Shown here: positions 1-64,000 of the stretch, piece by piece
Position numbering within the stretch: position 1 is the stretch's first letter
Layout of the letters: each line of letters opens with the position of its first letter
NCBI RefSeq assembly: GCF_004337705.1
Contig: NZ_SKBU01000012.1
Span: forward strand, 62,001-126,000
DNA from: Rubrobacter taiwanensis
GTDB taxonomy: Bacteria; Actinomycetota; Rubrobacteria; Rubrobacterales; Rubrobacteraceae
DNA: 64,000 bases
Reading direction: 5' to 3'
Notes under the pieces: model-generated
The model's database searches: none
What the model was told of the DNA's origin: nothing
What the model saw: only the letters and a program-made list of their open reading frames with translations
Position numbers and translations under genes: made by a program

Positions 1-37
1 CGAGGGAGAACTTCCCGCCTGGTGCCGGATTACGAGC

Positions 38-334
38 ATGGCGGACTACGAGCGGAGCAAACACGACAAGGTCCGGGACGAGCTGCTCCAGCTCATGCGC
101 CACGCCCCGGACGCCTGGAAGCGGGACGCCAGCAAAGTCGTCCTCCGCCTCGCCGACATCCACGACCTGAGAAAGCTCAAGAAGGATGTGCCCGACTACC
201 TCCTCGCCAGCGGCTCCCGGGGGAACGCCCTGGTCTTCGAGGCCCGGGATCTGGAGGAGTTCCTGGGAAGGCTCCCGCTCGAGAGACCCGGCCTCTCCGG
301 CCTTCTGGCCCGCCTGTTCAAGGGCCGCGGGTAG
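38..334 (+). CDS. Conserved-looking hypothetical protein, 98 aa
   Basis: I do not recognise this protein. It is small, highly charged and mostly predicted helical, with no membrane segment, signal peptide or cysteine. It begins MADYERSKHDKV and ends in a basic tail (LFKGRG). The middle (ADIHDLRKLKKDVPDYLLAS) looks like a short helical regulatory or nucleic-acid-associated fold, but that is only an impression. The ATG at 38 has no clear ribosome binding site, and only 37 bases of upstream sequence are visible. The next gene lies 162 bp downstream, so the two may not be co-transcribed. Confidence 0.6.
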   Translation: MADYERSKHDKVRDELLQLMRHAPDAWKRDASKVVLRLADIHDLRKLKKDVPDYLLASGSRGNALVFEARDLEEFLGRLPLERPGLSGLLARLFKGRG

Positions 335-496
335 GGAGCGGAGCGCACTGCAGCACCTTGGTGGACGCGGGGAGAGCGGCGTACGCGAGTCGGAGCACCG
401 GCTGAGCCAGGTTGGGAGGTGGCCTGCAACCGGACGCGATTTCTGGTATCCATTTAACTTGATGTCTGGTTGTGGTGCCGGACCGGAGGTGGCAGC

Positions 497-982
497 TTGG
501 CAAGCGTTCTCTTCGTCTGTATGGGGAACATCTGCCGCTCGCCGACGGCTCAAGGGGTCTTCGAGCGGCTCGTAGAGCGCGAGGGGCTGGAGGGCGAGAT
601 CCGTGCCGACTCGGCCGGGACGGGCTCCTGGCACGTCGGCGAGCCTCCGGACCGGCGGGCGCAGGAGAGCGCGCGGCGGCGCGGGATAGACCTGAGCGGC
701 CAGCGGGCGCGGCAGCTGGAGCCCGAGGACTTCGAGCGCTTCGACTACGTCGTGGTCATGGACCGGGAGAACTATCGCAACGTGCTCGCCATGTGTCCCC
801 CGGAGCACCGGGAGAAGGTGCGCCTCCTGATGGAGTACGCGCCGGAAACCGGCGTCTCCGAGGTCCCCGACCCCTACTTCGGCGGGCCGGACGGCTTCGA
901 GCGGGTTCTGGACCTCGTAGAGGAGGCCGCCGAAGGGCTGCTGGACGAGATCCGGGCCGGAGGCGGCGATGATGGCCGCTGA
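497..982 (+). CDS. Low-molecular-weight phosphotyrosine phosphatase family protein
   Basis: A cysteine phosphatase of 161 aa. The P-loop C-X5-R is at residues 8-14 (CMGNICR) and is followed by SPTAQ. The general-acid aspartate is D125 in the DPY motif. The TTG start at 497 is chosen because GGAGGT at 485-490 sits six bases before it; longer frames have no such site. The Ile at the variable P-loop position differs from the Thr of arginine phosphatases such as YwlE. The gene overlaps the fructosamine kinase by 14 bp. LMW-PTP homologues paired with fructosamine kinases are known to dephosphorylate sugar-phosphate Amadori adducts, so protein deglycation is as likely a role as phosphotyrosine turnover. 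Confidence 0.9.
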   Translation: MASVLFVCMGNICRSPTAQGVFERLVEREGLEGEIRADSAGTGSWHVGEPPDRRAQESARRRGIDLSGQRARQLEPEDFERFDYVVVMDRENYRNVLAMCPPEHREKVRLLMEYAPETGVSEVPDPYFGGPDGFERVLDLVEEAAEGLLDEIRAGGGDDGR

Positions 983-1829
983 AGTGAGACGGGAGGCGGA
1001 GGCCGCGCTCGGAGTGCGGCTCACGAGCGTCCGCCCGCTCGGCGGCGGATGTATCGGGGAGGTCTACCGGCTGGACCTCCCGGACGGCTCCCGGCTGGTC
1101 GCCAAGGCGGATCCGTCCCACAAAGCGCACCTGGAGCGCGAGGCATACATGCTGCGCTACCTGCGGGAGAATAGCGACCTGCCGGTCCCGGAGGTGATCT
1201 ACTCCTCCGAAACCCTCCTGGTCATGGAGTTCGTGGAGAGCGACGGAGACATCTCCGGGACGGTGGAGGAGCACGCGGCGGAGATGCTGGCCGACCTGCA
1301 CAGCCTCTCCTGGAAGGCCTTCGGGCTGGAGCGGGACACCCTGATCGGGAGCCTCCCCCAGCCGAACCCTCCCTCAGAGTCCTGGGTGGAGTTCTTCTGC
1401 GAGTACCGCCTGCTCTACCTGGCGCGGGTGGCCCGCGAGGCCGGCCGTCTGCCCGCCGATACCTACCGCCGCCTGCAGCGGTTCGCGGACACCCTGCCAG
1501 GAAGACTGCCGGAACCCGAACGCCCGGCCCTGATCCACGGCGACGTCTGGAGCGGGAACGTGCTGGTACGCAACGGCCGGGTGGCGGCCTTCCTGGACCC
1601 GGCCATCTACTACGCCGACCCCGAGATCGAACTCGCCTTCATCACCCTCTTCAATACCTTCGGCGAGCGTTTCTTCCGGCGCTACGCAGAGCTCCGAGAC
1701 CTCCGGGAAGGGTTCTTCGAGGAGCGGCGCGACGTCTACAACCTCTACCCGCTCCTCGTGCACACCTACTACTTCGGCGGCAGCTACCTTGGCTCAGTGG
1801 AGAATACCCTGACCCGGTTCGGATTCTGA
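969..1829 (+). CDS. Fructosamine/ribulosamine 3-kinase family protein
   Basis: A protein of 286 aa with the aminoglycoside-phosphotransferase-like kinase fold. It has a nucleotide loop (LGGGCIGEVYRL), the ATP-binding Lys in LVAKAD, the catalytic HGDVWSGN loop near residue 190 and a metal-binding DPA motif about 17 residues later. These are hallmarks of the FN3K family, which phosphorylates ketoamines on glycated proteins so that they fall off. GGAGG at 959-963 serves ATG 969 or the adjacent ATG 972. It is translationally coupled to the phosphatase upstream. Bacterial members usually prefer ribulosamines and erythrulosamines over fructosamines. Its 3-prime end overlaps the convergent gene by 36 bp. 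Confidence 0.88.
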   Translation: MMAAEVRREAEAALGVRLTSVRPLGGGCIGEVYRLDLPDGSRLVAKADPSHKAHLEREAYMLRYLRENSDLPVPEVIYSSETLLVMEFVESDGDISGTVEEHAAEMLADLHSLSWKAFGLERDTLIGSLPQPNPPSESWVEFFCEYRLLYLARVAREAGRLPADTYRRLQRFADTLPGRLPEPERPALIHGDVWSGNVLVRNGRVAAFLDPAIYYADPEIELAFITLFNTFGERFFRRYAELRDLREGFFEERRDVYNLYPLLVHTYYFGGSYLGSVENTLTRFGF

Positions 1830-2213
1830 CCGGAGCCGCAGCTCTATGGTGACCATGTTGCCCCGGTTGCCCCGCAGCAGGTTCATGAGATCCATCACCC
1901 GCTTGAGCAGCCCATACTTCTGCCGGACCCGCTCGTTGATCTCGTAAGCCTCTTTCTCATCCTCAACTAAGCGCGCCTCAGCCCGGACCCAATCCCCCCG
2001 TACCCCCCCACCCCAGTCACACGGAGCGACCCCGACCTCCGGGTTGTTCCGAATGCGCCTCACCTTCCCCGCCGTCCTCGGCGTCCGGACGTACAGCTTC
2101 CCATCCTCCTCCACAAACCACATCGGCGTCCTTACCGCCACCCCACTCCGCCGGTAGCTCTCCAGATTCAGATACCTCTCGCCCGCAAACTGCCTCAATC
2201 GCTCCGATCCCAT
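1794..2213 (-). CDS. PPOX-class FMN/F420-binding oxidoreductase
   Basis: A split-barrel protein of 139 aa of the pyridoxamine-phosphate-oxidase-like superfamily. The pattern RTPMWFVEEDGKLYVRT followed by GKVRRIRNNPEVGVAP is typical of PPOX-class F420-dependent enzymes. These reduce small quinone-like or biliverdin-type substrates in actinobacteria; the substrate here is unknown. The ATG at 2213 is preferred over the in-frame TTG at 2258 because GGAGG lies directly upstream (2217-2221), although the spacing is short. It is divergent from the RpiR gene, with an 89-bp shared intergenic region, and convergent with the kinase. Confidence 0.82.
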   Translation of the reverse strand: MGSERLRQFAGERYLNLESYRRSGVAVRTPMWFVEEDGKLYVRTPRTAGKVRRIRNNPEVGVAPCDWGGGVRGDWVRAEARLVEDEKEAYEINERVRQKYGLLKRVMDLMNLLRGNRGNMVTIELRLRSESEPGQGILH

Positions 2214-2241
2214 ACCCCTCCAGACTATATCTACACCCCTC

Positions 2242-2304
2242 TGAATGCAAATATTCAAAAACTTGCGTGCCGGGAGGGTGTTACTGTATAGTATTATTCA
2301 GAAT
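2242..2304 (+). promoter_or_regulatory. Divergent promoter/operator region of the RpiR-hut operon
   Basis: A -10 box TATAGT (2287-2292) lies 18 bp downstream of TTGCGT (2263-2268), placing the transcript start at about 2299-2303, on or next to the ATG at 2303. Two AT-rich inverted repeats stand out in the GC-rich background: TGAAT-N6-ATTCA at 2242-2257 and ATTCAGAAT at 2296-2304. Both share the ATTC/GAAT core and flank the promoter, as expected for an autoregulated operator. The repeats are visible; binding by the RpiR protein is inferred. Confidence 0.55.
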
Positions 2305-3175
2305 GGAGGAGAGGGCGTCTAGATCCGGGGGTTCCGGCGAGGGGCGGCTGGCGGCGTTCTTCGAGCGGCGGCGGCTCTCGCCGACGCAGCGGCGGCTGGC
2401 GCGGTACATTCTGGATCATCCGCGCGAGGTTCCGTTTCTGTCGGCTGTGGAGTTGGCCGCTCGGGTGGGGGTGAGTCAGCCGTCGGTAACGCGGCTGGCG
2501 GTTGCGCTGGGGTTCCGGGGGTATGGGGATTTTCAGAGGGAGCTGCGCCGGATCGCGTTGAGCGGTTCGGGGGAGGAGACGGGCAACAAGTTCCAGAGGG
2601 CGGTTACGGCCGAGATCGAGAACCTGAAGCTGCTGCGCGATTCGCTGGGGGATGCGGGGGAGATTTCGGCTCTCGGGAGGGGGCTCGCCGCTTCGGAGCC
2701 GCTGGTGGTGCTGGGGTTGAGGGCTTCGGCTCCGATGGCGGAGTACTTCGGGTACTTCGCGGAGAAGGTCCACCCCGATGTACGGGTTCTGACCTGTGGC
2801 GGCAGCGTCGCAGCCGACCGGTTGGCGCATGCCCGGCATGCGGGCGGTGACCGGGTGCTCTGCTTCCTGCTGCCGCGTCATCCGCGCGAGACGCTGGAGG
2901 CGCTGTCGTACGCGAGGCGGCTCGGGTTCTCCATCTCGGTCGTCACGGACCGCAGGACGGAGGCCGTCTTACGGTTGAGTGATGACGTTCTCACGGTGGG
3001 GATGGGGACGCGGCTCGTCTTCGACTCGCAGGCGGCGGCGATGGTGCTCGCCGGGGTGCTTCTGGAGGCGCTCTCGGATGCGTTCTCCGGCCGGGCGCAG
3101 GCGCGGCTGGAGGACTTCGAGCAGCGGGCGGCGGAGCTGGAGTGGTTCGTGATCGAGGAAGGAGGCGAGGGATAA
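2303..3175 (+). CDS. MurR/RpiR family transcriptional regulator
   Basis: A DNA-binding regulator of 290 aa with an N-terminal RpiR-type helix-turn-helix (VELAARVGVSQPSVTRLAV) and a C-terminal SIS domain. SIS domains normally bind phosphosugars. The ATG at 2303 is chosen over a GTG at 2267 because the -10 box at 2287-2292 would exclude the longer form; the mRNA then appears leaderless. The stop overlaps the start of the transporter gene by one base, so it is the first gene of the histidine operon and probably its regulator. Hut operons are more often run by HutC (GntR), HutR or HutP types, so an RpiR regulator is unusual. Confidence 0.88.
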   Translation: MEERASRSGGSGEGRLAAFFERRRLSPTQRRLARYILDHPREVPFLSAVELAARVGVSQPSVTRLAVALGFRGYGDFQRELRRIALSGSGEETGNKFQRAVTAEIENLKLLRDSLGDAGEISALGRGLAASEPLVVLGLRASAPMAEYFGYFAEKVHPDVRVLTCGGSVAADRLAHARHAGGDRVLCFLLPRHPRETLEALSYARRLGFSISVVTDRRTEAVLRLSDDVLTVGMGTRLVFDSQAAAMVLAGVLLEALSDAFSGRAQARLEDFEQRAAELEWFVIEEGGEG

Positions 3176-4512
3176 TGGAAGAAGCGGCGGCCGGCAGGTC
3201 CGCGGCGGCGCTCAGGTTCGTTCTCACCACGGTAGTGGGGGCGTTCTTCTTCCTGGTGCCGGTCTATTACGCCGGGCAGTGGACGATTCCGTTCGACGTG
3301 GTGGTCAGCTACATCCGCGGCGGTTTCCCGCAGGCGGTGGCGCTCTACTGTCTGGTCGTGATCCTGGCCTCCGTGGCGCTCAGCGTCGCGGCCGAGCTGC
3401 AGGCGCGCGGGAAGTTGGAGGCCGGGCGCTTCGATGTCCGGTACTTCAGGACCGGCCCGGCGTTTCTGTTCTTCAGGTTACTGGGCGGGGTGTTCGCGGT
3501 CATGATCTACTTCGGTGCAGGGCCGGAGTTCATCCTCGCCGAGAGCGCCGGCGGTCTGATGTACAACACTCTTGTGGCATCGGTGGCCGTGATCGTGCCC
3601 ATCGGCGCGATCTTCATAACGCTGTTTGTGGCCTTCGGCGGGCTGGAGTTCGTCGGCACGCTGGCGCGCCCGGTCATGCGCCCGCTCTTCAGGGTGCCGG
3701 GGCGGGCGGCGCTGGATGCGACCGCCTCATATGTGGGCAGCTACTCCATCGGACTCTACGTCACCAACAAGATGTACAACGAGGGACGCTACTCGGCGCG
3801 GGAGGCCGCCGTCATCGCCACGTGCTTCTCGACGGTGAGCATGGGTTTCTTCGCGGTCGTGGCGGCGACGCTGGACCTGCTGCCGTACTTCCCCCTGATC
3901 TTCCTCTCGACCACGTTCGTTATCATTGTGCTGGCGGCGATCCTGTGCCGGATACCGCCGCTCTCGTGGAAGCCGGATGCGTACGCCGCGGAGCCGGTGC
4001 GGGAGCGGGAGTACTCGGGTAACCTCTTCCGGCACGCCGTGGAGGAGGCGGTCGGGCGCGCTGCCCGGGCCCGCAACGTCTTCGTGGAGCTGCGGGACGG
4101 GTTCATCGACGGGCTGAAGCTCACGCTCGTCATCATCCCCACGATCCTGGCCATCGGCCTGCTGGCGATCCTGCTCGCCGAGCACACCCCGCTCTTTACC
4201 TGGCTCGGGGCTCCGGTGGAGCCGGTTCTGGAGCTTTTGGGCGTTCCGGACGCGGCGATAGTGGCTCCGGCGACCCTGATCGGGATAACCGAGATGTTCC
4301 TGCCCGCGCTGCTCGCTACCGAGGCGGCGCTCGCGGCCAAGTTCTTCGTCGCGGTGCTCTCGCTGAGCCAGATCCTCTTCTTCTCCGCCGTGATCCCGCT
4401 GCTTCTGGAGATAGATATCCCGGTCAAGCTCTGGGAGATCCTGCTCCTCTTCCTGCTCCGGACTATAATCGCGATACCGCTCATAGCGGCGTTGATGCAC
4501 ATCTTCTTCTAG
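3175..4512 (+). CDS. YjiH/nucleoside-recognition-domain membrane protein, candidate histidine or urocanate carrier
   Basis: A polytopic membrane protein of 445 aa with about ten hydrophobic segments. The order is an N-terminal GATE/nucleoside-recognition-like half, a charged cytoplasmic linker (about residues 270-310) and a second membrane half ending in LLRTIIAIPLIAALMHIFF. This matches the YjiH family. The ATG at 3175 overlaps the regulator stop (TAATG) and has GGAGGCGAGGG just before it. YjiH-like proteins are poorly characterised. Its place between the regulator and hutH suggests uptake of histidine or a related imidazole compound, but the sequence alone does not show the substrate. Confidence 0.75.
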   Translation: MEEAAAGRSAAALRFVLTTVVGAFFFLVPVYYAGQWTIPFDVVVSYIRGGFPQAVALYCLVVILASVALSVAAELQARGKLEAGRFDVRYFRTGPAFLFFRLLGGVFAVMIYFGAGPEFILAESAGGLMYNTLVASVAVIVPIGAIFITLFVAFGGLEFVGTLARPVMRPLFRVPGRAALDATASYVGSYSIGLYVTNKMYNEGRYSAREAAVIATCFSTVSMGFFAVVAATLDLLPYFPLIFLSTTFVIIVLAAILCRIPPLSWKPDAYAAEPVREREYSGNLFRHAVEEAVGRAARARNVFVELRDGFIDGLKLTLVIIPTILAIGLLAILLAEHTPLFTWLGAPVEPVLELLGVPDAAIVAPATLIGITEMFLPALLATEAALAAKFFVAVLSLSQILFFSAVIPLLLEIDIPVKLWEILLLFLLRTIIAIPLIAALMHIFF

Positions 4513-4519
4513 GGGTGGC

Positions 4520-6043
4520 GTGGAGACGGTCCGCCTGGAGAGTCTGAGCCCGGACGGCGTGGTGGCCGTAGCCCGCCGCGCGGCCCGGGTTGCGGTGAGC
4601 CGGGAGGCGCGCGAGCGCGTCCGCCGCTTCCGGGAGCACGTCGAGCGTATCGGCAGCGGGGAGGAGGCGGTCTACGGGGTCACGACCGGCTTCGGGGCGC
4701 TCGCGACCGCCCGCATCCCCCCGCAGGAGCGGCGGACGCTGCAGCACGCCATCCTGCGTTCCCACGCCGCCGGGATGGGGCCGTTCGTAGAGCCGGAAGT
4801 TGTGCGGGCGATGATGGTCATCCGGGCCAAGACGCTCGCGATGGGACACTCCGGCGTCCGGCCCGAGGTGGTGGACGCGCTGGTCGGGCTGCTGAACTCC
4901 GGCATAACCCCCGCCGTCCCGGAGCACGGTTCTTTGGGCGCGAGCGGGGATCTGGCCCCGCTCGCGCACGTAGGGCTGGTCCTGACCGGCGAGGGGTGGG
5001 TGCTGGAGGACGGTGAGGCGGTACCGGCCGCAGAGGCCCTGGCGCGGGCCGGGATCCGGCCCCTCCGGCTGGAGGTCAAGGAGGGCCTGGCGCTCGTCAA
5101 CGGCACCGACGGGATGCTGGCGCTCCTGATCCTGGCGCTGGAAGACTTCGGGATGCTGCTCAAGACGGCAGATGTCACGGCGGCGATGAGCATAGAGGCC
5201 CTCTTCGGCACCGACCGGGTCTACCGGGAGGAGCTGCACGCCCTCAGACCGCACCCCGGCCAGCTGGAGAGCGCGCGCAATATCTACCGGCTTCTCTCCG
5301 GCAGCCCCATGGTCGCCTCGCACCGGGACTCCGACCACCTGGTGCAGGACGCCTACTCGCTGCGGTGTACCCCGCAGGTCTGCGGGGCGGCGCGGGACAC
5401 CCGGCGGTTCGCGGCGGAGGTAGCGGAGCGGGAGCTCGCTTCCGCCACGGATAACCCGGTGGTGCTGGAGAGCGGGGCGGTTGAGAGCACGGGCAACTTC
5501 CACGGGGAGCCGCTGGCCTTCGCATTGGACTTCCTGGCGGTCGCTGCGGCGGAGGTGGGGGCGATCGCCGAGCGCCGCACGGACCGTATGCTCGACCCGG
5601 CCCGCTCGCAGGGGCTGCCGCCGTTCCTGATCCCGCGCGCCGGGACCAACTCCGGGTTCATGGTCGCCCAGTACACCGCGGCCGCGCTCGCCGGGGAGAA
5701 CCGGCGGCTGGCCATCCCGGCGAGCACCGGGTCGCTGCCGACCTCCGCGATGCAGGAGGATCACGTCTCGATGGGCTGGAGCGCCGGGATGAAACTGCGC
5801 AAGCTGCTCGAGAACCTCACCCGCATCCTGGCGGTGGAGGCGGTGTGCGCGGCGCAGGCTCTGGACCTGCGGGCCCCTCTCCTGCCCGCCGCCGCGACCA
5901 ACGCCGTCCTGCTGCGTATCCGGCAGGAGATCCCGTTCATGCCGGAGGACCGCTTCCTGGCGCCGTACCTGCGGGCAGCCGAGGAGCTGGTAGGTTCGGG
6001 CGAGCTGCTGAGGGCCGCGGGGGAGGCGGTGGAGCTGGAGTAG
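4520..6043 (+). CDS. hutH: Histidine ammonia-lyase
   Basis: The enzyme deaminates L-histidine to trans-urocanate, the first step of the Hut pathway, in the cytoplasm. It has 507 aa, a normal length. The Ala-Ser-Gly tripeptide that cyclises to the MIO electrophile is at residues 141-143 within GSLGASGDLAPLAH. The conserved YGVTTGFG segment (52-59) and NFHGEPLA support the family. The GTG start at 4520 follows AGGGGTGG. It is seven bases after the carrier gene, and its stop overlaps the next start by one base, so it sits firmly inside the operon. Confidence 0.97.
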   Translation: METVRLESLSPDGVVAVARRAARVAVSREARERVRRFREHVERIGSGEEAVYGVTTGFGALATARIPPQERRTLQHAILRSHAAGMGPFVEPEVVRAMMVIRAKTLAMGHSGVRPEVVDALVGLLNSGITPAVPEHGSLGASGDLAPLAHVGLVLTGEGWVLEDGEAVPAAEALARAGIRPLRLEVKEGLALVNGTDGMLALLILALEDFGMLLKTADVTAAMSIEALFGTDRVYREELHALRPHPGQLESARNIYRLLSGSPMVASHRDSDHLVQDAYSLRCTPQVCGAARDTRRFAAEVAERELASATDNPVVLESGAVESTGNFHGEPLAFALDFLAVAAAEVGAIAERRTDRMLDPARSQGLPPFLIPRAGTNSGFMVAQYTAAALAGENRRLAIPASTGSLPTSAMQEDHVSMGWSAGMKLRKLLENLTRILAVEAVCAAQALDLRAPLLPAAATNAVLLRIRQEIPFMPEDRFLAPYLRAAEELVGSGELLRAAGEAVELE

Positions 6044-7263
6044 TGGACGCGGGAAGGGTTGAGGCGCGCCTGGAAGAGCTCTTCGAGCTCGCCCGCGACC
6101 CCGGCGGCGGAGCGACGCGGCCTGCCTACTCGCCGGAGGAGGCGCAGGCGATGCGCCTCGTTGCGGAGTGGATGGAGGAGGCCGGGCTCTCCCCCCGGCT
6201 GGACGGCTTCGGTAACCTGTGGGGCCTGCCGCCGGGGGCCGGGCGGTTCGTCACCGGCGGCTCGCACGTGGACACCGTCCCGAACGGCGGCCGCCACGAC
6301 GGCGCTCTGGGGACCGTACTCGCGCTGGAGGCGGCCGAGGGGCTGGACGGCCCGTTCGGCGTGCTGGTCTGCGCCGCGGAGGAGGCCCCGCGGTTCGGGG
6401 CCGGAACTTTAGGCTCTCGCCGGCTCGCCGGGAAGCTCTCCGATGAGGATCTGGCACAGCTGCGCGACGCGGCGGGCGTCTCCGCGCTCGAAGCGCGCGC
6501 GGGGTTCCTGGAGCTGCTCGCCGGCATCCCGCGGCTGGAGGATGCAGACCCGCTCTCGCGCGTGGCGGCGCACGTGGAGGTGCACATCGAGCAGCGCCGC
6601 GATCTCAGGGAGCGGGGCGCGCCGGTGGGGGTCGCAACCGCCGTGGCCGGTCCCGCCCGTTACCGGCTCGTCTTCGCCGGCACCACCGGCCACTCCGGGG
6701 AGACCCGGATGCCGGAGCGCCGGGATGCCCTGTGCGCCGCCGCAGAGACGATCCTGCTCGTCGAACGGCTGGCGCGGGGAGCGGCCTCTACCGTAGCCAC
6801 CGTCGGGACCGTGGGGGTGGAGCCGGGCTCGCTCACCGCCATTCCGGGCCGGGTGGAGCTGGGGCTGGACGTACGCAGCACCGACCCGGAGGAGCGGGAG
6901 GAACTGGTCGCCGCGGTAGCGCGCGGGAGCGGCGAGATAGCCGCCCGGCGCGGCGTACGGTTCTCCGCCCGCAAGCTCTCGGCCGCCGCCCCCGTCCTCA
7001 TGGACGGGCGGTTGGTGGAGCTGGTCGAACGGGTTGCCCGCAGCGAAGGTATCCCGGCGCTCCGGTGCGAGAGCCACGCCGGTCACGATGCCCAGCACCT
7101 CGCCGAAAGGGTGCCGGCCGCGCTGCTGTTTGCCGCCTCGGCCAACGGGGTGAGCCACGCGCCGGAGGAAGCCGTGGACCGGAGGGATCTGGAGCAGGTG
7201 CTCGCGCTGCTCGCGGCACTCATGCCCGAGCTGGCGCGCCGATACGGAGGAGGAGAGAGATGA
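6043..7263 (+). CDS. M20-family amidohydrolase (allantoate/carbamoylase-like), candidate N-formylglutamate hydrolase
   Basis: A metallo-amidohydrolase of 406 aa similar to allantoate amidohydrolases and N-carbamoyl-amino-acid hydrolases. Metal ligands are visible: H75 and D77 ([12 protein letters not shown]), D86, E113-E114 (AAEEAPRFG) and a later His in [11 protein letters not shown] 6043 overlaps the hutH stop (TAGTG). HutF in this operon makes N-formylglutamate, and no classical HutG is present. This enzyme therefore most plausibly releases formate from N-formylglutamate. Allantoate-amidohydrolase-like genes sit between hut genes in other actinobacteria as well. The family is clear; the substrate is inferred. 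Confidence 0.85.
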
Positions 7264-8927
7264 CCGACGAGAAGACCACGACTATAAGGGCTCCGCGCGG
7301 GGCGGAGATCTCCTGCCGCGGCTGGCAGCAGGAGGCCGCTTTAAGGATGCTCATGAACAACCTGGACCCCGAGGTCGCCGAGCGGCCCGAAGACCTGGTA
7401 GTCTACGGCGGGACCGGGAAGGCCGCCCGCAACTGGGAGAGCTTCTGGGCCATAGTCTCGACGCTCCGGCGGCTCGCCGACGACGAGACCCTGCTGGTGC
7501 AGTCCGGCAAGCCGGTCGCCGTGTTCCGCACCAACCCGTGGGCCCCGCGGGTCCTGATCGCCAACTCCCTGCTCGTCCCCGACTGGGCCGACTGGGAGAC
7601 CTTCCGGGAGCTGGAGCGGGCCGGGCTCACCATGTACGGCCAGATGACCGCCGGGTCCTGGATCTACATCGGCACCCAGGGCATCCTGCAGGGCACCTAC
7701 GAGACGTTCGCCGCCGTCGCCGAGCAGAAGTTCGGCGGCACGCTGCAGGGCCGGGTCTGCCTCACCGCCGGGCTCGGCGGAATGGGCGGGGCGCAGCCGC
7801 TCGCCGTCACGATGAACGAGGGTGTTGCCCTCTGCGTCGAGGTGGACCCGCGCCGCATAGAGCGGCGGATTGAGACCGGCTACCTGGACGAACGCGTAGA
7901 CGATCTGGACGGGGCGGTGCGCCGGGCCGAAGAGGCGAAGCGAAACGGCGAGCCCGTCTCCATCGGCATCCCGGGCAACGCCGCCGAGATCTTCCCGGCG
8001 CTCCTGGAGCGCGGGTTTATCCCGGATGCTGTGACCGACCAGACCTCCGCCCACGATCCTTTAGGCGGATACATCCCGGCCGGATATTCGCTGGAGGGGG
8101 CCTCAGAGTTGCGCGAGTCCGATCCGGAGCGCTACGTGGCCGAGGCGCGCCGGAGCATGGCCCGCCACTGCGCGGCGATGGTCGGCTTTATGCGGCGCGG
8201 AGCAGAGACCTTCGACTACGGCAACAACCTGCGCGGCGAGGCGAAGCTGGGCGGCTTTAAGGATGCCTTCGCCTATCCCGGCTTCGTCCCGGCCTACATC
8301 CGGCCGCTCTTCTGCGAGGGCAAGGGGCCGTTCCGCTGGGCGGCCCTCTCCGGGGACCCGCAGGACATCGCCGCCACCGACGAGGCCGTCCTGGAGCTCT
8401 TCCCGGAGGACGGGAAGCTCGCGCGCTGGATCCATCAGGCCCGCGAGAAGGTCCGCTTCCAGGGGCTCCCGGCGCGCATCTGCTGGCTCGGGGCCGGGGA
8501 GCGGCACAAGGCGGGCCTGCGCTTCAACGAGCTGGCCGCCGCCGGCGAGGTCTCCGCTCCCATCGTTATCGGGCGCGACCACCTGGACGCCGGCTCCGTC
8601 GCCTCGCCCTACCGCGAGACCGAGGCGATGGCCGACGGCTCCGACGCCATCGCCGACTGGCCCATCCTCAACGCCCTGCTCAACACCGCGAGCGGCGCGA
8701 GCTGGGTGGCGGTCCACCACGGCGGCGGGGTCGGCATCGGGAAGTCCATCCACGCCGGGGCGCAGGTCGTCGCCGACGGCACCGCAGAGGGCGCCGCACG
8801 CGTCGAGCGGGTGCTCACCAACGACCCCGCCATCGGCGTCGCGCGCCACGCCGACGCGGGCTACGCGCCGGCCCGGGAGGCGGCCCGCAGGCTCGGTCTC
8901 GACCTGCCGATGCTCGACCGTGAGTAG
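7260..8927 (+). CDS. hutU: Urocanate hydratase
   Basis: This 555-residue enzyme converts urocanate to 4-imidazolone-5-propionate using tightly bound NAD+. Family signatures include the early [23 protein letters not shown] (NAD site), [16 protein letters not shown] and the long C-terminal [20 protein letters not shown] segment. The ATG at 7260 overlaps the preceding stop (ATGA) and has GGAGGAGGAGAG immediately upstream. Full length; no defect seen. Confidence 0.97.
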
Positions 8928-10176
8928 GACTCTCCTGCCGGACCTCGTCCTCGACGCCCGCGGCGCGCGCTCCGGCGTGGGCGTCACGGTCGAGGGCGGG
9001 AAGATAGTAGAGGTCGGCCCGGCGAGTACCGGCGAGCGCCTGCCGGGCCGGGCGCTCGCGCCGGGCTTCGCCAACGACCACAGCCACGCCTTCCAGCGGA
9101 GCTTGCGCGGGCGGGTCGAGCACCGGGACCCGGAGCGGCCGCACGACGACTTCTGGAGCTGGCGCGAGCGGATGTACGCGCTGGCCGGGAGCCTTACCCC
9201 GGCCTCCATGCGGAGCGTGGCGGAGCGCTGCTACCGGGAGCTGCTGGCCGCCGGATATACCTCCGTTACCGAGTTCCACTACGTCCACCACCGGCCGGAT
9301 GGAACCCCCTACGAAGACCCGAACGCTCTTGCCCGGGCCGTCGCCGAGGCCGCCGAAGCGGCGGGCATCCGGCTCCTGCTGCTCCCGGCAGCCTACGCCC
9401 GTGGCGGCATCCCGCGCTTCCGGGACGCGAGCCTAAAATCGTTCCTGGAGCGGGTGGAGGCGCTGCGGGAGTGGGCCGCGGACCGGCCGCTCGTCGAGGT
9501 GGGGATCGCGGCGCACAGCGTGCGGGCCACACCAAGGGGCTGGCTGGAGGAGCTGGGCGAGTACGCCCGGCGGGAGGGGCTGCCGCTGCACATCCACGCC
9601 GGCGAGCAGCCGCAGGAGATAGAGGAGTGCAAAGAGGAGCACGGCCGGCGCCCGGTAGAGCTGCTGGCGAAGACGGGGTTTCTGGGGCCGCAGACCACCG
9701 TCGTGCACGCCACGCACGCCGATGAGAGGGAGCTGGACCTGCTGGCGGCGCACGGTTCCGGCGTCTGCGCCTGCCCGACGACCGAGGGCAACCTGGGCGA
9801 CGGCTTCCTGCCCGCCGAGGGTATCCTGGAGCGGGGGATCCGGCTCTCGGTCGGCTCCGACCAGCACGTGCGGCTGGACCCGTTCGAGGAGCTGCGCGAG
9901 CTGGAGACGAACGCCCGGCGGCTCTCGGGCCGGCGCAACGTGCTCGTGGCTCCGGGCGAGGACTCCCCGGCGCCCTACCTGCTGCGCGCCGGCTGGCAGC
10001 GGCCGGGGCTGCGTCCCGGGGACCCGGCGGACTTTATCGAGATAGACCTGGAGCACTTCGAGGTCTCCGGTATCGAGCCCGGGTACCTGGGTGCCGCCCT
10101 TATCTTCGGGGCCGGGCGGGATGTGGTGGCCGGCGCGTGGGTGGCCGGAGAGCGCGTCTGCGGGAGGGAGGTATGA
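8920..10176 (+). CDS. hutF: Formimidoylglutamate deiminase
   Basis: An amidohydrolase-superfamily enzyme of 418 aa that converts N-formimino-L-glutamate to N-formyl-L-glutamate and ammonia. Metal-binding motifs appear in order: [13 protein letters not shown] (HxH), [19 protein letters not shown] and [18 protein letters not shown]. The GTG at 8920 lies inside the last codons of hutU (8-bp overlap). Presence of HutF fixes the organism on the five-step, ammonia-releasing Hut route rather than the HutG formamide route. A following formylglutamate hydrolase is required, supplied probably by the M20 enzyme. Confidence 0.95.
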
Positions 10177-11411
10177 GCGGGACTACCTTGTTCATCCACG
10201 ATCTGAACGCCGCCGTCTCGCCCGCCGGCACCGGGCCGCTGCGGGGCGCGGCGCTGGGAGAGCTGGAGGTGCACGCTCCCGCCTCGGTGGCTGTCTCCGG
10301 CGAGAAGATCCTCGCCGTCGGAGATCCCAAAGAGGTCTTGCGCGAGCATCCGCCGGGGCCGGACTGCGTGGAGGTCGACGGGCGCGGGAGGGTGGCGCTG
10401 CCGGGGCTCGTGGACTGCCACACCCACGCCTGCTTCCTCGGCGACCGGGCGCGCGAGTTCGAGCTGCGGGCGGGCGGGGCCAGCTACGAGGAGCTGCACG
10501 CCGCCGGGGGCGGCATCCTCTCGACCGTCGAGGCCACGCGGGCGGGGAGCGAGGCGGAGCTGGCCGCCGCCGTGAAGCGGCACCTGGACTGGATGCTGGA
10601 GCATGGCACCACCACTGCCGAGGTGAAGTCCGGCTACGGCCTGGACCGTGACTCCGAGCTCAAGATGCTGCGGGCCATAGTGCGGGCTGCGGCGGAGCAC
10701 GCGGTGGACGTGTCGCCGACCTTCCTGGGGGCGCACACCGTCGCGCCGGAGTTCGGGAGCGCCGCGGAGCACGTGGAGTACCTGGTGCGGGAGGTGCTGC
10801 CGGAGGCGGCGCGGCACGCGAGCGCCGCGGATATCTTCCTGGAGCGGGGCTCGTTCGAGGCCCCGGAGGCGCGGCGCTACCTTGAGGCCGCGCGGGAGCG
10901 CGGGCTGGCCCTGCGGCTGCACGGCGACCAGTTCTCCGAGCGGGGCGCGGTTCCGCTGGCGGTGGAGCTGGGGGCGCGCAGCGTGGACCACCTGGAGGCG
11001 ACCGGGGAGGAGGGAGCGCAGCTGCTCGCCCGGAGCGGCGTGGCGGCCGTGCTGCTCCCGGCGTGCGCGCTCTTTTTGGACCTCCCGCTCCCTCCGGCGC
11101 GTGCCCTGATCGGGGCGGGCGGGATAGTCGCTCTGGCGACGGACTTCAACCCGGGCAGCGCGTTCTGCGAGTCGCTGCCGCTGGTGATGAACCTCGCCTG
11201 CACGCGCCTTAAGATGACGCCCGCCGAGGCGCTCGCCGCCTCTACGGCCAACGCCGCGCACGTGCTGGGGTTGGGCGACGTGGGCCGCCTGGCTCCCGGC
11301 TACCGGGCCGACGTGCTCGTGCTGGACGCCCCGGACTGGCGGCATCTGGCGTATCATCTGGGGGGAGACCGGTTCGCCGCGAAGGTAAAGGCCGGGAGGT
11401 TGCTCGCATGA
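10173..11411 (+). CDS. hutI: Imidazolonepropionase
   Basis: This 412-residue amidohydrolase opens the imidazolone ring to give N-formiminoglutamate. Signatures: PGLVDCHTHACFLGDRA (HxH metal site), the HutI-specific YEELHAAGGGI region, LRLHGDQFSERGAVPLA and ATDFNPGSAF. The ATG at 10173 overlaps the hutF stop (ATGA) and is preceded by GGGAGGGAGGT. Its own stop overlaps the start of the MetE-like gene in the same way, implying coupled translation. Confidence 0.96.
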   Translation: MSGTTLFIHDLNAAVSPAGTGPLRGAALGELEVHAPASVAVSGEKILAVGDPKEVLREHPPGPDCVEVDGRGRVALPGLVDCHTHACFLGDRAREFELRAGGASYEELHAAGGGILSTVEATRAGSEAELAAAVKRHLDWMLEHGTTTAEVKSGYGLDRDSELKMLRAIVRAAAEHAVDVSPTFLGAHTVAPEFGSAAEHVEYLVREVLPEAARHASAADIFLERGSFEAPEARRYLEAARERGLALRLHGDQFSERGAVPLAVELGARSVDHLEATGEEGAQLLARSGVAAVLLPACALFLDLPLPPARALIGAGGIVALATDFNPGSAFCESLPLVMNLACTRLKMTPAEALAASTANAAHVLGLGDVGRLAPGYRADVLVLDAPDWRHLAYHLGGDRFAAKVKAGRLLA

Positions 11412-12517
11412 TAGAAGCCCGCACCGACGTCGTAGGCAGCCTGCTGCGCCCGCCGGAGCTGCTGGAGGCGCGGGAGAAGCTGGCGCGAGGGGAGATCTCG
11501 CCGCCTGAGTTCAAGCGGATCGAGGACCGCGCCGTGGACGCGGTGCTGGAGCTTCAGGAGCGGTGCGGGCTGGAGGTGGTGACCGACGGCGAGCTGCGCC
11601 GGGAGTCGTTCCAGAGCCAGCTCACCGAGGCGGTCGAGGGCTTCGGCGAGCACGACATAAGCGCCTTCCTGTGGGGCGAGTGGCGCGGAGATGAGTCGGT
11701 GGGAGATAAGAGCGTGGAGCGTCCCCGCACGCTCGGTGTGGTGGAGAGGCTGCGCCGCAAGCGGCATCTCTCCTCGGAGGAGTTCGTCTACGCCCGCGCC
11801 CGCACGGACAGGATCGTCAAGGTTACGCTGCCGAGCCCGAGCCTCTTCGCCAACTTCTGGGACCCGGACATCTCGAAGGAGGCGTACCCTACGCTCGACG
11901 GGTTCCTGGAGGACGTGGCCGAGGTCCTGCGCGAGGAGGTCGAGGAGCTGGTGCGGCTCGGCGCGGAGTACGTGCAGCTCGACGCGCCGCACTACCCGCT
12001 GCTCGTGGACCCGAAGACCCGCGCCTTCTACGAGCGGCGGGGCTGGAGCGTAGACGAGTGGCTCGCGCGCGGCATAGAGCTGGACAACTACGTGATCGGG
12101 TCGCACCCGGGCGTGACCTTCGCGTTCCACCTCTGCCGGGGCAACCAGGGCAGCCGGTGGCTGGCCTCCGGTTCCTACGAGCCCATCGCGCGCCGGATCT
12201 TCCGGGACATAGCCGCCCGGCGCCTGATGCTGGAGTACGACGACGAGCGCTCGGGAGACTTCCAGCCCCTCCGCCACGTCCCGGAGGATAAGACGGTGGT
12301 GCTGGGCCTCGTGACCACCAAGACCCCCCGGCGCGAGACGGTCGAGGAGCTGGAGGGGCGGGTGCGGGAGGCCGCCCGCATTATCCCGCTGGAGCGGCTG
12401 GCGATAAGCCCGCAGTGTGGCTTCTCCACCTCTATAGTCGGCAACGCCGTCACCGTCGAGGACGAGGAGTACAAGCTGCGCACGCTGGTGCGCGCCGCGG
12501 GCAGGATCTGGGGGTAG
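11408..12517 (+). CDS. MetE C-terminal-like (cobalamin-independent methionine synthase family) zinc methyltransferase
   Basis: A protein of 369 aa matching only the catalytic C-terminal barrel of MetE. All four zinc ligands are recognisable: H241 and C243 (HLCRGNQG), E276 (MLEYDDE) and C337 (SPQCGFS). An active thiol-alkyl transferase is therefore likely. It lacks the N-terminal half of true MetE, so it may use a different methyl donor or a thiol other than homocysteine. It overlaps hutI by four bases and is thus part of the hut operon, where no methyl transfer is expected. The substrate is unknown. Confidence 0.8.
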   Translation: MIEARTDVVGSLLRPPELLEAREKLARGEISPPEFKRIEDRAVDAVLELQERCGLEVVTDGELRRESFQSQLTEAVEGFGEHDISAFLWGEWRGDESVGDKSVERPRTLGVVERLRRKRHLSSEEFVYARARTDRIVKVTLPSPSLFANFWDPDISKEAYPTLDGFLEDVAEVLREEVEELVRLGAEYVQLDAPHYPLLVDPKTRAFYERRGWSVDEWLARGIELDNYVIGSHPGVTFAFHLCRGNQGSRWLASGSYEPIARRIFRDIAARRLMLEYDDERSGDFQPLRHVPEDKTVVLGLVTTKTPRRETVEELEGRVREAARIIPLERLAISPQCGFSTSIVGNAVTVEDEEYKLRTLVRAAGRIWG

Positions 12518-12549
12518 AAACCGGACGCTCCGGGGCGTAGGATACCCCG

Positions 12550-13707
12550 GTGCGGTTCGGACTCTCAGAGATCGGGTTCCCGGTTTCGGCCCGGCTGGCG
12601 GTAGCCGCGATCTTCTTCGTCAACGGGGCGCTCTTCGGCAACTGGGTGGCGCGCATCCCGGCTGTGAAAGAGAAGCTTGGTTTAAGCGAGGGGTTGCTCG
12701 GGTTGGCGCTGCTGGCGATCGCGGTCGGGGCGCTGGTGGCGATGCCGGTGGCCGGGGTGCTGATCTCGCGCCTGGGGAGCCGCGGAATCACGGCAGCAGG
12801 TGTGCTGGGGGCTTGTGTGGCCCTCCCGCTCGTGGCGGTGCCGGGGAGCTTCCCGGCTCTGGTAGCTGTCCTCCTCGCGCTCGGGGTGCTTCTGGGGTCG
12901 CTGGACGTGGCGATGAACGCCCAGGGGGCGGCGGTCGAGAAGGTCTACGGGCGCCCGATCATGAACTCCTTCCACGCCATGTTCAGTATCGGTGGGCTTG
13001 CAGGGGCAATGATGGGCGGCGCGATGGCCGCGCTCGGGGCCGGGCTGGGCGCACATTTTCTGGCGGTTGCGGCACTCTTCGGGGCGCTGGCGCTGTTTGC
13101 GGTGCAGTACCTTCTTCCCTCGGAGCCCGTCGGGGCCGGCGAGCCCGCGTTCGCCGTGCCGGATCGGGCCATGTTCGGGCTCGGGATCGTGGCGTTCTGC
13201 GTGCTGCTCGGGGAGGGTGCGGTGGCCGACTGGAGCGCCGTGTACCTCAGCGGGACGCTCGGCACGGGACCGGGGGTAGCGGCCGCTGGGTTCGCGGCGT
13301 TCTCGCTCATGATGACCGCGGGACGCCTGGCGGGTGACCGGTTGAATATGCTGCTGGGGCCGGTGACGCTGGTGCGGCTCGGCGGTGGGGTGGCCGCGCT
13401 CGGGATGTCTCTGGCGCTCTTCAGCGGGAGCCCGGCGTTCGCGCTGGCGGGGTTCGCGGGTGTGGGAGCCGGTTTCAGCGTCGTGTTCCCGATCGTACTC
13501 AGCACCGCGGCCCGGACGCCGGGGGTGGCACCGGGGGCGGCCATCGCGGCGATGTCCACGATGGGGTACTTCGGGTTTTTAGTGGGGCCGCCGCTCATCG
13601 GGTTCGTCGCCGAGATGCTCACGCTGCGCGGGGCGCTGGGTCTGATCTTGATCTCCAGCGCCGCGATAGCGCTGCTGGCGAACAGCGCCGCCCGGGGGAA
13701 GGTCTAA
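12550..13707 (+). CDS. MFS transporter (YbjJ-like)
   Basis: A 12-helix major facilitator of 385 aa. The early NGALFGNWVARIPAVKEKLGLSEG and GVLISRLGSRG (loop 2-3 motif A variant) resemble the YbjJ-type subfamily with LDVAMNAQGAAVE in helix 4. It starts at GTG 12550, 32 bp after the MetE-like gene, with only a weak ribosome binding site (CCCCGGTG context). It could be the last gene of the hut operon or read through from it. Export or import substrate is unknown. It converges on the phosphoesterase gene with a four-base overlap. Confidence 0.82.
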   Translation: MRFGLSEIGFPVSARLAVAAIFFVNGALFGNWVARIPAVKEKLGLSEGLLGLALLAIAVGALVAMPVAGVLISRLGSRGITAAGVLGACVALPLVAVPGSFPALVAVLLALGVLLGSLDVAMNAQGAAVEKVYGRPIMNSFHAMFSIGGLAGAMMGGAMAALGAGLGAHFLAVAALFGALALFAVQYLLPSEPVGAGEPAFAVPDRAMFGLGIVAFCVLLGEGAVADWSAVYLSGTLGTGPGVAAAGFAAFSLMMTAGRLAGDRLNMLLGPVTLVRLGGGVAALGMSLALFSGSPAFALAGFAGVGAGFSVVFPIVLSTAARTPGVAPGAAIAAMSTMGYFGFLVGPPLIGFVAEMLTLRGALGLILISSAAIALLANSAARGKV

Positions 13708-15167
13708 CCTATATCCAGGAACGGGTCGGCACGGGAGGCGTCGTCGTTCCAGACCATAAGGTGGGACTCCACGCTCCCGTTCCCGCCGCGCAGGATCTCG
13801 ACGAAGCTCAGCCGCTCCCGCTCGCCCAGGAGGTCGAAGGTATCCGGGAGGATAGGGGTCCAGGTCCCGCTGTTGATGTAGCGGGGGAACGAGCCCCGCT
13901 CCAGCGGGTGCTGCTCGGCCTCGTGCGTGTGGCCCATCACGTAGACGGGAACGCCGCATCCGGCCCGCCGCAGGCAGGCGTGGATGCGCAGGGCGGCGTT
14001 GAAGAGGAAGCCGTGCTCGTCGAGCTCCTCCGACGCCTGGCGCAGGTAGTCTGGCGAGCGCCCGGCGCGCAGGATGCGCCGCCAGCCCTCGCGAACGAGC
14101 TCGCGGTCGCGCCAGACCATGAGGGCCGTCAGCAGCAGGAACCCCAGCAGCGGCCGCCGCTCCGGGTAGCGCTTGAGGATCCGGTAGATTGCGGGACCTG
14201 CCACCGGAGCTGAGATAACGGGCAGGTTCATGCGGAGCAGGCTGCGGTAGAGCAGGTCCCGGTTGGCGAGGGTGGGGTCCTTCGCGAGCCGGTCCAGGGA
14301 CTCCAGCATCCTCTCCGGCAGCCCGAGCCTCCGGGCGTAGGGGCGCACGTACTCCTCACGGTACTCGTCGCGCAGCCGCTTCAGCTCGTGCCCGTCCAGG
14401 TTGCCGGCCTTGCGCAGCGTGCGGGCGAGGAAGCGCGGGTAGTGGCGCAGCGCCACGAGCGCCCGCACCGGGTGATTCAGCAGCACCCAGGAGAGATAGC
14501 GCGTGGCGGGTTTCACGTTGTCCGCGAACGGATCGGCCTCCTCGATGTGGTTGAACCAGTGGAGCACGAAGAACGAACCGAGGGGGAGCTCGATACGGTC
14601 CGGCCGCTTCTCCAGTACCGGGTTGAGCTGCCGCAGGAACGCGTTGTTCGCATCGTACTGGTGGCCGTGCTCGGCGTAGAGAACTCCCGGCACATAGAAG
14701 AACCAGGGGTGGAAGGTTATGCCCCTCTCTACGTCTGCTCCCGCGGCATGCCGGGCGACGAGCTCGCGCAGCTTACGTCGCACGCCCGGCCAGAAGAGCT
14801 CCACGTCGTGGTTGCCGGGCAGGATGTCCAGCGGATTGCCGGCTGAGACGAAGCGTCCCAGCGCCTCGAAGACGCCGGGGTGGCCGCGCGCGATCACCTC
14901 CAGCTTCCGGACGGACGCCTCTTCCGAGGTGTCCCCAAGCTCGTGAGCGCCCGGCGGGTCTACCTGCAAGAACTCCAGAAAGTCCCCCAGGATCACGGGC
15001 CGCAACGGGCGGCGCCTGGAGCGTTCGATCAGGTGGTCCGCAAACCGCCCGAACGCCCCGTCGTAGAAGAAGTCCTCCAGCGGATCGAAGGTCCCGGTGC
15101 GCGGGTCGTAGCCGGAGGAGAGGTGCAGGTCGCTGACGATGATGATGTCCCGGCCGTCGTCCCGCAG
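13704..15167 (-). CDS. Calcineurin-like metallophosphoesterase
   Basis: A protein of about 487 aa with the full metallophosphatase signature: IIIVSDLHLSSGYDP, GDFLEFL, PGNHDVELFW and GHTHEAEQ. The long middle insertion (residues about 180-390) is helical and may recognise substrate. The reading frame stays open upstream to a TTG at 15197. However, AGGAGGT at 15174-15180 is six bases before a CTG at 15167, and TATACT (15200-15205) would start the mRNA near the TTG. I therefore favour the unusual CTG start. The substrate is unknown; related enzymes act on nucleotides or lipid precursors such as UDP-diacylglucosamine. Confidence 0.78.
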   Translation of the reverse strand: MRDDGRDIIIVSDLHLSSGYDPRTGTFDPLEDFFYDGAFGRFADHLIERSRRRPLRPVILGDFLEFLQVDPPGAHELGDTSEEASVRKLEVIARGHPGVFEALGRFVSAGNPLDILPGNHDVELFWPGVRRKLRELVARHAAGADVERGITFHPWFFYVPGVLYAEHGHQYDANNAFLRQLNPVLEKRPDRIELPLGSFFVLHWFNHIEEADPFADNVKPATRYLSWVLLNHPVRALVALRHYPRFLARTLRKAGNLDGHELKRLRDEYREEYVRPYARRLGLPERMLESLDRLAKDPTLANRDLLYRSLLRMNLPVISAPVAGPAIYRILKRYPERRPLLGFLLLTALMVWRDRELVREGWRRILRAGRSPDYLRQASEELDEHGFLFNAALRIHACLRRAGCGVPVYVMGHTHEAEQHPLERGSFPRYINSGTWTPILPDTFDLLGERERLSFVEILRGGNGSVESHLMVWNDDASRADPFLDIG

Positions 15168-15199
15168 CTTCCGACCTCCTTCCTGGTCGCCGCCCAAGA

Positions 15200-15238
15200 A
15201 GTATACATGTGAAGTCGGTCGAACTCCCGGTCTATAAT
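15200..15238. promoter_or_regulatory. Divergent -10 elements for the phosphoesterase and uspA genes
   Basis: On the minus strand TATACT (15200-15205) precedes the phosphoesterase gene. On the plus strand a perfect TATAAT (15233-15238) precedes uspA, giving a leader of about 47 bases with AGGGGGT just before the ATG. No good -35 box is visible for either, which suggests activator dependence or extended -10 recognition. Confidence 0.5.
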
Positions 15239-15292
15239 TGGTGTAGGAACACTAGTAGCATGGAGCGGGAGCGTAGCTACAGGGGGTAAGTC

Positions 15293-15739
15293 ATGAGCAT
15301 CTTTCCGACGAAGATATTGCTGGCTACTGACGGTTCGGCGGACGCGATGCTGGCGAACGAGACGGCTGCGGATCTGGCAAACACCACGAACTCCGAGCTG
15401 CACGTGGTGACCGTTGCGCCGGGGGCTCTGGACCCTACCTACCGGATCGAGTCCTTCGTCCGCTACGAGGATGCGCTCAAGGAGGTGGAGGAAGAGGCCC
15501 GGAGGATCCTAAACGAGCAGGTGAAGAAGATAGAGGAAGCCGGGGGGAAGGTAGCCGAGGCGCATCTGCGCCGGGGCCGGCGGGAGGACGAGATAGTGAA
15601 GCTGGCCGAGGAGATAGGCGCGGGGCTGATCGTTATGGGCAGCCGCGGGCTGGGTGGGGTGCGGCGGGCCTTGATGGGGAGCGTCTCTGACTTCGTCGTC
15701 CGGCACGCCCACTGCCCGGTCATGATCGTGCGCCGGTAG
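15293..15739 (+). CDS. Universal stress protein, UspA family
   Basis: A single Usp domain of 148 aa. It starts with the typical KILLATDGSADA strand and ends with the ATP-binding G-X2-G-X9-G-S motif (GSRGLGGVRRALMGSVSDF) followed by HCPVMIVRR. It is therefore of the nucleotide-binding UspA type. A perfect TATAAT -10 at 15233-15238 and a strong AGGGGGT ribosome binding site point to good expression. It is transcribed alone. Confidence 0.95.
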   Translation: MSIFPTKILLATDGSADAMLANETAADLANTTNSELHVVTVAPGALDPTYRIESFVRYEDALKEVEEEARRILNEQVKKIEEAGGKVAEAHLRRGRREDEIVKLAEEIGAGLIVMGSRGLGGVRRALMGSVSDFVVRHAHCPVMIVRR

Positions 15740-16029
15740 CGTCCATCCTGAAGTATGCGTGGAGGTGTGCGATCTCCCTTCTCGTGCGCGGCCGGCGCGA
15801 GCCGGGGCATTTGGAAGACCTCGTGGCTCCCTTCACCGCGGGTGTAATCCGCTGGGGCCGGCCGCACGGAGAGTCCCGGACGTAGTTCACCGGGGGAAGC
15901 GCAGATGAGAAAGCTCTAATAGAGAGCGAGAGTGAGAGCATTTTAATCCGTTCCTGAGGCGCGCTTTATGTCGGGGGGCTAAGATTCCTTACCGGGGCGT
16001 CGGCACCGTTTGAGGCACATGGGGAGGCG
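15740..16029. other. Intergenic region with an AT-rich palindrome
   Basis: No convincing gene is seen in these 290 bases. The palindrome CTCTAATAGAG (about 15915-15925) lies about 105 bp before the next ATG. TAAGAT near 15982 could be a -10 box for that gene. The palindrome contains TCTAAT, as do the elements near 18313 and 49046, but the similarity is too short to call them the same site. Confidence 0.3.
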
Positions 16030-16593
16030 ATGCTGAAAGGATCTCCGTTAGGAGCAGGGATTTTCGCCCTTTTGATGATTATGGCCGGCTTCACCTCCGG
16101 GTGGTTCCTCTCCGGGCAGCGCGGCCTTACCGGCGGGGAGATGCCCCCGGGCCGGGAGGGGGTGGAGCTCTCGGCCCCCACCGAGCGGTCGCTGCCGGAG
16201 ACCGACGTTCCCGGTTCGGATATCCCGGAGTTGCCGCGATATCCGGGCTCCGTGATGTTCGAGTACGAACAGAAACTCTACGGGAACATCATGGTCACCA
16301 AGGCCGACTACCTCTCCGCCGATGCGGATGTAGAAGAGGTCAAGGCTTTCTACCGCGACGTGTTCCGGCGTGGCGGCTGGCGGGTGAACGACCTCAGCTT
16401 CTCGCAGGGAGAGTGGGAGTTCTTCGTCGTGAAGGGCGAGCGAGAGGCGACCATAGAGATAGAGCCTGAAGACGGTCTGATCGAGATCGAGATCGAGATC
16501 AGCCGGCCACACCCGACCCCCGCGCAGCAGGCTCCGCCTGCGGTTGTGGGGGATGACGACGACCTCTACGAGGAGTTCGAAGCCGACGACTGA
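16030..16593 (+). CDS. Membrane-anchored acidic hypothetical protein, 187 aa
   Basis: Function not recognised. One N-terminal membrane segment (residues about 7-28, LGAGIFALLMIMAGFTSGWF) is followed by a Pro-rich linker. A compact extracytoplasmic domain spans residues about 65-155 (PRYPGSVMFEYEQKLYG, FYRDVFRRGGW, EWEFFVVKGEREATIEIE). This resembles small lipoprotein-like domains described as yellowish hypothetical folds in many actinobacteria, without an assigned role. The tail is strongly acidic (DDDDLYEEFEADD). GGAGG at 16023-16027 is close to the ATG. It stands alone between uspA and the subtilisin gene. Confidence 0.7.
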   Translation: MLKGSPLGAGIFALLMIMAGFTSGWFLSGQRGLTGGEMPPGREGVELSAPTERSLPETDVPGSDIPELPRYPGSVMFEYEQKLYGNIMVTKADYLSADADVEEVKAFYRDVFRRGGWRVNDLSFSQGEWEFFVVKGEREATIEIEPEDGLIEIEIEISRPHPTPAQQAPPAVVGDDDDLYEEFEADD

Positions 16594-16810
16594 GGGAAGG
16601 CTCCGGCCGGTGCCCCTGGACTATCCGGCGAGGCAGGGACGGAGCGCCTCCCAGAGCAGGAGGCCCACGCAGAACCAGACCCAGCCGTCACGAAGTCTCT
16701 CCAACTCTACCTCTCTTCAGGGATCTCGGTTCACCGGGAGCCGGGGCTCTTCCGGCCTCTCTCTGCGACATATGCCGGTCTGCTGGCAGATAAATACATG
16801 CGGCGCCGGC

Positions 16811-16840
16811 AAAAAGAGCCGCCTCCTACGAGGAGGCGGC
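16811..16840 (-). terminator. Rho-independent terminator of the subtilisin gene
   Basis: A perfect 10-bp GC-rich stem (GCCGCCTCCT / AGGAGGCGGC) with a three-base loop lies at 16818-16840. Read on the minus strand it is followed by TCTTTTT (16811-16817). It lies 44 bp beyond the subtilisin stop codon. Confidence 0.85.
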
Positions 16841-16883
16841 TGAAGAGCAGGGGGAGCGGGGGGAGTTCGCTTACGCGCGGTTA

Positions 16884-18224
16884 TTAATCGTCATCGGTCT
16901 CGGGGTAGAGGGCGGGGACGCCCCGCCCGCAGTCGCCGGTGTTCTGGCCGCGCATGATGGTGGCGAGGCTGCGGCCGATATCTGCGTGGCCGCCGTTTAT
17001 GCTCGCTACCCGCTGGTTGAAGGTCCCGCGGATGATGTCCTCGATCTCCTCGGCTATGTCGTCCCGTTCGATATCGCGGGGAGCGGCGCTGTACATCAGC
17101 GCAGCCTGGCCGGCGACGAACGGGGCGGCCATCGAGGTGCCGTTCCAGTTGGCGTAACCGCCCGGCACGGAGCTGCGGATACGCACGCCCGGCGCGGCGA
17201 CGTTCACCCAGGCCCCGTAGCTGGCCCAGGCCGGGCGCTGCTTCTGAGCATCGGCGGCCGTCACCGCCAAGCCATCTTCGGCGGCGGGGTACTGTTTGAT
17301 CGCGCTGCCCCCGTTGCCGGCGGCGCTGACCACGACGACCTCGTCGTCCACGTCGTCTATCACGTCGTCCAGCAGCTCCGATTCCGCCGGCATCCCGAAG
17401 CTCATGTTTATGACGTGCGCGCCGTTGCGCTCGGCGAACTTTATCGCCTCGGCTATCGCGAAGACGTTGCCCCGGCCGTTGGAGTCCAGCACGCGCAGGG
17501 GCATGATCCTCGCCTGCGGCGCGGTGTAGGCCACGATCCCGGCCACGTGCGTGCCGTGCCCCCACATCTCGTCTATCTGGCCGTCGTTGTCGGTGTCGCG
17601 GTTCTGGCGGCGGTCCAGGGGTTCGGTGGTGCCGCGCAGGAAGTCGTAGCGCTTGGCTGTCAGGCGGTCTCTGAGGTAGGGGTGGTTGAGGGCCACGCCG
17701 GTGTCTATAACGGCGACCACCGCGCCCCGACCCTGCGTGATCTGGCGCGTGCAGGAGAGGTTGAGGTTCCTGAACGCGTAGCCGTTGGAGGTCTCCGGGC
17801 CGGTGCTGCTCTGGCCGAAGGCCCTGAATCTCTTGCCACCCTCCGGGGTATCGACGACGAAGTTCAGCTCGGCGAAGACCGTCCGGCGGTCCCGGTTCAT
17901 GGCTGACACCTTCGCCTTCGTGTTGACCCGCTGGCCCTTGAGTTGCAGCAGGTAGATGCGCTTGCTCTGGTAGATCAGGAGCGTATCCCGGATCGAGGCG
18001 TTGTACTGCCGGAGGAAGTTGTTCCGGGCCGTGCTGGTGACGCCGGGCTTGAACTGCACTACCGCCTGCCGGGGTACGAAGCGGGTGGTGCCGTCGTCAT
18101 CGTCGGCGCGGGCGGCGGCGGAGACGCCCGCGATGCTTGCTCCTGTGATCAGGAGGACGAGAGCCAGAACTCCCAGCCACTGCACCCGATTCGAAGCCCC
18201 GTAAGAAGTCATCCGTGCTCTCAT
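16884..18224 (-). CDS. Secreted subtilisin-like serine protease (S8 family)
   Basis: A 446-residue protein with a signal peptide: basic N-terminus, hydrophobic core about residues 15-33, and AAARA before DDDDG at about 41. An I9-like propeptide follows (residues about 48-128). The catalytic triad is D174 (AVIDTG), H223 (GHGTHVAG) and S364 (NGTSMAAP), with N304 as oxyanion residue. An acidic DTDNDGQID loop (about 210-218) may bind calcium. ATG 18224 is chosen because AGGAGGG lies just upstream; the frame stays open further but has no such site. The gene follows the CHAT protein in the same direction with its own promoter and terminator. The mature enzyme is probably extracytoplasmic. Confidence 0.93.
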   Translation of the reverse strand: MRARMTSYGASNRVQWLGVLALVLLITGASIAGVSAAARADDDDGTTRFVPRQAVVQFKPGVTSTARNNFLRQYNASIRDTLLIYQSKRIYLLQLKGQRVNTKAKVSAMNRDRRTVFAELNFVVDTPEGGKRFRAFGQSSTGPETSNGYAFRNLNLSCTRQITQGRGAVVAVIDTGVALNHPYLRDRLTAKRYDFLRGTTEPLDRRQNRDTDNDGQIDEMWGHGTHVAGIVAYTAPQARIMPLRVLDSNGRGNVFAIAEAIKFAERNGAHVINMSFGMPAESELLDDVIDDVDDEVVVVSAAGNGGSAIKQYPAAEDGLAVTAADAQKQRPAWASYGAWVNVAAPGVRIRSSVPGGYANWNGTSMAAPFVAGQAALMYSAAPRDIERDDIAEEIEDIIRGTFNQRVASINGGHADIGRSLATIMRGQNTGDCGRGVPALYPETDDD

Positions 18225-18258
18225 GCAAGCCCTCCTGAAGGTGATGCCCGATTGCATA

Positions 18259-18287
18259 TTCATAAGGACCTGTGCGCCGCTTGACAA
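18259..18287 (-). promoter_or_regulatory. Promoter of the subtilisin gene
   Basis: On the minus strand TTGTCA (18282-18287) and TATGAA (18259-18264) are separated by 17 bp, a good sigma-A-like promoter. The leader would be about 30 bases, containing the AGGAGGG ribosome binding site. Confidence 0.65.
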
Positions 18288-18293
18288 GAGCAG

Positions 18294-18330
18294 ATACATT
18301 GGAGTTCTCTCACATTAGAGGTTTCTAATG
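18294..18330 (-). promoter_or_regulatory. Candidate operator/activator site, copy 1 of a repeated element
   Basis: Directly upstream of the subtilisin -35 box lie three TCTAATG-type half-sites. They are CATTAGA and TCTAATG as an inverted pair four bases apart, then TCCAATG nine bases on. Nearly the same stretch, in opposite orientation, lies upstream of the arginine-rich miniprotein promoter at 49037-49072, with about 29 of 35 positions identical. The AT-rich composition and position next to -35 suggest binding by a shared regulator, which is not identified here. Confidence 0.6.
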
Positions 18331-18334
18331 CGCC

Positions 18335-21166
18335 CTACCGCCTGCCGACCAGTACGAACGGGGCCCAGTAGTAGGGGTGGGGATGCCTGGCTTTGATCTC
18401 CAGCTGGGCCACCCTGAGCGCCTCGGCCCTGCCTAAGCCTTCCTGCAGGTGCCCGTACCAGCTCTGCATGAGCTCTGCAGTGGTCTCATCCTGGACCAGC
18501 CAGAGGCTGACCACTAGCGTCGTCGCTCCGGTTCCCAGGAAGGCCCGGGTGAGGCCCAAGATCTCGTCGCCTCCGATCACCTCGTTGCGTCCCGACTCGC
18601 AGGCGCTGAGGGTTACTAGCGCTCCTTCGAGGTTCAGGTTCATCGCATCCGCTGCGGTCAGCCAGCCGTCGTGCAGCTTCAGGGACGAGAACATGGGATT
18701 GTCGCTGCGGAAGAGACCGTGGCAGGCCAGGTGTAGCACCCCGCGTCCGGCAGAGCTGCTCTTGAAGGCTTCGATGGTCGCCTCCTTGTCCAGCAAGAGC
18801 TCCGAGTCCGGGAATATCCTCGCGACGGCCTTCGCCTCCGCCATCGTAGCCGGGATCGAGGGGTCGGAGAGCCCCAGCGCGAGTGCCCGGTTCGTGCTCT
18901 GCGGGACCCGCTCCTGACACAGGGCGTAGACCGTGGCGCTGGGCGCGTAAGAGATCTCAAACCGCTCCAGCAGGTATCTCTCTCCGTCGAAGAGGGCGTG
19001 GAAGGGTACTCGATGCAGGAGCCCGTGGGGTATGATCGCCAGCCTCCGTACTTCCTTATCTCGTTCCAGCAGTTCTTCGAGAGGGGCGAAGAGCACGCCG
19101 TAGAGCGCACCCAGTACCCGCCGGACGGAGCGGTGCATTACCTCCATGTGGCGTTCGGTGAATCCCTGCCCGGCCCGGAAACGATCCATCTGCACTTCGA
19201 AGCGCTGCAGAAGCTCCCGTACCTCGGCTACGGCGCCGAGGTTGCGGACGACCCGGAGATCTCCGGAGTCACTGATGAAGGCCAGGATTTCTTCCCCGAC
19301 TATGTGGTAAGCTGCCAGGAACTCGTCTGCCGGGAGCCGGTCCGGAGTCGTGTTCGGGGAAGCGGCGAAGGGGTCGGGCGAGGCGGTCGCGGCGGCCTGT
19401 ATCCGGAGGCGGTTTATCTCCGTCTCCAGTTCCGCGGCCCGGCTGCCGGGCTCCAGGATCTCTTCGCCGGTTCCTTCGAGCATCTGGTTGTATATGGCGT
19501 TCAGGTCTGCCTGGAGCTCCTGGATGCGGTGCTGTAGCTCCCCGCCGGTTGAGGGCTCTTTGCCGACTATTCCCGTGAGCAGGTCTACCAGCGCGCGAGA
19601 CTTCGCCCGCTCGGCTGCAGCGAAAGCTTCCCGGACGCTCTCTTGACCCCGCCGGGCCAGATGCACCCGCAGCAGCCCTTCGTAGGCAGCCAGTTTGTCT
19701 TTGAGGAAAGATGCGCGGATGGCCTCTTGGGTTACGGTCCCCCGCAGGTTCTCTATTTCATCCACGGCTGCCTGAAGCAGCTCTCTTGCTTCAGGCAGCC
19801 GTCTCTTTAGGAGATGCAGATTTCCGAGGCGTTCGTTTACCCGGTAGCGCAGGTTCGGTAATGCCAGGCTTTCGGCTATCTGCTTCGCTTCGAGCAGATG
19901 CCGCTCCGCTTCTTCTGGCCCGGTGAGCCGCAAGTCGGCCAGCCGGAGGCGGGCGTAGAAGTTCTGCACCGGCCAGTCACGGCCGGAGACGAGCTCCAGA
20001 GCCTCGCTCGCTTTCTGTAGGGCGGCTTCGTGGCGTCCGCGGGCTTCCAGCAGAGCTGCCTGCTCCAGCATCACGCCGGAGAGTAAGGGGAGGTTCCCGG
20101 CTTCGGAGAACAGGCTGGCGGCTTCAGCGAGCGTACTCTCGGCTTCTTCAAGGTTTGACCGGAAGGCCAGGGCTGATCCCAGGCCCCACAGTGCTCGGGC
20201 TCGCTCGTAGGACATGCCCGTCCTCTGAAGGGCTTCGCTGGCTTCCCGGTATGCCGCCAGGGCTTCCGAGTAAAGGTTGAGCGCCAGGTAGGCGTCTGCG
20301 GTGTCGCGGAGGAGCAGATGCCTGTCTGCGAGCGCTTCTATCGAGTCGAGCAGCCGGCGCGCTTCTTCTAGAGCGGAGAGACCATCTCTGTAGTTTCCCA
20401 GCCTTAGATGAGCCTCGCCCACGTTGTTGAGAGCTTTGGCGTACGACAGGGTGAGCCCCGCTTCGGCGAAAAAGTCGGCGGCGCTCTTGAAGGCGTTCAA
20501 AGCATCTCTGCTGCGTCCCAGATCCAGGAGTATAAGCCCCCGGTTGTTGCGGATTTCACCGAGCCGCTCGGTCATCCCCAGCTCTTGGTAGGCGCTTTCG
20601 GCAGAGGTGTAGGCTTCGAGCGCCTCTTCATAGCGCCCCATATACTCGTAGCAGCCGCCTATATTCTGGAGGGTGAGGGCGGTAAGCAGGCTTACATCCC
20701 GCTCCTCTACGTGAGGCCCCTCGATTCCTTTGAGAGCTTCCAGCACCTCATGTCCTATCCCGAGCGCCTCTCTGTAGTGCCCCAGTTCGAGCAGAACCGC
20801 CGCCTGGCCGACGTTGGTCCGGAGCGTCTCCAGTACCCTGCCCAGCCTCAGGTAGCCTTCTTGAGCTGTTCTGGCTAGCCGGAGAGCCTCTTCGAATCTG
20901 CCGTTTATGAAGTTGGTCTCTACGCAGAGGTAGATTGCCCGCGGCTCGATGGCGGGCGCGCCGGCCACTTCTGCCAGCCCGGCACAGGCTTCGGCCAGGC
21001 GCCGGGCGCGGCCGGGGTCGCTGTGCACCAGCTCTTCGGCGGCGTCGAGCAGGCGGGAGAGCCCGGGCTCGTTCAAAAGACCGCGGGAGCGCAGGCAGTC
21101 TTCGCGCCCGGGGGCGGGGAGGGCGAGCAGATTCTCTATCAGGTCTGAGTCGGCATCTGCCGCCAT
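18335..21166 (-). CDS. TPR-CHAT protein (caspase-like protease domain with tetratricopeptide repeats)
   Basis: A 943-residue cytoplasmic protein. Residues about 75-480 form a long tandem TPR array (units such as LNNVGEAHLRLGNYRDGLSAL and LQNIGGCYEYMGRYEEALEAY). A helical linker follows, then a CHAT domain from about 640 to the end. The caspase-type dyad is intact: H816 in HLACHG and C856 in LSACESG. CHAT domains are proteases that cleave partner proteins when the TPR part senses a signal, as in the CRISPR-linked TPR-CHAT protease and separase relatives. ATG 21166 is 14 bp after the anti-sigma-like gene, so these are one operon. Likely substrates include the neighbouring anti-sigma-like protein or the protease precursor; that is inference. 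Confidence 0.9.
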   Translation of the reverse strand: MAADADSDLIENLLALPAPGREDCLRSRGLLNEPGLSRLLDAAEELVHSDPGRARRLAEACAGLAEVAGAPAIEPRAIYLCVETNFINGRFEEALRLARTAQEGYLRLGRVLETLRTNVGQAAVLLELGHYREALGIGHEVLEALKGIEGPHVEERDVSLLTALTLQNIGGCYEYMGRYEEALEAYTSAESAYQELGMTERLGEIRNNRGLILLDLGRSRDALNAFKSAADFFAEAGLTLSYAKALNNVGEAHLRLGNYRDGLSALEEARRLLDSIEALADRHLLLRDTADAYLALNLYSEALAAYREASEALQRTGMSYERARALWGLGSALAFRSNLEEAESTLAEAASLFSEAGNLPLLSGVMLEQAALLEARGRHEAALQKASEALELVSGRDWPVQNFYARLRLADLRLTGPEEAERHLLEAKQIAESLALPNLRYRVNERLGNLHLLKRRLPEARELLQAAVDEIENLRGTVTQEAIRASFLKDKLAAYEGLLRVHLARRGQESVREAFAAAERAKSRALVDLLTGIVGKEPSTGGELQHRIQELQADLNAIYNQMLEGTGEEILEPGSRAAELETEINRLRIQAAATASPDPFAASPNTTPDRLPADEFLAAYHIVGEEILAFISDSGDLRVVRNLGAVAEVRELLQRFEVQMDRFRAGQGFTERHMEVMHRSVRRVLGALYGVLFAPLEELLERDKEVRRLAIIPHGLLHRVPFHALFDGERYLLERFEISYAPSATVYALCQERVPQSTNRALALGLSDPSIPATMAEAKAVARIFPDSELLLDKEATIEAFKSSSAGRGVLHLACHGLFRSDNPMFSSLKLHDGWLTAADAMNLNLEGALVTLSACESGRNEVIGGDEILGLTRAFLGTGATTLVVSLWLVQDETTAELMQSWYGHLQEGLGRAEALRVAQLEIKARHPHPYYWAPFVLVGRR

Positions 21167-21180
21167 TCCACGATTTTACT

Positions 21181-21798
21181 CTATGCCCGGGCTTCTATGG
21201 GGGGGATCAGGATCTCGTACTCCCCGTTGCTGAGCACCAGCTCGTAGGTGTCGGGCTCCAGCTCCCGGAAGGCGAACTCGCCCAGATCGTCGGCGATGGT
21301 TATGCCGGCCTCCTTCGAGCCGCGCAGGAGCTGGACGATGAAGCCTTCGGGCTCCACGTCGCCGGTGGGGAAGATCTGGCCGCTTAGGTCCAGCCGCCGG
21401 TTCTGCCGCTGCTGGATGTTTACGGCCACGTCTGCCAGGTCGGTGGCGTAGACGAGCTGCTGCCGGCTCTCCTGAGCCCCGCCCGACCGCACTCCGGCGA
21501 GCACGGATTGACGGCCGCTGTCGAAGGTGAGGCTGGCGAGCATCCGCTCCAGCAGACCCGGCTTCCGCGCTCGGCTCTCGAAGCGGCGGGCCAGGGTTTC
21601 CCGCACCTCCGGTGGGGGAGTGTCGAAGACGGTGCCGGCGCTAATCTCCCGGAACTCCCGAAGCCAGTCTACCTCGGAGCGGACCTCCGGACCGGCGCTC
21701 TCGACGTAGCGGGCGACGGCTGCCGCTTCGTCCTCGGGAAGCCGGCCTTCGAGCCAGTCCAGGATCTTCTCGAAGTCGGGTGTGTTCGGCCTCGGCAT
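21181..21798 (-). CDS. Anti-sigma-factor-like protein without zinc ligands, with C-terminal beta domain
   Basis: A 205-residue protein between the sigma factor and the CHAT gene. Residues 1-60 (FEKILDWLEGRLPEDEAAAV) look like the helical N-terminal domain of anti-sigma factors, but the Cys/His zinc ligands are absent. The C-terminal 110 residues (LSGQIFPTGDVEPEGFIVQL, FAFRELEPDTYELVL) read as a beta-sandwich of the carboxypeptidase-regulatory or SpaA-like type. There is no membrane segment. ATG 21798 follows GGGAG, and the longer open frame only shadows the sigma gene. Such proteins often accompany sigma/CHAT clusters. Binding to the sigma factor is inferred from order. Confidence 0.7.
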   Translation of the reverse strand: MPRPNTPDFEKILDWLEGRLPEDEAAAVARYVESAGPEVRSEVDWLREFREISAGTVFDTPPPEVRETLARRFESRARKPGLLERMLASLTFDSGRQSVLAGVRSGGAQESRQQLVYATDLADVAVNIQQRQNRRLDLSGQIFPTGDVEPEGFIVQLLRGSKEAGITIADDLGEFAFRELEPDTYELVLSNGEYEILIPPIEARA

Positions 21799-21896
21799 GG
21801 TCTCTCTTCTCCCTAAATATACCCGAAGGGTTTGCTGGAACTCACTAGTTAAGATGTCGCGGCAAGAGCCCTGAAATACACCTGGCAAGGGGGCAC

Positions 21897-22445
21897 TCAG
21901 CCGAGCTTCGCCTTGAGCTGCTTCAAGCAGCGCGCCCGCGTCGGGCCGATGCTCCCGACGGGCATCCCCAGCCTCTCGGCCACCTTGGCGTAGGAGGGTT
22001 CCTCTGGGGCGAAGTAGAGGGCGAGCAGCAGCTCGCGGCAGCGGGTGTTGAGCTGCGAGAGGCCCTGGTCCAGCCACTCGACCAGCTCCCAGCGCTCCAT
22101 GCTGCGGGCGCTGGAGTCGTCGGGCAGCGGGCTCTCCGGCAAGTCTCCCTCTGCTCCGGTCGTCTCCCGGCGTTTGCGCTCCATCAGCCGCCAGGTGTGC
22201 CGGCGGGCGACCACCGCGAGCCACGGCCCCAGGCGGCTGTCGTCGGCGATTCTGTCTATGCTCTGGAGGAGGATGGAGAAGGTGAGCTGCGTTATATCGG
22301 CGGCGTCCTCGCGCGAGAGGCCGTAGTTGAGCGGGATGGAGAAGACCAGCCGCTCGTAGCGCTTGAACAGCCGGTCCCACGCCCGCCGGTCGCCCCGGCG
22401 GCAGGCCGAGATCAGGGCCGCGTCTGAGGTGTCTCTTCTCAGCAT
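21897..22445 (-). CDS. ECF-type sigma-70 family RNA polymerase sigma factor
   Basis: A 182-residue group 4 sigma factor. Region 2 (AWDRLFKRYERLVFSIPLNYGLSREDAADITQLTF) and region 4 (LNTRCRELLLALYFAPEEPS, then YAKVAERLGMPVGSIGPTRA as the helix-turn-helix) are both clear. An ATG at 22445 and a GTG at 22451 are both possible behind GGAG. It heads the anti-sigma-like/CHAT gene run, which is probably its regulon. A palindrome, AACCG-ATC-CGGTT at 22493-22505, lies 48 bp upstream. Confidence 0.9.
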   Translation of the reverse strand: MLRRDTSDAALISACRRGDRRAWDRLFKRYERLVFSIPLNYGLSREDAADITQLTFSILLQSIDRIADDSRLGPWLAVVARRHTWRLMERKRRETTGAEGDLPESPLPDDSSARSMERWELVEWLDQGLSQLNTRCRELLLALYFAPEEPSYAKVAERLGMPVGSIGPTRARCLKQLKAKLG

Positions 22446-22492
22446 TTGCACCGATCTCCGCCCCGGGAGTCGCTGTTAGAGTTCCCCTCCAG

Positions 22493-22505
22493 AACCGATC
22501 CGGTT
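22493..22505. promoter_or_regulatory. Palindrome upstream of the sigma factor gene
   Basis: AACCG-ATC-CGGTT is a perfect 5-bp inverted repeat with a three-base centre. It lies between the response regulator stop and the sigma factor start. It could be an operator. It is too short and GC-poor in loop context to act as a terminator, and no T-tract follows. Confidence 0.35.
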
Positions 22506-22535
22506 TTCATGAGCGTATTCTAGTCGAGCGGGAGG

Positions 22536-23225
22536 TTACTCGCTCCCGGGGGAGGCGGCCGGGTCGAAGCGGTATCCCGCCCCGCGGATGGTGGTTATAA
22601 GGGAGGGTTCTCCCGGCCGGTCTATCTTGCGCCGCAGGTAGCGGACGTAGACGTCTACTATGTTGGACCCGGGGTCGAAGGAGTAGTCCCAGATCGCTGA
22701 GAGCAGCTGTTGGCGGGAGAGGACCTGCCGCGGGTGGCGTGCGAAGTACTCCAGCAGGGCGAACTCCCGGCTGGAGAGCTCCACTCTCTTCTCCCCCCGC
22801 CACACCCGGCGCGAGAGGAGGTCTATCCTCAGATCTCCCAGCTCCAGCCGGGAGGATCTGGGCTGGTCCGCGCGGCGGGTGAGGGCGTGGATGCGGGCCA
22901 GCAGCTCCTCGAAGGCGAACGGCTTGGTCAGGTAGTCGTCGGCGCCGGAGTTGAGGGCGCTCACCTTGTTCTGCAGGTCGTCGCGGGCGGTCAGCATGAG
23001 CACGGGCAACTCGGGCCGCGTCTGCCGGATGCGCCGCAAGACCTCGTGTCCGTCCATCTCCGGCAGCGAGATGTCCAGCAGTACGAACTCCACCGCCTCG
23101 TCGGCGGCCAGCGCAGCGCCGTCTCGGCCGTTGTCCGCGCTGAGGACCTGGTAGCCGTGCGCCGCGAGGCCGCGCTCCAGCATCCGGACTATCGGGGCCT
23201 CATCTTCGACGACCAGAATTCTCAT
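22536..23225 (-). CDS. OmpR-family response regulator
   Basis: A 229-residue regulator with an N-terminal receiver (phosphoacceptor D51 in FVLLDISLP; K in YLTKPF) and a C-terminal winged helix (SSREFALLEYFARHP, NIVDVYVRYLRRKID, IRGAGYRF). ATG 23225 follows GGAG, with TATACT only 14 bases upstream (23240-23245), so the leader is very short. It is divergent from the sensor kinase, its likely partner. Targets might include the downstream sigma factor gene, which runs in the same direction 90 bp on. Confidence 0.94.
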   Translation of the reverse strand: MRILVVEDEAPIVRMLERGLAAHGYQVLSADNGRDGAALAADEAVEFVLLDISLPEMDGHEVLRRIRQTRPELPVLMLTARDDLQNKVSALNSGADDYLTKPFAFEELLARIHALTRRADQPRSSRLELGDLRIDLLSRRVWRGEKRVELSSREFALLEYFARHPRQVLSRQQLLSAIWDYSFDPGSNIVDVYVRYLRRKIDRPGEPSLITTIRGAGYRFDPAASPGSE

Positions 23226-23239
23226 AGCTCCGGTCACAA

Positions 23240-23247
23240 AGTATAAT
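23240..23247. promoter_or_regulatory. Overlapping divergent -10 boxes
   Basis: The eight bases AGTATAAT read as TATAAT on the plus strand (23242-23247, towards the sensor kinase) and as TATACT on the minus strand (23240-23245, towards the response regulator). Only one direction could be occupied by RNA polymerase at a time, so the two genes would compete for initiation. The -35 regions are weak (TTCTCA on the plus strand). Confidence 0.5.
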
Positions 23248-23302
23248 TGATCTCCCGGCTGCGAGAACGGCACGCCCGCGCAAATACTCTGGAGGGCGGT
23301 AG

Positions 23303-24739
23303 GTGGAACAACCCAAGCGAATACGCTCCCAGCCGCTGCAGATCGCCGTCTCCGCCGTGGGCGGGCTTCTGATCTTTATCGCGGTGGTAGGGGTGGTGGG
23401 CCTGGTTCTCAACTACCGGATCACGGGGGTGACCCAGGAGGCGCTCACCTACGACGTGGAGCTGGAGGATCACGGCGACGACCTGCGGGTGGCCGTTCTC
23501 GACGTCCGCCACTACCAGCGCAACCTCTACTTCGAGGCTCTAACGGGACAGGGGATCTCCAGGACCAGGGTGGCAGATTTCGAGGGTGCGTACGCCACCT
23601 TGCTTCAGGAGATAGACGAGCTGGAGGAGCTCGGCATTCGAGACGAAGACGTGCCCCAACCGGAGGATTTCCGGCGGGTGGCCCGCGAGTACTACGAGGG
23701 GTTCCGCCCAGCGATAGACCTTGAGGCGTCTGATCACAGGGCCTTCCTCGACGCTCACGAAGAGGCTCTGGTGAGGATAGACGAGCTCGAAGCCGCTGCG
23801 CGGCAGATAGACAAGCTGGGCGAGCAGCGGTCGGCGGCGGCGCTGAGCAACGTGCAGCGTACGGCGCAGAACGCGGAGTTCCTGATGCTGGCGGTGCTCG
23901 GAGGGCTTGTCCTGGTCGGGGCGCTGCTGGCGTATGCGGCGTTGCGCGTGGTCGCCGAACTGCGCCGCCTCTACGACAGCGAACAGCGGGCGGCCGAGGC
24001 GCTGGCCCGCGCGAACCAGGCCAAGGCGGACTTCATCGCCGACGCCTCGCACGAGCTGAGGACGCCGCTCACCGTGCTGCACGGGAACGCCCAGATCGGT
24101 CTGCAGCTCGAGGACCGCCCCGAGCAGCGCGAGATCTTCGAGGACATCCTCCGGGAGTCCACCCGGATGTCCCGGCTGGTCGAGGACCTGCTCTTCCTGG
24201 CCCGTTCCGACTCGGCCTCACCGCCGCTGCACAGGGAGCTCGTGGAGGTGCGGTCCTTTCTCTTCGGGCTGGCGGCGCGGGCCGCGGCGCTGGCGCAGGA
24301 GCGCGGCGTCCCCTTCAGCAGGGAGCTCGGCGGCTACGGGACCCTGAATGCAGACGTCGCCCGCATCGAGCAGGCCGTCTTGATCTTCGTGGACAACGCC
24401 GCCAAATACTGCCCGCCCGGGACCCCGGTGAGACTCGTCTCGGAGACCGCGGGCGGCGAGTTGCGCATCACGGTCGAGGACCGGGGACCGGGGATCCCGG
24501 AGGAGGACCTCTCCCGCATCTTCGAGCGCTTCTACCGGGTGGACAAGACCCGGGCGCGCAGGCAGGGCGGTTCCGGGCTCGGGCTCTCCATCGCCCGGAC
24601 CATAGCCGAGGCGCATGGCGGCCGGGTCGAGGCGGAGAGCCGGGTGGGCGAGGGGACGAAGATGACCCTCGCCGTGCCGCTCGCCGCTGGCACCGTCCCG
24701 GAGAGGGACCGCGAAGCGGCGATGGGTGAGGGACGGTGA
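23303..24739 (+). CDS. Membrane sensor histidine kinase
   Basis: A 478-residue kinase. The first membrane helix is at about residues 14-36 and the second at about 192-213. Between them is a helical CHASE3-like extracytoplasmic sensor (residues about 37-190). HisKA follows with the H-box DASHELRTPL. HATPase motifs are DNAAKY (N-box), EDRGPGIP (G1) and GGSGLGLSIA (G2). GTG 23303 is preceded by GGAGGG. Its stop overlaps the start of a lone receiver by four bases, and an OmpR regulator is divergent, so it may phosphorylate either one. Confidence 0.94.
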   Translation: MEQPKRIRSQPLQIAVSAVGGLLIFIAVVGVVGLVLNYRITGVTQEALTYDVELEDHGDDLRVAVLDVRHYQRNLYFEALTGQGISRTRVADFEGAYATLLQEIDELEELGIRDEDVPQPEDFRRVAREYYEGFRPAIDLEASDHRAFLDAHEEALVRIDELEAAARQIDKLGEQRSAAALSNVQRTAQNAEFLMLAVLGGLVLVGALLAYAALRVVAELRRLYDSEQRAAEALARANQAKADFIADASHELRTPLTVLHGNAQIGLQLEDRPEQREIFEDILRESTRMSRLVEDLLFLARSDSASPPLHRELVEVRSFLFGLAARAAALAQERGVPFSRELGGYGTLNADVARIEQAVLIFVDNAAKYCPPGTPVRLVSETAGGELRITVEDRGPGIPEEDLSRIFERFYRVDKTRARRQGGSGLGLSIARTIAEAHGGRVEAESRVGEGTKMTLAVPLAAGTVPERDREAAMGEGR

Positions 24740-25098
24740 GCCGGGTCCTGGTGATAGAGGACGATCCCGGTATCGCTCGGCTGCTGAAGCGAGGCCTGGC
24801 GCTCGAAGGCATAGAGGTGGATATCGCCGAGGACGGGTTCGCCGGCCGCGAGCTGTGGGAGCGGGGCGGTTTCGATCTCGTTATCCTGGACGTGATGCTC
24901 CCCGGCGTGGACGGCCTGAGCCTGTGCGCCGAACGCCGGACGGCCGGAGACGAGGTACCCATCATCCTGCTCACCGCCCGGGATGAGGAGGAGATTGCGC
25001 ACCGGGCACGGGAGGCCGGGATCACGGCCTGTATCGGCAAGCCGTTCTCGTTCCCGGAGCTGCTGGAGCGGGTTACCGCTCTTCTGAAGGCCGGTTAG
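24736..25098 (+). CDS. Single-domain response regulator (receiver only)
   Basis: A 120-residue CheY-like protein: acidic pocket E8-D9-D10, phosphoacceptor D52 (VILDVMLPG), T80 and K102 (GKPF). It has no output domain and is normal receiver length, so it is not truncated. It is translationally coupled to the kinase (GTGA overlap). Its 3-prime end overlaps by 26 bp the convergent gene that encodes an MFS-HisKA fusion. It could carry phosphate from the kinase to that phosphoacceptor, or act by protein binding. Confidence 0.93.
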   Translation: MSRVLVIEDDPGIARLLKRGLALEGIEVDIAEDGFAGRELWERGGFDLVILDVMLPGVDGLSLCAERRTAGDEVPIILLTARDEEEIAHRAREAGITACIGKPFSFPELLERVTALLKAG

Positions 25099-26707
25099 GT
25101 GGTTGCAGCAGACCCTCTATACGCTCCACCTCCTCCACGACCGCCTCTGCGCTGCGGCGGCGCTCTTCGGGCGGGGTGTCTTCCCGGCTCAGCACCAGCT
25201 CTACCTCGCCCCGGATCACGGTCACCGGCCCGCGCAGGTCGTGGGCCAGATTACGCACCCGCTCTGTGCAGGAGCGCTCCAGCGTCCGGAGTTCGGCGGC
25301 GAGGACGGCCCCGCCCGCCAGCGCGCCGGCGGCCGCTCCGAGGAGGACGAGGGCCCCGCCCAGAACCAGCTCTCCGGTCGCGATCTCAATCTCTTCCCGG
25401 GATGCGAGATCCTCGAGCCAGAGCGCGCCGGCTGCGGCGAGCCCGAGCACCGGCGGGATCAGGCAGGCCGTTACGAGCTTCATTCCGGCGAGCCGGCGGC
25501 CCCGCAGCTCGCCGAAGACTCGCAGGGCGGCTATCTCGGCGACCGCTGCTATGACGATGCGCGCTCCGAAGAGCGCGAAGACACCGCCGGTCTGCCACAG
25601 CAGGCCGGCGAGCGCCGGGCCCAGAGCCTCGCCGGCCGTCTGCGAGGTGTCCAGAGCGCCGAGGCGCCGCCCACTCCGCCGGGGATCTCTGGCCGCTATC
25701 TCCGCCACCGCCGAGGCCCAGGCGGGCCGGAAGGCGGCCTTGCCGGAATCGTCCACCGAGCGGGCGGCGGCGAACCCGAGGAAGGTGGGGCTGATCAGGT
25801 ACAGCACTGAGGAGCCGATGTTGGCTGCAGAGCGCCAGGCTATACCGATCAGACGCCCCTTGCGGTCCACGAGCATCCCGAAGACCGGCCCGGAGACCAG
25901 GAACACGGCCGCCGAGAGGCTGTAGATTGCCCCGGCCTGGACCTCGCTCAGACCTGCGTACTCGGTGGCCAGGATGGGGAAGAGTCCATGCACCATGTAG
26001 GCGCTGGCGGCCACGAGCATCCCCACCGATGCCGGGCCGCCCAGCTCCCGCAGCAGGGAGAGGGTCCCACCCTTGACCGGCACGTCCTCCCGCGCCTCGG
26101 CCGACCCCTCCAGATCTTCCGGTGCGCTCTTCCTGGCCACCTCCTCGTCGGAGACCTCGCGCAGACCGAGCCAGGCGGCGGCCGTGGGGAGTACGGAGAG
26201 GGCGAGCACGGTCAGAAAGAGCGTCTGGTAGCCGGCCGCCGCGATGATGAGCCCGGCCAGGGCGGCCCCGGCGACGCCGCCGACGTGCTTGGCGCTGGAG
26301 TACCAGCTGTAAACGGTCCCGACGCGGGCCTGCGCCTCGCGCGCGATTACGCCGAGCGAGGCCACATCCCGGCCGGCGGCGCTCGCTCCCTGCAGCAGCC
26401 GCACGAGCAGCAGGCCCAGGAACCCGCCCGCGGCGAGCAGGATGGCCGCGGCCGCCACCCGGCAGAACGCCCCGAGCATGTAGACGGCACGGACCCCTAT
26501 CCTGTCCGAGAGCCAGCCGGCGGCCGGTTTGAGCGGGAGCACGAAGACCGTGCGCAGGCTGATGAGGATCCCCACCTCCGCGACCGAGAGCCCGAGGGCT
26601 ATTGCGTACAGCGGCAGTCCGAAGCTGACCATCCCGAACGCCAGCCGCCCGAGCAGCCCCTCGGCGACGACCGTGGCGAGCGCGACCCGGGGGTTGCGGG
26701 ATCTCAC
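25073..26707 (-). CDS. MFS transporter fused to a C-terminal HisKA phosphoacceptor domain
   Basis: A 544-residue protein. Residues 1-410 form a 12-helix MFS carrier with a loop 2-3 motif (GWLSDRIGVRAVYMLG). Two further membrane helices (about 413-430 and 442-465) lead to a C-terminal cytoplasmic segment. That segment carries a histidine-kinase H-box, NLAHDLRGPVTVI, with H489, followed by the second HisKA helix (SAEAVVEEVERIEGLL). The protein ends at 544; no HATPase domain follows, and the DNA beyond is the convergent receiver gene. A carrier-receptor that is phosphorylated or dephosphorylated in trans is the best reading. It is the last gene of the ATP-grasp operon; ATG 26707 overlaps the previous stop by four bases. 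Confidence 0.85.
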   Translation of the reverse strand: MRSRNPRVALATVVAEGLLGRLAFGMVSFGLPLYAIALGLSVAEVGILISLRTVFVLPLKPAAGWLSDRIGVRAVYMLGAFCRVAAAAILLAAGGFLGLLLVRLLQGASAAGRDVASLGVIAREAQARVGTVYSWYSSAKHVGGVAGAALAGLIIAAAGYQTLFLTVLALSVLPTAAAWLGLREVSDEEVARKSAPEDLEGSAEAREDVPVKGGTLSLLRELGGPASVGMLVAASAYMVHGLFPILATEYAGLSEVQAGAIYSLSAAVFLVSGPVFGMLVDRKGRLIGIAWRSAANIGSSVLYLISPTFLGFAAARSVDDSGKAAFRPAWASAVAEIAARDPRRSGRRLGALDTSQTAGEALGPALAGLLWQTGGVFALFGARIVIAAVAEIAALRVFGELRGRRLAGMKLVTACLIPPVLGLAAAGALWLEDLASREEIEIATGELVLGGALVLLGAAAGALAGGAVLAAELRTLERSCTERVRNLAHDLRGPVTVIRGEVELVLSREDTPPEERRRSAEAVVEEVERIEGLLQPPNRPSEER

Positions 26708-27540
26708 GGCAGCGCTCCCTCTATCTCGGCCAGCAGGACCGGGACCGCCTCCGGGAAACCCCGGTATCCTGGGAACGGGTTGGCGTCTATGATGAACGGC
26801 TGCCCGCTCTCGAAGCGCAGGTCCACGCCGAAGAGCCGGAGACCCAGAGCCTCTCCGGCGGCGAGCACGACCTCTTGCGTGCCGCCGCTCAGCTCCACCG
26901 GCTCTATCTCGTCCGCCGCGTAGCTGGCGGGGGTGAATCTCTTGGTGCCGGCGAAGATGCGCCCGCCGGCCACATACGCCTTCACGTCGGGCTCATCGCC
27001 CCCGATCCGACGCTGCACCAGCCGTGTTCCATCATCCACGATGCAGGAGCCGGCCGGCATCTTCGTCCCGGCCGGCTCCCGGAGTGCGGACTTGAGGTCC
27101 GGGTGCGCCGCTACGCCCCTTCCGTGCACCCCGCGGACCGGCTTGACGATCCAGCCGCCGGGGGAGTCCGGGATTCGGCCGTCGGATCCCGGCACGAAGA
27201 GATGTGTCTCGGGGACCGGCAGGCCCGCGGCCGCCAGGCGGGCGATCGTGGCCGCCTTGTCGTGGGCCCGGAGCGTGAACCGCGCGCCGTTCAGGAAGCG
27301 GGTGCCGGAGGCTTCTGCAACCACGGCCCGGGAGAGGGCGAGCGTCGTTGCCGACTTGAGCAGCGCGAGGTCCGGGCGGCGCTCTTCCCGCGGGTCCGCG
27401 AGCTCGTGCTCCGGAACCCGGACGGTGGCGCGCGCTCCGGCGGCCTCCAGCCGGTCGAGCAGCGCCCGCATCACGGGGTTGACGGCCGCAGCTCCGTTTC
27501 GGGCCTCGACCCAGAGCTCGATTCGCCGCCCCCGCAGCAT
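26704..27540 (-). CDS. RimK-like ATP-grasp ligase (third of three)
   Basis: A 278-residue ATP-grasp protein. The layout is an N-terminal preATP-grasp region, NGARFTLRAHDKAATIARLA (RimK-type linker), a nucleotide-binding lysine and glycine loop WIVKPVRGVHGRGVAA, and metal ligands near the end in FIIDANPFPGYRG (D-x-N). Family members join a carboxylate to an amine or amino acid using ATP; a few phosphorylate polyols. It shares the terminal N-x-FPGY motif with its two neighbours, so all three are paralogues. ATG 27540 overlaps the previous stop by one base. The substrate is unknown. Confidence 0.85.
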   Translation of the reverse strand: MLRGRRIELWVEARNGAAAVNPVMRALLDRLEAAGARATVRVPEHELADPREERRPDLALLKSATTLALSRAVVAEASGTRFLNGARFTLRAHDKAATIARLAAAGLPVPETHLFVPGSDGRIPDSPGGWIVKPVRGVHGRGVAAHPDLKSALREPAGTKMPAGSCIVDDGTRLVQRRIGGDEPDVKAYVAGGRIFAGTKRFTPASYAADEIEPVELSGGTQEVVLAAGEALGLRLFGVDLRFESGQPFIIDANPFPGYRGFPEAVPVLLAEIEGALP

Positions 27541-28721
27541 CAGAGCGCCGCCTCCTCCGCGGCGCGCTCGTGGTAGCTTCGGCAGATAAGCCGGGCCAGC
27601 TCGTCCTGCGGGGCCAGGGTGCTCACGGTGGAGAGCACCTCGGCCGGGCCCAGCAGCTCCAGCTCCCGCTGGAGGTTCACGGCCTGCGGGTCGGATGGAT
27701 CGGCGTATGAGAGGGCGGCGGCCGCAGCGGTCGCGAGCGCGGAAGGCTCAATGCCGGCGGCCCGGCAGGCGATGGCGGGACCGATCAGCCGGTCGTCAGC
27801 GGCCAGCTTGCGCCGGGGTTCCCGCGCCACCCGCACTACGGGATCGGCCAGGGCTGGATCGGTGTAGCGGTCCAGGATCCAGCCCGGCGGGCGGGACGGA
27901 ACGGGAACGGGCCTGCAGTATATCTCAAGGTATGCCTCGAAGGCCCGCCGGGCCTCGGCCACTATCTCGCTCACGGCAGCCCGGATTCCGGGGCGGCTCA
28001 TGGCCTCGTGCAGCGTCCGGCATCCGGCGTGCCAGCCCAGATAGGCTGCGGCCGCGTGGCCGGCGTTGAAGATCCAGAGCTTCTCGATTATGCGGTCGTC
28101 GAACGCGCGCACCGGAGACAGGCCGGGGATCGAGCCGTCGAGCGGCGGGACGCCGGGGACGAGCGAGGCGGCGTCCACGTAGCACTCCTCCACGGCGTCC
28201 GCCTCGAAGCGGATGCCATCTTCCGCCACCGCGCGGCGGGAGACGGCGCGCCAGACGGCCGCGCCGCCGATCCCGAGCCGGACCCCGATCTCGCCGGCGA
28301 GCTGCGGGTGGGCTTCCAGCAGGCCGAGGGTCAGGAGCTCCGGGGCGCGCCGGTGGTTCTCGAAGGTGATCACGTTCGCCGGAGCTGAGGACTCCTCCAG
28401 CCGTTCGCCGAGCAGCGGGGCGAGCATCCGGCCCGCCGCCGCCAGCGACGACGGCCCGACCGAGGTGGCGAAGAGATCCGCGCCGGCGGCTGCGGCGAGC
28501 AGTTCCGGGTCCTCGGGCGAGATCGCCCGTACTCTGCCGACCCAGCGGTCCGGCGCGCCCGTAACGCGGAGCCACAGGCCGCCGCCCGCGTTTATAGCGT
28601 CCCGCACCTCTCGGTTGCGGCAGATCAGGAGCGTTTCCCAGCCCGCCGCGCTCAGCAGCGGGGCTACGAAGCCGCCGGCCACCCGGCCCGCACCGGCGAT
28701 CAGACACCGGGGCGCGCTCAC
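27540..28721 (-). CDS. Mannitol-1-phosphate 5-dehydrogenase-like polyol dehydrogenase
   Basis: A 393-residue NAD(P)-dependent enzyme of the long-chain secondary-alcohol dehydrogenase family. A Rossmann glycine loop (IAGAGRVAGGFVAPLL) is at residues 8-23. The catalytic K-x4-N-x2-H set is intact at K214, N219 and H222 (EKLWIFNAGH). The ENHRRAPELL segment also fits MtlD. Substrate could be a hexitol phosphate, a uronate or another polyol. GTG 28721 overlaps the previous stop by four bases. It lies between ATP-grasp genes, which is not a usual mtlD setting; no PTS genes are present. Confidence 0.82.
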   Translation of the reverse strand: MSAPRCLIAGAGRVAGGFVAPLLSAAGWETLLICRNREVRDAINAGGGLWLRVTGAPDRWVGRVRAISPEDPELLAAAAGADLFATSVGPSSLAAAGRMLAPLLGERLEESSAPANVITFENHRRAPELLTLGLLEAHPQLAGEIGVRLGIGGAAVWRAVSRRAVAEDGIRFEADAVEECYVDAASLVPGVPPLDGSIPGLSPVRAFDDRIIEKLWIFNAGHAAAAYLGWHAGCRTLHEAMSRPGIRAAVSEIVAEARRAFEAYLEIYCRPVPVPSRPPGWILDRYTDPALADPVVRVAREPRRKLAADDRLIGPAIACRAAGIEPSALATAAAAALSYADPSDPQAVNLQRELELLGPAEVLSTVSTLAPQDELARLICRSYHERAAEEAAL

Positions 28722-29536
28722 CGGAGCCCCTCCGCTACCCGCGAGATCTCGGCCGCCAGCGCCTCCGCGGCGCCCTCCGCGCCCTTGTAGCCGGGGAAGG
28801 CGTTCACGTCTACCAGCCACCACCCGGCGCTGCTGCGGACGAAGTCGCAGCCGAAGCAGGTGAGGCCGAGCAGCTTCCCGGCCGCTCTCGCAGCTGCGGC
28901 GGCCTCTTCCGGCAGTTCGGCGGGGCGACCCAGCTTCTCCTCGTAGGTCTCCGCCGGGAACGGCCGCTCCACGGCGGCCATCCACTCCCCGGCCGCGAAC
29001 ACCTTCAGGTCGTCTCCGGCGTGCTCTACCCACTCCATGATCAGGTACGGCCCCGCCGGGAGACGGGGGAGCAGCTCCGGCAGTTCTCCTGCCGCGGCCC
29101 TCCACAGGCCCCGCCCGCGCGAGCCCCGGGCGGCCTTCACCACGAGCGGCCGGCCGGCAAGCTCCTCCAGACCGGGCGGCGTCCCCGATCCCAGCCACGC
29201 CAGGCGAGCGGGCGCGATCGGGAGCCCCGCTCGCTGCAAGATCGCGGCGCTCGCCAGCCTGTCCTGCGCCAGCCGGGTGGCCTCGCTGCCGTTGAGGCTC
29301 GGGATGCCCCAGGCTTCAACTGCTGCAGCCAGGTGTAGGGCGGCGGCCGATCCGGACTTCAGCACGACCATATCCCAGGGCGGGCGGACATCCAGCCGGT
29401 AGGGTCCGGTCTCGGCGTGGACGAGGCTCACTTCGGCGCCCGCCTCCCGCAGCATGGGTATCAGGCGGTCTGAGATTGCGCCCCGGTGGCCGGGAGGGTG
29501 GCGGCGCTCGATGAAACCCACGCGCAGGCCGTTCAT
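28718..29536 (-). CDS. RimK-like ATP-grasp ligase (second of three)
   Basis: A 272-residue ATP-grasp protein. It contains LNGSEATRLAQDRLASAAIL, the nucleotide-binding VVKAARGSRGRGLWRA, and the metal-binding terminal motif WLVDVNAFPGYKG (D-x-N). FDFVRS-like GCDFVRSSAG precedes it, as in other RimK-type ligases. ATG 29536 overlaps the preceding stop (ATGA), with GAGGAAG upstream. Its substrate is unknown, but it is most similar in layout to its two paralogues in the same operon. Confidence 0.85.
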   Translation of the reverse strand: MNGLRVGFIERRHPPGHRGAISDRLIPMLREAGAEVSLVHAETGPYRLDVRPPWDMVVLKSGSAAALHLAAAVEAWGIPSLNGSEATRLAQDRLASAAILQRAGLPIAPARLAWLGSGTPPGLEELAGRPLVVKAARGSRGRGLWRAAAGELPELLPRLPAGPYLIMEWVEHAGDDLKVFAAGEWMAAVERPFPAETYEEKLGRPAELPEEAAAAARAAGKLLGLTCFGCDFVRSSAGWWLVDVNAFPGYKGAEGAAEALAAEISRVAEGLR

Positions 29537-30432
29537 GAGGGCTTCCTCACGATGGAGTGCATGCCGCTCCGGCCCGCCCGGCGGGCGACGGCCTCTATCT
29601 GCACCAGGGCGAGGACGTGGCGGGCGATGGCTTCCCCCGCCCTCGGGACCGCCGAGTAGGTGGGGAAATCGTTGACCTCGATTACGTACGGACCGTCCGG
29701 GGTCATCGCCACGTCCACGCCCCAGAGCTCCAGCTTGCAGGCCCGCCCGCACGTCAGCGCGATGTCCCGCAGCCGGGCGTCGAGCTCGACGATTTCGGCC
29801 CCCTTCGTCTCCTTGAAGACGGCGGGACCCGGCTCTGGGAAGCTGACCGGCGAGGGCTTGCGCACGGCCCAGGTCTGAGAGCCCACCCCGTAGAGCTTGA
29901 GATCCCAGCCGTCGGTCTCCAGATACTCCTGTGCCAGGTACAGAGACCGGCTGCGCTCCAGCGGCGGCAGGAGGTCCACGTCCTCCGGCCGGGTCAAAAG
30001 GGCGAGCCCCCGTGCTCCGTCGCCGTCGAACGGTTTGACGACCAGCGGGAACCGCTTGCGGGGCACGCTGCGGAAGACCGCGGCGTCGGCGGCGAACCAG
30101 GTCTTCGGCAGCGGCAGGCCGTGCTCCAGCAGCACGGCCTGCATGGCGATCTTGTTCCGTACAAGCTCTATGGCACGAGGGCTGTTGATCGCCACCACCC
30201 CCAGCGCTGCGGCTGCGGCGAGCAGTCCGAGCCCGGCGAGGTCGCGCCCCCGGCTCAAGACCGCGTCCCAGGGCGGGGCTTCGGCCGGTATGTCGAAGAG
30301 CCGGTTCGAGTCCGGTACGACGAGCGGGACCTCGCACCCGGCTGCTTCAAGAGCTGCCCGGGCTTCGCGGAGAGCCCGGTTTTTCAGGTGCCGCCGCTCG
30401 GCCAGGATCGCTACCGTCGGACCGGCCTTCAC
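29533..30432 (-). CDS. RimK-like ATP-grasp ligase (first of three)
   Basis: A 299-residue ATP-grasp protein closest of the three to RimK/LysX types. It has NSPRAIELVRNKIAMQAVLL followed by GLPLPKTW, the nucleotide-binding VVKPFDGDGARGLALL, and metal ligands E-x-N in YVIEVNDFPTYSAVP. No LysW-type carrier protein gene is nearby, so lysine or arginine biosynthesis is unlikely. The GTG start at 30432 overlaps the receiver stop by four bases. Confidence 0.87.
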   Translation of the reverse strand: MKAGPTVAILAERRHLKNRALREARAALEAAGCEVPLVVPDSNRLFDIPAEAPPWDAVLSRGRDLAGLGLLAAAAALGVVAINSPRAIELVRNKIAMQAVLLEHGLPLPKTWFAADAAVFRSVPRKRFPLVVKPFDGDGARGLALLTRPEDVDLLPPLERSRSLYLAQEYLETDGWDLKLYGVGSQTWAVRKPSPVSFPEPGPAVFKETKGAEIVELDARLRDIALTCGRACKLELWGVDVAMTPDGPYVIEVNDFPTYSAVPRAGEAIARHVLALVQIEAVARRAGRSGMHSIVRKPS

Positions 30433-30830
30433 GGCTTACGCCCCGCCTGGGCCCCGGAACGGCGCAGCAGCGCCCGTACCCGGGCCTCGAACTCCAGGAA
30501 GCTGAACGGCTTGGTCAGGTAGTCGTCGGCGCCCAGATCCAGTCCCCGCGCCTTGTCCACGTCGGAGTCGCGGCCGCTCAGAAGCATCACCGGTATGTCG
30601 CTGGACTCCCGGATCCGGCGCAACACCTCCCAGCCGGAGACGTCCGGCATGACCACGTCCAGGATTACGAGATCCGGCTCCGAATCTCCAAGGCGCGAGA
30701 GACCCTCCAGCCCCGAGGTGGCGGTCTGCACCTCCAGGCCGTTCTTGCTGAGGGCGAGCCGGGCCAGCGCCAGCAGCCGCTCGTCGTCTATCACCAGGAC
30801 TCGCTGCCCGCCGGGATTATGGGGATCCAT
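30429..30830 (-). CDS. Single-domain response regulator (receiver only), first gene of the ATP-grasp operon
   Basis: A 133-residue receiver with acidic pair D15-D16, phosphoacceptor D58 (VILDVVMP) and K108 (YLTKPFSF). It has only a short basic tail and no output domain. ATG 30830 has GGGAGGT just upstream (the frame also permits a start six bases earlier). It heads a six-gene overlapping operon that ends with the MFS-HisKA fusion, which makes the two a natural phosphotransfer pair. Confidence 0.92.
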   Translation of the reverse strand: MDPHNPGGQRVLVIDDERLLALARLALSKNGLEVQTATSGLEGLSRLGDSEPDLVILDVVMPDVSGWEVLRRIRESSDIPVMLLSGRDSDVDKARGLDLGADDYLTKPFSFLEFEARVRALLRRSGAQAGRKP

Positions 30831-31148
30831 CGGCAACCTCCCGTGGATGCCCCGGCGGGTGGAAGCGGGTGCTCACCCCGGAGCACGTCTCGAACCTGCT
30901 GCCCATCTTCACCGCCTCCATGGTCTTCGCGCTTTTAACCTGCATTTAACAAATGCGCGATTTCGGGTTTGTGATACACCGGCCGGGCGGATTTTTGCAT
31001 CCCGGGGCGGTTCCGGTTAACACAGATTTAATTCAGGGTTTACGTTGATGAAACTAAATCCGGAATCCTATGCCTTATCATCCGGCTGGTGAAGCGGCAC
31101 GCGTGTCCTCAAGGGTTTTGAGTTGTCTCTGAGAAAGGAGCTGGCGGG
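30831..31148. promoter_or_regulatory. Divergent control region with two sets of Pho-box-like repeats
   Basis: This 318-bp region separates the ATP-grasp operon from pstS. Two TTTAAC repeats 11 bp apart lie at 30934-30951. Three more repeats at exact 11-bp period lie at 31017-31044 (TTAACA, TTAATT, TTTACG). Period-11 TT(A/T)ACA-type repeats are the classical PhoP/PhoB recognition pattern. The second set is correctly placed to activate pstS, 105-130 bp before its start. The first set is nearer the receiver gene (about 105 bp) and could act on it. Positions 30860-30949 also read on the plus strand as a 29-codon open tail that may be gene debris. Confidence 0.7.
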
Positions 31149-32279
31149 TTGAGTCGGATTGCGCGGTGGAGGTTGCTGGCCGCCGGGCTGGCTTTGTCGC
31201 TGTTCGTTGTGGCCTGTGGTCCCACGGTGGAGGAGCAGGCCGGAAGGGAGGGGCAGCCGGACGGCGGCGAGGCTCAGAGCGGCGATGTGGAGCCGGCCCG
31301 GAGCATAGACGGGGCCGGGGCCACCTTTCCCGCTCCGCTCTACAGCGAGGTCTTCTCGGCGCTCGCCGAGCAGGAGGGCATCCAGGTAAATTACCAGTCC
31401 ATCGGCTCCGGGGGTGGCATCGAGCAGTTCACCAACCGCACGGTGGACTTCGGGGCCTCGGACGCGCCGATGACCGACGAGCAGATCCAGCAGGCCGGCG
31501 GCGATGTGCTGCACGTGGCCACGGTCGGTGGCGCGGTGGTGCCGACCTACAACCTCCCTGGGGTCGAGGAGCTGAACCTGACGGGCGAGGTACTGGCGGA
31601 CATCTTTCTGGGCAACGTCACGCGGTGGAACGATCCGGCGATAGCGGAGCTCAACCCGGATGCGGACCTGCCGGACGAGCCGATCCAGGTCGTCCACCGT
31701 TCCGACGGCTCGGGGACCACGTTCATCTTCGTGGAGTACCTCTCGGCGGTGAGTGAGGAGTGGGCTGATGAGGTCGGTTCCGGCACCGAGGTTGCCTGGC
31801 CGACGGGCAGCGGGGCTTCGGGCAACGAGGGTGTTGCGGCCCAGGTCTCGCAGACGCCGTACTCCATCGGCTACAACGAGCTCGCCTACGCTACGGAGAA
31901 CGACATCCCGTACGCCCGGCTCGCGGACGATCCGGAAGGGCCGTTCGTGGAGGCCAACATAGACACGGCGAGCGCGGCGATCGCAGCCGCCGAGGTCCCG
32001 GATGACCTGCGGGTCTCCATCTCCGGCCTGAACGTCACCGAGGGGCCGGAGGGCCAGGAGGCGTACCCGATCACGGGCCTGACCTGGCTGCTCATCCGGC
32101 AGGAGATGGACGATCTGGCGACCTGCAAGGCCGTGGCCCAGGCGGCCTGGTTCGCCACGCACGAGGGCCAGGAGTTCGCTCCGCCGGACTACGTACCGAT
32201 CGGCGGCCGGACCCTGGAGATCGGCGAGGAGTTTATTCGCAGCATGGAGGCTCAGGGACAGCCGTGCTACGAGGAGTAA
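31149..32279 (+). CDS. pstS: Phosphate ABC transporter substrate-binding lipoprotein PstS
   Basis: A 376-residue phosphate-binding protein. The signal peptide ends in a lipobox with C23 (LFVVACGP). The PstS signatures are IDGAGATFPAPLYSE, YQSIGSGGGIEQFT, FGASDAPMTD and VHRSDGSGTTFIFVEYL, which holds phosphate ligands. The TTG at 31149 follows AAAGGAG with eight bases of spacing. It is the first gene of pstSCAB-phoU and is preceded by Pho-box-like repeats. A hairpin separates it from pstC. Confidence 0.96.
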   Translation: MSRIARWRLLAAGLALSLFVVACGPTVEEQAGREGQPDGGEAQSGDVEPARSIDGAGATFPAPLYSEVFSALAEQEGIQVNYQSIGSGGGIEQFTNRTVDFGASDAPMTDEQIQQAGGDVLHVATVGGAVVPTYNLPGVEELNLTGEVLADIFLGNVTRWNDPAIAELNPDADLPDEPIQVVHRSDGSGTTFIFVEYLSAVSEEWADEVGSGTEVAWPTGSGASGNEGVAAQVSQTPYSIGYNELAYATENDIPYARLADDPEGPFVEANIDTASAAIAAAEVPDDLRVSISGLNVTEGPEGQEAYPITGLTWLLIRQEMDDLATCKAVAQAAWFATHEGQEFAPPDYVPIGGRTLEIGEEFIRSMEAQGQPCYEE

Positions 32280-32319
32280 GCGTATCTCGGGGCCCGGCGT
32301 GGGGCATAAGTACGGCAGA

Positions 32320-32343
32320 GAGGGAGCCTTCAGCGGCTCCCTC
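32320..32343 (+). promoter_or_regulatory. Intercistronic hairpin between pstS and pstC
   Basis: GAGGGAGCC and GGCTCCCTC form a perfect 9-bp stem with a six-base loop, 41 bases after the pstS stop. No T-run follows, so it is more likely an attenuating or 3-prime-protecting structure that raises PstS output over the permease genes than a full terminator. Confidence 0.6.
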
Positions 32344-32418
32344 CGCCGCGTCTTTCGGAGGCGGAGGGGCTCACGGGCAGATGTGGAGAGAAGACTGCCG
32401 GAGGGAGGGACGAGGCTG

Positions 32419-33366
32419 ATGGATCTGTTCAAGCAGCTCCGGCGGGGCAATCCCGGAGACGCCATCTTCAAGGGGCTGGCGGTCCTGTTCGGGCTCTCGC
32501 TCCTGTTCATCTCTGGGCTGGTGGTCTTCGAGCTCTGGTACCAGAGCTCGCTCTCCCGCGGCGAGTTCGGCTGGAGCGTGCTCTGGAGCACCGAGTGGGA
32601 TCCGCCGGGCGAGAGGTTCGGGGCGTTGCAGTTCATCTACGGCACCTTGGTTACGGCTCTGGGGGCTCTGCTGCTCGCCGGGCCCATCGGGATCGGGATC
32701 GCGGCGTTTTTGGTCGAGATCGCGCCCCGGCGCGTGGACCGGGTGGTGGGGATCGTGGTCGAGACGCTGGCGGCGGTCCCCTCGGTCGTGTACGGGCTCT
32801 GGGGCATCTTCGTACTGGGGCCGTTCCTGTGCTCGTATGTCGCCCCGCCGCTGCAGGCCGTGCTCGGGTGGCTGCCGCTCTTCTCCGGGCCGTGCCGCTC
32901 CTACAGCGTGTTCACGGCCACTTTCATCCTGGCCATAATGATCCTGCCGACGGTGGCGGCGATCTCGCGCGACGTGATCCGGGCCGTCCCGGACGCCCAG
33001 CGGGAGGCGATGCTGGCGCTCGGAGCGACGCGGTGGGAGATGTTCAGCCGGGCGGTGCTGCCGTACGCCAAGAGCGGCATCGTCGGGGCATTCGCCCTGG
33101 CGCTGGGCCGGGCGGCCGGCGAGACGATGGCGCTGGCGATCATCATCGGCAATGCGCCCCGGATCTTCACCTCGCTCTTTGACCAGGGGGCGACGATGGC
33201 GAGCATCATCGCGGCGAACTTCGCCAACGCCGGCAGCGCGATGTTCGTCTCGTTCCTGATCGAGCTCGGTCTCATACTCTTCGCCATCACCCTGATCATC
33301 AACGTCTCGGCCCGGCTGCTGGTGTGGACCGTGGCCAGCGGGCCTTCGGGAGGTATACGCGCATGA
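32419..33366 (+). CDS. pstC: Phosphate ABC transporter permease PstC
   Basis: A 315-residue inner-membrane permease with six hydrophobic segments. The cytoplasmic EAA loop that docks PstB is visible as REAMLALGATRWEMFSRAVLP. ATG 32419 is chosen for its GGAGGGACGAGG ribosome binding site; the open frame further upstream overlaps the hairpin and reads as basic low-complexity sequence. Its stop overlaps the pstA start (ATGA). Confidence 0.95.
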   Translation: MDLFKQLRRGNPGDAIFKGLAVLFGLSLLFISGLVVFELWYQSSLSRGEFGWSVLWSTEWDPPGERFGALQFIYGTLVTALGALLLAGPIGIGIAAFLVEIAPRRVDRVVGIVVETLAAVPSVVYGLWGIFVLGPFLCSYVAPPLQAVLGWLPLFSGPCRSYSVFTATFILAIMILPTVAAISRDVIRAVPDAQREAMLALGATRWEMFSRAVLPYAKSGIVGAFALALGRAAGETMALAIIIGNAPRIFTSLFDQGATMASIIAANFANAGSAMFVSFLIELGLILFAITLIINVSARLLVWTVASGPSGGIRA

Positions 33367-34223
33367 CGACCAGGCTGACCGACGTGACGAGCAACTACCG
33401 CCGCCGGAAGCTCGTAGACTCCGTCATGACGGGCGTGGCGTACGTGTGCACCGCGGTCGCCGTGGCGGCGCTCGGCTTCGTCCTCTTCTACGTTGTAGTG
33501 CGGGGGCTGGGGGCGTGGAACCTGGAGTTCTTCACCAGCACCACTAAGTATTTTGGGGAGGGTGGCGGCATCGCCAACGCGCTCTACGGCACGGCCGTCA
33601 TAGTGGCCTTCGCGGCGCTGATGGGCGTGCCGGTCGGCATCATGGCCGGCATCTACCTGGCCGAATACGGGGAGAACCGGCTGGGCAATGTGGTGCGGTT
33701 CGTTGCGGACACGATGACCGGATTCCCGTCCATCGTGCTGGGCCTCTTCGTCTACGGCCTGCTGGTGCTGGCGTACGGGTTCCACGGGTTTGCGGGCTCG
33801 GTGGCGCTGGCGGTGATGATGTTGCCCATCGTCGCGCGGACGACCGAGGAGATCATCCGGCTCGTCCCGGACTCCATCCGGGAGGCGTCGCTAGCCCTCG
33901 GGGTGCCGCGGTGGAAGACCATTCTGCGCGTGGTGATCCCCACGGCGATGAGCGGTATCATTACGGGCGTGATACTGGCTCTGGCACGGGTGGCGGGCGA
34001 GACGGCGCCCCTGATCTTCACCATCCTGGGCAACCAGTTCTGGAACACCGACCCCTTCTCCGGTGCGATGGCCGCCGTTTCGCTCTTCGTTTTCGAGGCG
34101 TCCAAGTCCCCGTATGAGGCCGTGCAGCAGACGGCCTGGGGCGGAGCGCTGGTGCTGGTATTGATCGTCCTGGTTCTGAACCTGACGGCTCGTTTCATAG
34201 CCAGCCGCGGGAGCGTCAGGTAA
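33363..34223 (+). CDS. pstA: Phosphate ABC transporter permease PstA
   Basis: A 286-residue permease with six membrane segments and the EAA loop REASLALGVPRWKTILRVVIP. It pairs with PstC to form the membrane channel. ATG 33363 overlaps the pstC stop by four bases and takes its ribosome binding site from AGGTATACGC within pstC. Confidence 0.95.
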   Translation: MTTRLTDVTSNYRRRKLVDSVMTGVAYVCTAVAVAALGFVLFYVVVRGLGAWNLEFFTSTTKYFGEGGGIANALYGTAVIVAFAALMGVPVGIMAGIYLAEYGENRLGNVVRFVADTMTGFPSIVLGLFVYGLLVLAYGFHGFAGSVALAVMMLPIVARTTEEIIRLVPDSIREASLALGVPRWKTILRVVIPTAMSGIITGVILALARVAGETAPLIFTILGNQFWNTDPFSGAMAAVSLFVFEASKSPYEAVQQTAWGGALVLVLIVLVLNLTARFIASRGSVR

Positions 34224-34253
34224 GGGGCCGCCTGCAGAGGAGGCGAGTTGCGG

Positions 34254-35141
34254 ATGAGGATATTCGGGGAGACGAAGGAGAGGATGGACAAAAGACAGGC
34301 CGACCGGAGGCAGGGGGCTCCCGGGGAGCGGGAGGTGCAAACGCGGACCGCGCCCGCCGTCGAACGGGCCCAGGAGATGGTGGTCGAGAACCTCTCGGCC
34401 TACTACGGGAACTTCAAGGCCATTACGGACGTGAGCATGCACATCCGGCCGAACAAGATCACGGCCCTCATCGGCCCCTCGGGCTGCGGCAAGAGCACCT
34501 TCATCCGCACTCTGAACCGGATGCACGAGGTGGCCCCCGGAGGCAGGATCGAGGGCCGGGTGCTCCTGGACGGAGAGGACATCTACGCCAGGGACGTGGA
34601 CCCGGTGCGCGTCCGCCGCAGGGTCGGGATGGTCTTCCAGAAGCCCAACCCGTTCCCGACCATGTCCATCTACGACAACGTGGTCGCCGGCCTCAAGCTC
34701 ACCCGCCGGCGCAAGAAGAGCGAGCTGGATGAGATCGTGGAGAGGACCCTGCGGCAGGCGGCGCTCTGGGACGAGGTCAAGAACAAGCTCAGTGAGAGCG
34801 GCACCTCCCTCTCCGGCGGCCAGCAGCAGCGGCTGTGCATCGCGCGCACCCTGGCGGTGGAGCCGGAGGTGATCCTGATGGACGAGCCCGCCTCGGCTCT
34901 GGACCCGATCTCGACCCAGAAGATCGAGGACGCCATGGAGGAGCTCAAAGAGCGCTACACGGTCGTCATCGTGACGCACAACATGCAGCAGGCGGCCCGC
35001 ATCTCGGACTACACCGGCTTCTTCTACATCGAGAACATGGGAGATCCGGGCCGCCTGTGGGAGTTCGACGAGACGGACAAGATCTTCTCCAACCCCGGCC
35101 GCAAGGAGACGGAGGACTACGTCACGGGGAGGTTCGGCTAG
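34254..35141 (+). CDS. pstB: Phosphate ABC transporter ATPase PstB
   Basis: The ATPase of the Pst importer, 295 aa. Walker A is GPSGCGKST, the Q-loop is VFQKPNPFP, the signature is LSGGQQQRL, Walker B is VILMDEPAS and the switch His is in VTHNMQQA. The first 38 or so residues ([19 protein letters not shown] and on) are a charged extension before the normal start of the domain. Either ATG 34254 or TTG 34248 fits the GGAGG site; the ATG is listed. Confidence 0.95.
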
Positions 35142-35144
35142 GAA

Positions 35145-35834
35145 GTGCCGCGTGAGACCTTCCACCAGGAGTTGGAGGCGCTCGTCGGCGACCTCCTGGA
35201 GCTCGGGGAGGAGGTCAAGTCCACCCTGAGCCGTATGGTCGAGGGGCTGGAGCGCCGCGACGCGGAGGTCTGCAGGGGCGAGCTCGGCATCGATGCGCGG
35301 TTCAAGCTGCGCGGCGCGGAGATAGACGAGGAGTGCATGATCCTGCAGGCCCGCCAGGCGCCGGTGGCCCGGGACCTCCGGCTCCTGTACACGGTCCAGA
35401 CCGTAGCCAACCATCTGGTGCGTGCCGGGACCCTGGGCGAGCACATCTGCCGGGTCGTGGTGGACACCGCCGGGGAGGAGAAGGAAGAGGCGCTGGAGAG
35501 CGTCCTGATCCAGATGGCCAAAGCCGCCAAGGAGCTCATGGACCGGGGGCTGGCGGTCTTCAAGAGCCGGGACATAGACGGCGCGCGCGACCTGCGGGCG
35601 ATGGATGACGAGGTGGACCTCATGTACGCCGAGGCGATGAACCTGATCGCCAACCCGCCCACCGGGAACCGGGGCTCGCCGGAGTGGCGGGCCAAGGCCG
35701 CTCTGGTGGTCCACTACCTGGAGCGCATCGCCGATCACGGGGTCTCTTTGGGCAACCGCACGGTCTTCCTGGTGACCGGCGAGCGCATCGAGAACGCCAT
35801 GCTCCAGTACCGGGAGCGCGGAGACTCTAAGTAA
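35145..35834 (+). CDS. phoU: Phosphate transport regulator PhoU
   Basis: A 229-residue all-helical protein made of two PhoU repeats, with the metal-contact motifs IDARFKLRGAEIDEECMILQARQAPVA-type (first repeat, about 52-78) and HYLERIADHGVSLGNRTVFL (second, about 192-211). PhoU dampens Pst uptake and PhoR kinase activity when phosphate is plentiful. GTG 35145 is three bases after the pstB stop. No phoR/phoP pair is in this window, so the partner kinase must lie elsewhere. Confidence 0.94.
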   Translation: MPRETFHQELEALVGDLLELGEEVKSTLSRMVEGLERRDAEVCRGELGIDARFKLRGAEIDEECMILQARQAPVARDLRLLYTVQTVANHLVRAGTLGEHICRVVVDTAGEEKEEALESVLIQMAKAAKELMDRGLAVFKSRDIDGARDLRAMDDEVDLMYAEAMNLIANPPTGNRGSPEWRAKAALVVHYLERIADHGVSLGNRTVFLVTGERIENAMLQYRERGDSK

Positions 35835-35897
35835 GCCCCTGCCCCGCGATCTGATAGAATGTTACTAAGCGGACCGCGGCGAGCAGGTGATTCGGCT

Positions 35898-36350
35898 TTG
35901 AGGCTTACACAGAAGAGTAAATACGCGGCGCGGGCGCTCGTCGAGCTGGCCCTGAGCGAGGACGACTGTCCTCTGGGGGTCTCCGAGGTAGCCCGCCGGC
36001 AGCACATCCCGGAACGCTTTCTGGAGCAGATCTTCGGCGAGCTCAGGCGTGCCGGCATCCTGGAGAGCCGCCGCGGCGCTCACGGCGGCTACCGCTTCGC
36101 CACACCGACGGAGGAGATCACGGTCCTGGACATCGTGGAGCTCCTAGACGGCGAGGTCCGTCCGGCCCGGTGCAGCGCGGGCGGGACCTGCTACATCAAG
36201 GATGCCCCGCTGTGCGCCACGAGCCGGGTCTGGGACGAGGCCCGCCTCGCGATAGAGGGTGTCTTCGGCAAGTACACCATCGCGCAACTCGCCGAGACCG
36301 AGCGAGCCCTGCGGGAGGCCGCTCCGCTGGCCGGTTCGGGCCAGAAGTAG
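35898..36350 (+). CDS. Rrf2-family regulator with iron-sulfur-type cysteines
   Basis: A 150-residue winged-helix regulator starting MRLTQKSKYAARALVELAL. The recognition region is SEVARRQHIPERFLEQIFGEL, followed by the family signature GILESRRGAHGGY. Three cysteines, C92, C98 and C106, lie almost as in IscR (C-x5-C-x7-C here), so [Fe-S] sensing is likely. CysR/CymR-type members lack these. TTG 35898 is chosen for AGGTGA six bases upstream; TAGAAT at 35855-35860 is a likely -10 box. It is not next to isc/suf genes, so the regulon is not evident. Confidence 0.9.
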   Translation: MRLTQKSKYAARALVELALSEDDCPLGVSEVARRQHIPERFLEQIFGELRRAGILESRRGAHGGYRFATPTEEITVLDIVELLDGEVRPARCSAGGTCYIKDAPLCATSRVWDEARLAIEGVFGKYTIAQLAETERALREAAPLAGSGQK

Positions 36351-36352
36351 GT

Positions 36353-37042
36353 TTGCTGCCCGAGCGTCTGCGCGCCCACCTCTCGGGCCGGACGGACCTG
36401 AAAGAGACCACTCTCCGGATCGGGGACCGGGAGTACCGCCTGATGCATCCCGCAGCCCCGTACGCCCTGATAGACGAAGAGGAGTTTGCCCGGGACGAGC
36501 GCCTGCCCTACTGGGCGGAGCTGTGGCCGAGCGCCGTAGCTCTGGCCCGGCAGCTGGAGGAGTTGGGCCCCTGCCTCTCCGGCCGCCGCGTGATAGAACT
36601 GGGGTGCGGGGTGGGACTTCCCGCCATAGTCGCCCTCGCGCATGGAGCGCGCGTGCTGGCCACCGACCACTACGCGTCCGCGCTCGACTTCGCCCGACAC
36701 AACGCGGAGCGCAACACCGGGTATGCCCTCCAGACCGCGCTGCTGGACTGGCGCGCGCCGGAGCCGGTCGGGAAGTTCGGCCTGGTAATGGCCGCCGACG
36801 TGCTCTACGAGCGGCGCAACGTGGGGCCGCTGCTGGCTCTGATCTCGGAGCTGCTGGAATCTGGCGGCGAGGTCCTGATCGCCGACCCGCAGCGCGCGAG
36901 TGCGCCGCTCTTCGCGCAGGAGATGCGGCGGCAGGGCTTCCGGCATTCCTCCGGGATGGCGGAGGTAGAGCTGGACGGTCCGGTGGTTCGGGTAGAGCTG
37001 CACCGCTTCGTCCGGCAGGGCCGGCATACTACGCGGGCGTGA
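36353..37042 (+). CDS. Class I SAM-dependent methyltransferase (protein-lysine methyltransferase-like)
   Basis: A 229-residue methyltransferase. The SAM motif I is RVIELGCGVGLPAIVA, the acidic motif II is LATDHY, and post-motif VMAADVLYERRNV is as in the METTL/FAM86-type lysine methyltransferase group. LPYWAELWPSAVALARQL before motif I is also typical of that group. TTG 36353 directly follows the Rrf2 stop; the ribosome binding site is poor, suggesting coupling to it. Target not known. Confidence 0.82.
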   Translation: MLPERLRAHLSGRTDLKETTLRIGDREYRLMHPAAPYALIDEEEFARDERLPYWAELWPSAVALARQLEELGPCLSGRRVIELGCGVGLPAIVALAHGARVLATDHYASALDFARHNAERNTGYALQTALLDWRAPEPVGKFGLVMAADVLYERRNVGPLLALISELLESGGEVLIADPQRASAPLFAQEMRRQGFRHSSGMAEVELDGPVVRVELHRFVRQGRHTTRA

Positions 37043-37278
37043 TGCCCGGCTGGAGATCCGGGGCTTCATCCTCGCCTTCAGAGGCACCATGCCCGGATTC
37101 GTATTGGGCGAGATCGGGAAAAAGCGGTGTCTGTGCCGGGGTGCATGAAGGCTGCGGCGATGGATCCGGAGAGAACCGGAATCCCGGGCAGGAGTACGAG
37201 CAACCCTCCTGATCCCAGGTTATCTCCCGCGGCCGCGCGTAACTTTAGCGGTGTGAGGAGCCGGGGTCGTCCGCCTGT

Positions 37279-37284
37279 TATACT
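37279..37284 (+). promoter_or_regulatory. -10 box of the PcrA gene, probable leaderless start
   Basis: TATACT ends nine bases before the GTG start at 37294. Transcription would begin at about 37291-37294, so the mRNA would have essentially no leader. No Shine-Dalgarno sequence is present, which is consistent with that. Confidence 0.5.
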
Positions 37285-37293
37285 CTCCGTGCT

Positions 37294-39414
37294 GTGCTGC
37301 TGGATTCACTTAACCCCGCGCAGAGAGAAGCCGTAGAACACACCGAGGGGCCGCTCCTGGTCCTGGCCGGGGCCGGGAGCGGGAAGACCCGCGTTCTGAC
37401 GTACCGCATCGCCCACCTCATAGACCGGGGGCTGGCCGCGCCGGACGAGATCCTGGCCATCACCTTCACCAACAAGGCCGCGCAGGAGATGAAGGAGCGG
37501 GTCGCCCTGTTAGTCGGGCCGGAGTCGCGCAGGATGTGGGTCTCCACCTTCCACGCCTTCTGCTCCCGCGTGCTGCGCGCCCACGCCTCCAAACTCGGCT
37601 ACAAGAGCGGCTTCACCATCTACGACGCGGCGGATCAGGTGCGGCTCGTCAAGCGCTGCATCATAGAGCTGGACAAAGACCCTAAGCGCTTCAACCCCCG
37701 GCAGTTCCACGCCCAGATCTCGGACGCCAAGAACCGCCTGCTGGACGCCGACGACTACCTGCGCCGCGCCGAGGGGTACCTGGCCGAGAACGTCGCCGAG
37801 GTCTACCGGCTCTACCAGCAGCGCCTCTACGAGAACAATGCCCTGGATTTCGACGATCTCATCATGCAGACCGTTGCCCTGCTGGAGCTCTTCCCCGACG
37901 TGCGGGAGCGCTACCAGACCCGCTTCAAGTACATCCTCGTGGACGAGTACCAGGACACCAACCGCGCCCAGTACCGGCTGGTCAAGCTCCTCGCCGACAG
38001 GCATAAGAACATATGTTGTGTCGGGGACGACGACCAGAGCGTGTACTCGTGGAGGGGGGCGGACATCCGGAACATCCTGGAGTTTGAGCGGGACTATCCG
38101 GAGGCGAAGGTGGTGAAGCTGGAGCAGAACTACCGCTCGACGCAGATCATCCTGGATGCTGCGAACGCGGTGGTGGTGAACAACGCCTCGCGCAAGCCCA
38201 AGAACCTCTGGACGGACGGGGAGGAGGGGGAGCGCATCCGCATCTACACCGCGCCGGACGAGTACGCCGAGGCGCGCTACGTGGTCTCGGAGATGGAGCG
38301 TTTGCTGCGGAGTGGTGCGCGGCCGGAGGAGATGGCCGTCTTCTACCGGACGAATGCGCAGAGCCGCGTGCTGGAGGACGTGCTGGTGCGCGAGGGCGTA
38401 CCGTATCAGGTAGTGGGCGGCGTGAAGTTCTACGAGCGGGCCGAGGTAAAAGACGCCATGGCCTACCTCTCGGTCATCGTCAATCCCGGGGACTCAGTCT
38501 CGCTGGAGAGGATCATAAACGTTCCCAGGAGGGGGCTCGGTTCGGCCTCCGTCGGGAAGCTGCGGGAGCACGCCTTGCGGGAGGGGATCTCGCTCTACGA
38601 CGCGCTCGCCGAGGCGGAGCGGGCCGGGCTCGCGGGCAAGGCGAAGAAGGCCTGTTCGGAGCTGCGCCGGCTCTTCGAAGGCTGGCGGGTCGCCGCGCGG
38701 GAGATAGAGCCCTCCAGGCTCATAGAATCCGTGCTAAAGGAGTCCGGATACAGGGGGGAGCTGGAGGCCGAGGGCACGGTGGAGGCCGAGTCGCGGCTGG
38801 AGAACCTGGAGCAGCTGGTCAGCGCGGCCCGGGAGTACGAGGTCGTCGATGATGAGGCGCGTCTGGAGGAGTTTCTGCAGGAGCAGGCGCTCTACTCCGA
38901 TCAGGACGAGCTGGTTGACGGGGCAGCTGGTGTGACGCTGATGACGTTGCACAACGCCAAGGGGCTGGAGTTCCCCCACGTCTTCATCGTGGGGATGGAG
39001 GAGGGCACCTTCCCGCACGCCCGCTCGCTGGACGAACAGAACCTGGAAGAAGAGCGGCGGCTCTGCTACGTGGGGATCACACGCGCCATGAAGACGCTGA
39101 CGCTGACGCACGCCCGAGTCCGCTCCGCGTGGGGGGAGCGGGAGTTCCGGCTGCCCTCGCGCTTCCTCTCGGAGATCCCGGACCGCTGCAAGGCCGGAGG
39201 TGCCTCCGGAACGCGCCGTGCCCCGGCGTTCGGGAGGCCGCCGGAGAGGACCGGGGATGGCGAGCCTCCGGCGTTCCGGGCGGGCGAGAGGGTGCGGCAC
39301 GCCAAGTTCGGCGTGGGAGAGGTCGTGGACGCGCGGGCCGGCCGGGTCGTCGTGCGGTTCGGTTCCGAGGACCGGACCTTCGTGCCCGGGCTCGCTCCGC
39401 TCAGGAGGGTATAA
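37294..39414 (+). CDS. pcrA: UvrD/PcrA-type ATP-dependent DNA helicase
   Basis: A 706-residue superfamily 1A helicase for nucleotide-excision repair and replication-fork maintenance. Motifs in order: Q-motif LNPAQREAV, Walker A LAGAGSGKTRVL (about 23-34), motif Ia AITFTNKAAQEM, motif II LVDEYQDTN, motif III VGDDDQSVYSWRGAD, motif IV YRSTQ, motif V TLMTLHNAKGLEFPHVF and motif VI ERRLCYVGITRA. The C-terminus has the Tudor-like GERVRHAKFGVGEV domain of PcrA that binds RNA polymerase. It appears to be transcribed from its own leaderless promoter. Confidence 0.96.
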   Translation: MLLDSLNPAQREAVEHTEGPLLVLAGAGSGKTRVLTYRIAHLIDRGLAAPDEILAITFTNKAAQEMKERVALLVGPESRRMWVSTFHAFCSRVLRAHASKLGYKSGFTIYDAADQVRLVKRCIIELDKDPKRFNPRQFHAQISDAKNRLLDADDYLRRAEGYLAENVAEVYRLYQQRLYENNALDFDDLIMQTVALLELFPDVRERYQTRFKYILVDEYQDTNRAQYRLVKLLADRHKNICCVGDDDQSVYSWRGADIRNILEFERDYPEAKVVKLEQNYRSTQIILDAANAVVVNNASRKPKNLWTDGEEGERIRIYTAPDEYAEARYVVSEMERLLRSGARPEEMAVFYRTNAQSRVLEDVLVREGVPYQVVGGVKFYERAEVKDAMAYLSVIVNPGDSVSLERIINVPRRGLGSASVGKLREHALREGISLYDALAEAERAGLAGKAKKACSELRRLFEGWRVAAREIEPSRLIESVLKESGYRGELEAEGTVEAESRLENLEQLVSAAREYEVVDDEARLEEFLQEQALYSDQDELVDGAAGVTLMTLHNAKGLEFPHVFIVGMEEGTFPHARSLDEQNLEEERRLCYVGITRAMKTLTLTHARVRSAWGEREFRLPSRFLSEIPDRCKAGGASGTRRAPAFGRPPERTGDGEPPAFRAGERVRHAKFGVGEVVDARAGRVVVRFGSEDRTFVPGLAPLRRV

Positions 39415-39459
39415 ATTGTTTCGACGTCCGGACTCTCTGCGGTCAGGAAAGGAGCTGCA

Positions 39460-41073
39460 TTGAAGCACGTTTACGTGACGGGGCACAGGAACCCCGATCT
39501 GGACTCCATAGCCTCTGCCATAGGCTACGCGGAGCTCAAGCAGAAGCTGCATCCGGGTGATACCTATGCTCCGGCCCGGCTCGGGGATCCCAATCCGCAG
39601 ACCGAGTGGGCGCTCAAGAAGAGCGGGGCCCGGGCTCCGAAGTTCGTCCCCCACATCATGCTGCGCGTCAAGGACGTCATGAACCAGGACGTCATAACCT
39701 CCAACTGGAACGATCCCATCCGGGACGCGGGACTCGCGATGGCGCGGCGCGGGATAAGCCAGATCCCGATCGTGGACGACCGGGGGGTGCTGGTCGGGAT
39801 CATAACCGAGCGGGACCTCGCCCGCATGTACATCCGGGAGTCGCGGGAGCCCTCCACCTTCGCGCACAGCCCGGTCTCCGTCTCCTCTATCGTCAGCGTG
39901 CTGGAGGGCGAGCTGGCCGCCGGCGGCGACCAGCAGGTCGCGGGCCGGCTGTGGGTGACGGCAATGAGCCTGGAGTCCATGGGCAAGGCCATGGGCAGCG
40001 GCGACATCGTGGTCGTGGGCGACCGGCCGGAGGCCCAGCTGCGGGCGCTGGAGCTCGGGATCTCGGTCCTGGTCATAACCAACGGCGCGCATCCGGAGCG
40101 CGAGGTCGTCGAGCGGGCTAAAGAGCAGGGAGCCAGCGTGGTGCGCTCACCGCTGGACTCCTACGTAACGAGCCGCATGATTCAGCTCGCCGTTCCCTGC
40201 CGGACGGTGATGAGCGAAGACCCGCTGACGGTCGGGCCGGAGGAGCTGATCTCGGACATCACCGACCAGGTGATGGAGGTGCACTACCGGGGCGCCGTGG
40301 CGGTGGACTCCGGGAACCGGCCCATCGGGATCGTGACCCGCACGGATCTCGTGAACCCCGAGCCCCGGCGTGTGCTGCTCGTGGACCATGCCGAGCGGGG
40401 TCAGAGCATTCCCGGCGTGGACCAGGCACACATCGAGGAGATCCTGGACCACCACCATATCGGAGACATCCAGACCAAGGTGCCGGTGGCCGCGACCTTC
40501 GACCCCGTGGGGTCCACCTCCACCCTGGTCATGGAGCGCTTCCGGCTGCACGGGATAGAGCCCGAGCGCTCCACAGCCATGATGCTGCTTGCGGCGATCC
40601 TCTCGGATACCGTGATCCTCAACTCTCCGACGACCACCGACCGGGACCGGAAGGTGGTGAGGCATCTGGAGGAGATGCTCGGCGTCGACGCGGAGGAGTT
40701 CGGACGGGAGATGTTCGAGGAGTCCTCCGACGTCTCGCGGCTCTCGGCGGAGAAGTTGATCTCCCGCGACTCCAAGACCTACCAGCTCGCCTCGGGAGAT
40801 GAGATCTGCATAGCCCAGGTGGAGACCGTCGGAACCGCTCTTTTGGAGCGGAAGGATGAGCTGCTCCGGGCGCTGGAGGAGGCCCGCCGGAGCAGCGGAT
40901 ACCTTCTCTACGCACTCATGATCACCGACATCGCCGAACAGGGGACCAAGCTGCTTCTGGCCGGCGACGCCGCTCCGGTCGAGAAGGCGTTCAACACGAA
41001 GATGAAGGACAACGTCATAGACCTGCCAGGAGTCATGAGCCGCAAGAAGCAGGTGGCTCCGAAGCTGATCTAG
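39460..41073 (+). CDS. Manganese-dependent inorganic pyrophosphatase (family II) with CBS and DRTGG domains
   Basis: A 537-residue cytoplasmic enzyme hydrolysing pyrophosphate. The DHH N-terminus (GHRNPDLDSIASAIGY) is interrupted after about residue 60 by two CBS domains (DVMNQDVITSNWNDPIRDAG; MSEDPLTVGPEE) with a DRTGG-type segment between. The catalytic LDHHHIGD follows at about 330, then the DHHA2 domain with RKKQ near the C-terminus. In this class CBS domains bind AMP, ADP and ATP, and the DRTGG part binds diadenosine polyphosphates. TTG 39460 has AAAGGAGC upstream. Confidence 0.95.
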   Translation: MKHVYVTGHRNPDLDSIASAIGYAELKQKLHPGDTYAPARLGDPNPQTEWALKKSGARAPKFVPHIMLRVKDVMNQDVITSNWNDPIRDAGLAMARRGISQIPIVDDRGVLVGIITERDLARMYIRESREPSTFAHSPVSVSSIVSVLEGELAAGGDQQVAGRLWVTAMSLESMGKAMGSGDIVVVGDRPEAQLRALELGISVLVITNGAHPEREVVERAKEQGASVVRSPLDSYVTSRMIQLAVPCRTVMSEDPLTVGPEELISDITDQVMEVHYRGAVAVDSGNRPIGIVTRTDLVNPEPRRVLLVDHAERGQSIPGVDQAHIEEILDHHHIGDIQTKVPVAATFDPVGSTSTLVMERFRLHGIEPERSTAMMLLAAILSDTVILNSPTTTDRDRKVVRHLEEMLGVDAEEFGREMFEESSDVSRLSAEKLISRDSKTYQLASGDEICIAQVETVGTALLERKDELLRALEEARRSSGYLLYALMITDIAEQGTKLLLAGDAAPVEKAFNTKMKDNVIDLPGVMSRKKQVAPKLI

Positions 41074-41094
41074 GCGTCTGGAGAGGGGAGTGTC

Positions 41095-41931
41095 TTGGCG
41101 CGAATCCTGAACGGCCGGGCCGCCGCCGCTGCGGTGCGGCGGGAGGTGTCGGCAGAGGTGATGAAGCTGAAGAGCCGGGGGGTTTCGGTGCGGCTGGACG
41201 TGATCCTGGTCGGCGAGGACCCCGCCTCGGTCACCTACGTCCGCAACAAGCAGAACGACTGCGCCGAAGTCGGGATAGAGTCGCAACTGCACAGCTTCCC
41301 CGAAGATGTTCCGCAGAAGGAGCTGGAGGTGCTGGTCGAGCGTCTGAACGAGGACGATGCCGTCTCCGGGTTCTTCATCCAGCTCCCGCTGCCGAGAGGT
41401 CTGGACGCCCAGCCGCTAATCTCGCGCATAGACCCGGACAAGGACGTGGACGGGCTGAGCCCCCTGAGCGCAGGCCGGCTCGCGGTCGGGCTGCCGTCTC
41501 TTCTGCCCTGCACGCCGCACGGCGTGATCCAGCTTCTGAAGAGGAACGGTATCGAGCTGGAGGGGAGGGAGGCGGTAGTGCTGGGACGCTCGAACCTCGT
41601 CGGCAAACCGCTGGCCCAGCTCCTCCTGCGCGAGAACGCCACCGTTACCGTCTGCCACTCGCGCACCCAGAACCTGGCGGAGGTCGCCTCCCGCGCGGAC
41701 ATCCTCGTTGCGGCCATCGGGCAGCGGGAGATGATCGGCGGAGACCATGTGAAGGAAGGGGCGGTGGTAATAGACGTGGGCATCCACCGCACTCAGGACG
41801 GTATCACCGGCGACGTCCGGTTCGGGGAGGTGGAGCCGAAGGCGTCCGCCATCTCGCCCGTCCCCGGCGGCGTGGGCCCGATGACCCGCGCCATGCTCCT
41901 GTACAACGCCCTGGAGGCGGCGCGGCGCTAG
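41095..41931 (+). CDS. folD: Bifunctional methylenetetrahydrofolate dehydrogenase/cyclohydrolase
   Basis: A 278-residue enzyme interconverting 5,10-methylene-, 5,10-methenyl- and 10-formyl-tetrahydrofolate. Family signatures: VGEDPASVTYVRNKQNDC with the catalytic Lys, GFFIQLPLP, PDKDVDGLSP, the nucleotide site VVLGRSNLVGKPLAQLL and the C-terminal PVPGGVGPMTRAML. The TTG at 41095 has GGAGAGGGGAG upstream. It is 21 bp after the pyrophosphatase gene. Confidence 0.97.
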   Translation: MARILNGRAAAAAVRREVSAEVMKLKSRGVSVRLDVILVGEDPASVTYVRNKQNDCAEVGIESQLHSFPEDVPQKELEVLVERLNEDDAVSGFFIQLPLPRGLDAQPLISRIDPDKDVDGLSPLSAGRLAVGLPSLLPCTPHGVIQLLKRNGIELEGREAVVLGRSNLVGKPLAQLLLRENATVTVCHSRTQNLAEVASRADILVAAIGQREMIGGDHVKEGAVVIDVGIHRTQDGITGDVRFGEVEPKASAISPVPGGVGPMTRAMLLYNALEAARR

Positions 41932-42055
41932 CCGGGTATCTGTCCCCGCGCCCAACCCGGTCCTCCGGAGGGCACTTATTCGACGTTGAGAGCTGCCGGG
42001 TGCTGGCGTGTCTCCAGCGGCCCGCCGGGGTAGCATGTAGGGCCGGAGGTGCCGG

Positions 42056-42820
42056 GTGAAACGCGAGGAACGAGATCTCATGAAGGAGCTGGCCGCGGCT
42101 CTGCCGGACGTACCGCGCTGGGTGGAGGTCCGCTCGTTGCTGCTCGCCGGTCACGGCGAGCTGTTCGGCCCGGACGGGGAGGGCTTCGCCCTCTGTGACC
42201 CGGATGACGAGCTGGTGATCGTAGTCCGGAAGCCGGACCATACTCTCATCCGGCAAGCCCTAGCACGCACCGGAGGCATGGGCTCCGTCCTGGCTACTCC
42301 GGAGGACGCAGACCACGCGGCGCGGGTGTTGCCGGACCACAGGCGTGTCCGGGCCGTGATCCACCAACTCGGCGCCGGCACAGAGCGCCTGCTGGAACCG
42401 GTGGATGGTGTACGCCTGCTGGAACCCGCCGAGTTGGAGGGGCTGCGGGACCTTCCGCCGGAGCTCGCATCCTGGCTGCGGCTCGCCGCCGACCGGAGAT
42501 ACCTCACCGCCGCGGCGTTCGCCGGGGACCGGCCGGTCTCCTTCTGCTGCGTCGCGGCCCTCACCGAGACCCTGTGGGACGTAGCGATAGACACCCTCCC
42601 GGAGTACCGGCGCCGGGGGCACGCGGTCCGGTGCTCATCGTACATGATCCGGCACATGCTGGAGCGGGACAGGTGGCCCGTCTGGGGAGCCGAAGAGGAC
42701 AACCGGGCCTCGCTGGCCCTCGCCGCGCGCCTCGGCTTCGTGCCGGAGGACGAGCTGGTGGTATTCCGCTCCGGGGGCCGGTATCCCCCCGCCGGAGAGA
42801 CTTCGCCTGCTAAGATATAG
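42056..42820 (+). CDS. GNAT-family N-acetyltransferase with an N-terminal extension
   Basis: A 254-residue protein. The C-terminal 110 residues are a GNAT domain: the beta4 strand LWDVAIDTLPEYRRRGHA with the acetyl-CoA pyrophosphate loop, then EEDNRASLALAARLGFVPED. The N-terminal 130 residues are not a catalytic GNAT half but a degenerate alpha/beta unit (RKPDHTLIRQALARTG), as in two-domain GNAT proteins. GGAGGT is six bases before GTG 42056. Substrate unknown. It is 30 bp upstream of gatC. Confidence 0.82.
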   Translation: MKREERDLMKELAAALPDVPRWVEVRSLLLAGHGELFGPDGEGFALCDPDDELVIVVRKPDHTLIRQALARTGGMGSVLATPEDADHAARVLPDHRRVRAVIHQLGAGTERLLEPVDGVRLLEPAELEGLRDLPPELASWLRLAADRRYLTAAAFAGDRPVSFCCVAALTETLWDVAIDTLPEYRRRGHAVRCSSYMIRHMLERDRWPVWGAEEDNRASLALAARLGFVPEDELVVFRSGGRYPPAGETSPAKI

Positions 42821-42850
42821 CGGTCGCAGGCTAGTGGAGGTATTCGTCCG

Positions 42851-43132
42851 ATGATATCCGAAGAGCAGGTGCGTCACGTGGCAGATCTCGCCCGGCTGGG
42901 GCTGACCGACGAAGAGGTTTCGAAGATGCGCGACCAGCTCGGCGTCATTCTGGAGAGCATAGAGAAGATCTCGGAGCTCGACCTGGAGGGCGTGCCGCCC
43001 ACGGCCAACCCGCTCAACCTCACCAATGTCCTCCGGCCGGACACCCCGCGTGAGCCGCTGCCACGCGAGGAGGCGCTCCGGGTAGCGCCGGAAGTCATGG
43101 ACAACATGTTCGCCGTGCCGAGGATAGACTAG
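42851..43132 (+). CDS. gatC: Aspartyl/glutamyl-tRNA amidotransferase subunit C
   Basis: A 93-residue GatC: EQVRHVADLARLGLTDEEV at the start and PLPREEALRVAPEVMDNMFAVPRI at the end are typical. It stabilises GatA and threads around GatAB in the enzyme that makes Gln-tRNA or Asn-tRNA from mischarged tRNA. GatA starts two bases after its stop. Confidence 0.95.
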   Translation: MISEEQVRHVADLARLGLTDEEVSKMRDQLGVILESIEKISELDLEGVPPTANPLNLTNVLRPDTPREPLPREEALRVAPEVMDNMFAVPRID

Positions 43133-43133
43133 A

Positions 43134-44576
43134 ATGCTGGAGCTAACCGCCTACGAGCTGGCGGAGAAGGTCCGGGACCGCGAAGTCTCGGCCCGCGAGG
43201 CCGCCGAGGCCGCGCTCGCCCGCATAGACGAGGTGGAGGAGCGCGTCCGTTCCTTTATCACGCTCACGCCCGAGCTGGCCTTAGAGCGCGCCGGCCGGGT
43301 GGACGAGCGGGCCGGGAGCGGCGGCATCCGGCTGTGGGAGGCGGTTCCGATCGCGGTCAAGGACGTGCTCTCCACCAGGGGCGTTCAGACCACGTGCGGC
43401 TCGAAGATACTCGAAGGTTTCGAGCCGGTCTACGACGCCTCGGCGCTCCGGAACTTCGGCGGGGACATGATCATGCTCGGCAAGGCCAACATGGACGAGT
43501 TCGCGATGGGCTCCTCGACCGAGAACTCGGCCTACGGTGTCTCGCGCAACCCCTGGGACCTGGAGCGGGTGCCGGGTGGCTCCTCCGGCGGCTCCGCCGC
43601 GGCCGTCGCCGCGGGCGAGGGCTGGTGGGCGCTCGGGACGGACACCGGCGGTTCGGTGCGCCAGCCGGCAGCGCTCTGCGGCATCGTGGGCCTGAAGCCC
43701 ACCTACGGACGCGTCTCGCGCTACGGGCTGATCGCCTTCGCCTCCTCGCTGGACCAGATCGGGCCCATGACCCGAGATGTGCGCGATGCGGCGCTGCTGT
43801 TGCAGGCCGTAGCCGGGCACGATCCCCGCGACTCTACCAGCGCCGGCGTCGAGGTCCCGGATTACCTCGCGGAGCTGGACCGCGGGGCAGAGGGTCTGCG
43901 CGTCGGGCTGGTGACCGAGCTGACGAACATCGAGGGGGTGGAGCCCGGAGTGCGGGAGGTGGTGGAGAGCGTGGCCCGCAGGCTGGAAGGCGCCGGGGCC
44001 AGCGTCGAGGAGGCCAGCCTGCCGCACGCCGAGTACGGGCTCCCGGCGTACTACATCGTGGCTCCGGCTGAGGTCTCCTCCAACCTGGCCCGCTACGACG
44101 GTGTGCGCTACGGACTGCGGGTGCCTGCCGACGGAGTGCACGAGATGTACCGCCGCACGCGCAACGAGGGCTTCGGGGCCGAGGCGAAGCGCCGGATCAT
44201 GATCGGCACCTACGCCCTCTCCAGCGGCTACTACGAAGCCTACTACGCGCGGGCACAGAAGGTGCGGACCCGGATCATCCAGGACTTCCGCGCCGCGTTC
44301 TCGCGCTTCGACGTGTTGCTCTCGCCCACCTCCCCCACGGTGGCGTTCAGGATCGGTGAGCGCGTGGACGACCCGCTGGCGATGTACGCCTCGGACATCT
44401 GCTCCATCCCGGCCAACATGGCGGGGCTTCCGGCGATCAGCGTCCCCGGCGGCCTCTCCGAAGGGCTGCCGGTCGGCGTGCAGCTCATGAGCGACCACTT
44501 CACCGAACCCATGCTCCTGCGCGCCGCCCGCGCCGTCGAAGAGGTGGTGGACTTCCGCTACCGGATGAAGCCGTGA
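43134..44576 (+). CDS. gatA: Aspartyl/glutamyl-tRNA amidotransferase subunit A
   Basis: The glutaminase subunit of GatCAB, 480 aa. The amidase-signature triad is visible: Lys in PIAVKDVL, the cis-Ser in GTDTGGSVRQPAA and the nucleophile Ser in VPGGSSGGSAAAVA. Ammonia is released and channelled to GatB. It is immediately downstream of gatC, but gatB is 6.6 kb away at 51149. Its stop overlaps the MaoC gene start (GTGA). Confidence 0.96.
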   Translation: MLELTAYELAEKVRDREVSAREAAEAALARIDEVEERVRSFITLTPELALERAGRVDERAGSGGIRLWEAVPIAVKDVLSTRGVQTTCGSKILEGFEPVYDASALRNFGGDMIMLGKANMDEFAMGSSTENSAYGVSRNPWDLERVPGGSSGGSAAAVAAGEGWWALGTDTGGSVRQPAALCGIVGLKPTYGRVSRYGLIAFASSLDQIGPMTRDVRDAALLLQAVAGHDPRDSTSAGVEVPDYLAELDRGAEGLRVGLVTELTNIEGVEPGVREVVESVARRLEGAGASVEEASLPHAEYGLPAYYIVAPAEVSSNLARYDGVRYGLRVPADGVHEMYRRTRNEGFGAEAKRRIMIGTYALSSGYYEAYYARAQKVRTRIIQDFRAAFSRFDVLLSPTSPTVAFRIGERVDDPLAMYASDICSIPANMAGLPAISVPGGLSEGLPVGVQLMSDHFTEPMLLRAARAVEEVVDFRYRMKP

Positions 44577-45052
44577 GCTCTTCCGGGTTTGGCGCGCCGG
44601 TCGGGGACCGTTACTTCGAGGACTACGTACCCGGTTCGGTGCACGAGTTCGGTCCGATCCTGGTCGAAGAGGAGGAGGTGATCTCCTTCGCCCGACGCTT
44701 CGACCCGCAGCCCTTCCACACCGACCCGGACGCCGCGAAGCGGAGCGTGTTCGGGGGCCTGATCGCCAGCGGCTGGCACACCGCCGGGCTCATGATGCGG
44801 CTCCTCGCCGACCACTACCTCTCGAAAGTTGCGAGCCTGGGCTCGCCGGGCATCGACGAGCTGCGCTGGCTCAGGCCCGTCCGTCCCGGCGACGAACTCT
44901 CGGTGCGCGTGACCGTGCTGGAGGCAAACCGTTCCCGCTCCAAACCGGACCGGGGCGCAGTTATCTCCTACATCGAGGTCCTAAACCAGGACCGCAGCGC
45001 CGTCATGACCCTGAAGGCCGTCAACCTGCTGCTCTGCCGGAAAGGACCCTGA
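44573..45052 (+). CDS. MaoC-like hot-dog-fold hydratase
   Basis: A 159-residue (R)-specific enoyl-CoA hydratase-like protein. The hydratase-2 catalytic residues are seen in FARRFDPQPFHTDPDAA (Asp/His) and in FGGLIASGWHTAGLM. GTG 44573 overlaps the gatA stop by four bases. Members of this family hydrate crotonyl-CoA-type substrates in fatty-acid or polyhydroxyalkanoate metabolism; the substrate is not evident here, and linkage to gatCA may be only positional. Confidence 0.85.
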   Translation: MSSSGFGAPVGDRYFEDYVPGSVHEFGPILVEEEEVISFARRFDPQPFHTDPDAAKRSVFGGLIASGWHTAGLMMRLLADHYLSKVASLGSPGIDELRWLRPVRPGDELSVRVTVLEANRSRSKPDRGAVISYIEVLNQDRSAVMTLKAVNLLLCRKGP

Positions 45053-46093
45053 ATGACCTTCGATCGCCGCCGGCGCGAGGAGATTCTGCGCGAGCGGGCC
45101 GCCGGGTACGTCCGGACCGCGCTGGCCAACATTACGCGCGAGTACCCTCACATGCCGTACTTCGTCGCTACGGGACCGGGAGCGTACCCGACACACCGGG
45201 AGCTGCATCCCGCCTTCTACGGCTGCTTCGACTGGCACTCGTGCGTCGAGATGCACTGGGTCGTCGTGCGCCTGCTCCGCCGCTTCCCGGACGCCGTCCC
45301 CGGTTCTGAGGCCCGGGCCACACTCGACGAGCTGCTGACTGCCGAGAACATAGCGGCCGAGGCGGGCTTCTTCAGCGACCCCAACCATCGGGCGCTGGAG
45401 CGCCCCTACGGCTGGGGCTGGCTGCTGGCGCTGAGCTACGAGCTAAAGACGTGGGACGACCCGGACGCCCGGCGCTGGGCGGCGGCGCTGGAGCCGCTCG
45501 CCACCCTCCTGGGTTCCAATCTCGCCGAATGGCTTACCGTCGTGACGTACCCGCAGCGCACGGGCGTCCACCAGAACACGGCCTTCGCCCTCTCGCGCGC
45601 CTACGACTACGCGAAGCTCCGCGCCGGACAGGGCGACGATGCGCTGCTGGCTACGATCCGGGCCGCCGCCGGGCGCTGGTTCGCCCGCGATGAGGACTAC
45701 CCGGCGCATTACGAACCCTCCGGGGCGGACTTCCTCTCGCCCGCCCTGTGCGAGGCCGAGCTGATGTCCCGCATCCTCGGCCCCTCCCGGTTCCCCGGCT
45801 GGCTGGAGCGGTTCCTGCCCACCCTCGCCGATAGCAGCCCTGAATCGCTCTTCCGGCCGGCCGTGGTCTCGGACCCGACCGACGGGCACATTGCGCACCT
45901 GCACGGCCTGAACCTCAGCCGCGCCTGGGCGTTCGCGACGCTCGCCGAGCGCTTGCCGCAGGACGACGTGCGCATCCCGCCGCTGCTCGCGGCGGCCGAA
46001 CGCCACGCGGCCGCCGCGCTCCCGCATGTCACCGGCAGCGACTACATGGTGGAGCACTGGCTTGCGGCCTACGCGACGCTACTTTTGAGCTAG
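45053..46093 (+). CDS. DUF2891 family protein
   Basis: A 346-residue soluble protein matching the DUF2891 family by REYPHMPYFVATGPG, HPAFYGCFDWHSCVEMHWVVVRLLRRFP, ERPYGWGWLLALSYEL and HLHGLNLSRAWAF. The repeated Trp/Tyr-rich helical hairpins suggest an alpha/alpha toroid, as in glycosidase or lyase folds; the family function is unknown to me. ATG 45053 directly follows the MaoC stop, with GAAAGGA upstream, so the two are coupled. It converges with the kinase gene, overlapping by four bases. Confidence 0.85.
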   Translation: MTFDRRRREEILRERAAGYVRTALANITREYPHMPYFVATGPGAYPTHRELHPAFYGCFDWHSCVEMHWVVVRLLRRFPDAVPGSEARATLDELLTAENIAAEAGFFSDPNHRALERPYGWGWLLALSYELKTWDDPDARRWAAALEPLATLLGSNLAEWLTVVTYPQRTGVHQNTAFALSRAYDYAKLRAGQGDDALLATIRAAAGRWFARDEDYPAHYEPSGADFLSPALCEAELMSRILGPSRFPGWLERFLPTLADSSPESLFRPAVVSDPTDGHIAHLHGLNLSRAWAFATLAERLPQDDVRIPPLLAAAERHAAAALPHVTGSDYMVEHWLAAYATLLLS

Positions 46094-46926
46094 CTTTTCA
46101 GTAGGCGGTCGAGCTGCGCGAACAGCTCCCCGACCGCCGGGCGGTCCGCAGGGGCGGGCTCCAGACAGCGGTCTACGGCGGCGGCGAACGCCGGTGGTAC
46201 CCGCCGGTGCTCCCGGACGGGATCCGCCCGGCGCTCCAGCTGCTCGTAGCGGGCCTCGTGTTCGGTGTCGCTGCCGGTGGAACCGGGAAAGGCCCGCCGG
46301 CCCGTGGCCGCCTCGTAGAGCACGACCCCGATGCCCCAGACGTCGGCAGCTGCTGTGAGATGCCCGCCGCGGGCCTGTTCTGGAGACATGTACGGCACCG
46401 TTCCGACGCCGCTCCGGCCCCGCCCCGGCGGACGGGCGATGCTCAGGTCTATAACCTTGGCGAGCGGGGGCTGAGAGATGATGTTCGAGGGCTTGAGATC
46501 CAGGTGCAGGAGGCCGTGACGGTGCAGGTAGTGCATGGCCGAGCACAGGTGCAGCCCGAGGTAGGCGATCTCCCGGAGCGGGAGCCTCCGCCCCCGCCGG
46601 TGGATGAGGTGCGCCAGCGTCTCCCCGGTGAGGGTCTCCAGGATCAGGACCGGCTGCGGCTCTTTCAGTGCCTCGTAGAGGCGCACGAAGTGGGGATGGG
46701 TCAGTCTCCCGAGCAGCCGGCCCTCGCGCAGCAGGCGGTTGCGCGCGGAGCGCTTCTCCAGCATGTCCGGAGCCGGGGTCTTGGCGATGCACCGGCAGCA
46801 GCGCTCGGCACTCCAGACGCCGTAGACATCGTAGCTCCTGCTGCGGTGGAGATGCTCCAGCACACGGTAACCGGGGGCCAGTTCGACCCCGGCTTTCAGC
46901 GGCGGCAATCCGGCGTCTCCGGTCAC
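46090..46926 (-). CDS. Soluble serine/threonine protein kinase with altered loops
   Basis: A 278-residue kinase domain with no membrane segment or extra domain. K49 (CIAKTP) and E68 (LREGRL) give the salt bridge. The catalytic loop is HLDLKPSN (H141, D143, K145, N148), and the metal-binding D160 is in DLSIA instead of DFG. The glycine-rich loop is replaced by LHRSRSYDVYG, so nucleotide binding may be atypical, but the catalytic residues remain. GTG 46926 overlaps the ABC exporter stop (GTGA). It is translationally coupled to the exporter and is the last gene of this run. Confidence 0.88.
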   Translation of the reverse strand: MTGDAGLPPLKAGVELAPGYRVLEHLHRSRSYDVYGVWSAERCCRCIAKTPAPDMLEKRSARNRLLREGRLLGRLTHPHFVRLYEALKEPQPVLILETLTGETLAHLIHRRGRRLPLREIAYLGLHLCSAMHYLHRHGLLHLDLKPSNIISQPPLAKVIDLSIARPPGRGRSGVGTVPYMSPEQARGGHLTAAADVWGIGVVLYEAATGRRAFPGSTGSDTEHEARYEQLERRADPVREHRRVPPAFAAAVDRCLEPAPADRPAVGELFAQLDRLLKS

Positions 46927-48743
46927 GTCAGGACCTCGCTTCCGGGCGCCCGGTAGAGGTCGGCATAGAGCCCGGCGCCCCGCATGAGTTCGCCGTGAGT
47001 CCCGCTCTCCGCTACCCGGCCGCGATCCAGCACCAGAATTCTGTCCGCTTCCCGCACCGTAGAGAGATCGTGCGAAATGATTATAGTTGTTCGGCCCCGC
47101 ATCAGCCGCCGCAGCGGCTCCAGCACCCTCCGTCCCGACTCCGCGTCCAGTCCCGAGGTCGGCTCGTCCAGCACGAGCACGGGAGCGTCCCGGATCATGG
47201 CCCGCGCTATGGCTATCCGCTGCCGCTGCCCGCCCGAGAGCCGGCGCCCCTTCTGGCCGACGACGGTCTCATAGCCGTCCGGCAGCCTCGCTATGAACTC
47301 GTGCGCGTCGGCGAGCCTTGCGGCGCGTGCCACCTCCTCGTCCGTCGCACCGGGCCTGCCGTAGGCGATGTTCTCCCGCACCGTGCCGTCGAAGACCAGT
47401 GTCTCCTGCAGCAGCACGGCCACGTTCTCCCGCAGCGAGCGCAGCCGGATGTCCCGGATGTCGGTCCCGTCCAGCCGCACGGCACCCGCATCCGGGTCGT
47501 AGAAGCGCAGAAGCAGCTTAACGATCGTGGACTTGCCCGCTCCGCTCGGCCCCACGAGCGCCAGCGTCTCCCCCGGCTCTACGCGGAAGGAGATGTCTTC
47601 GAGCGCCGCGCCCCTGCCGGCCGGGTAGGAGAAGGAGACCGCCTCGAACTCCACGCGTCCGGAGGCACGGGCGATGCTCCTCGCGCCGGGCCGGTCTTCC
47701 ACCGAGGGGCGCTCGTCCAGAAACTCGATAATGCGCTCCGCGCTCGCCGCGGCCGCGTACACGGTGTTGATCAGGCCGCTCAGCTCGCGCACCGGGTCGT
47801 AGAGCTGGCTCAAGAAGGCGATGAAGACCAGCAGCCCGCCCAGGGTCAGCTCGCCGCGGGCGAGCAGGAGAGCTCCCACTCCGATGACCACCAGCACCCC
47901 GGAGAGCTCTATGAGGTCTATGAGGGGCGAGAAGAGCGCCTTCAGGCGGGTGGCGGCCATCTTGGCCCGGAAGTTGGCCAGAGCCTCCCGGTGAAAGCGG
48001 GCAGCCTCCTCCGCCTGTCGGTTGTACGCCTGGACCAGGGCGGCGTTAGAGAGGCTCTCCTCGGCCACCGCGCCGGTAGCTCCGCTGCGCCGCCGGTGCT
48101 CGCGCGAGGCGTGCTTGATCCTGCGCGAGAAATACCTGGCCGCCGCGTAGAAGAGCGGCACCACGAAGAGCGAGATGAGCGCCAACTTCCAGCTCAGGTA
48201 GAAGAGCACCCCGACGAAGATGACGAGCTGCGCTACGGCCGCCAGCGCCTGCGTCACGCCGGAGAGCACCAGGCTCTCGATGGCCGCGATGTCGCCGGAG
48301 AGGCGGGAGATGACGTCCCCGAGCTTCCGGCGCTCGAAGAAGTCCAGCGAGAGGCCGTGCAGGTGCTCGAAGAACCCGCGCCGCAGCGAGAGCAGAAAGC
48401 TCTCTCCGACCCAGTCCCCGAGGTAGTCGTCGCAGAACGAGACGATGCCGCCCAGCGCCGTCAGCCCCACGTACGCCAGCGCGATCCAGACCAGCGGCCC
48501 CAGATCCCGTGCGACGAGCACGTCGTCGACCAGGAGCTTGAACAGATACAGGGTTGCGGCGTCCACCGCCGGGGCGAGCGCCACGAAGAGGAGCAGCAGG
48601 GCCAGCCACCGGCGGTAAGGGCGGGCGTAGGGCCAGAAGCGCCGGAAGACCTCGCGCACCGGCACCGCCGGCGCGAACTCCACCGGCGAGTACGTCTCCT
48701 CGATGTGCCCCAGAAAGCCCTGGATTCTCTCTCGCAAACGCAT
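46923..48743 (-). CDS. ABC exporter, fused membrane and ATPase domains (MsbA/LmrA type)
   Basis: A 606-residue half-transporter. Residues about 30-320 form six membrane helices. The ATPase has Walker A GPSGAGKST, signature LSGGQRQRIAIARAM, Walker B VLVLDEPTSGLD and switch His in IIISHDLSTV. Exported substrates of this type are lipids, drugs or peptides. ATG 48743 (or GTG 48746) follows GGAG. It lies between an arginine-rich miniprotein gene and a protein kinase gene, all on the minus strand, so the substrate may be linked to them; that is an inference. Confidence 0.93.
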   Translation of the reverse strand: MRLRERIQGFLGHIEETYSPVEFAPAVPVREVFRRFWPYARPYRRWLALLLLFVALAPAVDAATLYLFKLLVDDVLVARDLGPLVWIALAYVGLTALGGIVSFCDDYLGDWVGESFLLSLRRGFFEHLHGLSLDFFERRKLGDVISRLSGDIAAIESLVLSGVTQALAAVAQLVIFVGVLFYLSWKLALISLFVVPLFYAAARYFSRRIKHASREHRRRSGATGAVAEESLSNAALVQAYNRQAEEAARFHREALANFRAKMAATRLKALFSPLIDLIELSGVLVVIGVGALLLARGELTLGGLLVFIAFLSQLYDPVRELSGLINTVYAAAASAERIIEFLDERPSVEDRPGARSIARASGRVEFEAVSFSYPAGRGAALEDISFRVEPGETLALVGPSGAGKSTIVKLLLRFYDPDAGAVRLDGTDIRDIRLRSLRENVAVLLQETLVFDGTVRENIAYGRPGATDEEVARAARLADAHEFIARLPDGYETVVGQKGRRLSGGQRQRIAIARAMIRDAPVLVLDEPTSGLDAESGRRVLEPLRRLMRGRTTIIISHDLSTVREADRILVLDRGRVAESGTHGELMRGAGLYADLYRAPGSEVLT

Positions 48744-48780
48744 CACGATCGCCGCTCCGCTGGTATATTGACCTCACGGC

Positions 48781-48811
48781 GAGAGGGCCTCGCCCCTGAC
48801 GAGGCCCTCTC
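48781..48811 (-). promoter_or_regulatory. Strong hairpin between the miniprotein and exporter genes
   Basis: GAGAGGGCCTCG and CGAGGCCCTCTC form a perfect 12-bp stem with a seven-base loop, starting 17 bases after the miniprotein stop. There is no T-tract on either strand. It could be a partial attenuator or a 3-prime stabiliser that makes the miniprotein more abundant than the exporter. Confidence 0.6.
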
Positions 48812-48828
48812 CGCTGCCCACACCCTTC

Positions 48829-48963
48829 TCAGGTGTCCGTGCCCCGGCGCCGGCGGCGACGGTTCCGCCTCCGGCGCCTCCGCCGGCGCCGCCGCGGGCG
48901 GGAGGTGTCGGTGCTCGCCGCGGCGCGCCTCCGGGCCGGGTAGACCGCTCCGAACCAGGCCAT
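48829..48963 (-). CDS. Arginine-rich miniprotein, 44 aa
   Basis: A 44-codon gene. It starts MAWFGAVYPARRRAAASTD and then has a run of ten arginines (residues 24-33), one Asn, and six more arginines (35-40), ending GTDT. Twenty of 44 residues are Arg, with no Lys or Cys. AAGGAGG ends six bases before the ATG, an almost ideal ribosome binding site. A good promoter (TTGTCT-17-TAGGAT) lies upstream and a 12-bp hairpin downstream. The hydrophobic start could be a short membrane-active or leader portion. A protamine-like or rRNA-binding role is possible. I know no family to assign; in GC-rich DNA a CGG/CGC run could arise by chance, but the signals argue for translation. Confidence 0.65.
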   Translation of the reverse strand: MAWFGAVYPARRRAAASTDTSRPRRRRRRRRRRNRRRRRRGTDT

Positions 48964-48996
48964 ATCTCACCTCCTTCTCAACGAGCCTGTACCGGC

Positions 48997-49025
48997 ATCC
49001 TATTGCGGAGGACCGCGCCAGACAA
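48997..49025 (-). promoter_or_regulatory. Promoter of the arginine-rich miniprotein gene
   Basis: On the minus strand TTGTCT (49020-49025) and TAGGAT (48997-49002) are separated by exactly 17 bp. The transcript would start near 48990, giving a leader of about 27 bases that contains the AAGGAGG site. The ABC exporter and kinase genes may be read from the same promoter. Confidence 0.65.
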
Positions 49026-49036
49026 TGGGGATCGGG

Positions 49037-49072
49037 TTAGAAGCCTCTAATGTGAGAAACGTCTAATGTAAT
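49037..49072 (-). promoter_or_regulatory. Candidate operator/activator site, copy 2 of a repeated element
   Basis: Eleven bases upstream of the miniprotein -35 box. Read on the plus strand it has TTAGA and TCTAA as an inverted pair four bases apart, then a second TCTAATG 16 bases after the first. It matches the element at 18294-18330 over about 36 bp, but in the opposite orientation to its promoter. Confidence 0.6.
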
Positions 49073-49089
49073 GCGGGTGATGTGTCTCG

Positions 49090-49410
49090 TTACCGGTTCT
49101 CCCGGTGCACGATCCCGGTCACCTCGTCTACCGGCAGGACGAAGGCTATGCCGCGGGCGGGCTCGTTCAGCTTCCCGGACTCCACCACGGCGTCCAGCAC
49201 CGACCGCACCTTCTCCGGCTCCACGAGCGTCAGCAGCACCTCGCGCTCGGCGCTGATCGAGATGCCGAAGAACTTCCGGGCCTCGTGGATGCCGGTTCCC
49301 CGGGCGAGCAGTATGGTTCCGCCTTCCGCCCCGGCTTCGCGCGCCGCGTCCATGACGGTGTTCGCCGAGCCTTTGGGGACTATCGAGACTACCAGCTTGT
49401 ATCCCTGCAT
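49090..49410 (-). CDS. P-II-like nitrogen-regulator-family protein
   Basis: A 106-residue ferredoxin-like-fold protein. YKLVVSIVPKGSANTVMDAAREAGAEGGTILLARGTG matches the GlnB-like superfamily, with the T-loop region HEARKFFGI shorter than in GlnB and no Tyr uridylylation site. The family is the P-II-like type that accompanies DUF1538 membrane proteins. AGGAGT precedes ATG 49410 by five bases. It starts eight bases after the DUF1538 stop; they probably act together, the soluble trimer sensing a ligand and controlling the membrane partner. Confidence 0.85.
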   Translation of the reverse strand: MQGYKLVVSIVPKGSANTVMDAAREAGAEGGTILLARGTGIHEARKFFGISISAEREVLLTLVEPEKVRSVLDAVVESGKLNEPARGIAFVLPVDEVTGIVHRENR

Positions 49411-49418
49411 CTCTACTC

Positions 49419-50144
49419 CTAGCCTGCCGGGTCTCCGAGGATTATTCCCAGGATCAGGACGCACAGAATCGGCCCCAGCGCGGCGAAGGCGACGAGCCCG
49501 AAGCCGAAGACGAGTATGTCCCCGCGGCCCAGGGCGAGCGCCAGCCCGCTGCCCAGGGCTATGGCGAGCGGGACGGTAACCGGCCCGGTGGTGGCGAGCG
49601 CGGCGTCGAAGGCCAGTCCCGTATAGCGCTCCGGAGCGAAGAAAGTGAGAACTATGACCAGCGCCAGCGCCGGGATGAAGAACGGCGTTATCTCCACACC
49701 GAGTACGATGCGCGCTGCCCCGACCGCCACGCCCAGTGCCACCCCGACGGCCACGGTCTGCACGAAGACGGTCGCGCCGAGGGCTCCGGCGGTCAGATCT
49801 TCGACCCGCTCCGCCAGGATTGCGAGCGCGGGTTCTGAGAGCGTGGCGCCATAGCCGAGGGTCAGACCGAAGACAACGGCCAGTACCAGCGAGCCCCGTT
49901 GCGCCAGTGCCCCGGAGGCGGATTCTCCGAGCGGTAGCAGCCCGATCTCCAGCCCTTTGAGGAAGATGGCGAGCCCGATCACGGTGAGCAGAAGCCCGAT
50001 CGAGACCTCCTTCCAGTTCCTCAGGGGCTCGCGCAGCACGATGAGGTGGAAGATGAGCAGGATCCCGATGATCGGGGCGACGCTCCGGAGCGTTCCGGAC
50101 CCGGTGTTCTTCACCGCTTCTAGAACCGTCCGTAGCAGTTCCAC
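49419..50144 (-). CDS. DUF1538 membrane protein
   Basis: A 241-residue protein with about six hydrophobic segments. The DUF1538 motifs GLEIGLLPLGE, GLTLGYGATLSEPALAILA and GLAFDAALATTGPVTVPLAIALG are clear. The family often occurs as a tandem-repeat protein of about twice this length or as two adjacent genes; only one copy is present here. The GTG at 50144 has GGAGG about 11 bases upstream. Its paired P-II-like gene suggests a regulated small-molecule carrier. The substrate is unknown. Confidence 0.85.
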   Translation of the reverse strand: MELLRTVLEAVKNTGSGTLRSVAPIIGILLIFHLIVLREPLRNWKEVSIGLLLTVIGLAIFLKGLEIGLLPLGESASGALAQRGSLVLAVVFGLTLGYGATLSEPALAILAERVEDLTAGALGATVFVQTVAVGVALGVAVGAARIVLGVEITPFFIPALALVIVLTFFAPERYTGLAFDAALATTGPVTVPLAIALGSGLALALGRGDILVFGFGLVAFAALGPILCVLILGIILGDPAG

Positions 50145-50168
50145 GGGGATACTGTCCTCCTCGCTCGG

Positions 50169-51050
50169 CTAGCAGTAGACTACGTTGCGGCCCAGGCTCT
50201 TGGCCCGGTAGAGGGCCTCGTCGGCCGCGCTTGTCAGCTCCTCGGTGGTGCCGCCGTCCTCGGGGTAGGCCGCCACCCCGACCGAGATGGTGGGGTTCAC
50301 CACCACGCCCTCCCGGTCGAAGGCGTACTCCTCGACGGCCCGGCGCAGCTCCTCGGCTACCTCCCGCGCGCCGGCCTTGTCGAGCCCGGGCAGGATGGTC
50401 TGGAACTCGTCGCCGCCGAAGCGGGTGGCCCGGCGGCCGCCCTCGCCGTGAGCGGCCCCGATCAGGCGCCCGACCTCCTGAATGGTGAACTCGCCGAGCA
50501 AGTGACCGCGGGCGTCGTTGATCTTCTTCAGGTTGTCTATGTCTATCATGAGCACGCCGAGCGGTTCGCCGCTTTCGCGCGCCGCCGCCAGTGCGTGCTC
50601 GAACTCCTCGTCGAAGCGGGGCTTGGCGAGCAGCCCCGTGAGGTAGTCGTAGTTGAGCATGCGGTGGATGGCTCCGTGAAAACGGGCCCGCAGCGGGTCG
50701 GGCATGGAGAACTCCAGCACGCTCATCCCCAGGAAGATGCGGTCCCCGTCGGAGAGCACGGCCGCACCGTCCACAGTCTCGCCGTTGAGGGCGGTCTTGC
50801 CACCGGTCTCCAGATCCCGGAGCACGTAGCTGCCGGAGCCCGGGTCCGCATGAATACTGGCGTGCTGCGGTTCGACCTCCCGCTCCCGCAGCACGATATC
50901 TGCCCGCAGGGGGTCGCTGCCCAGCACGGTCTCGTCCGACTCCAGCTTATAGAATGTGCCGACGTTGGTCCCCTGCAGGACGATCAGATGCGGCCGGTCC
51001 GCCTCCGGAACCGGCTCCCCCCGATCTTCCTGTGACTCGGATTTGTTCAT
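50169..51050 (-). CDS. FHA-GGDEF diguanylate cyclase
   Basis: A 293-residue soluble protein. Residues about 20-120 are an FHA domain (LIVLQGTNVGTFYKL, TVLGSDPLRADIVL, PQHASIHAD), which binds phosphothreonine. Residues about 130-293 form a GGDEF domain with the intact active-site loop RFGGDEF and DYLTGLLAKPRFDEEF. It should make cyclic-di-GMP in response to a phosphoprotein, perhaps one made by a serine/threonine kinase such as the one at 46090. TATAAT at 51062-51067 is 11 bases before the ATG, so the transcript is nearly leaderless. Confidence 0.92.
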   Translation of the reverse strand: MNKSESQEDRGEPVPEADRPHLIVLQGTNVGTFYKLESDETVLGSDPLRADIVLREREVEPQHASIHADPGSGSYVLRDLETGGKTALNGETVDGAAVLSDGDRIFLGMSVLEFSMPDPLRARFHGAIHRMLNYDYLTGLLAKPRFDEEFEHALAAARESGEPLGVLMIDIDNLKKINDARGHLLGEFTIQEVGRLIGAAHGEGGRRATRFGGDEFQTILPGLDKAGAREVAEELRRAVEEYAFDREGVVVNPTISVGVAAYPEDGGTTEELTSAADEALYRAKSLGRNVVYC

Positions 51051-51148
51051 GGAGCGGGTACATTATAGCATGCGGCCTCCACCCGGGATGGTGTTAGAAT
51101 GAGCCCGGCAGAGCGGAGAGACGCGCAGAAAGAGGCGAGGAAGAGCTC

Positions 51149-52609
51149 TTGGAGACGAGGGAGCGCAAGAAGACCTACCAGGCTGTGATAGGGCTGGAGT
51201 TCCACGTCCACCTGGCTACCGAGACTAAGATGTTCTGCGGCTGCCGGGTGACCTACGGCGAGGAGCCTAACACGCAGGTGTGTCCGGTCTGTCTGGGACA
51301 CCCGGGAGCGCTGCCGGTCATCAACGAGCGGGCCGTGGAGCTGGCGGTCATGGCGGGGCTGGCGATGGGCTGCGAGGTGGCTCCGCGTTCGGTCTTCGCC
51401 CGCAAGAACTACTTCTACCCGGACCTGCCGAAGGGGTACCAGATCTCGCAGTACGAGGAGCCGCTGTGCACCGGCGGATATCTGGAGGTCCCCACCTCCG
51501 AAGGGACCCTCCGGGTCGGCATCACACGCCTGCACCTCGAGGAGGACGCGGCCAAGAACGTGCACGTCGGGGAGTCGGGCCGGATGCACGGCTCGGTCGG
51601 CTCGCTCGTGGACTTCAACCGCGGCGGCACGCCGCTGATCGAGATCGTCACCGAGCCGGACATCCCCTCGCCCGAGGCCGCCCGCGCTACCGCCAACCAG
51701 CTCAAGAGCATCCTGCGCGCGGTCGGTGTCTCCGAGGCGGACATGGAGAAGGGGCAGATGCGCTGCGACGCGAACGTCAGCATCCGCAACCCCGACGGTT
51801 CCTTCGGTACCAAGACCGAGCTGAAGAACATGAACTCCTTCCGATTCGTGGAGAGGGGCCTGACGCGCGAGCTGGAACGCCAGATGGCGCTGCTGGAGAG
51901 CGGGGGGCGCGTGGAACAGACCACCCTGCACTACGATCCCGACGACGACGAGGTGCACGAACTGCGCAGCAAGGAGTACGCCCACGACTACCGCTACTTC
52001 CCGGAGCCGGACCTCCTGCCGCTGGAGCTGTCCGGGGCGTGGGTGGAGGAGATCCGGAGCCGCCTGCCCGAGCTGCCGGAGCAGATGAAATCCCGCTTCA
52101 TGGAGAGCTACGGCCTCTCCGAGTACGATGCCAGAGTGCTCACGAGCAGCCGGGAGCTGGCCGAGTACTACGAGCGGGTCGCCGCAGAGACGGACCCGAA
52201 GCAGGCGGCCAGCTGGGTGAGCGTCGAACTGCTGGGCCGTCTGAACGACGCGGGGCTGGGGATCTCCGACTCCAGGGTCACGCCAGAGCACCTGGTGGAG
52301 ATCATAGAGCTGGTCCGGAGCCGGACCATCTCGCGTACCGCCGCCAAGGAGGTCCTGGATCAGGTCTTCAAGACCGGAGATAGACCCTCCGACGTGGTGG
52401 AGCGGGAGGGCCTCAAGGGGCTCGGCGAGGATGAGCTCTCCGGCATCGTGGAGCAGGTCATCGCCGAGAACCCCGAGCCCGCGGCGAAGGTCCGCGGAGG
52501 AGACCAGAAGGTGGTGGGCTTCCTGGTCGGGCAGGTCATGCGGGCCACCCGCGGCCAGGCCGACGGGGGAGAGGTGCGCCGGATCATCCTGGAGAAACTC
52601 CAGAGCTAA
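51149..52609 (+). CDS. gatB: Aspartyl/glutamyl-tRNA amidotransferase subunit B
   Basis: The kinase/transamidase subunit of GatCAB, 486 aa. VIGLEFHVHLATETKMFCGC gives the N-terminal motif and first zinc cysteines, followed by CPVCLGHPGALPVIN, FYPDLPKGYQISQYE, LEEDAAK and the C-terminal YqeY-like tail from about 410. TTG 51149 has GAGGAAGAG upstream. It is separate from gatCA by eight genes. The next gene starts directly after its stop. Confidence 0.96.
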   Translation: METRERKKTYQAVIGLEFHVHLATETKMFCGCRVTYGEEPNTQVCPVCLGHPGALPVINERAVELAVMAGLAMGCEVAPRSVFARKNYFYPDLPKGYQISQYEEPLCTGGYLEVPTSEGTLRVGITRLHLEEDAAKNVHVGESGRMHGSVGSLVDFNRGGTPLIEIVTEPDIPSPEAARATANQLKSILRAVGVSEADMEKGQMRCDANVSIRNPDGSFGTKTELKNMNSFRFVERGLTRELERQMALLESGGRVEQTTLHYDPDDDEVHELRSKEYAHDYRYFPEPDLLPLELSGAWVEEIRSRLPELPEQMKSRFMESYGLSEYDARVLTSSRELAEYYERVAAETDPKQAASWVSVELLGRLNDAGLGISDSRVTPEHLVEIIELVRSRTISRTAAKEVLDQVFKTGDRPSDVVEREGLKGLGEDELSGIVEQVIAENPEPAAKVRGGDQKVVGFLVGQVMRATRGQADGGEVRRIILEKLQS

Positions 52610-53839
52610 GTGCTGCGCGTCGGTGTCGCAGCTCCTCCCGGTTCCGGCTACCCGGACCGCCTGCGGGACGCGGGCTGCGAGCCGGTCCTCATACCCCTGC
52701 CGGAGACCGCCTCCCGCGGCATCGGGCTGCGACGGGAGTGGACGGCGGACGCAACCGAGATGGCGGCCGCCGTCCGGGAGCCGGACGGGCTGCTGCTCGC
52801 GGCTCCCGAGCCCGAGGTTCTGGCCGGACTCGTGATCGCCGCGCTGCGCCTGAATCTCCCAGCCGTGGTCGCGGGAAGAGCTCGGGATGCCACCTCCGCC
52901 GCGGTTGCAGCGATGGGACTCGCGCCGCAAGAGGGAGATGCCGCAGAACTGGCCGCCGCACTCGCCGGGGAAGGCGGACCGAAGCCGCAAGAGATCGTGC
53001 AGAGCTTCTCGCTTGCCAATGCTCTGCGGGCGAGCTGCGCCCTGAGCGGCGGTCCGGAGCCCCTCGTGCACCTGGCCGCCATAGCCCGGGAGGCGAACGT
53101 GCCGGGGTTCGGGAGCGTCATGCGGGTGATCTCCCGCGAGACCGGCCCCGCAACCACCCCCGGCTCGGAGTGGTTCCTGAAACACGGCGTGCCGGGAATT
53201 CTGAAGCACCTGGGCAGAGCCGTGCACGACACCCGTACGGTCGCCGGGAGGCTCCGGGACCGGCTGCCGGACGATGTCCCCGAGCCGCCGGATGCTGAGG
53301 GTTCGGGACTGGTTTTCATGCGGGACCGCAGGAAGACCGTCGAGGCCGTCGGCTGGTCGGCGGATACCGATAAGACCTACGCTTCAGGCAAGTGTCTCGT
53401 CTTCGCCGGAGAGGAGGCCGCCGTGCGCGCCGTGGAATCCGGCGGGGTGGAGCCCCGGCGCGTGCTGGTCGTCGCCGGCTGCGGCCCCCGCAGCGGCTCC
53501 GGCCTCCTGCGCCTCACGCGCTTCTCCGAAGTTCTGGAGGAGTCCGGACTCGCCGGCCGGGTTGCGGTATTTACCGACGGAGTCGCCCCCGCTGCCGCCC
53601 GCGGGGTGTGGGTCTCACTCGCCACGCCCGAGGCCGCCGCAGCCGGCCTCCCGTCGCGGCTCATGGACGGGGATATGCTCTATCTGGGACTGGATGACGG
53701 CGCGATCCGGGTCGGCGTCTCCTCAGAAGACCTGGAGGGCACGGAGCTCCTGATCGAAGCCCCCAACCCGCCCCCCGGCTACCAAGGGCGCTACACCAGA
53801 GACGCCCGGCCCGCGCTCGAAGGCGCAGGATTCCCCTAA
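52610..53839 (+). CDS. Truncated IlvD/Edd-family protein lacking iron-sulfur ligands
   Basis: A 409-residue protein, compared with about 560 for dihydroxy-acid dehydratase. SFSLANALRASCALSGG, EPLVHLAAIAREANVPG and HGVPGILKHLGR align with the central IlvD region, and VEPRRVLVVAGCGPRSGSG, LAGRVAVFTDG and ATPEAAAAG with the C-terminal swivelling domain. The N-terminal part that holds the CDK cysteine and the CGGM-type cysteine is missing or changed. The [Fe-S] cluster is therefore unlikely, and the activity may differ or be lost. The frame is clean with no stop or shift, so it is a divergent gene rather than a pseudogene. GTG 52610 abuts the gatB stop. Confidence 0.72.
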   Translation: MLRVGVAAPPGSGYPDRLRDAGCEPVLIPLPETASRGIGLRREWTADATEMAAAVREPDGLLLAAPEPEVLAGLVIAALRLNLPAVVAGRARDATSAAVAAMGLAPQEGDAAELAAALAGEGGPKPQEIVQSFSLANALRASCALSGGPEPLVHLAAIAREANVPGFGSVMRVISRETGPATTPGSEWFLKHGVPGILKHLGRAVHDTRTVAGRLRDRLPDDVPEPPDAEGSGLVFMRDRRKTVEAVGWSADTDKTYASGKCLVFAGEEAAVRAVESGGVEPRRVLVVAGCGPRSGSGLLRLTRFSEVLEESGLAGRVAVFTDGVAPAAARGVWVSLATPEAAAAGLPSRLMDGDMLYLGLDDGAIRVGVSSEDLEGTELLIEAPNPPPGYQGRYTRDARPALEGAGFP

Positions 53840-53850
53840 CCTCCCAGAAC

Positions 53851-53880
53851 TTGACGCCACACCTCAACCCGCCATATAAT
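53851..53880 (+). promoter_or_regulatory. Promoter of the LacI-sugar ABC operon
   Basis: TTGACG (53851-53856) and a perfect TATAAT (53875-53880) are separated by 18 bp. It is one of the best sigma-A-like promoters in the window. The -10 box abuts and shares one base with the operator that follows. Confidence 0.8.
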
Positions 53881-53901
53881 TCCCGGTAACGTTACCGGGA
53901 A
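53880..53901 (+). promoter_or_regulatory. LacI-family operator, perfect 22-bp palindrome
   Basis: The half-site TTCCCGGTAAC is followed directly by its exact reverse complement, with the central CG typical of LacI-family operators (AACGTT core). It covers the expected transcription start, so repressor binding would block RNA polymerase. It lies 12 bases before the regulator ATG, implying autoregulation of the whole operon. Confidence 0.85.
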
Positions 53902-53912
53902 ACAGGGAGCGG

Positions 53913-54953
53913 ATGATGGGTCAGACCGGCGGCAGGGGTGACGGCCGCGTTCGGGGAGGGGTGACCATTGTGGACGTGGCCCGGAGGGCTGGGGTTTCGG
54001 TCTCTACGGTATCGCGGGTGATGAACGGGCGGCCCGACGTTTCGGAGCGGACGCGGCGGCAGGTGATGGAGGCTGCTGCGGCGCTGGGGTATGTGATGCG
54101 GGATGCGGCCCGCAACCTGGCGTCCAGCACGCAGCTGGTGGCGATCCTGGTGCAGGACTTTGCAGACGAGTGGATGGCGCGGGTGTTGCGCGGGGTGGGG
54201 TCGGAGATCGAGCGCTGGGGGTACATGGCGGCGCTGTTCACGGTCGGTTCGAGCCGGGAGCGGCGGGCGCGGAGCGTGGAGTGGCTGGCTGGATGGGGTG
54301 AGGCGGCGGGGATGCTGGCCGTACTGCCCGCTGACGGCGGTTTGCTGGAGGGGGCTGTAGGGCGGCTTCCGGTGGCGATCGTGGACGATGGGACGGCCGG
54401 GCTGGAGGTGCCGCGGGTGCTCTGTCCCGACCGGGAGGGGGGCTACCGGGGCACGAAGCACCTGCTGGAGCTCGGGCACTGCAGGATCGGTTTTCTCATG
54501 GGCATCCCGGAGATGAACGCCGCTCGGGAGCGGCTGGCCGGCTACCGGCGAGCGCTGGCAGAGTCCGGGGTGCCGGAGGGGCCGGTAGTGGCCGGAGACT
54601 TCACGAGGGAGTCCGGGCGGGCTGCGGGCCGGGAGCTGTTGGCTGGCGAGATGCCGACGGCCGTGTTCGCCTCCAGCGACCACATGGCTTTGGGTTTGAT
54701 CGAGGCCGTGCGGGAGGCCGGGGTGCGGGTTCCGGAGGACCTGTCGGTAGTGGGATACGACGGCCTGCCGGTTGCGGCCGAGAACCGGCTCACGACCGTG
54801 GACCCGCTGCTGCACGAGATCGGGAGCGAGGCGGTGAAGCTGCTCGCCGAGCAGATACAGGCCGAGCGGCCGCTGCCCGCCAAGCGGGTGGAGATACCGC
54901 CCCGGCTGGTGGTCCGGGAGACCACCGCGCCGCCGGGGCGGGGGGAGCCGTAG
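53913..54953 (+). CDS. LacI-family transcriptional repressor
   Basis: A 346-residue regulator. The helix-turn-helix and hinge are VTIVDVARRAGVSVSTVSRV and MNGRPDVSERTRRQV, followed by the hinge helix and a periplasmic-binding-like sugar domain ending with SVVGYDGLPVA. It starts at ATG 53913 (or the adjacent ATG 53916) behind AGGGAGCGG. Its own operator is 12 bases upstream. The stop overlaps the frame of the substrate-binding protein, so it is the first gene of the sugar ABC operon. Confidence 0.94.
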   Translation: MMGQTGGRGDGRVRGGVTIVDVARRAGVSVSTVSRVMNGRPDVSERTRRQVMEAAAALGYVMRDAARNLASSTQLVAILVQDFADEWMARVLRGVGSEIERWGYMAALFTVGSSRERRARSVEWLAGWGEAAGMLAVLPADGGLLEGAVGRLPVAIVDDGTAGLEVPRVLCPDREGGYRGTKHLLELGHCRIGFLMGIPEMNAARERLAGYRRALAESGVPEGPVVAGDFTRESGRAAGRELLAGEMPTAVFASSDHMALGLIEAVREAGVRVPEDLSVVGYDGLPVAAENRLTTVDPLLHEIGSEAVKLLAEQIQAERPLPAKRVEIPPRLVVRETTAPPGRGEP

Positions 54954-54979
54954 TGGGAAGGCAGGGAAGGAGGACCATC

Positions 54980-56287
54980 TTGCTGGGAAGAAGGAAGCTC
55001 ACGCGCCGGCAGTTTGTGGCGGGCATGGGTATGGCCGCCGGGCTTGCGATGCTCGGGGGGTGCGGGGGCGGCGCCCGGGTTGGCGACGGGCCCCGGACGG
55101 TCGAGGAGGCGTCCGGGACCGTGACGCTGACCGGGTTCTCGTCCTCGCCGGCGGAGGAGGAGCGGCTGCGGGAGATGCTCGCGGACTTCGAGGAGGCCAA
55201 CCCGGAGATCCAGGTAGACTACCAGGTGACCACCGGGGACTACATGCAGCGGCTCGTCACCCAGCTATCGTCCAACACGGCGGCCGACGTGTTCTACCTG
55301 GACTCGCTCTTCGCCCCGCAGCTCATCGCCACCGGGGCGCTGCGGCCGCTGGACGACTACATCGAGGGGAGCGAGGTCATAGACCCCGCAGACTTCTACC
55401 GGCCGCTCGTGGACGCCTTCACCTCGCTGGAGGACGGCATGATCTACGGGATGCCCAAGGACTACTCGATCCTGGGCCTCTTCTATAGTCTCGAGCTCTT
55501 CGAGCAGGCCGGGCTCGACCCGGACAGCCCGCCCGCGACGTGGGACGAGGTCTGGGAGTACGGGCGCAAGCTCACGGACGGCGACGGGCGGTGGGGGCTC
55601 TCGCTCCAGCCCGAGCTGCCCCGGTATCTGGCCTTCGCCCTGCAGCAGGACGCGCCGATCATAGACGACGAGCGCAACGTGATGCCCAACCTGGAGGGCA
55701 ACCTGCGGGCTCTGGAGTTCTTCGCCGGGATGTATACCGGGCCGGAGAAGATCGCGGTCCAGCCCGCGGACACCGGGGCGCAGTGGGCCGGTGACGCTCT
55801 GGGCAAGGGCGGTATCGGGATGGTCTTCGAGGGCAACTGGGCCATCCCGTTCCTCAACGACACCTACCCGGACCGGGAGTACCGCATCGCGCCGCTGCCC
55901 TACGAGGGCGGGCAGGACAGCCTGCTCTTCACGGTGGCCTACTGCATGAACGCCAACGCCGAGAACCCGGACGCGGCGTGGAAGCTCATCGAGTACCTCA
56001 CTGGCCGGGAGGGACAGCGGCGCTGGGGCGAGCTCGGGCTGGCGATCCCGCCGCGGGAGGACGCCGTGCAGTCCTACCTGGACCAGCATCCCCAGGCCCG
56101 GGCGCTCGTGGACTCCACGCCGGAGGCGACAGCCTGGCAGCTCAACACCTCCGACCCGCAGCCCGTGCTGGACAACTCCAACAACTCCATCCAGCGCGCC
56201 TTCAGCTCCGGGCCGGAGCAGTTCCGGAGCATCCTGGAGGAGTGGAAGAGCACGGTGGAGTCCGACGTCGAGCGGGCGGACGGGTAG
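54980..56287 (+). CDS. Sugar ABC transporter substrate-binding lipoprotein
   Basis: A 435-residue family 1 extracytoplasmic solute-binding protein. The signal carries a twin-arginine-like motif (TRRQFVAG) and a lipobox cysteine, C28 (LGGCGGG). VTLTGFSSSPAEEERLREML and DVFYLDSLFAPQLIATGAL are typical of maltose/oligosaccharide binding proteins. TTG 54980 is preferred over GTG 54953 because AAGGAGG ends six bases before it. The operon carries two permeases but no ATPase gene, so it must share an MsmK-type ATPase encoded elsewhere. Confidence 0.92.
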   Translation: MLGRRKLTRRQFVAGMGMAAGLAMLGGCGGGARVGDGPRTVEEASGTVTLTGFSSSPAEEERLREMLADFEEANPEIQVDYQVTTGDYMQRLVTQLSSNTAADVFYLDSLFAPQLIATGALRPLDDYIEGSEVIDPADFYRPLVDAFTSLEDGMIYGMPKDYSILGLFYSLELFEQAGLDPDSPPATWDEVWEYGRKLTDGDGRWGLSLQPELPRYLAFALQQDAPIIDDERNVMPNLEGNLRALEFFAGMYTGPEKIAVQPADTGAQWAGDALGKGGIGMVFEGNWAIPFLNDTYPDREYRIAPLPYEGGQDSLLFTVAYCMNANAENPDAAWKLIEYLTGREGQRRWGELGLAIPPREDAVQSYLDQHPQARALVDSTPEATAWQLNTSDPQPVLDNSNNSIQRAFSSGPEQFRSILEEWKSTVESDVERADG

Positions 56288-56299
56288 CGGGGTGAGGTC

Positions 56300-57259
56300 G
56301 TGGAGGCCGTAAACCAGAGGACCGGCGGCCAGCCCCCGCCGCCGGCCACTAAGACCCCGCGCCGGTGGAACCCGTTCCGGGGCCGCGTCTTCGAGGACGT
56401 GACGATGGCCTACCTCTTCCTCCTGCCCACGCTGGCGGTCATGGCCGTTTTCGTCTTCGGGCCCATCTTCTACGCGTTCTGGGTCAGCCTGCACGACTGG
56501 CCGGTGCTGGGCGCCAACCGGCCGTTCGTGGGGATCGAGAACTACGCGTACATAATCGGGCAGGACGAGGTATTCCGGACGGCGTTCTGGAACAGCCTCT
56601 ACTACACTTTAGGGGTGGTCCCGGTGCAGACCGTGGTGGCGCTGGGGCTCGCCATCGTGATGAACAGCGGCATCCGCTTCCGGGACTTCTTCCGGGCGGC
56701 GTTCTTCGTCCCGACGGTGACCAGCTCGGCGGCGCTGGCGGTCATCTTCACGCTGGTCTTCTCCTCGGACCCGAACTCCATCGCCAACAGGTTTATCGGG
56801 CTGTTCGGGTTCGGGCCGCTGCAGTGGTACACCAGCGCGAGCACGGCGCTGGAGACGATCATGTTCATGAACATCTTCGCCACGGTGGGGCAGTTCATGG
56901 TGATCTACCTCGCCGGGTTGCAGGGCGTGCCCCGGCAGCTCTATGAGGCCGCCGCCATAGACGGCGCGGGCTGGTGGCGCAGGCTGTGGTACATAACCAT
57001 CCCGATGCTCAAGCCGGTGACGTTCCTCATCGTCACGCTCGGCATCATCGGGTGCTGGCAGGTCTTCGACCAGATCGCGATCATCACCGAGGGCGGGCCG
57101 GAGTTCTCGACGCTGACGGTTGTTTACTGGATCTACCGCGAGGCGTTCCGCAGCCAGGAGATGGGAACGGCGGCGGCCGGGGCGTTCATATTGTTCGTGA
57201 TCATCTTCGTCACCGTCCTGATCCAACGCCGCATCGTGGGCGAGTCGGCAACGGAGTGA
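56300..57259 (+). CDS. Sugar ABC transporter permease (MalF/UgpA type)
   Basis: A 319-residue inner-membrane protein with six helices and the EAA loop YEAAAIDGAGWWRRLWYITIP. The N-terminal proline-rich tail (TGGQPPPPATKTPRRWNP) is cytoplasmic. The GTG at 56300 follows GGGGTGAGG. It pairs with the next gene as a heterodimer. Confidence 0.94.
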   Translation: MEAVNQRTGGQPPPPATKTPRRWNPFRGRVFEDVTMAYLFLLPTLAVMAVFVFGPIFYAFWVSLHDWPVLGANRPFVGIENYAYIIGQDEVFRTAFWNSLYYTLGVVPVQTVVALGLAIVMNSGIRFRDFFRAAFFVPTVTSSAALAVIFTLVFSSDPNSIANRFIGLFGFGPLQWYTSASTALETIMFMNIFATVGQFMVIYLAGLQGVPRQLYEAAAIDGAGWWRRLWYITIPMLKPVTFLIVTLGIIGCWQVFDQIAIITEGGPEFSTLTVVYWIYREAFRSQEMGTAAAGAFILFVIIFVTVLIQRRIVGESATE

Positions 57260-57268
57260 GGGGTAAAG

Positions 57269-58129
57269 ATGGCTTCTACTACGGTCAAGACCGAAGCGAG
57301 CGGCAAGAGCCGGGCCCTGGATGTGCTGCTGAAAGTGCTCGCCTATGCCGTGCTGGTGGCGATGGCGGCCTTCTTCCTGGTGCCGTTCGCGTGGTCGCTT
57401 ACAACCTCGCTCAAGACGCCGGACCAGGTCTTTCAGGGGAACTGGATCCCGGATCCGGTGAGCTTCGACGCCTACCGCAACGTGTGGGAGATCGTGCCCT
57501 ACGGCCGGTGGTTCCTGAACAGCCTCATCTACACGGCCTTCGTCACGGTTATAAACATAGCTCTGGCGACGACCGCCGGCTACGCGCTGGCGCGGATGCG
57601 CTTCCCGGGGCGGCAGGTGATCTTCTACGCGATCCTGGGCACGCTGATGATCCCGGTGCACGTCTATCTGATCCCCATCTACCAGATGATGTCCTTCCTG
57701 GGGCTGGTGGACACGTACACGAGCGTGATCCTGGTGCAGGCCGCCTACACCTTCGGCGTGTTCCTGATGCGGCAGTTCTTCCTGGAGATGCCCTACGAGC
57801 TGGAAGAAGCGGCGAAGGTGGATGGCGCGTCGCGCTTCAGGACGTTCTGGCAGATCATGCTCCCCCTGGCGCGTCCGGCGCTGGCCGCGCTCACCATCTT
57901 CAGCTTCCTCTCGGCGTGGAACCAGTTCTTCTGGCCGTTCATCCTGCTGAACAGCCAGGAGAAGTTCCCGCTTACGGTAGGGCTCGCCGCGTTCCGCAGC
58001 CAGTACGACACGCAGTGGGAGTTTTTGATGGCCGGCTCGCTCCTGGCCCTCTTGCCCACGCTGCTGGTCTTCCTGGTGGCGCAGCGCCAGATCATCGAGG
58101 GCGTCTCGTTCACGGCCGTGAAGGGGTAG
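57269..58129 (+). CDS. Sugar ABC transporter permease (MalG/UgpE type)
   Basis: A 286-residue permease with six helices and the EAA loop LEEAAKVDGASRFRTFWQIMLP. It is nine bases after the first permease gene. It ends with VSFTAVKG, typical for the family. Its end overlaps by 20 bp the convergent DUF624 gene. Confidence 0.94.
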   Translation: MASTTVKTEASGKSRALDVLLKVLAYAVLVAMAAFFLVPFAWSLTTSLKTPDQVFQGNWIPDPVSFDAYRNVWEIVPYGRWFLNSLIYTAFVTVINIALATTAGYALARMRFPGRQVIFYAILGTLMIPVHVYLIPIYQMMSFLGLVDTYTSVILVQAAYTFGVFLMRQFFLEMPYELEEAAKVDGASRFRTFWQIMLPLARPALAALTIFSFLSAWNQFFWPFILLNSQEKFPLTVGLAAFRSQYDTQWEFLMAGSLLALLPTLLVFLVAQRQIIEGVSFTAVKG

Positions 58130-58733
58130 GGCCCGCCCGGTGCTCCTTTACCGCCCGCTCCAGGGCCGCGGCGGCGAAGAACATCGTCACCGGCCAGAAG
58201 AAGAGGAGGCCGACGGTCGTGAAGGTCAGGAGCAACAGCAGAGAGCCGGCTATGAGCGCCACCGAGACGGCGTTGAGCGGCTTTCGCAGAGCGGCGAGGG
58301 TCGCGTACCGGACCGTGTCCCGCAGCCCGAGGTCGTCCCGGACCAGCGCCGGGAACAGGAAAGGAGCCACCACAGTGACGATAAACGCCAGCGCCAGCGT
58401 GAGGGAGAGCGCCGCCGTCCAGAAGATCCCCTCGCGCGCGGCGTAGAACTGGACGTTGAAGAGTATGGCGGCGAAGATGAAGACCAGGAGCAGGAAGATG
58501 ACCCAGGACCGCAGGAAGTACCTCAACCCGGAGGCGAAGAAGTCCCGCAGGCCGAACTCCTCGTCGCGCACCCCGCGCACGGCGGCGTCGGCCACCGCCG
58601 CCAGGGCCGGAGGGAGCAGGAGAACGGTGAGCCCGAGCGGGAAGCTCAGGAGACCGGTCCATAGCACGGTCCCCAGCCGGTCCCAGATGCGCGAGAGGGC
58701 CACCACCGTAAATGACTCGCGCCAGTCTTCCAC
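58110..58733 (-). CDS. DUF624 (YesL-like) membrane protein
   Basis: A 207-residue membrane protein with about five hydrophobic segments, beginning GTVLWTGLLSFPLGLTVLLLPPALAA. DUF624/YesL proteins often accompany carbohydrate ABC importers such as the Yte/Yes systems; their function is unknown. The GTG at 58733 follows TATACT (58740-58745) by only six bases, so the mRNA is probably leaderless. It is divergent from the debranching enzyme gene. Confidence 0.82.
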   Translation of the reverse strand: MEDWRESFTVVALSRIWDRLGTVLWTGLLSFPLGLTVLLLPPALAAVADAAVRGVRDEEFGLRDFFASGLRYFLRSWVIFLLLVFIFAAILFNVQFYAAREGIFWTAALSLTLALAFIVTVVAPFLFPALVRDDLGLRDTVRYATLAALRKPLNAVSVALIAGSLLLLLTFTTVGLLFFWPVTMFFAAAALERAVKEHRAGPTPSRP

Positions 58734-58807
58734 GGCTCCAGTATAGTCTTATAGTCTTCCGCGGCGCTTGCAGTATTCTCAGGAGAGAGAAGGGAGAAGA
58801 TATCAGT

Positions 58808-60772
58808 TTGCTGAACGGATCGGTGTGGGTGACGGCGGGCAGTGCGTTCTGCATCTCGGACGCCCGGGGTGACGTGCGCGGCCGGGAGGAGGGGCTCTTC
58901 TACCGGGATACGCGCCACCTGTCCAGGTTCGTGCTGCGGGTGAACGGGGAGATCCCGCACCTGCTCTCCTCCGAGAGTTCCGGGGACTGCGCGGGCTTCT
59001 ATCTCTTCGCCCCGGCGGGCGGCTCGCGCAACGGTCTGAGCATCATGCGCCGCCGCGAACTCGCCGGCGGTCTCCGGGAGGAGATCCGGCTCACCAACCA
59101 CACCCGGAGGCCCGTGGAGGCGCTGCTGGAGCTGGAGCTGGACGCGGACTTCGCCGACCTCTTCGAGGTAAAGGAACACCCGGCCGGAAGGACCGACGAG
59201 CCGGTGCGTGAGGACGGTGGCGGGCTGCGATTCGTCTACCGGCGAGAGGATTTCCGCCGCGATACCCGGGTCCGGTTGGAGACCGCCGAAGGTGGGGTGA
59301 AGCTGGACTCGGGCAGGGTCGGCACGCGCCTCTCCCTGGAGCCCAAGCAGACCGCCACCGTACTCGTCACCATCACGCCGGAGGCGGGCGGGGTGCCGGC
59401 CGCCGCACCCGCCGGTCCGCAACGGTCCGTATCCCCCGCCCTGCACACCGATTGGGAGACGCTGGAGAGGACCTGGGAGCAGAGCCTGGCGGACCTGCGG
59501 GCGCTCAGCTTCCGGCTGGACGGCGAGCCCGGGCTCCTGCTGGCCGCCGGGCTGCCGTGGTTCATGACCCTCTTCGGGCGGGACGCCCTGATCACCGCCT
59601 TCCAGACCGTCCATCTCGACCCCGAATTTTCCAGGAGTACGCTGCGGGCTCTGGCCCGCCGGCAGGCTACGGACTTCGACGACTTCCGGGACGCGGAGCC
59701 CGGCAAGATCCTGCACGAGCTGCGCTTCGGGGAGCTGGCGCACTTCGGCGAGGTGCCCCACTCGCCCTACTACGGTACGGTGGACGCCACCCCGCTCTTT
59801 TTGGTCCTGCTGCACGAGGCGTGGCGCTGGACGGCGGACGAAGAGTTCGTGCGCGAGCTGGAAAGGCCCGCCCGGCGGGCGCTGGAGTGGATCAAACGCT
59901 ACTCCGACACCGACGGCGACGGCTACGCCGACTACCGGATGCGCTCCTCGCGCGGCCTCAACAACCAGGGCTGGAAGGACTCCGACAACTCCGTCCTCTA
60001 CGCCGACGGCACGCGGGCCGAACCGCCGATAGCCCTCTGCGAGGCCCAGGGCTACGTATACGACGCGCTGATGAGGAGCGCCGAACTCGCCGAACGGGTC
60101 TGGAGGGACGCCGGGCTCGCCCGGAAGCTGCGGGAAGATGCCGCCGACCTCAAGCGCCGCTTCGACCGGGACTTCTGGGTGGAGGCGCGGGGCGGCTACT
60201 ACGCCCTCGCCCTCGACGGCACGGGCCGGCAGGTGGACTCCGTGACCTCCAACATGGGGCACCTGCTCTGGAGCGGCATCGTCCCGGAGGAGCGGAGCCG
60301 GGCCGTCGCCGACCGGCTGATGGAGGACGCGCTCTTCAGCGGCTGGGGCGTGCGCACCATGAGCGAGGAGGACGGCGGCTACAACCCGATCGAGTACCAC
60401 AACGGCACCGTCTGGCCGCACGACAACTCGCTCATAGCCTACGGCCTCTACCGCTACGGCTACCGGGCCGAGGCCAACAGGATCGCGACCGCCATGATAG
60501 AGGCCGCCCGGCACTTCGACTACCGGCTGCCGGAGGTATTCGCCGGCTACCGGCGGGAGGAGACGCGCTTCCCGGTCGGGTACCCGACCACGTGCAGCCC
60601 CCAGGGCTGGGCCGCGGGCACACCACCGCTCCTGGTGCGCGCCATGCTCGGCCTGGAGCCGGACCCGGAGAGCTGCGAGCTGGCGCTCGACCCCGCCCTG
60701 CCCGAGCCCCTCTCTACCCTGCGCCTGGAGAACGTCCCGGCCTTCGGGGAACTTTGGACGGTCGAGGGGTAA
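58808..60772 (+). CDS. Amylo-alpha-1,6-glucosidase/glycogen-debranching-type enzyme
   Basis: A 654-residue cytoplasmic enzyme. The N-terminal GDE_N-type domain begins LNGSVWVTAGSAFCISDARG and contains GLFYRDTRHLSRF. The C-terminal part is an alpha/alpha toroid: FGRDALITAFQ, EPGKILHELRFGEL, SDTDGDGYADYRM, GWKDSDNSV and YNPIEYHNGTVWPHDN, which holds carboxylates typical of the catalytic acid and base. TTG 58808 is used because the earlier frame runs into the divergent promoter; GGGAGAAG precedes it. It probably trims oligosaccharides imported by the neighbouring ABC system. Confidence 0.9.
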   Translation: MLNGSVWVTAGSAFCISDARGDVRGREEGLFYRDTRHLSRFVLRVNGEIPHLLSSESSGDCAGFYLFAPAGGSRNGLSIMRRRELAGGLREEIRLTNHTRRPVEALLELELDADFADLFEVKEHPAGRTDEPVREDGGGLRFVYRREDFRRDTRVRLETAEGGVKLDSGRVGTRLSLEPKQTATVLVTITPEAGGVPAAAPAGPQRSVSPALHTDWETLERTWEQSLADLRALSFRLDGEPGLLLAAGLPWFMTLFGRDALITAFQTVHLDPEFSRSTLRALARRQATDFDDFRDAEPGKILHELRFGELAHFGEVPHSPYYGTVDATPLFLVLLHEAWRWTADEEFVRELERPARRALEWIKRYSDTDGDGYADYRMRSSRGLNNQGWKDSDNSVLYADGTRAEPPIALCEAQGYVYDALMRSAELAERVWRDAGLARKLREDAADLKRRFDRDFWVEARGGYYALALDGTGRQVDSVTSNMGHLLWSGIVPEERSRAVADRLMEDALFSGWGVRTMSEEDGGYNPIEYHNGTVWPHDNSLIAYGLYRYGYRAEANRIATAMIEAARHFDYRLPEVFAGYRREETRFPVGYPTTCSPQGWAAGTPPLLVRAMLGLEPDPESCELALDPALPEPLSTLRLENVPAFGELWTVEG

Positions 60773-60903
60773 GATAGAATCACGAGCGGTTGCTATTCGG
60801 AATTTTTTCTATCAACCGGCTGCGTATGTGTAGCTAGCACCTAGTTTGGTGACTAAAATGAGGCCGATGCCGGCTGAAGCAGCAGAGGAAGGTTAGGGGC
60901 TCG

Positions 60904-62061
60904 ATGCAGAACAAGTACCGTCTGATGTCGCCCGGTCCGACCCCCATCCCGCCGGAGGTATCGGCGGCGGGGGCGTTGCCGATCATCCACCACCGCACGC
61001 CGGAGTTCGGCGAGGTGTTCACCCGCGTGAACGAGAACCTCAAGCGGGTCTTCATGACCGAGAACGACGTCTTCATCTACGCTGCGAGCGGCACCGGGGC
61101 CTTTGAGGGCGTCGTGCAGAATCTCTTCTCGCCCGGGGACAAGGTGCTCATCGTCAACAACGGCAACTTCGGCAACCGTTGGGTTAAGATGGGGCGGGCG
61201 TTCGGCCTGGAGGTCGTGGAGCTGGAGTACGGGTGGGGCCAGAAGGCCGACAACGACGAGGTGGCCGAGGCGCTCGCCAACGACCCGGAGATCACGGCCG
61301 CCGTCTGCGTCTCCTCCGAGACCTCTACGGGCACCGTGAACGACATCCAGGGCTTCGCGAAGGCGACCGAGAGCGTCGTTACGGTGGTGGATGCGATCTC
61401 GGGTCTTGGGGCGTGCGAGCTCCGGACCGATGAGTGGGGCGTGGACGTGGTCGTGGCCGGCTCGCAGAAGGCGCTCATGACGCCGCCGGGGCTCGGGTTC
61501 GTGAGTGTCTCCGAGCGGGCGTGGCGGGCGCACGAGGAGTCGAGGATGCCCCGCTACTACTTCGACTGGACGGCGGCGAAGAAGGCGGCGGCCAAGACCC
61601 CGCCGCAGACGCCGTGGACCCCGGCTGTAAGCGTCATCATGCAGCTGGATCTCGCGCTGCGGCAGCTGCTGGATGAGGGTTTGGAGAACGTCTTCGAGCG
61701 GCACGTGCTGCTCGGACGCGCGGCGCGCGCGGGCATCAAGGGCATGGGGCTCAGGCTCTTCGGGCCGGACGAGGATATGAACTCGGCGGTCACCGCCGCC
61801 TGGGTCCCGGAGGGCATAGACGGCAAGCAGCTGGTGCGCGCTATCTTCCGGGAGCACGGCATCCAGGTCGCCGGGGGGCAGGGTCCGATGGAGGGCAGGA
61901 TCTTCCGCATCGGCCACTGCGGGTACTTCGACGCCTACGACATCATCGCCACCATCGCCGCCACCGAGCTCGCGCTGGAGGCTCAGGGCTATCCCGTGGA
62001 GCTGGGCAAGGGCGTCGGTGCGGCCCAGAGAGTCTTCTCGAAGAGCGGAGCGAAGGTGTGA
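60904..62061 (+). CDS. Class V PLP aminotransferase, probable phosphoserine or serine-glyoxylate type
   Basis: A 385-residue aminotransferase. MSPGPTPIPPEV at the start and the PLP lysine in VVAGSQKALMTPPGLGFV (K about 194) are typical of the alanine-glyoxylate/serine-pyruvate group. Its stop overlaps the serA start by four bases. The likely role is to transaminate 3-phosphohydroxypyruvate made by SerA, replacing the classical SerC, as in several actinobacteria and archaea. The ATG at 60904 follows AGGGG. The 131-bp upstream region contains TAAAAT near 60854 as a possible -10 box. Confidence 0.9.
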   Translation: MQNKYRLMSPGPTPIPPEVSAAGALPIIHHRTPEFGEVFTRVNENLKRVFMTENDVFIYAASGTGAFEGVVQNLFSPGDKVLIVNNGNFGNRWVKMGRAFGLEVVELEYGWGQKADNDEVAEALANDPEITAAVCVSSETSTGTVNDIQGFAKATESVVTVVDAISGLGACELRTDEWGVDVVVAGSQKALMTPPGLGFVSVSERAWRAHEESRMPRYYFDWTAAKKAAAKTPPQTPWTPAVSVIMQLDLALRQLLDEGLENVFERHVLLGRAARAGIKGMGLRLFGPDEDMNSAVTAAWVPEGIDGKQLVRAIFREHGIQVAGGQGPMEGRIFRIGHCGYFDAYDIIATIAATELALEAQGYPVELGKGVGAAQRVFSKSGAKV

Positions 62062-63644
62062 AGGTACTCGTAACCGAGAAGCTGGCGGATGTAGCCGTAG
62101 ATTTCCTCAGAAAGGAGGGGTTCGAGGTAGACACCCTCTACGACCTCTCGCCGCAGGAGCTGCTGGAGCGTATAGGGGAGTACGACGGCCTCATCGTCCG
62201 CAGCGCCACGAAGGTGACGGCGGAGGTCATCGAGCGGGCCGGCCGGCTCAAGGCCATCGGCCGGGCCGGGATCGGGGTGGACAACATAGACCTCGAGGCC
62301 GCCTCCCGGCGGGGCATCCTGGTAGCCAACGCCCCGGAGAGCAACACGGTCGCCGCCGGGGAGCACACTCTGGGAATGATGCTCGCCGTCGCCCGGCGCA
62401 TCCCGCACGCCGACGCCTCGCTGCGAGAGCGGCAGTGGAGGCGGAGCGCGTTCAAGGGCGTGGAGGTCGCGGGGAAGACGCTGGGGCTGATCGGGATCGG
62501 GCACGTCGGCTCCATCGTGGCGCGGGGCGCTCTCGGGATGAGGATGCGTGTGCTGGCCTACGACCCGTACGTCGCCGCGGAGCGGATGCGGGACATGAAC
62601 GTGGAGCCCGCAGAGAGCCTGGAGCAGATCTACCGCGAGGCGGACTTCATCTCGCTGCACGTGCCCAAGACGCCGCAGACGGTCGGCCTGGTGGACGAGA
62701 AGGCCATCTCGATGATGAAGCCGACCGCCTACATCATCAACGTGGCGCGCGGCGGCATAGTGGACGAGAAGGCGCTCTACCGGGCCCTGAAGGAGGGCCG
62801 GATCGCCGGGGCTGCCATAGACGTCTTCGAGGACGAGCCGGCCACCGACTCGCCGCTCTTCGACCTGCCTAACGTGGTGGTCACCCCGCACCTGGGGGCC
62901 AGCACGGTCGAGGCCCAGGACCGGGCGGGCGTCACGGCCGCCGAGCAGGTCGCGGCGGCTCTGCGGGGCGGGGTCCCGGTCAATGCCATCAACGCTCCGG
63001 TCCCGGTCGGCGAAGGCGCGGAGTCCGTGGCGCAGTTCGCCGGGCTCTGCGAGATTCTGGGCCGTCTCCTGTACCAGCTCACCGACCGGCCCGGCAACAT
63101 CCTGAAGGTCGAGTACCGGGGCGAGATCGCCGACCGCGACACGCGCCTTCTGGACGTGGCGGCGCAGAAGGGTCTCCTGACCAACATGGTTCACGAGCCG
63201 CTAAACTACGTTAACACACCGGCGCTAACCCGCGAGCGGGGCCTGCGGGTCGAGACCTCCCGCATCCCGGAGAGCTCGGACTACACCAGCCTCATAACGC
63301 TGCGCCTGGAGGGCGGAGCCGGGGAGAGCGTGGTGAGCGGCACGCTCATCGGTCCCAAGATGGAGCCCCGGCTGGTGGAGATCCAGGGCTACACCATGGA
63401 CATCATCCCCGAGAAGCACATGCTCTTCATCCTGAACGAGGACGTGCCGGGCATGATCGGACGGGTCGGCACCATACTCGGGAATCACGGTATAAACATC
63501 GGCAACATGGCCGTGGGCCGCGGCGCGCCCGGCACCCGGGCCGCCATGGCGATCACGGTGGACGAGCCCGTCCCGGAGGCCGTGCTGCAGGAGATCCTGA
63601 AGATCCCCGGCTTCCGGGACGCCCGCTTCGTCACCCTGAGCTGA
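62058..63644 (+). CDS. serA: D-3-phosphoglycerate dehydrogenase
   Basis: A 528-residue enzyme for the first step of serine synthesis. The NAD-binding motif is GLIGIGHVGSIVA. The catalytic Arg, Glu and His are in NVARGGIVDEKAL, FEDEPATDSPL and PHLGAST. An allosteric-substrate-binding domain follows at about 320-450, and a C-terminal ACT domain (NEDVPGMIGRVGTILGNHGI) gives feedback control by serine. The GTG overlaps the aminotransferase stop (GTGA). Confidence 0.96.
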   Translation: MKVLVTEKLADVAVDFLRKEGFEVDTLYDLSPQELLERIGEYDGLIVRSATKVTAEVIERAGRLKAIGRAGIGVDNIDLEAASRRGILVANAPESNTVAAGEHTLGMMLAVARRIPHADASLRERQWRRSAFKGVEVAGKTLGLIGIGHVGSIVARGALGMRMRVLAYDPYVAAERMRDMNVEPAESLEQIYREADFISLHVPKTPQTVGLVDEKAISMMKPTAYIINVARGGIVDEKALYRALKEGRIAGAAIDVFEDEPATDSPLFDLPNVVVTPHLGASTVEAQDRAGVTAAEQVAAALRGGVPVNAINAPVPVGEGAESVAQFAGLCEILGRLLYQLTDRPGNILKVEYRGEIADRDTRLLDVAAQKGLLTNMVHEPLNYVNTPALTRERGLRVETSRIPESSDYTSLITLRLEGGAGESVVSGTLIGPKMEPRLVEIQGYTMDIIPEKHMLFILNEDVPGMIGRVGTILGNHGINIGNMAVGRGAPGTRAAMAITVDEPVPEAVLQEILKIPGFRDARFVTLS

Positions 63645-63668
63645 GCGCGTTTTTGGGAGGGTTAGATA

Positions 63669-63884
63669 ATGGCTTCGATTCTGGATAACGTGCGGGCCCG
63701 CTACCGGCCGTACGGGCAGGTTTTCAGGCCCGGGGACCGGGCACCTTTCACCGGCACGTACATCTGTAACCGGGGGACGATGCTGCCCCCGGTCCGGGTC
63801 CAGCTCTCCAGGGGCGAGGAGTTCCCGGAGGCGGAGGGTCTCGGGGAGCACACCCGCTGGAAGATGACGAACATTCAGGCGTGA
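63669..63884 (+). CDS. Small YjzC-like protein, 71 aa
   Basis: A 71-residue protein with the central motif GQVFRPGDRAPFTGTYICN, similar to the small YjzC-type family (RPGDRAPxxGxY). It has one cysteine and no membrane segment. GGGAGGG is eight bases before the ATG. Its role is unknown. It is 24 bp downstream of serA in the same direction. Confidence 0.75.
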   Translation: MASILDNVRARYRPYGQVFRPGDRAPFTGTYICNRGTMLPPVRVQLSRGEEFPEAEGLGEHTRWKMTNIQA

Positions 63885-63924
63885 GCCGGACGGGGGCCTC
63901 TCCGCCGGTATGATCCGGAGGCGT

Positions 63925-64000
63925 ATGTCCGAGGGGCGCAGGCTCAGAGTGCTAATGTCACGGCACGAGATAGCTCCGGAGCGGCTCCCCGGAGCCACGG
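63925..64000 (+). CDS. Start of an unidentified gene, cut by the window end
   Basis: An ATG at 63925 is preceded by CCGGAGG with three bases of spacing. Twenty-five codons are visible (MSEGRRLRVLMSRHEIAPER and on). This is too short to identify. Confidence 0.55.
   Translation, partial: MSEGRRLRVLMSRHEIAPERLPGAT

Follow-up and report, generated by a model that had tools for sequence, protein, structure and literature searches.

An MFS carrier that ends in a HisKA (DHp) domain, with no HATPase domain, is encoded in the 64,000-nucleotide stretch of Rubrobacter taiwanensis DNA analysed here (the window; about 70% G+C). This protein, MFS-DHp, is the last product of an operon of ATP-grasp ligase genes and lies beside two-component genes (Table 1), which suggests, from gene content and order, that export is wired to the neighbouring signalling pathway. 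While proteins with HisKA only are already known as a class, the MFS partner appears to be new, with two orthologues and a coherent gene neighbourhood behind it. The reading favoured here, tentatively and with slightly less than even confidence, is that MFS-DHp is a membrane-tethered histidine phosphotransfer station on the exporter of the ATP-grasp cluster, served by the neighbouring kinase.

Table 1. Features of the MFS-DHp locus, in positions of the window
Feature	Position	Strand	Evidence
Single-domain receiver REC1, first operon gene	30429..30836	-	PF00072, E 8.6e-26
ATP-grasp ligase 1 (RimK-like)	29533..30432	-	Pfam RimK, E 3.6e-10
ATP-grasp ligase 2 (RimK-like)	28718..29557	-	Pfam RimK, E 3.9e-7
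Mannitol-1-phosphate-dehydrogenase-like oxidoreductase	27540..28721	-	Mannitol_dh_C 5.5e-21, Mannitol_dh 2.2e-9
ATP-grasp ligase 3	26704..27540	-	rimK_fam, E 1.1e-14
MFS-DHp: MFS exporter (probable) with C-terminal DHp (HisKA), without HATPase	25073..26707	-	Pfam MFS_1 and HisKA; G030 orthologue
12-helix MFS core, residues 6-402	25502..26692	-	AlphaFold2 model; Foldseek
Two extra membrane helices, residues 408-474	25286..25486	-	Hydropathy; model helices 408-435, 444-507
HisKA/DHp hairpin, residues 484-535	25103..25258	-	PF00512 match 484-534; model and fold match
Codon of putative phosphoacceptor H489	25241..25243	-	In RNLAHDLRGPVTVIRG; HDLRG
Single-domain receiver REC2, convergent to MFS-DHp	24736..25098	+	PF00072, E 2.9e-27
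Complete membrane histidine kinase, HisKA and HATPase_c	23303..24739	+	Pfam; overlaps REC2
OmpR-family response regulator, divergent from kinase	22536..23273	-	Response_reg and Trans_reg_C

Domain structure and authenticity of the HisKA tail

The MFS-DHp gene starts with GTG and codes for 544 amino acids. The protein is an MFS transporter by its MFS_1 domain (E 5.3e-38 in Pfam) and its two six-helix halves, and in the AlphaFold2 model these are followed by helices at residues 408-435, 444-507 and 513-534. The helix at 444-507 extends out of the membrane to become the first DHp helix, with that at 513-534 forming the second. The closest folds to the MFS core in Foldseek are the drug/monoamine:H+ antiporters NorA, MdfA and VMAT. 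In a Pfam search with the whole protein, residues 484-534 matched HisKA (PF00512) over positions 6-54 of the 66-position profile (E 4.7e-9). The score of 36.6 bits exceeds the gathering threshold of 26.9, and the tail alone gave an E-value of 6.4e-10. The second DHp helix, which ends at profile position 54 of 66, is about ten residues shorter than in an ordinary HisKA, and the chain ends about 10 residues past the DHp domain. The pLDDT of the hairpin is about 73-84, and about 90 in a 17-sequence AlphaFold2 model. The best fold matches of the tail model are all solved DHp domains, with high Foldseek probabilities and with E-values that are modest because the domain is short, and its sequence matches in the PDB are the HK853-type and KinB kinases. 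The position of H489 is invariant across a 17-sequence DHp alignment; its H-box has an acidic residue at H+1 and G instead of T/N at H+4.

No HATPase family matched MFS-DHp at E<=1 in Pfam. The HATPase_c domain that a sensor histidine kinase carries in the same chain is missing here, the nearest HATPase being that of the separate kinase at 23303. By eye, no obvious HATPase remnant is present in the three minus-strand frames from the stop codon back to 24301. Loss of the ATPase through a frameshift or an assembly error was rejected on this ground and because an orthologue in a second genome, G030, is the same protein with the same end, H-box and gene order. These results bear out the preliminary description, which had been made from the sequence alone. 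The twelve carrier helices, two extra helices and C-terminal HisKA domain with H489 that it proposed agree with Pfam, the model and hydropathy. The HATPase domain is indeed absent before the stop codon, and the convergent REC2 gene downstream and the identical end of the G030 orthologue speak against its having been simply frame-shifted off.

The preliminary description had also named a HisKA score no better than that of a random coiled coil as grounds for dismissing the domain. An independent profile, built from the 19 other HisKA domains of the window genome and G030 with the fusion proteins left out, scored the window protein at 38.3 bits and the G030 orthologue at 27.6 bits (27.7 bits in Pfam), against a best score of 15.1 bits in 40,000 shuffles of the tails of both proteins. 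Chance resemblance of a coiled coil was thus rejected and, as judged from its sequence, the HisKA domain of MFS-DHp is genuine. A census with pairing read from coordinates counted 9 and 13 HisKA domains in the window genome and G030, respectively. One domain in each genome lacks an HATPase, namely that of MFS-DHp or its orthologue, and all others have an HATPase just downstream; lone HATPases were counted elsewhere in the window genome.

The operon, its orthologue and its relatives

The six operon genes code for REC1, two ATP-grasp ligases, the mannitol-dehydrogenase-like enzyme, a third ATP-grasp ligase and MFS-DHp, in this order, and each overlaps the next by 1-25 bp. The stop of the third ATP-grasp gene overlaps the start of MFS-DHp by 4 bp, and the 3' end of MFS-DHp overlaps REC2 by 26 bp. 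Both REC1 and REC2 consist of a receiver only, with the acidic residues, the phosphorylatable Asp, the Ser/Thr and the Lys all retained. The OmpR-family regulator is a candidate for the DNA-binding output of the pathway. The REC1 end of the operon adjoins a reading frame (31149-32279, + strand) for what by eye is a PstS-like phosphate-binding protein sequence with a lipoprotein-like start. Also beside the operon, at 18335-22451, are genes for a TPR-CHAT protein, a sigma factor and possibly an anti-sigma factor. The same position in an Acidimicrobiia MAG (L034, 2-2387) holds relatives of the TPR protein (32% identical in the TPR part) and of the sigma factor (52% identical).

Further copies of the fusion were sought in the family, which here equals the class (39 genomes), in a phylum sample of 396 genomes, in the classes of G396 (395), G143 (24) and G254 (66), and in contig and plasmid scans, through which other phyla were covered for close relatives only. 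Across these scans the only DHp-bearing copy besides that of the window is that of G030, a member of another genus, so that the homologue search proposed at the outset recovered one full-length orthologue (539 residues, 64% identical) with the His retained within HDLRG and the same end point. Downstream of the MFS-DHp gene, G030 has the same convergent single-domain receiver and complete kinase genes as the window; REC2 is 65%, the kinase 51% and REC1 76% identical between the two. In the MAG assembly of G030, the ATP-grasp gene that comes first in the operon is split over two frames (L047, 1942-2837).

At a synonymous distance near 0.9 between the two MFS-DHp genes, the Nei-Gojobori dN/dS is 0.37 and 0.16 for the MFS halves, 0.35 for the extra helices and 0.44 for the linker and DHp; residues 403-474, which hold the extra helices, are 46% identical. 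The H-box helix is 75% identical with a dN/dS of 0.19, and by this measure the constraint on it is like that on the MFS core, while the remainder of the tail is less constrained. The H-box Pro is replaced by Gln in G030, and the Gly at H+4 and the acidic residue at H+1 are common to both proteins.

The same operon is found in G396, the Acidimicrobiia MAG of L034, where the MFS protein is 60% identical and without DHp, a complete membrane kinase of its own is encoded between the second ATP-grasp gene and the dehydrogenase gene, and the REC1 counterpart, 70% identical, has the same place. The MFS protein of G696 (39% identical) adjoins an ATP-grasp gene and a dehydrogenase fragment and has no tail, and the cluster MFS of G143 is similarly tail-less. 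G254 contains two cluster copies, in which the MFS protein ends in a soluble tail of another kind, about 140-200 residues long and unmatched in Pfam up to E 10 (L109, 7339-9231; L110, 8117-9793). By eye these tails resemble a degenerate ABC ATPase without Walker A, an identity that is not claimed here. Two-component genes occur inside the cluster in G143, G396 and one G254 copy, and the first G254 copy (L109) has a regulator, kinase and single-domain receiver trio oriented as in the window. The cluster is recurrent in actinobacteria (26704-30836 in the window; L034, L047, L050, L109, L110 and L111), with two-component genes in most copies. Besides the MFS carrier it codes for a mannitol-1-phosphate-dehydrogenase-like enzyme and for RimK-like ATP-grasp enzymes, of which there are up to three. 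The literature search returned no published description of this ATP-grasp, dehydrogenase and MFS combination.

The presence of an MFS protein in all these copies suggests that it is the transporter of the cluster. By its nearest modelled folds (NorA, MdfA and VMAT) it is probably an exporter, and its substrate is probably the operon product. Since distant copies have no DHp domain or an unrelated tail, the DHp appears to be a lineage-specific graft on the cluster exporter. It may have been added in the line leading to the window and G030 or lost outside that line, and its occurrence in only two of seven copies makes gain the simpler reading. Relatives without a tail, encoded in the same operon, have the appearance of ordinary exporters. 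This favours a DHp added to an exporter that already worked over one that belongs to a dedicated sensor, and makes the earlier suggestion of a receptor doubtful. In a FastTree tree of DHp domains, MFS-DHp groups with the G396 operon kinase at a local support of 0.95. Pairwise z-scores, however, place this kinase low in both rankings and favour ordinary kinases, including the neighbouring 23303 kinase, and the grouping was taken as long-branch attraction.

Proposed phosphotransfer and alternative roles of the tail

Under the favoured phosphotransfer reading, the exporter of the ATP-grasp biosynthetic cluster would have gained a membrane helix pair and a DHp at its tail, and a phosphoryl group made by the complete kinase at 23303-24739 would reach H489. 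Lacking an ATPase, MFS-DHp would have to obtain the phosphoryl group from outside, and the separate complete kinase and the receivers beside it make phosphorylation of H489 by another kinase plausible. The donor route might be a relay from the kinase through REC2 to MFS-DHp and on to REC1, in the manner in which Spo0F charges Spo0B, or the donor might be the ATPase domain of the 23303 kinase, acting directly in trans. H489 would then hand the phosphoryl group to REC1, the obvious acceptor because it would be co-expressed from the operon of MFS-DHp, and the state of the exporter and the signalling of the cluster would thereby be linked. We infer phosphorylation at H489, its donor, acceptor and direction, and the relevance of the transport state, with putative partners assigned by gene position.

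In HisKA domains, the acidic residue beside the His is required for kinase activity and a Thr/Asn for phosphatase activity (Willett and Kirby, PMC3510030). The retained acidic residue and the Gly at H+4 thus predict a DHp that would take and pass on the phosphoryl group and would dephosphorylate poorly. The intact, output-less REC1 and REC2 fit the expectation for relay or docking partners, and the halves of EnvZ function in trans (PMC3591291). Phosphotransfer is further favoured by the conservation of H489 and the constraint on its helix, by the position of MFS-DHp as the sole HisKA protein without HATPase in either genome, by the overlapping operon with REC1 at its head and MFS-DHp at its end, and by the G396 operon, in which the MFS protein has no DHp and a complete kinase is encoded. 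It is disfavoured by the occurrence of the fusion in only two sequences, the short helix 2, the change of Pro to Gln in G030 and the pace of evolution of the DHp with its linker and of the extra helices, which is faster than that of the greater part of the MFS core. A relay in which the transporter acts as the histidine phosphotransferase (kinase 23303, REC2, H489, REC1), with the export state gating phosphate flow or phosphate gating export, is considered unlikely; were it true, MFS-DHp would be the first transceptor to serve as a relay member and not as a kinase.

Alternatively, MFS-DHp may be a transceptor whose kinase is split, comparable to CbrA or Ks-Amt5 divided into two proteins. The MFS part would respond to its substrate or to the flux through it, and a separate ATPase domain, that of the 23303 kinase in a heterodimer or that of an unlinked HATPase protein, would phosphorylate the DHp directly. 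Transporter-kinase fusions report conformational state (Ks-Amt5, PMC5764959; CbrA, PMC13022988), split kinases function in vitro and in Rhodobacter CheA3/CheA4 (PMC3591291), and the acidic residue next to H489, required for phosphorylation by an ATPase domain, is present. The cluster, however, has no lone HATPase gene and the tail-less relatives suggest a plain exporter and not a sensor, and this arrangement is considered rather unlikely. The tail may also be a remnant of a kinase that was fused to the exporter and lost its ATPase, leaving a passive dimerisation element or scaffold. The short helix 2, the Gln of G030 and the rapid evolution of the DHp and extra helices apply here also, together with the loss of the phosphatase residue and the fact that relatives manage without the DHp. 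Two genera separated by a synonymous distance near 0.9 have kept the reading frame and the His with its flanks, and the H-box helix is constrained as strongly as the MFS core, which renders a remnant quite unlikely. About as unlikely, given that phosphotransfer is the normal role of DHp domains, is that signals run into the exporter through the DHp and not out of it, with a phosphorylated single-domain receiver docking on the tail, or phosphorylating it, and thereby switching export on or off. Such a role would account for REC1 and REC2, which without an output domain must act by binding, and for the variation of the soluble tail among lineages (absent, DHp or of an unrelated type), which a swappable regulatory tail would be expected to show.

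Comparison with known systems

HisKA proteins without HATPase are a minor class in SMART (1,556 of 42,417, or 3.66%; PMC3591291). Few of these more than 1,000 proteins without a catalytic domain have a proposed partner. The preliminary description had considered a carrier with only the phosphoacceptor to be undescribed, which is too broad as regards HisKA without HATPase but stands for the MFS combination, as neither an MFS carrier with DHp alone nor an MFS-kinase fusion is described in the open-access full texts searched. In the case of MFS-DHp, about 8 kb of DNA hold a candidate kinase, two receivers without output domain and the genes for a candidate biosynthetic product, so that the full circuit could be rebuilt in vitro. 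If true, a product exporter wired directly into phosphotransfer would provide a route to sense product leaving the cell. Similarly to the HisKA-only and split kinases (CheA3/CheA4, PMC3591291), MFS-DHp has a phosphoacceptor without a catalytic domain and is likely trans-phosphorylated. It differs from them in its fusion to an MFS carrier, in the absence of the H+4 phosphatase residue and in having no ATPase-only partner among the cluster genes.

Spo0B, ChpT and PhyT are established kinase-derived phosphotransferases (PMC5898713, PMC3433190). They use for phosphotransfer a DHp-type hairpin like that of MFS-DHp, and the partner in the Spo0B and PhyT systems is a single-domain receiver, as are the putative partners here. 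ChpT and PhyT, and also Spo0B, keep a degenerate ATPase-like C-terminal domain, whereas MFS-DHp has none and is tethered to a transporter. Complete kinases are found fused to transporters of the SLC5 (CbrA, CrbS) and Amt (Ks-Amt5) types (PMC13022988, PMC7096432, PMC5764959). As in MFS-DHp, the transporter is followed by the DHp in one chain, but it has another fold and the kinase is complete with its ATPase. CbrA additionally has STAC and PAS domains, and the SLC5-STAC arrangement of the CbrA type is not that of MFS-DHp, whose transporter is MFS_1 and which has no HATPase. UhpC, the MFS sensor of UhpABC, is like MFS-DHp an MFS protein tied to two-component signalling; it has no kinase part and acts through the separate kinase UhpB. 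The DHA1-type transporters NorA, MdfA and VMAT share with the modelled MFS-DHp the MFS fold and probable proton-coupled export, from which MFS-DHp is distinguished by its two extra helices and DHp tail.

Follow-up and report, generated by a model that had tools for sequence, protein, structure and literature searches.

A 44-codon arginine-rich gene of Rubrobacter taiwanensis belongs to a small-protein family encoded ahead of MsbA-like ABC exporters

Here we describe a family of small proteins in which a constant head is joined to tails of quite different low-complexity chemistry. The starting point is an arginine-packed gene in a 64,000-nucleotide stretch of Rubrobacter taiwanensis DNA (the window), which gene finders would probably overlook. 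Judged from its sequence, the window ORF is a genuine small-protein gene: it is conserved and under selection among relatives, stands in a module with an exporter, and shares upstream repeats with other copies. A gene of only 44 codons, whose product has no match to a Pfam or NCBIfam family, stands at the head of an exporter module that recurs in several actinobacterial families as well as in a few other phyla. Among open-licence papers, we found no description of the peptide or of the module.

The small gene in the window

The minus-strand ORF (Table 1) is translated as MAWFGAVYPARRRAAASTDTSRPRRRRRRRRRRNRRRRRRGTDT, in which the head, MAWFGAVYPA, is followed by a segment of Ser/Thr and Asp/Asn, arginine runs of 10 and 6, and the tail GTDT. 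Translation and residue count agree with the original prediction of a 44-residue protein with 20 arginines in runs of ten and six. The AAGGAGG described there is present six bases from the ATG (at 48963), and a perfect 12-bp stem, GAGAGGGCCTCG/CGAGGCCCTCTC, likewise follows the stop codon, with 1 T in the 8 bases beyond the hairpin. The claimed promoter with 17-bp spacing held up in part: TTGTCT-N17-TAGGAT can be read at the expected distance, but it is weak, with 8/12 consensus bases, and was missed by the consensus scan, which found neither a sigma-70 promoter nor an intrinsic terminator at the window copy. A DNA search of the same genome with the peptide region returned the window itself and short weak matches only, one of which pointed to a repeat site near 18.3 kb. 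Upstream of the peptide gene, on the same strand, a P-II-like protein adjoins a DUF1538 membrane protein (49090-50144).

Table 1. Features of the window discussed in the text
Feature	Position	Strand	Basis or remark
Arg-rich small protein gene, 44 aa	48829..48963	-	stop included; frame, start, SD, conservation
Shine-Dalgarno (SD) AAGGAGG	48970..48976	-	read from sequence; SD retained in relatives
Perfect 12-bp hairpin 3' of stop, no T-run	48781..48811	-	1 T in the following 8 bases
Weak sigma-70-like TTGTCT-N17-TAGGAT	48997..49025	-	8/12 consensus bases, under scan threshold
Repeats ATTAGACGTTTCTCAC-ATTAGAGGCTTCTAAC, common to other copies; probable OmpR-type regulator site	49022..49068	-	sequence model; match partly by construction
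ABC exporter, 607 aa	46923..48746	-	ABC_membrane + ABC_tran (Pfam); no peptidase domain reported
Ser/Thr protein kinase, 278 aa	46090..46926	-	overlaps exporter stop; HLDLKPSN catalytic loop intact
Second repeat-model match	15932..15971 (repeats 15898-15971)	+	before membrane/lipoprotein-like gene 16030-16593
ATTAGA-N4-TCTAAT site	18314..18329		before subtilase-like gene
Sigma-factor-like gene	21897..22451	-	counterpart of G035/G031/G020 module gene; by eye
Response regulator	22536..23273	-	divergent from the histidine kinase gene at 23303..24739; ORF and reading by eye
Histidine kinase	23303..24739	+	related to one beside small ORF in G035/G031

Conservation and selection within Rubrobacteraceae

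An HMM profile built from eight peptide copies was run on 39 Rubrobacteraceae genomes and recovered 16 copies at E <= 8.8e-6, distributed over 10 genomes. This count leaves out the two lowest-ranking profile hits, in G024 (E 0.006) and G062 (E 0.0095), and single-sequence matches in G015 and G027 (E < 0.01) were dropped because the profile did not recover them. The start codon, SD and arginine run, which had been singled out from the outset for comparison with relatives, all recur among the family copies, as does the peptide layout of head, Ser-Thr-Asp-Asn segment, arginine run and short polar end.

Selection was assessed on 22 hand-picked pairs that share members and pool Rubrobacteraceae with Streptomyces, for which pN/pS, to be read descriptively and with no probability attached, was 0.17 for the head (first ~10 codons; 42.3 synonymous against 24.7 nonsynonymous differences) and rose to 0.42 over the tail (158.2 against 229.8). 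Synonymous differences are in excess across these pairs, and this shows that the predicted peptide is under purifying selection, the protein sequence being what is kept. Since frame, start, SD and arginine run recur in relatives and are accompanied by this synonymous excess, the window ORF is more than a product of chance.

The exporter module in the family

The order of elements in the window is small ORF, hairpin, MsbA-like ABC exporter and Ser/Thr kinase. Exporters were found in 12/39 Rubrobacteraceae genomes at E <= 1e-70, nine of which also carry the peptide by profile; the other three are G028, G012 and G060. In G028 the exporter is preceded by a different low-complexity ORF of Asn/Gly/Trp repeats with GPA in its head, and in G012 we found no small ORF of this kind upstream of the exporter. 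The reverse case is G029, where the profile finds the peptide but the exporter search gave nothing at E <= 1e-70; the peptide is thus able to occur in the absence of this exporter. Overall, 10 of the 16 family copies, in eight genomes, lie before an exporter. The profile copy and the exporter of G006 are on separate contigs, and the ORF preceding that exporter is Arg-rich and without the conserved head. The small ORF of G028 corresponds to locus L167 (60-269 of the reverse strand) and is Asn/Gly/Trp-rich rather than Arg-rich.

The catalytic loop of the kinase is kept in 6/7 aligned members. The exception, L096, has a kinase (6803-7537) without some 24 residues that include the catalytic loop, and is either inactive or misassembled.

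A small ORF upstream of exporters beyond the family

Contigs were scanned with the membrane half of the exporter, and the best 80 of 183 confirmed loci were taken; these are mostly from Streptomyces, with a few from Thermoleophilia, Chloroflexi, Nitrospirae and Rokubacteria MAGs and three from Rubrobacteraceae. With L162 left out for too little upstream sequence, 79 loci were scored for an SD-preceded ORF of 30-95 codons that starts at most 650 nt upstream of the exporter and has the head M-x(1-3)-[FL]-x(2-3)-[LMIVF]-x-P-A. Using this pattern, which was tuned on these same loci from the best 80 of 183, we found a head-motif ORF upstream of 58/79 exporters, against 1/2252 control windows, so that the proposed link with the downstream exporter was borne out. 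By eye, 12 of the 21 non-matching loci have near-miss heads, among them MAIFSSLLPK, MAVFSNLMPF, MAHALFAAHLPA and MQSGYFSLIAPA, and most of the remainder have some other low-complexity small ORF upstream. For L101, a Rubrobacter MAG, the available upstream stretch contains none.

As an independent set, 396 genomes of the phylum yielded 14 with the exporter (E <= 1e-60), of which seven lie outside the family and provide nine loci that played no part in tuning. With the pattern fixed, 4/9 of these match, and by eye each of the nine shows a small basic ORF upstream whose head is recognisably alike, as a tandem pair in two cases. Across families, the conserved head can be written M-x-F-x-x-[LMIV]-x-P-A. 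The distance from small ORF to exporter varies widely among loci, and a kinase motif lies downstream of the exporter in 56 of the best 80 of 183 loci, being missing in 24/80. Taken as sequence predictions, the small-protein family and its exporter module are well supported.

Proposed function and comparison with known systems

The explanation we favour, to which we give somewhat less than an even chance, is that small peptide, hairpin, exporter and kinase constitute a functional module, with the disordered peptide serving as cargo or regulator of an envelope-stress exporter. The peptide gene is the first of this conserved module and would be transcribed from a promoter of its own, with the hairpin, the exporter and the kinase following; the hairpin between peptide gene and exporter suggests that the peptide is probably produced in excess of the exporter. 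The head may act as an address that is recognised by the exporter, the kinase or both, and the tail would be the working part, acting extracellularly or at the membrane as exported cargo. In its Arg form the tail could bind anionic envelope polymers, and in its His form metals. Alternatively, the peptide may gate the exporter, and it might also be phosphorylated by the module kinase. Counting against the favoured explanation are G029, G012, L101, the 24/80 loci that lack the kinase motif, and the different look of the Streptomyces promoter.

A more ambitious form, possible although we would sooner doubt than accept it, holds that this is a widespread peptide-export system of Actinomycetota belonging to an envelope-stress regulon, in which the head F-x-x-L-x-P-A addresses a dedicated MsbA-like exporter and kinase and the tails (Arg, His/Gly/Asp, Gly/Asn/Trp or Ser/Thr) are exchanged to suit envelope chemistry. 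The head offers a testable address motif for a class of MsbA-like exporters. The exporter itself resembles general MsbA/Sav1866-type pumps and has no C39 domain, which also counts against the favoured explanation. MsbA is its best NCBIfam model (530 bits) and its PDB relatives include MsbA and Sav1866; unlike MsbA, however, it falls under the MsbA cut-off of 602 and is consistently preceded by a small ORF.

The arrangement calls to mind those bacteriocin and RiPP precursors that have an ABC exporter of their own. Like these, the family has a small gene that adjoins an ABC exporter gene (58/79 loci; 9/9 by eye), a conserved head with a variable tail, tandem copies, and a hairpin between peptide gene and exporter gene, with the exporter in the module. 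Unlike them, it does not combine a GG-type leader with a C39-bearing exporter: no double-glycine cleavage site was found in the window translation, no C39 peptidase domain was found by Pfam in the window exporter, and the tail is a low-complexity charged or polar sequence. Apart from the kinase, no modification enzyme was recognised among neighbours inspected by eye. This kinase does match class III/IV lanthipeptide synthetase models (LanL, 84.4 bits; LanKC, 26.8 bits), but the scores are far under the cut-offs of 650 and 575 and the 278-aa protein is a kinase domain only, so that its assignment as a lanthipeptide synthetase was rejected. The peptide profile had no match in the PDB at E <= 1.

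Tail composition and intracellular alternatives

All 15 Rubrobacteraceae copies measured carry a net charge of +10 to +20. Such values would suit a polycation that stays in the cytosol and binds nucleic acid, ribosomes or polyphosphate under stress, with the exporter a mere neighbour, as would the copies away from the exporter and the exporter-less genome G029. We consider this unlikely. Among 57 motif peptides from outside Rubrobacteraceae, net charge ranges from -10 to +15 with a median of +1, and 35/57 are at +3 or below; at least 15% His is found in 39/57, at least 20% Arg in 13/57, and both in 2. The usual Streptomyces tail is His/Gly/Asp-rich and near neutral. Arginine richness is therefore one tail form and not what defines the peptide family, and with homologues near neutral the nucleoid-binding or protamine-like role that had been suggested cannot be general. 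Furthermore, linkage to the exporter extends across families and some phyla, and the family searches gave no assignment to a ribosomal or nucleoid protein. The very high arginine content of the Rubrobacteraceae copies resembles that of protamine-like and small ribosomal basic proteins, but most homologues are not polycations. A ribosomal role, also in the original prediction, found no backing in the family searches of the window peptide, and one Streptomyces homologue scored just 12.8 bits to S19 against a cut-off of 146. Whatever their charge, the low-complexity tails are probably disordered. The peptides of L096, L105, L137 and L139 (Nitrospirae/Rokubacteria MAGs) are Ser/Thr-rich in the middle and hydrophobic, with Cys, at the C-terminus, and differ from the charged tails of Actinomycetota.

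A second intracellular alternative, which we rate as similarly improbable, is that of a regulatory subunit: the head would bind exporter or kinase on the cytosolic side, leaving the tail to tune its partner, with no export. The combination of a short conserved head with a free tail would be natural for such a subunit, as would the kinase gene that immediately follows the exporter at many loci; against this, copies occur at distant loci and in the exporter-less G029, and a subunit would have no need of tandem copies.

Copies away from the exporter and the leader hypothesis

Six of the 16 family copies (G020b, G035b, G035c, G031c, G029 and G006b) are not before an exporter and have differing neighbours, the context of G035c being partial because it lies at a contig end. 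All six retain the upstream repeats. In G020b, G029 and G031c, a hairpin directly 3' of the stop codon runs into a T-rich stretch (4 to 6 of the 8 bases that follow), and transcripts terminated there would contain the peptide gene alone. Tandem copies are present in G004, G031, L086, L217 and L219, as expected for a product that acts in trans.

These copies bear on the proposal that the ORF is a translation-stalling leader, in which ribosomes halted on the Arg (or His) run would determine, in cis, how far the exporter gene is transcribed or translated. Attenuator leader peptides are short ORFs with a run of one residue ahead of the gene that they regulate, and the position of the window ORF upstream of the exporter, the intervening hairpin and the Arg or His runs in the tails all recall them. 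Unlike a leader, however, whose regulated gene would always lie directly downstream, the family has six copies elsewhere, three of them with their own T-tailed hairpins; the head is selected and conserved at the protein level, the tail switches among Arg, His/Gly/Asp and other compositions, and tandem copies can stand ahead of a single exporter. The predicted peptide-only transcripts, the variable gap to the exporter and tail exchange together make a cis-acting stalling leader distinctly improbable. ORFs with arginine runs before transporters should hence not be taken as stalling leaders by default, and the genome should be checked for copies elsewhere.

Least probable by far is a chance ORF, for although arginine runs arise by chance in GC-rich DNA, as they do on both strands here (the opposite strand carries a 36-aa Arg-rich ORF), so that the ORF alone proves nothing, and although a single-sequence protein search of 60 relatives gave mostly Arg-rich noise with many low-scoring matches, such an origin would not account for a start, SD and head conserved at homologous places, for purifying selection, or for 58/79 loci against 1/2252 control windows, and the nine untuned loci speak against conservation as an artefact of the pattern.

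Upstream repeats and candidate regulators

The repeats upstream of the copies read ATTAGA-N4-TCTCAC and continue with CTAAT and TTTAAC-like units. A repeat model was built from the peptide copies, so that the match at the window copy arises partly by construction, and it was searched in 6 genomes, where peptide promoters rank at the top, again by construction. Additional sites outside the model precede subtilase-like genes (G016, G020), lipoprotein-like genes (G019, G020 and the window) and genes for Asp-rich secreted proteins (G020, and weakly G000), all gene readings being by eye. The neighbours of the repeat sites suggest an envelope response.

For the favoured explanation, in which the peptide is cargo or regulator of the exporter, a two-component system would probably activate transcription of the peptide gene in Rubrobacteraceae through these repeats, together with envelope genes. 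A histidine kinase and a response regulator adjoin the module in G035 and G031, and the G035 response regulator has Response_reg and Trans_reg_C domains (Pfam). Histidine kinases related to that of G035 by the first 239 residues occur in 16/39 genomes, including 8/9 of those that hold both peptide and exporter. In G029 the repeats are present and no G035-related histidine kinase was found, so the identity of the regulator is one that we infer. In the window, the set of sigma-factor-like gene, response regulator and histidine kinase (21897-24739) lies ~24 kb from the peptide gene; its counterpart is adjacent to the module in G035 and G031.

The element upstream of the Streptomyces copies differs, consisting of GCCATCC and, ~16 bases on, CGTAT. 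As this promoter looks different, the regulator there would not be the same. The GCCATCC/CGTAT element is shared by loci such as L109, L117, L133 and L138 and resembles an ECF sigma promoter. Close to the exporter, L094 (by Pfam) and L128 (by eye) each have a sigma factor together with an anti-sigma factor. Finally, very Asp-rich lipoprotein-like or LPxTG-like proteins were seen at L208:15913-16566, L072:365-829 and L211:3182-3421; two of the three stand behind the same repeats, and their charge is opposite to that of the Arg peptide.
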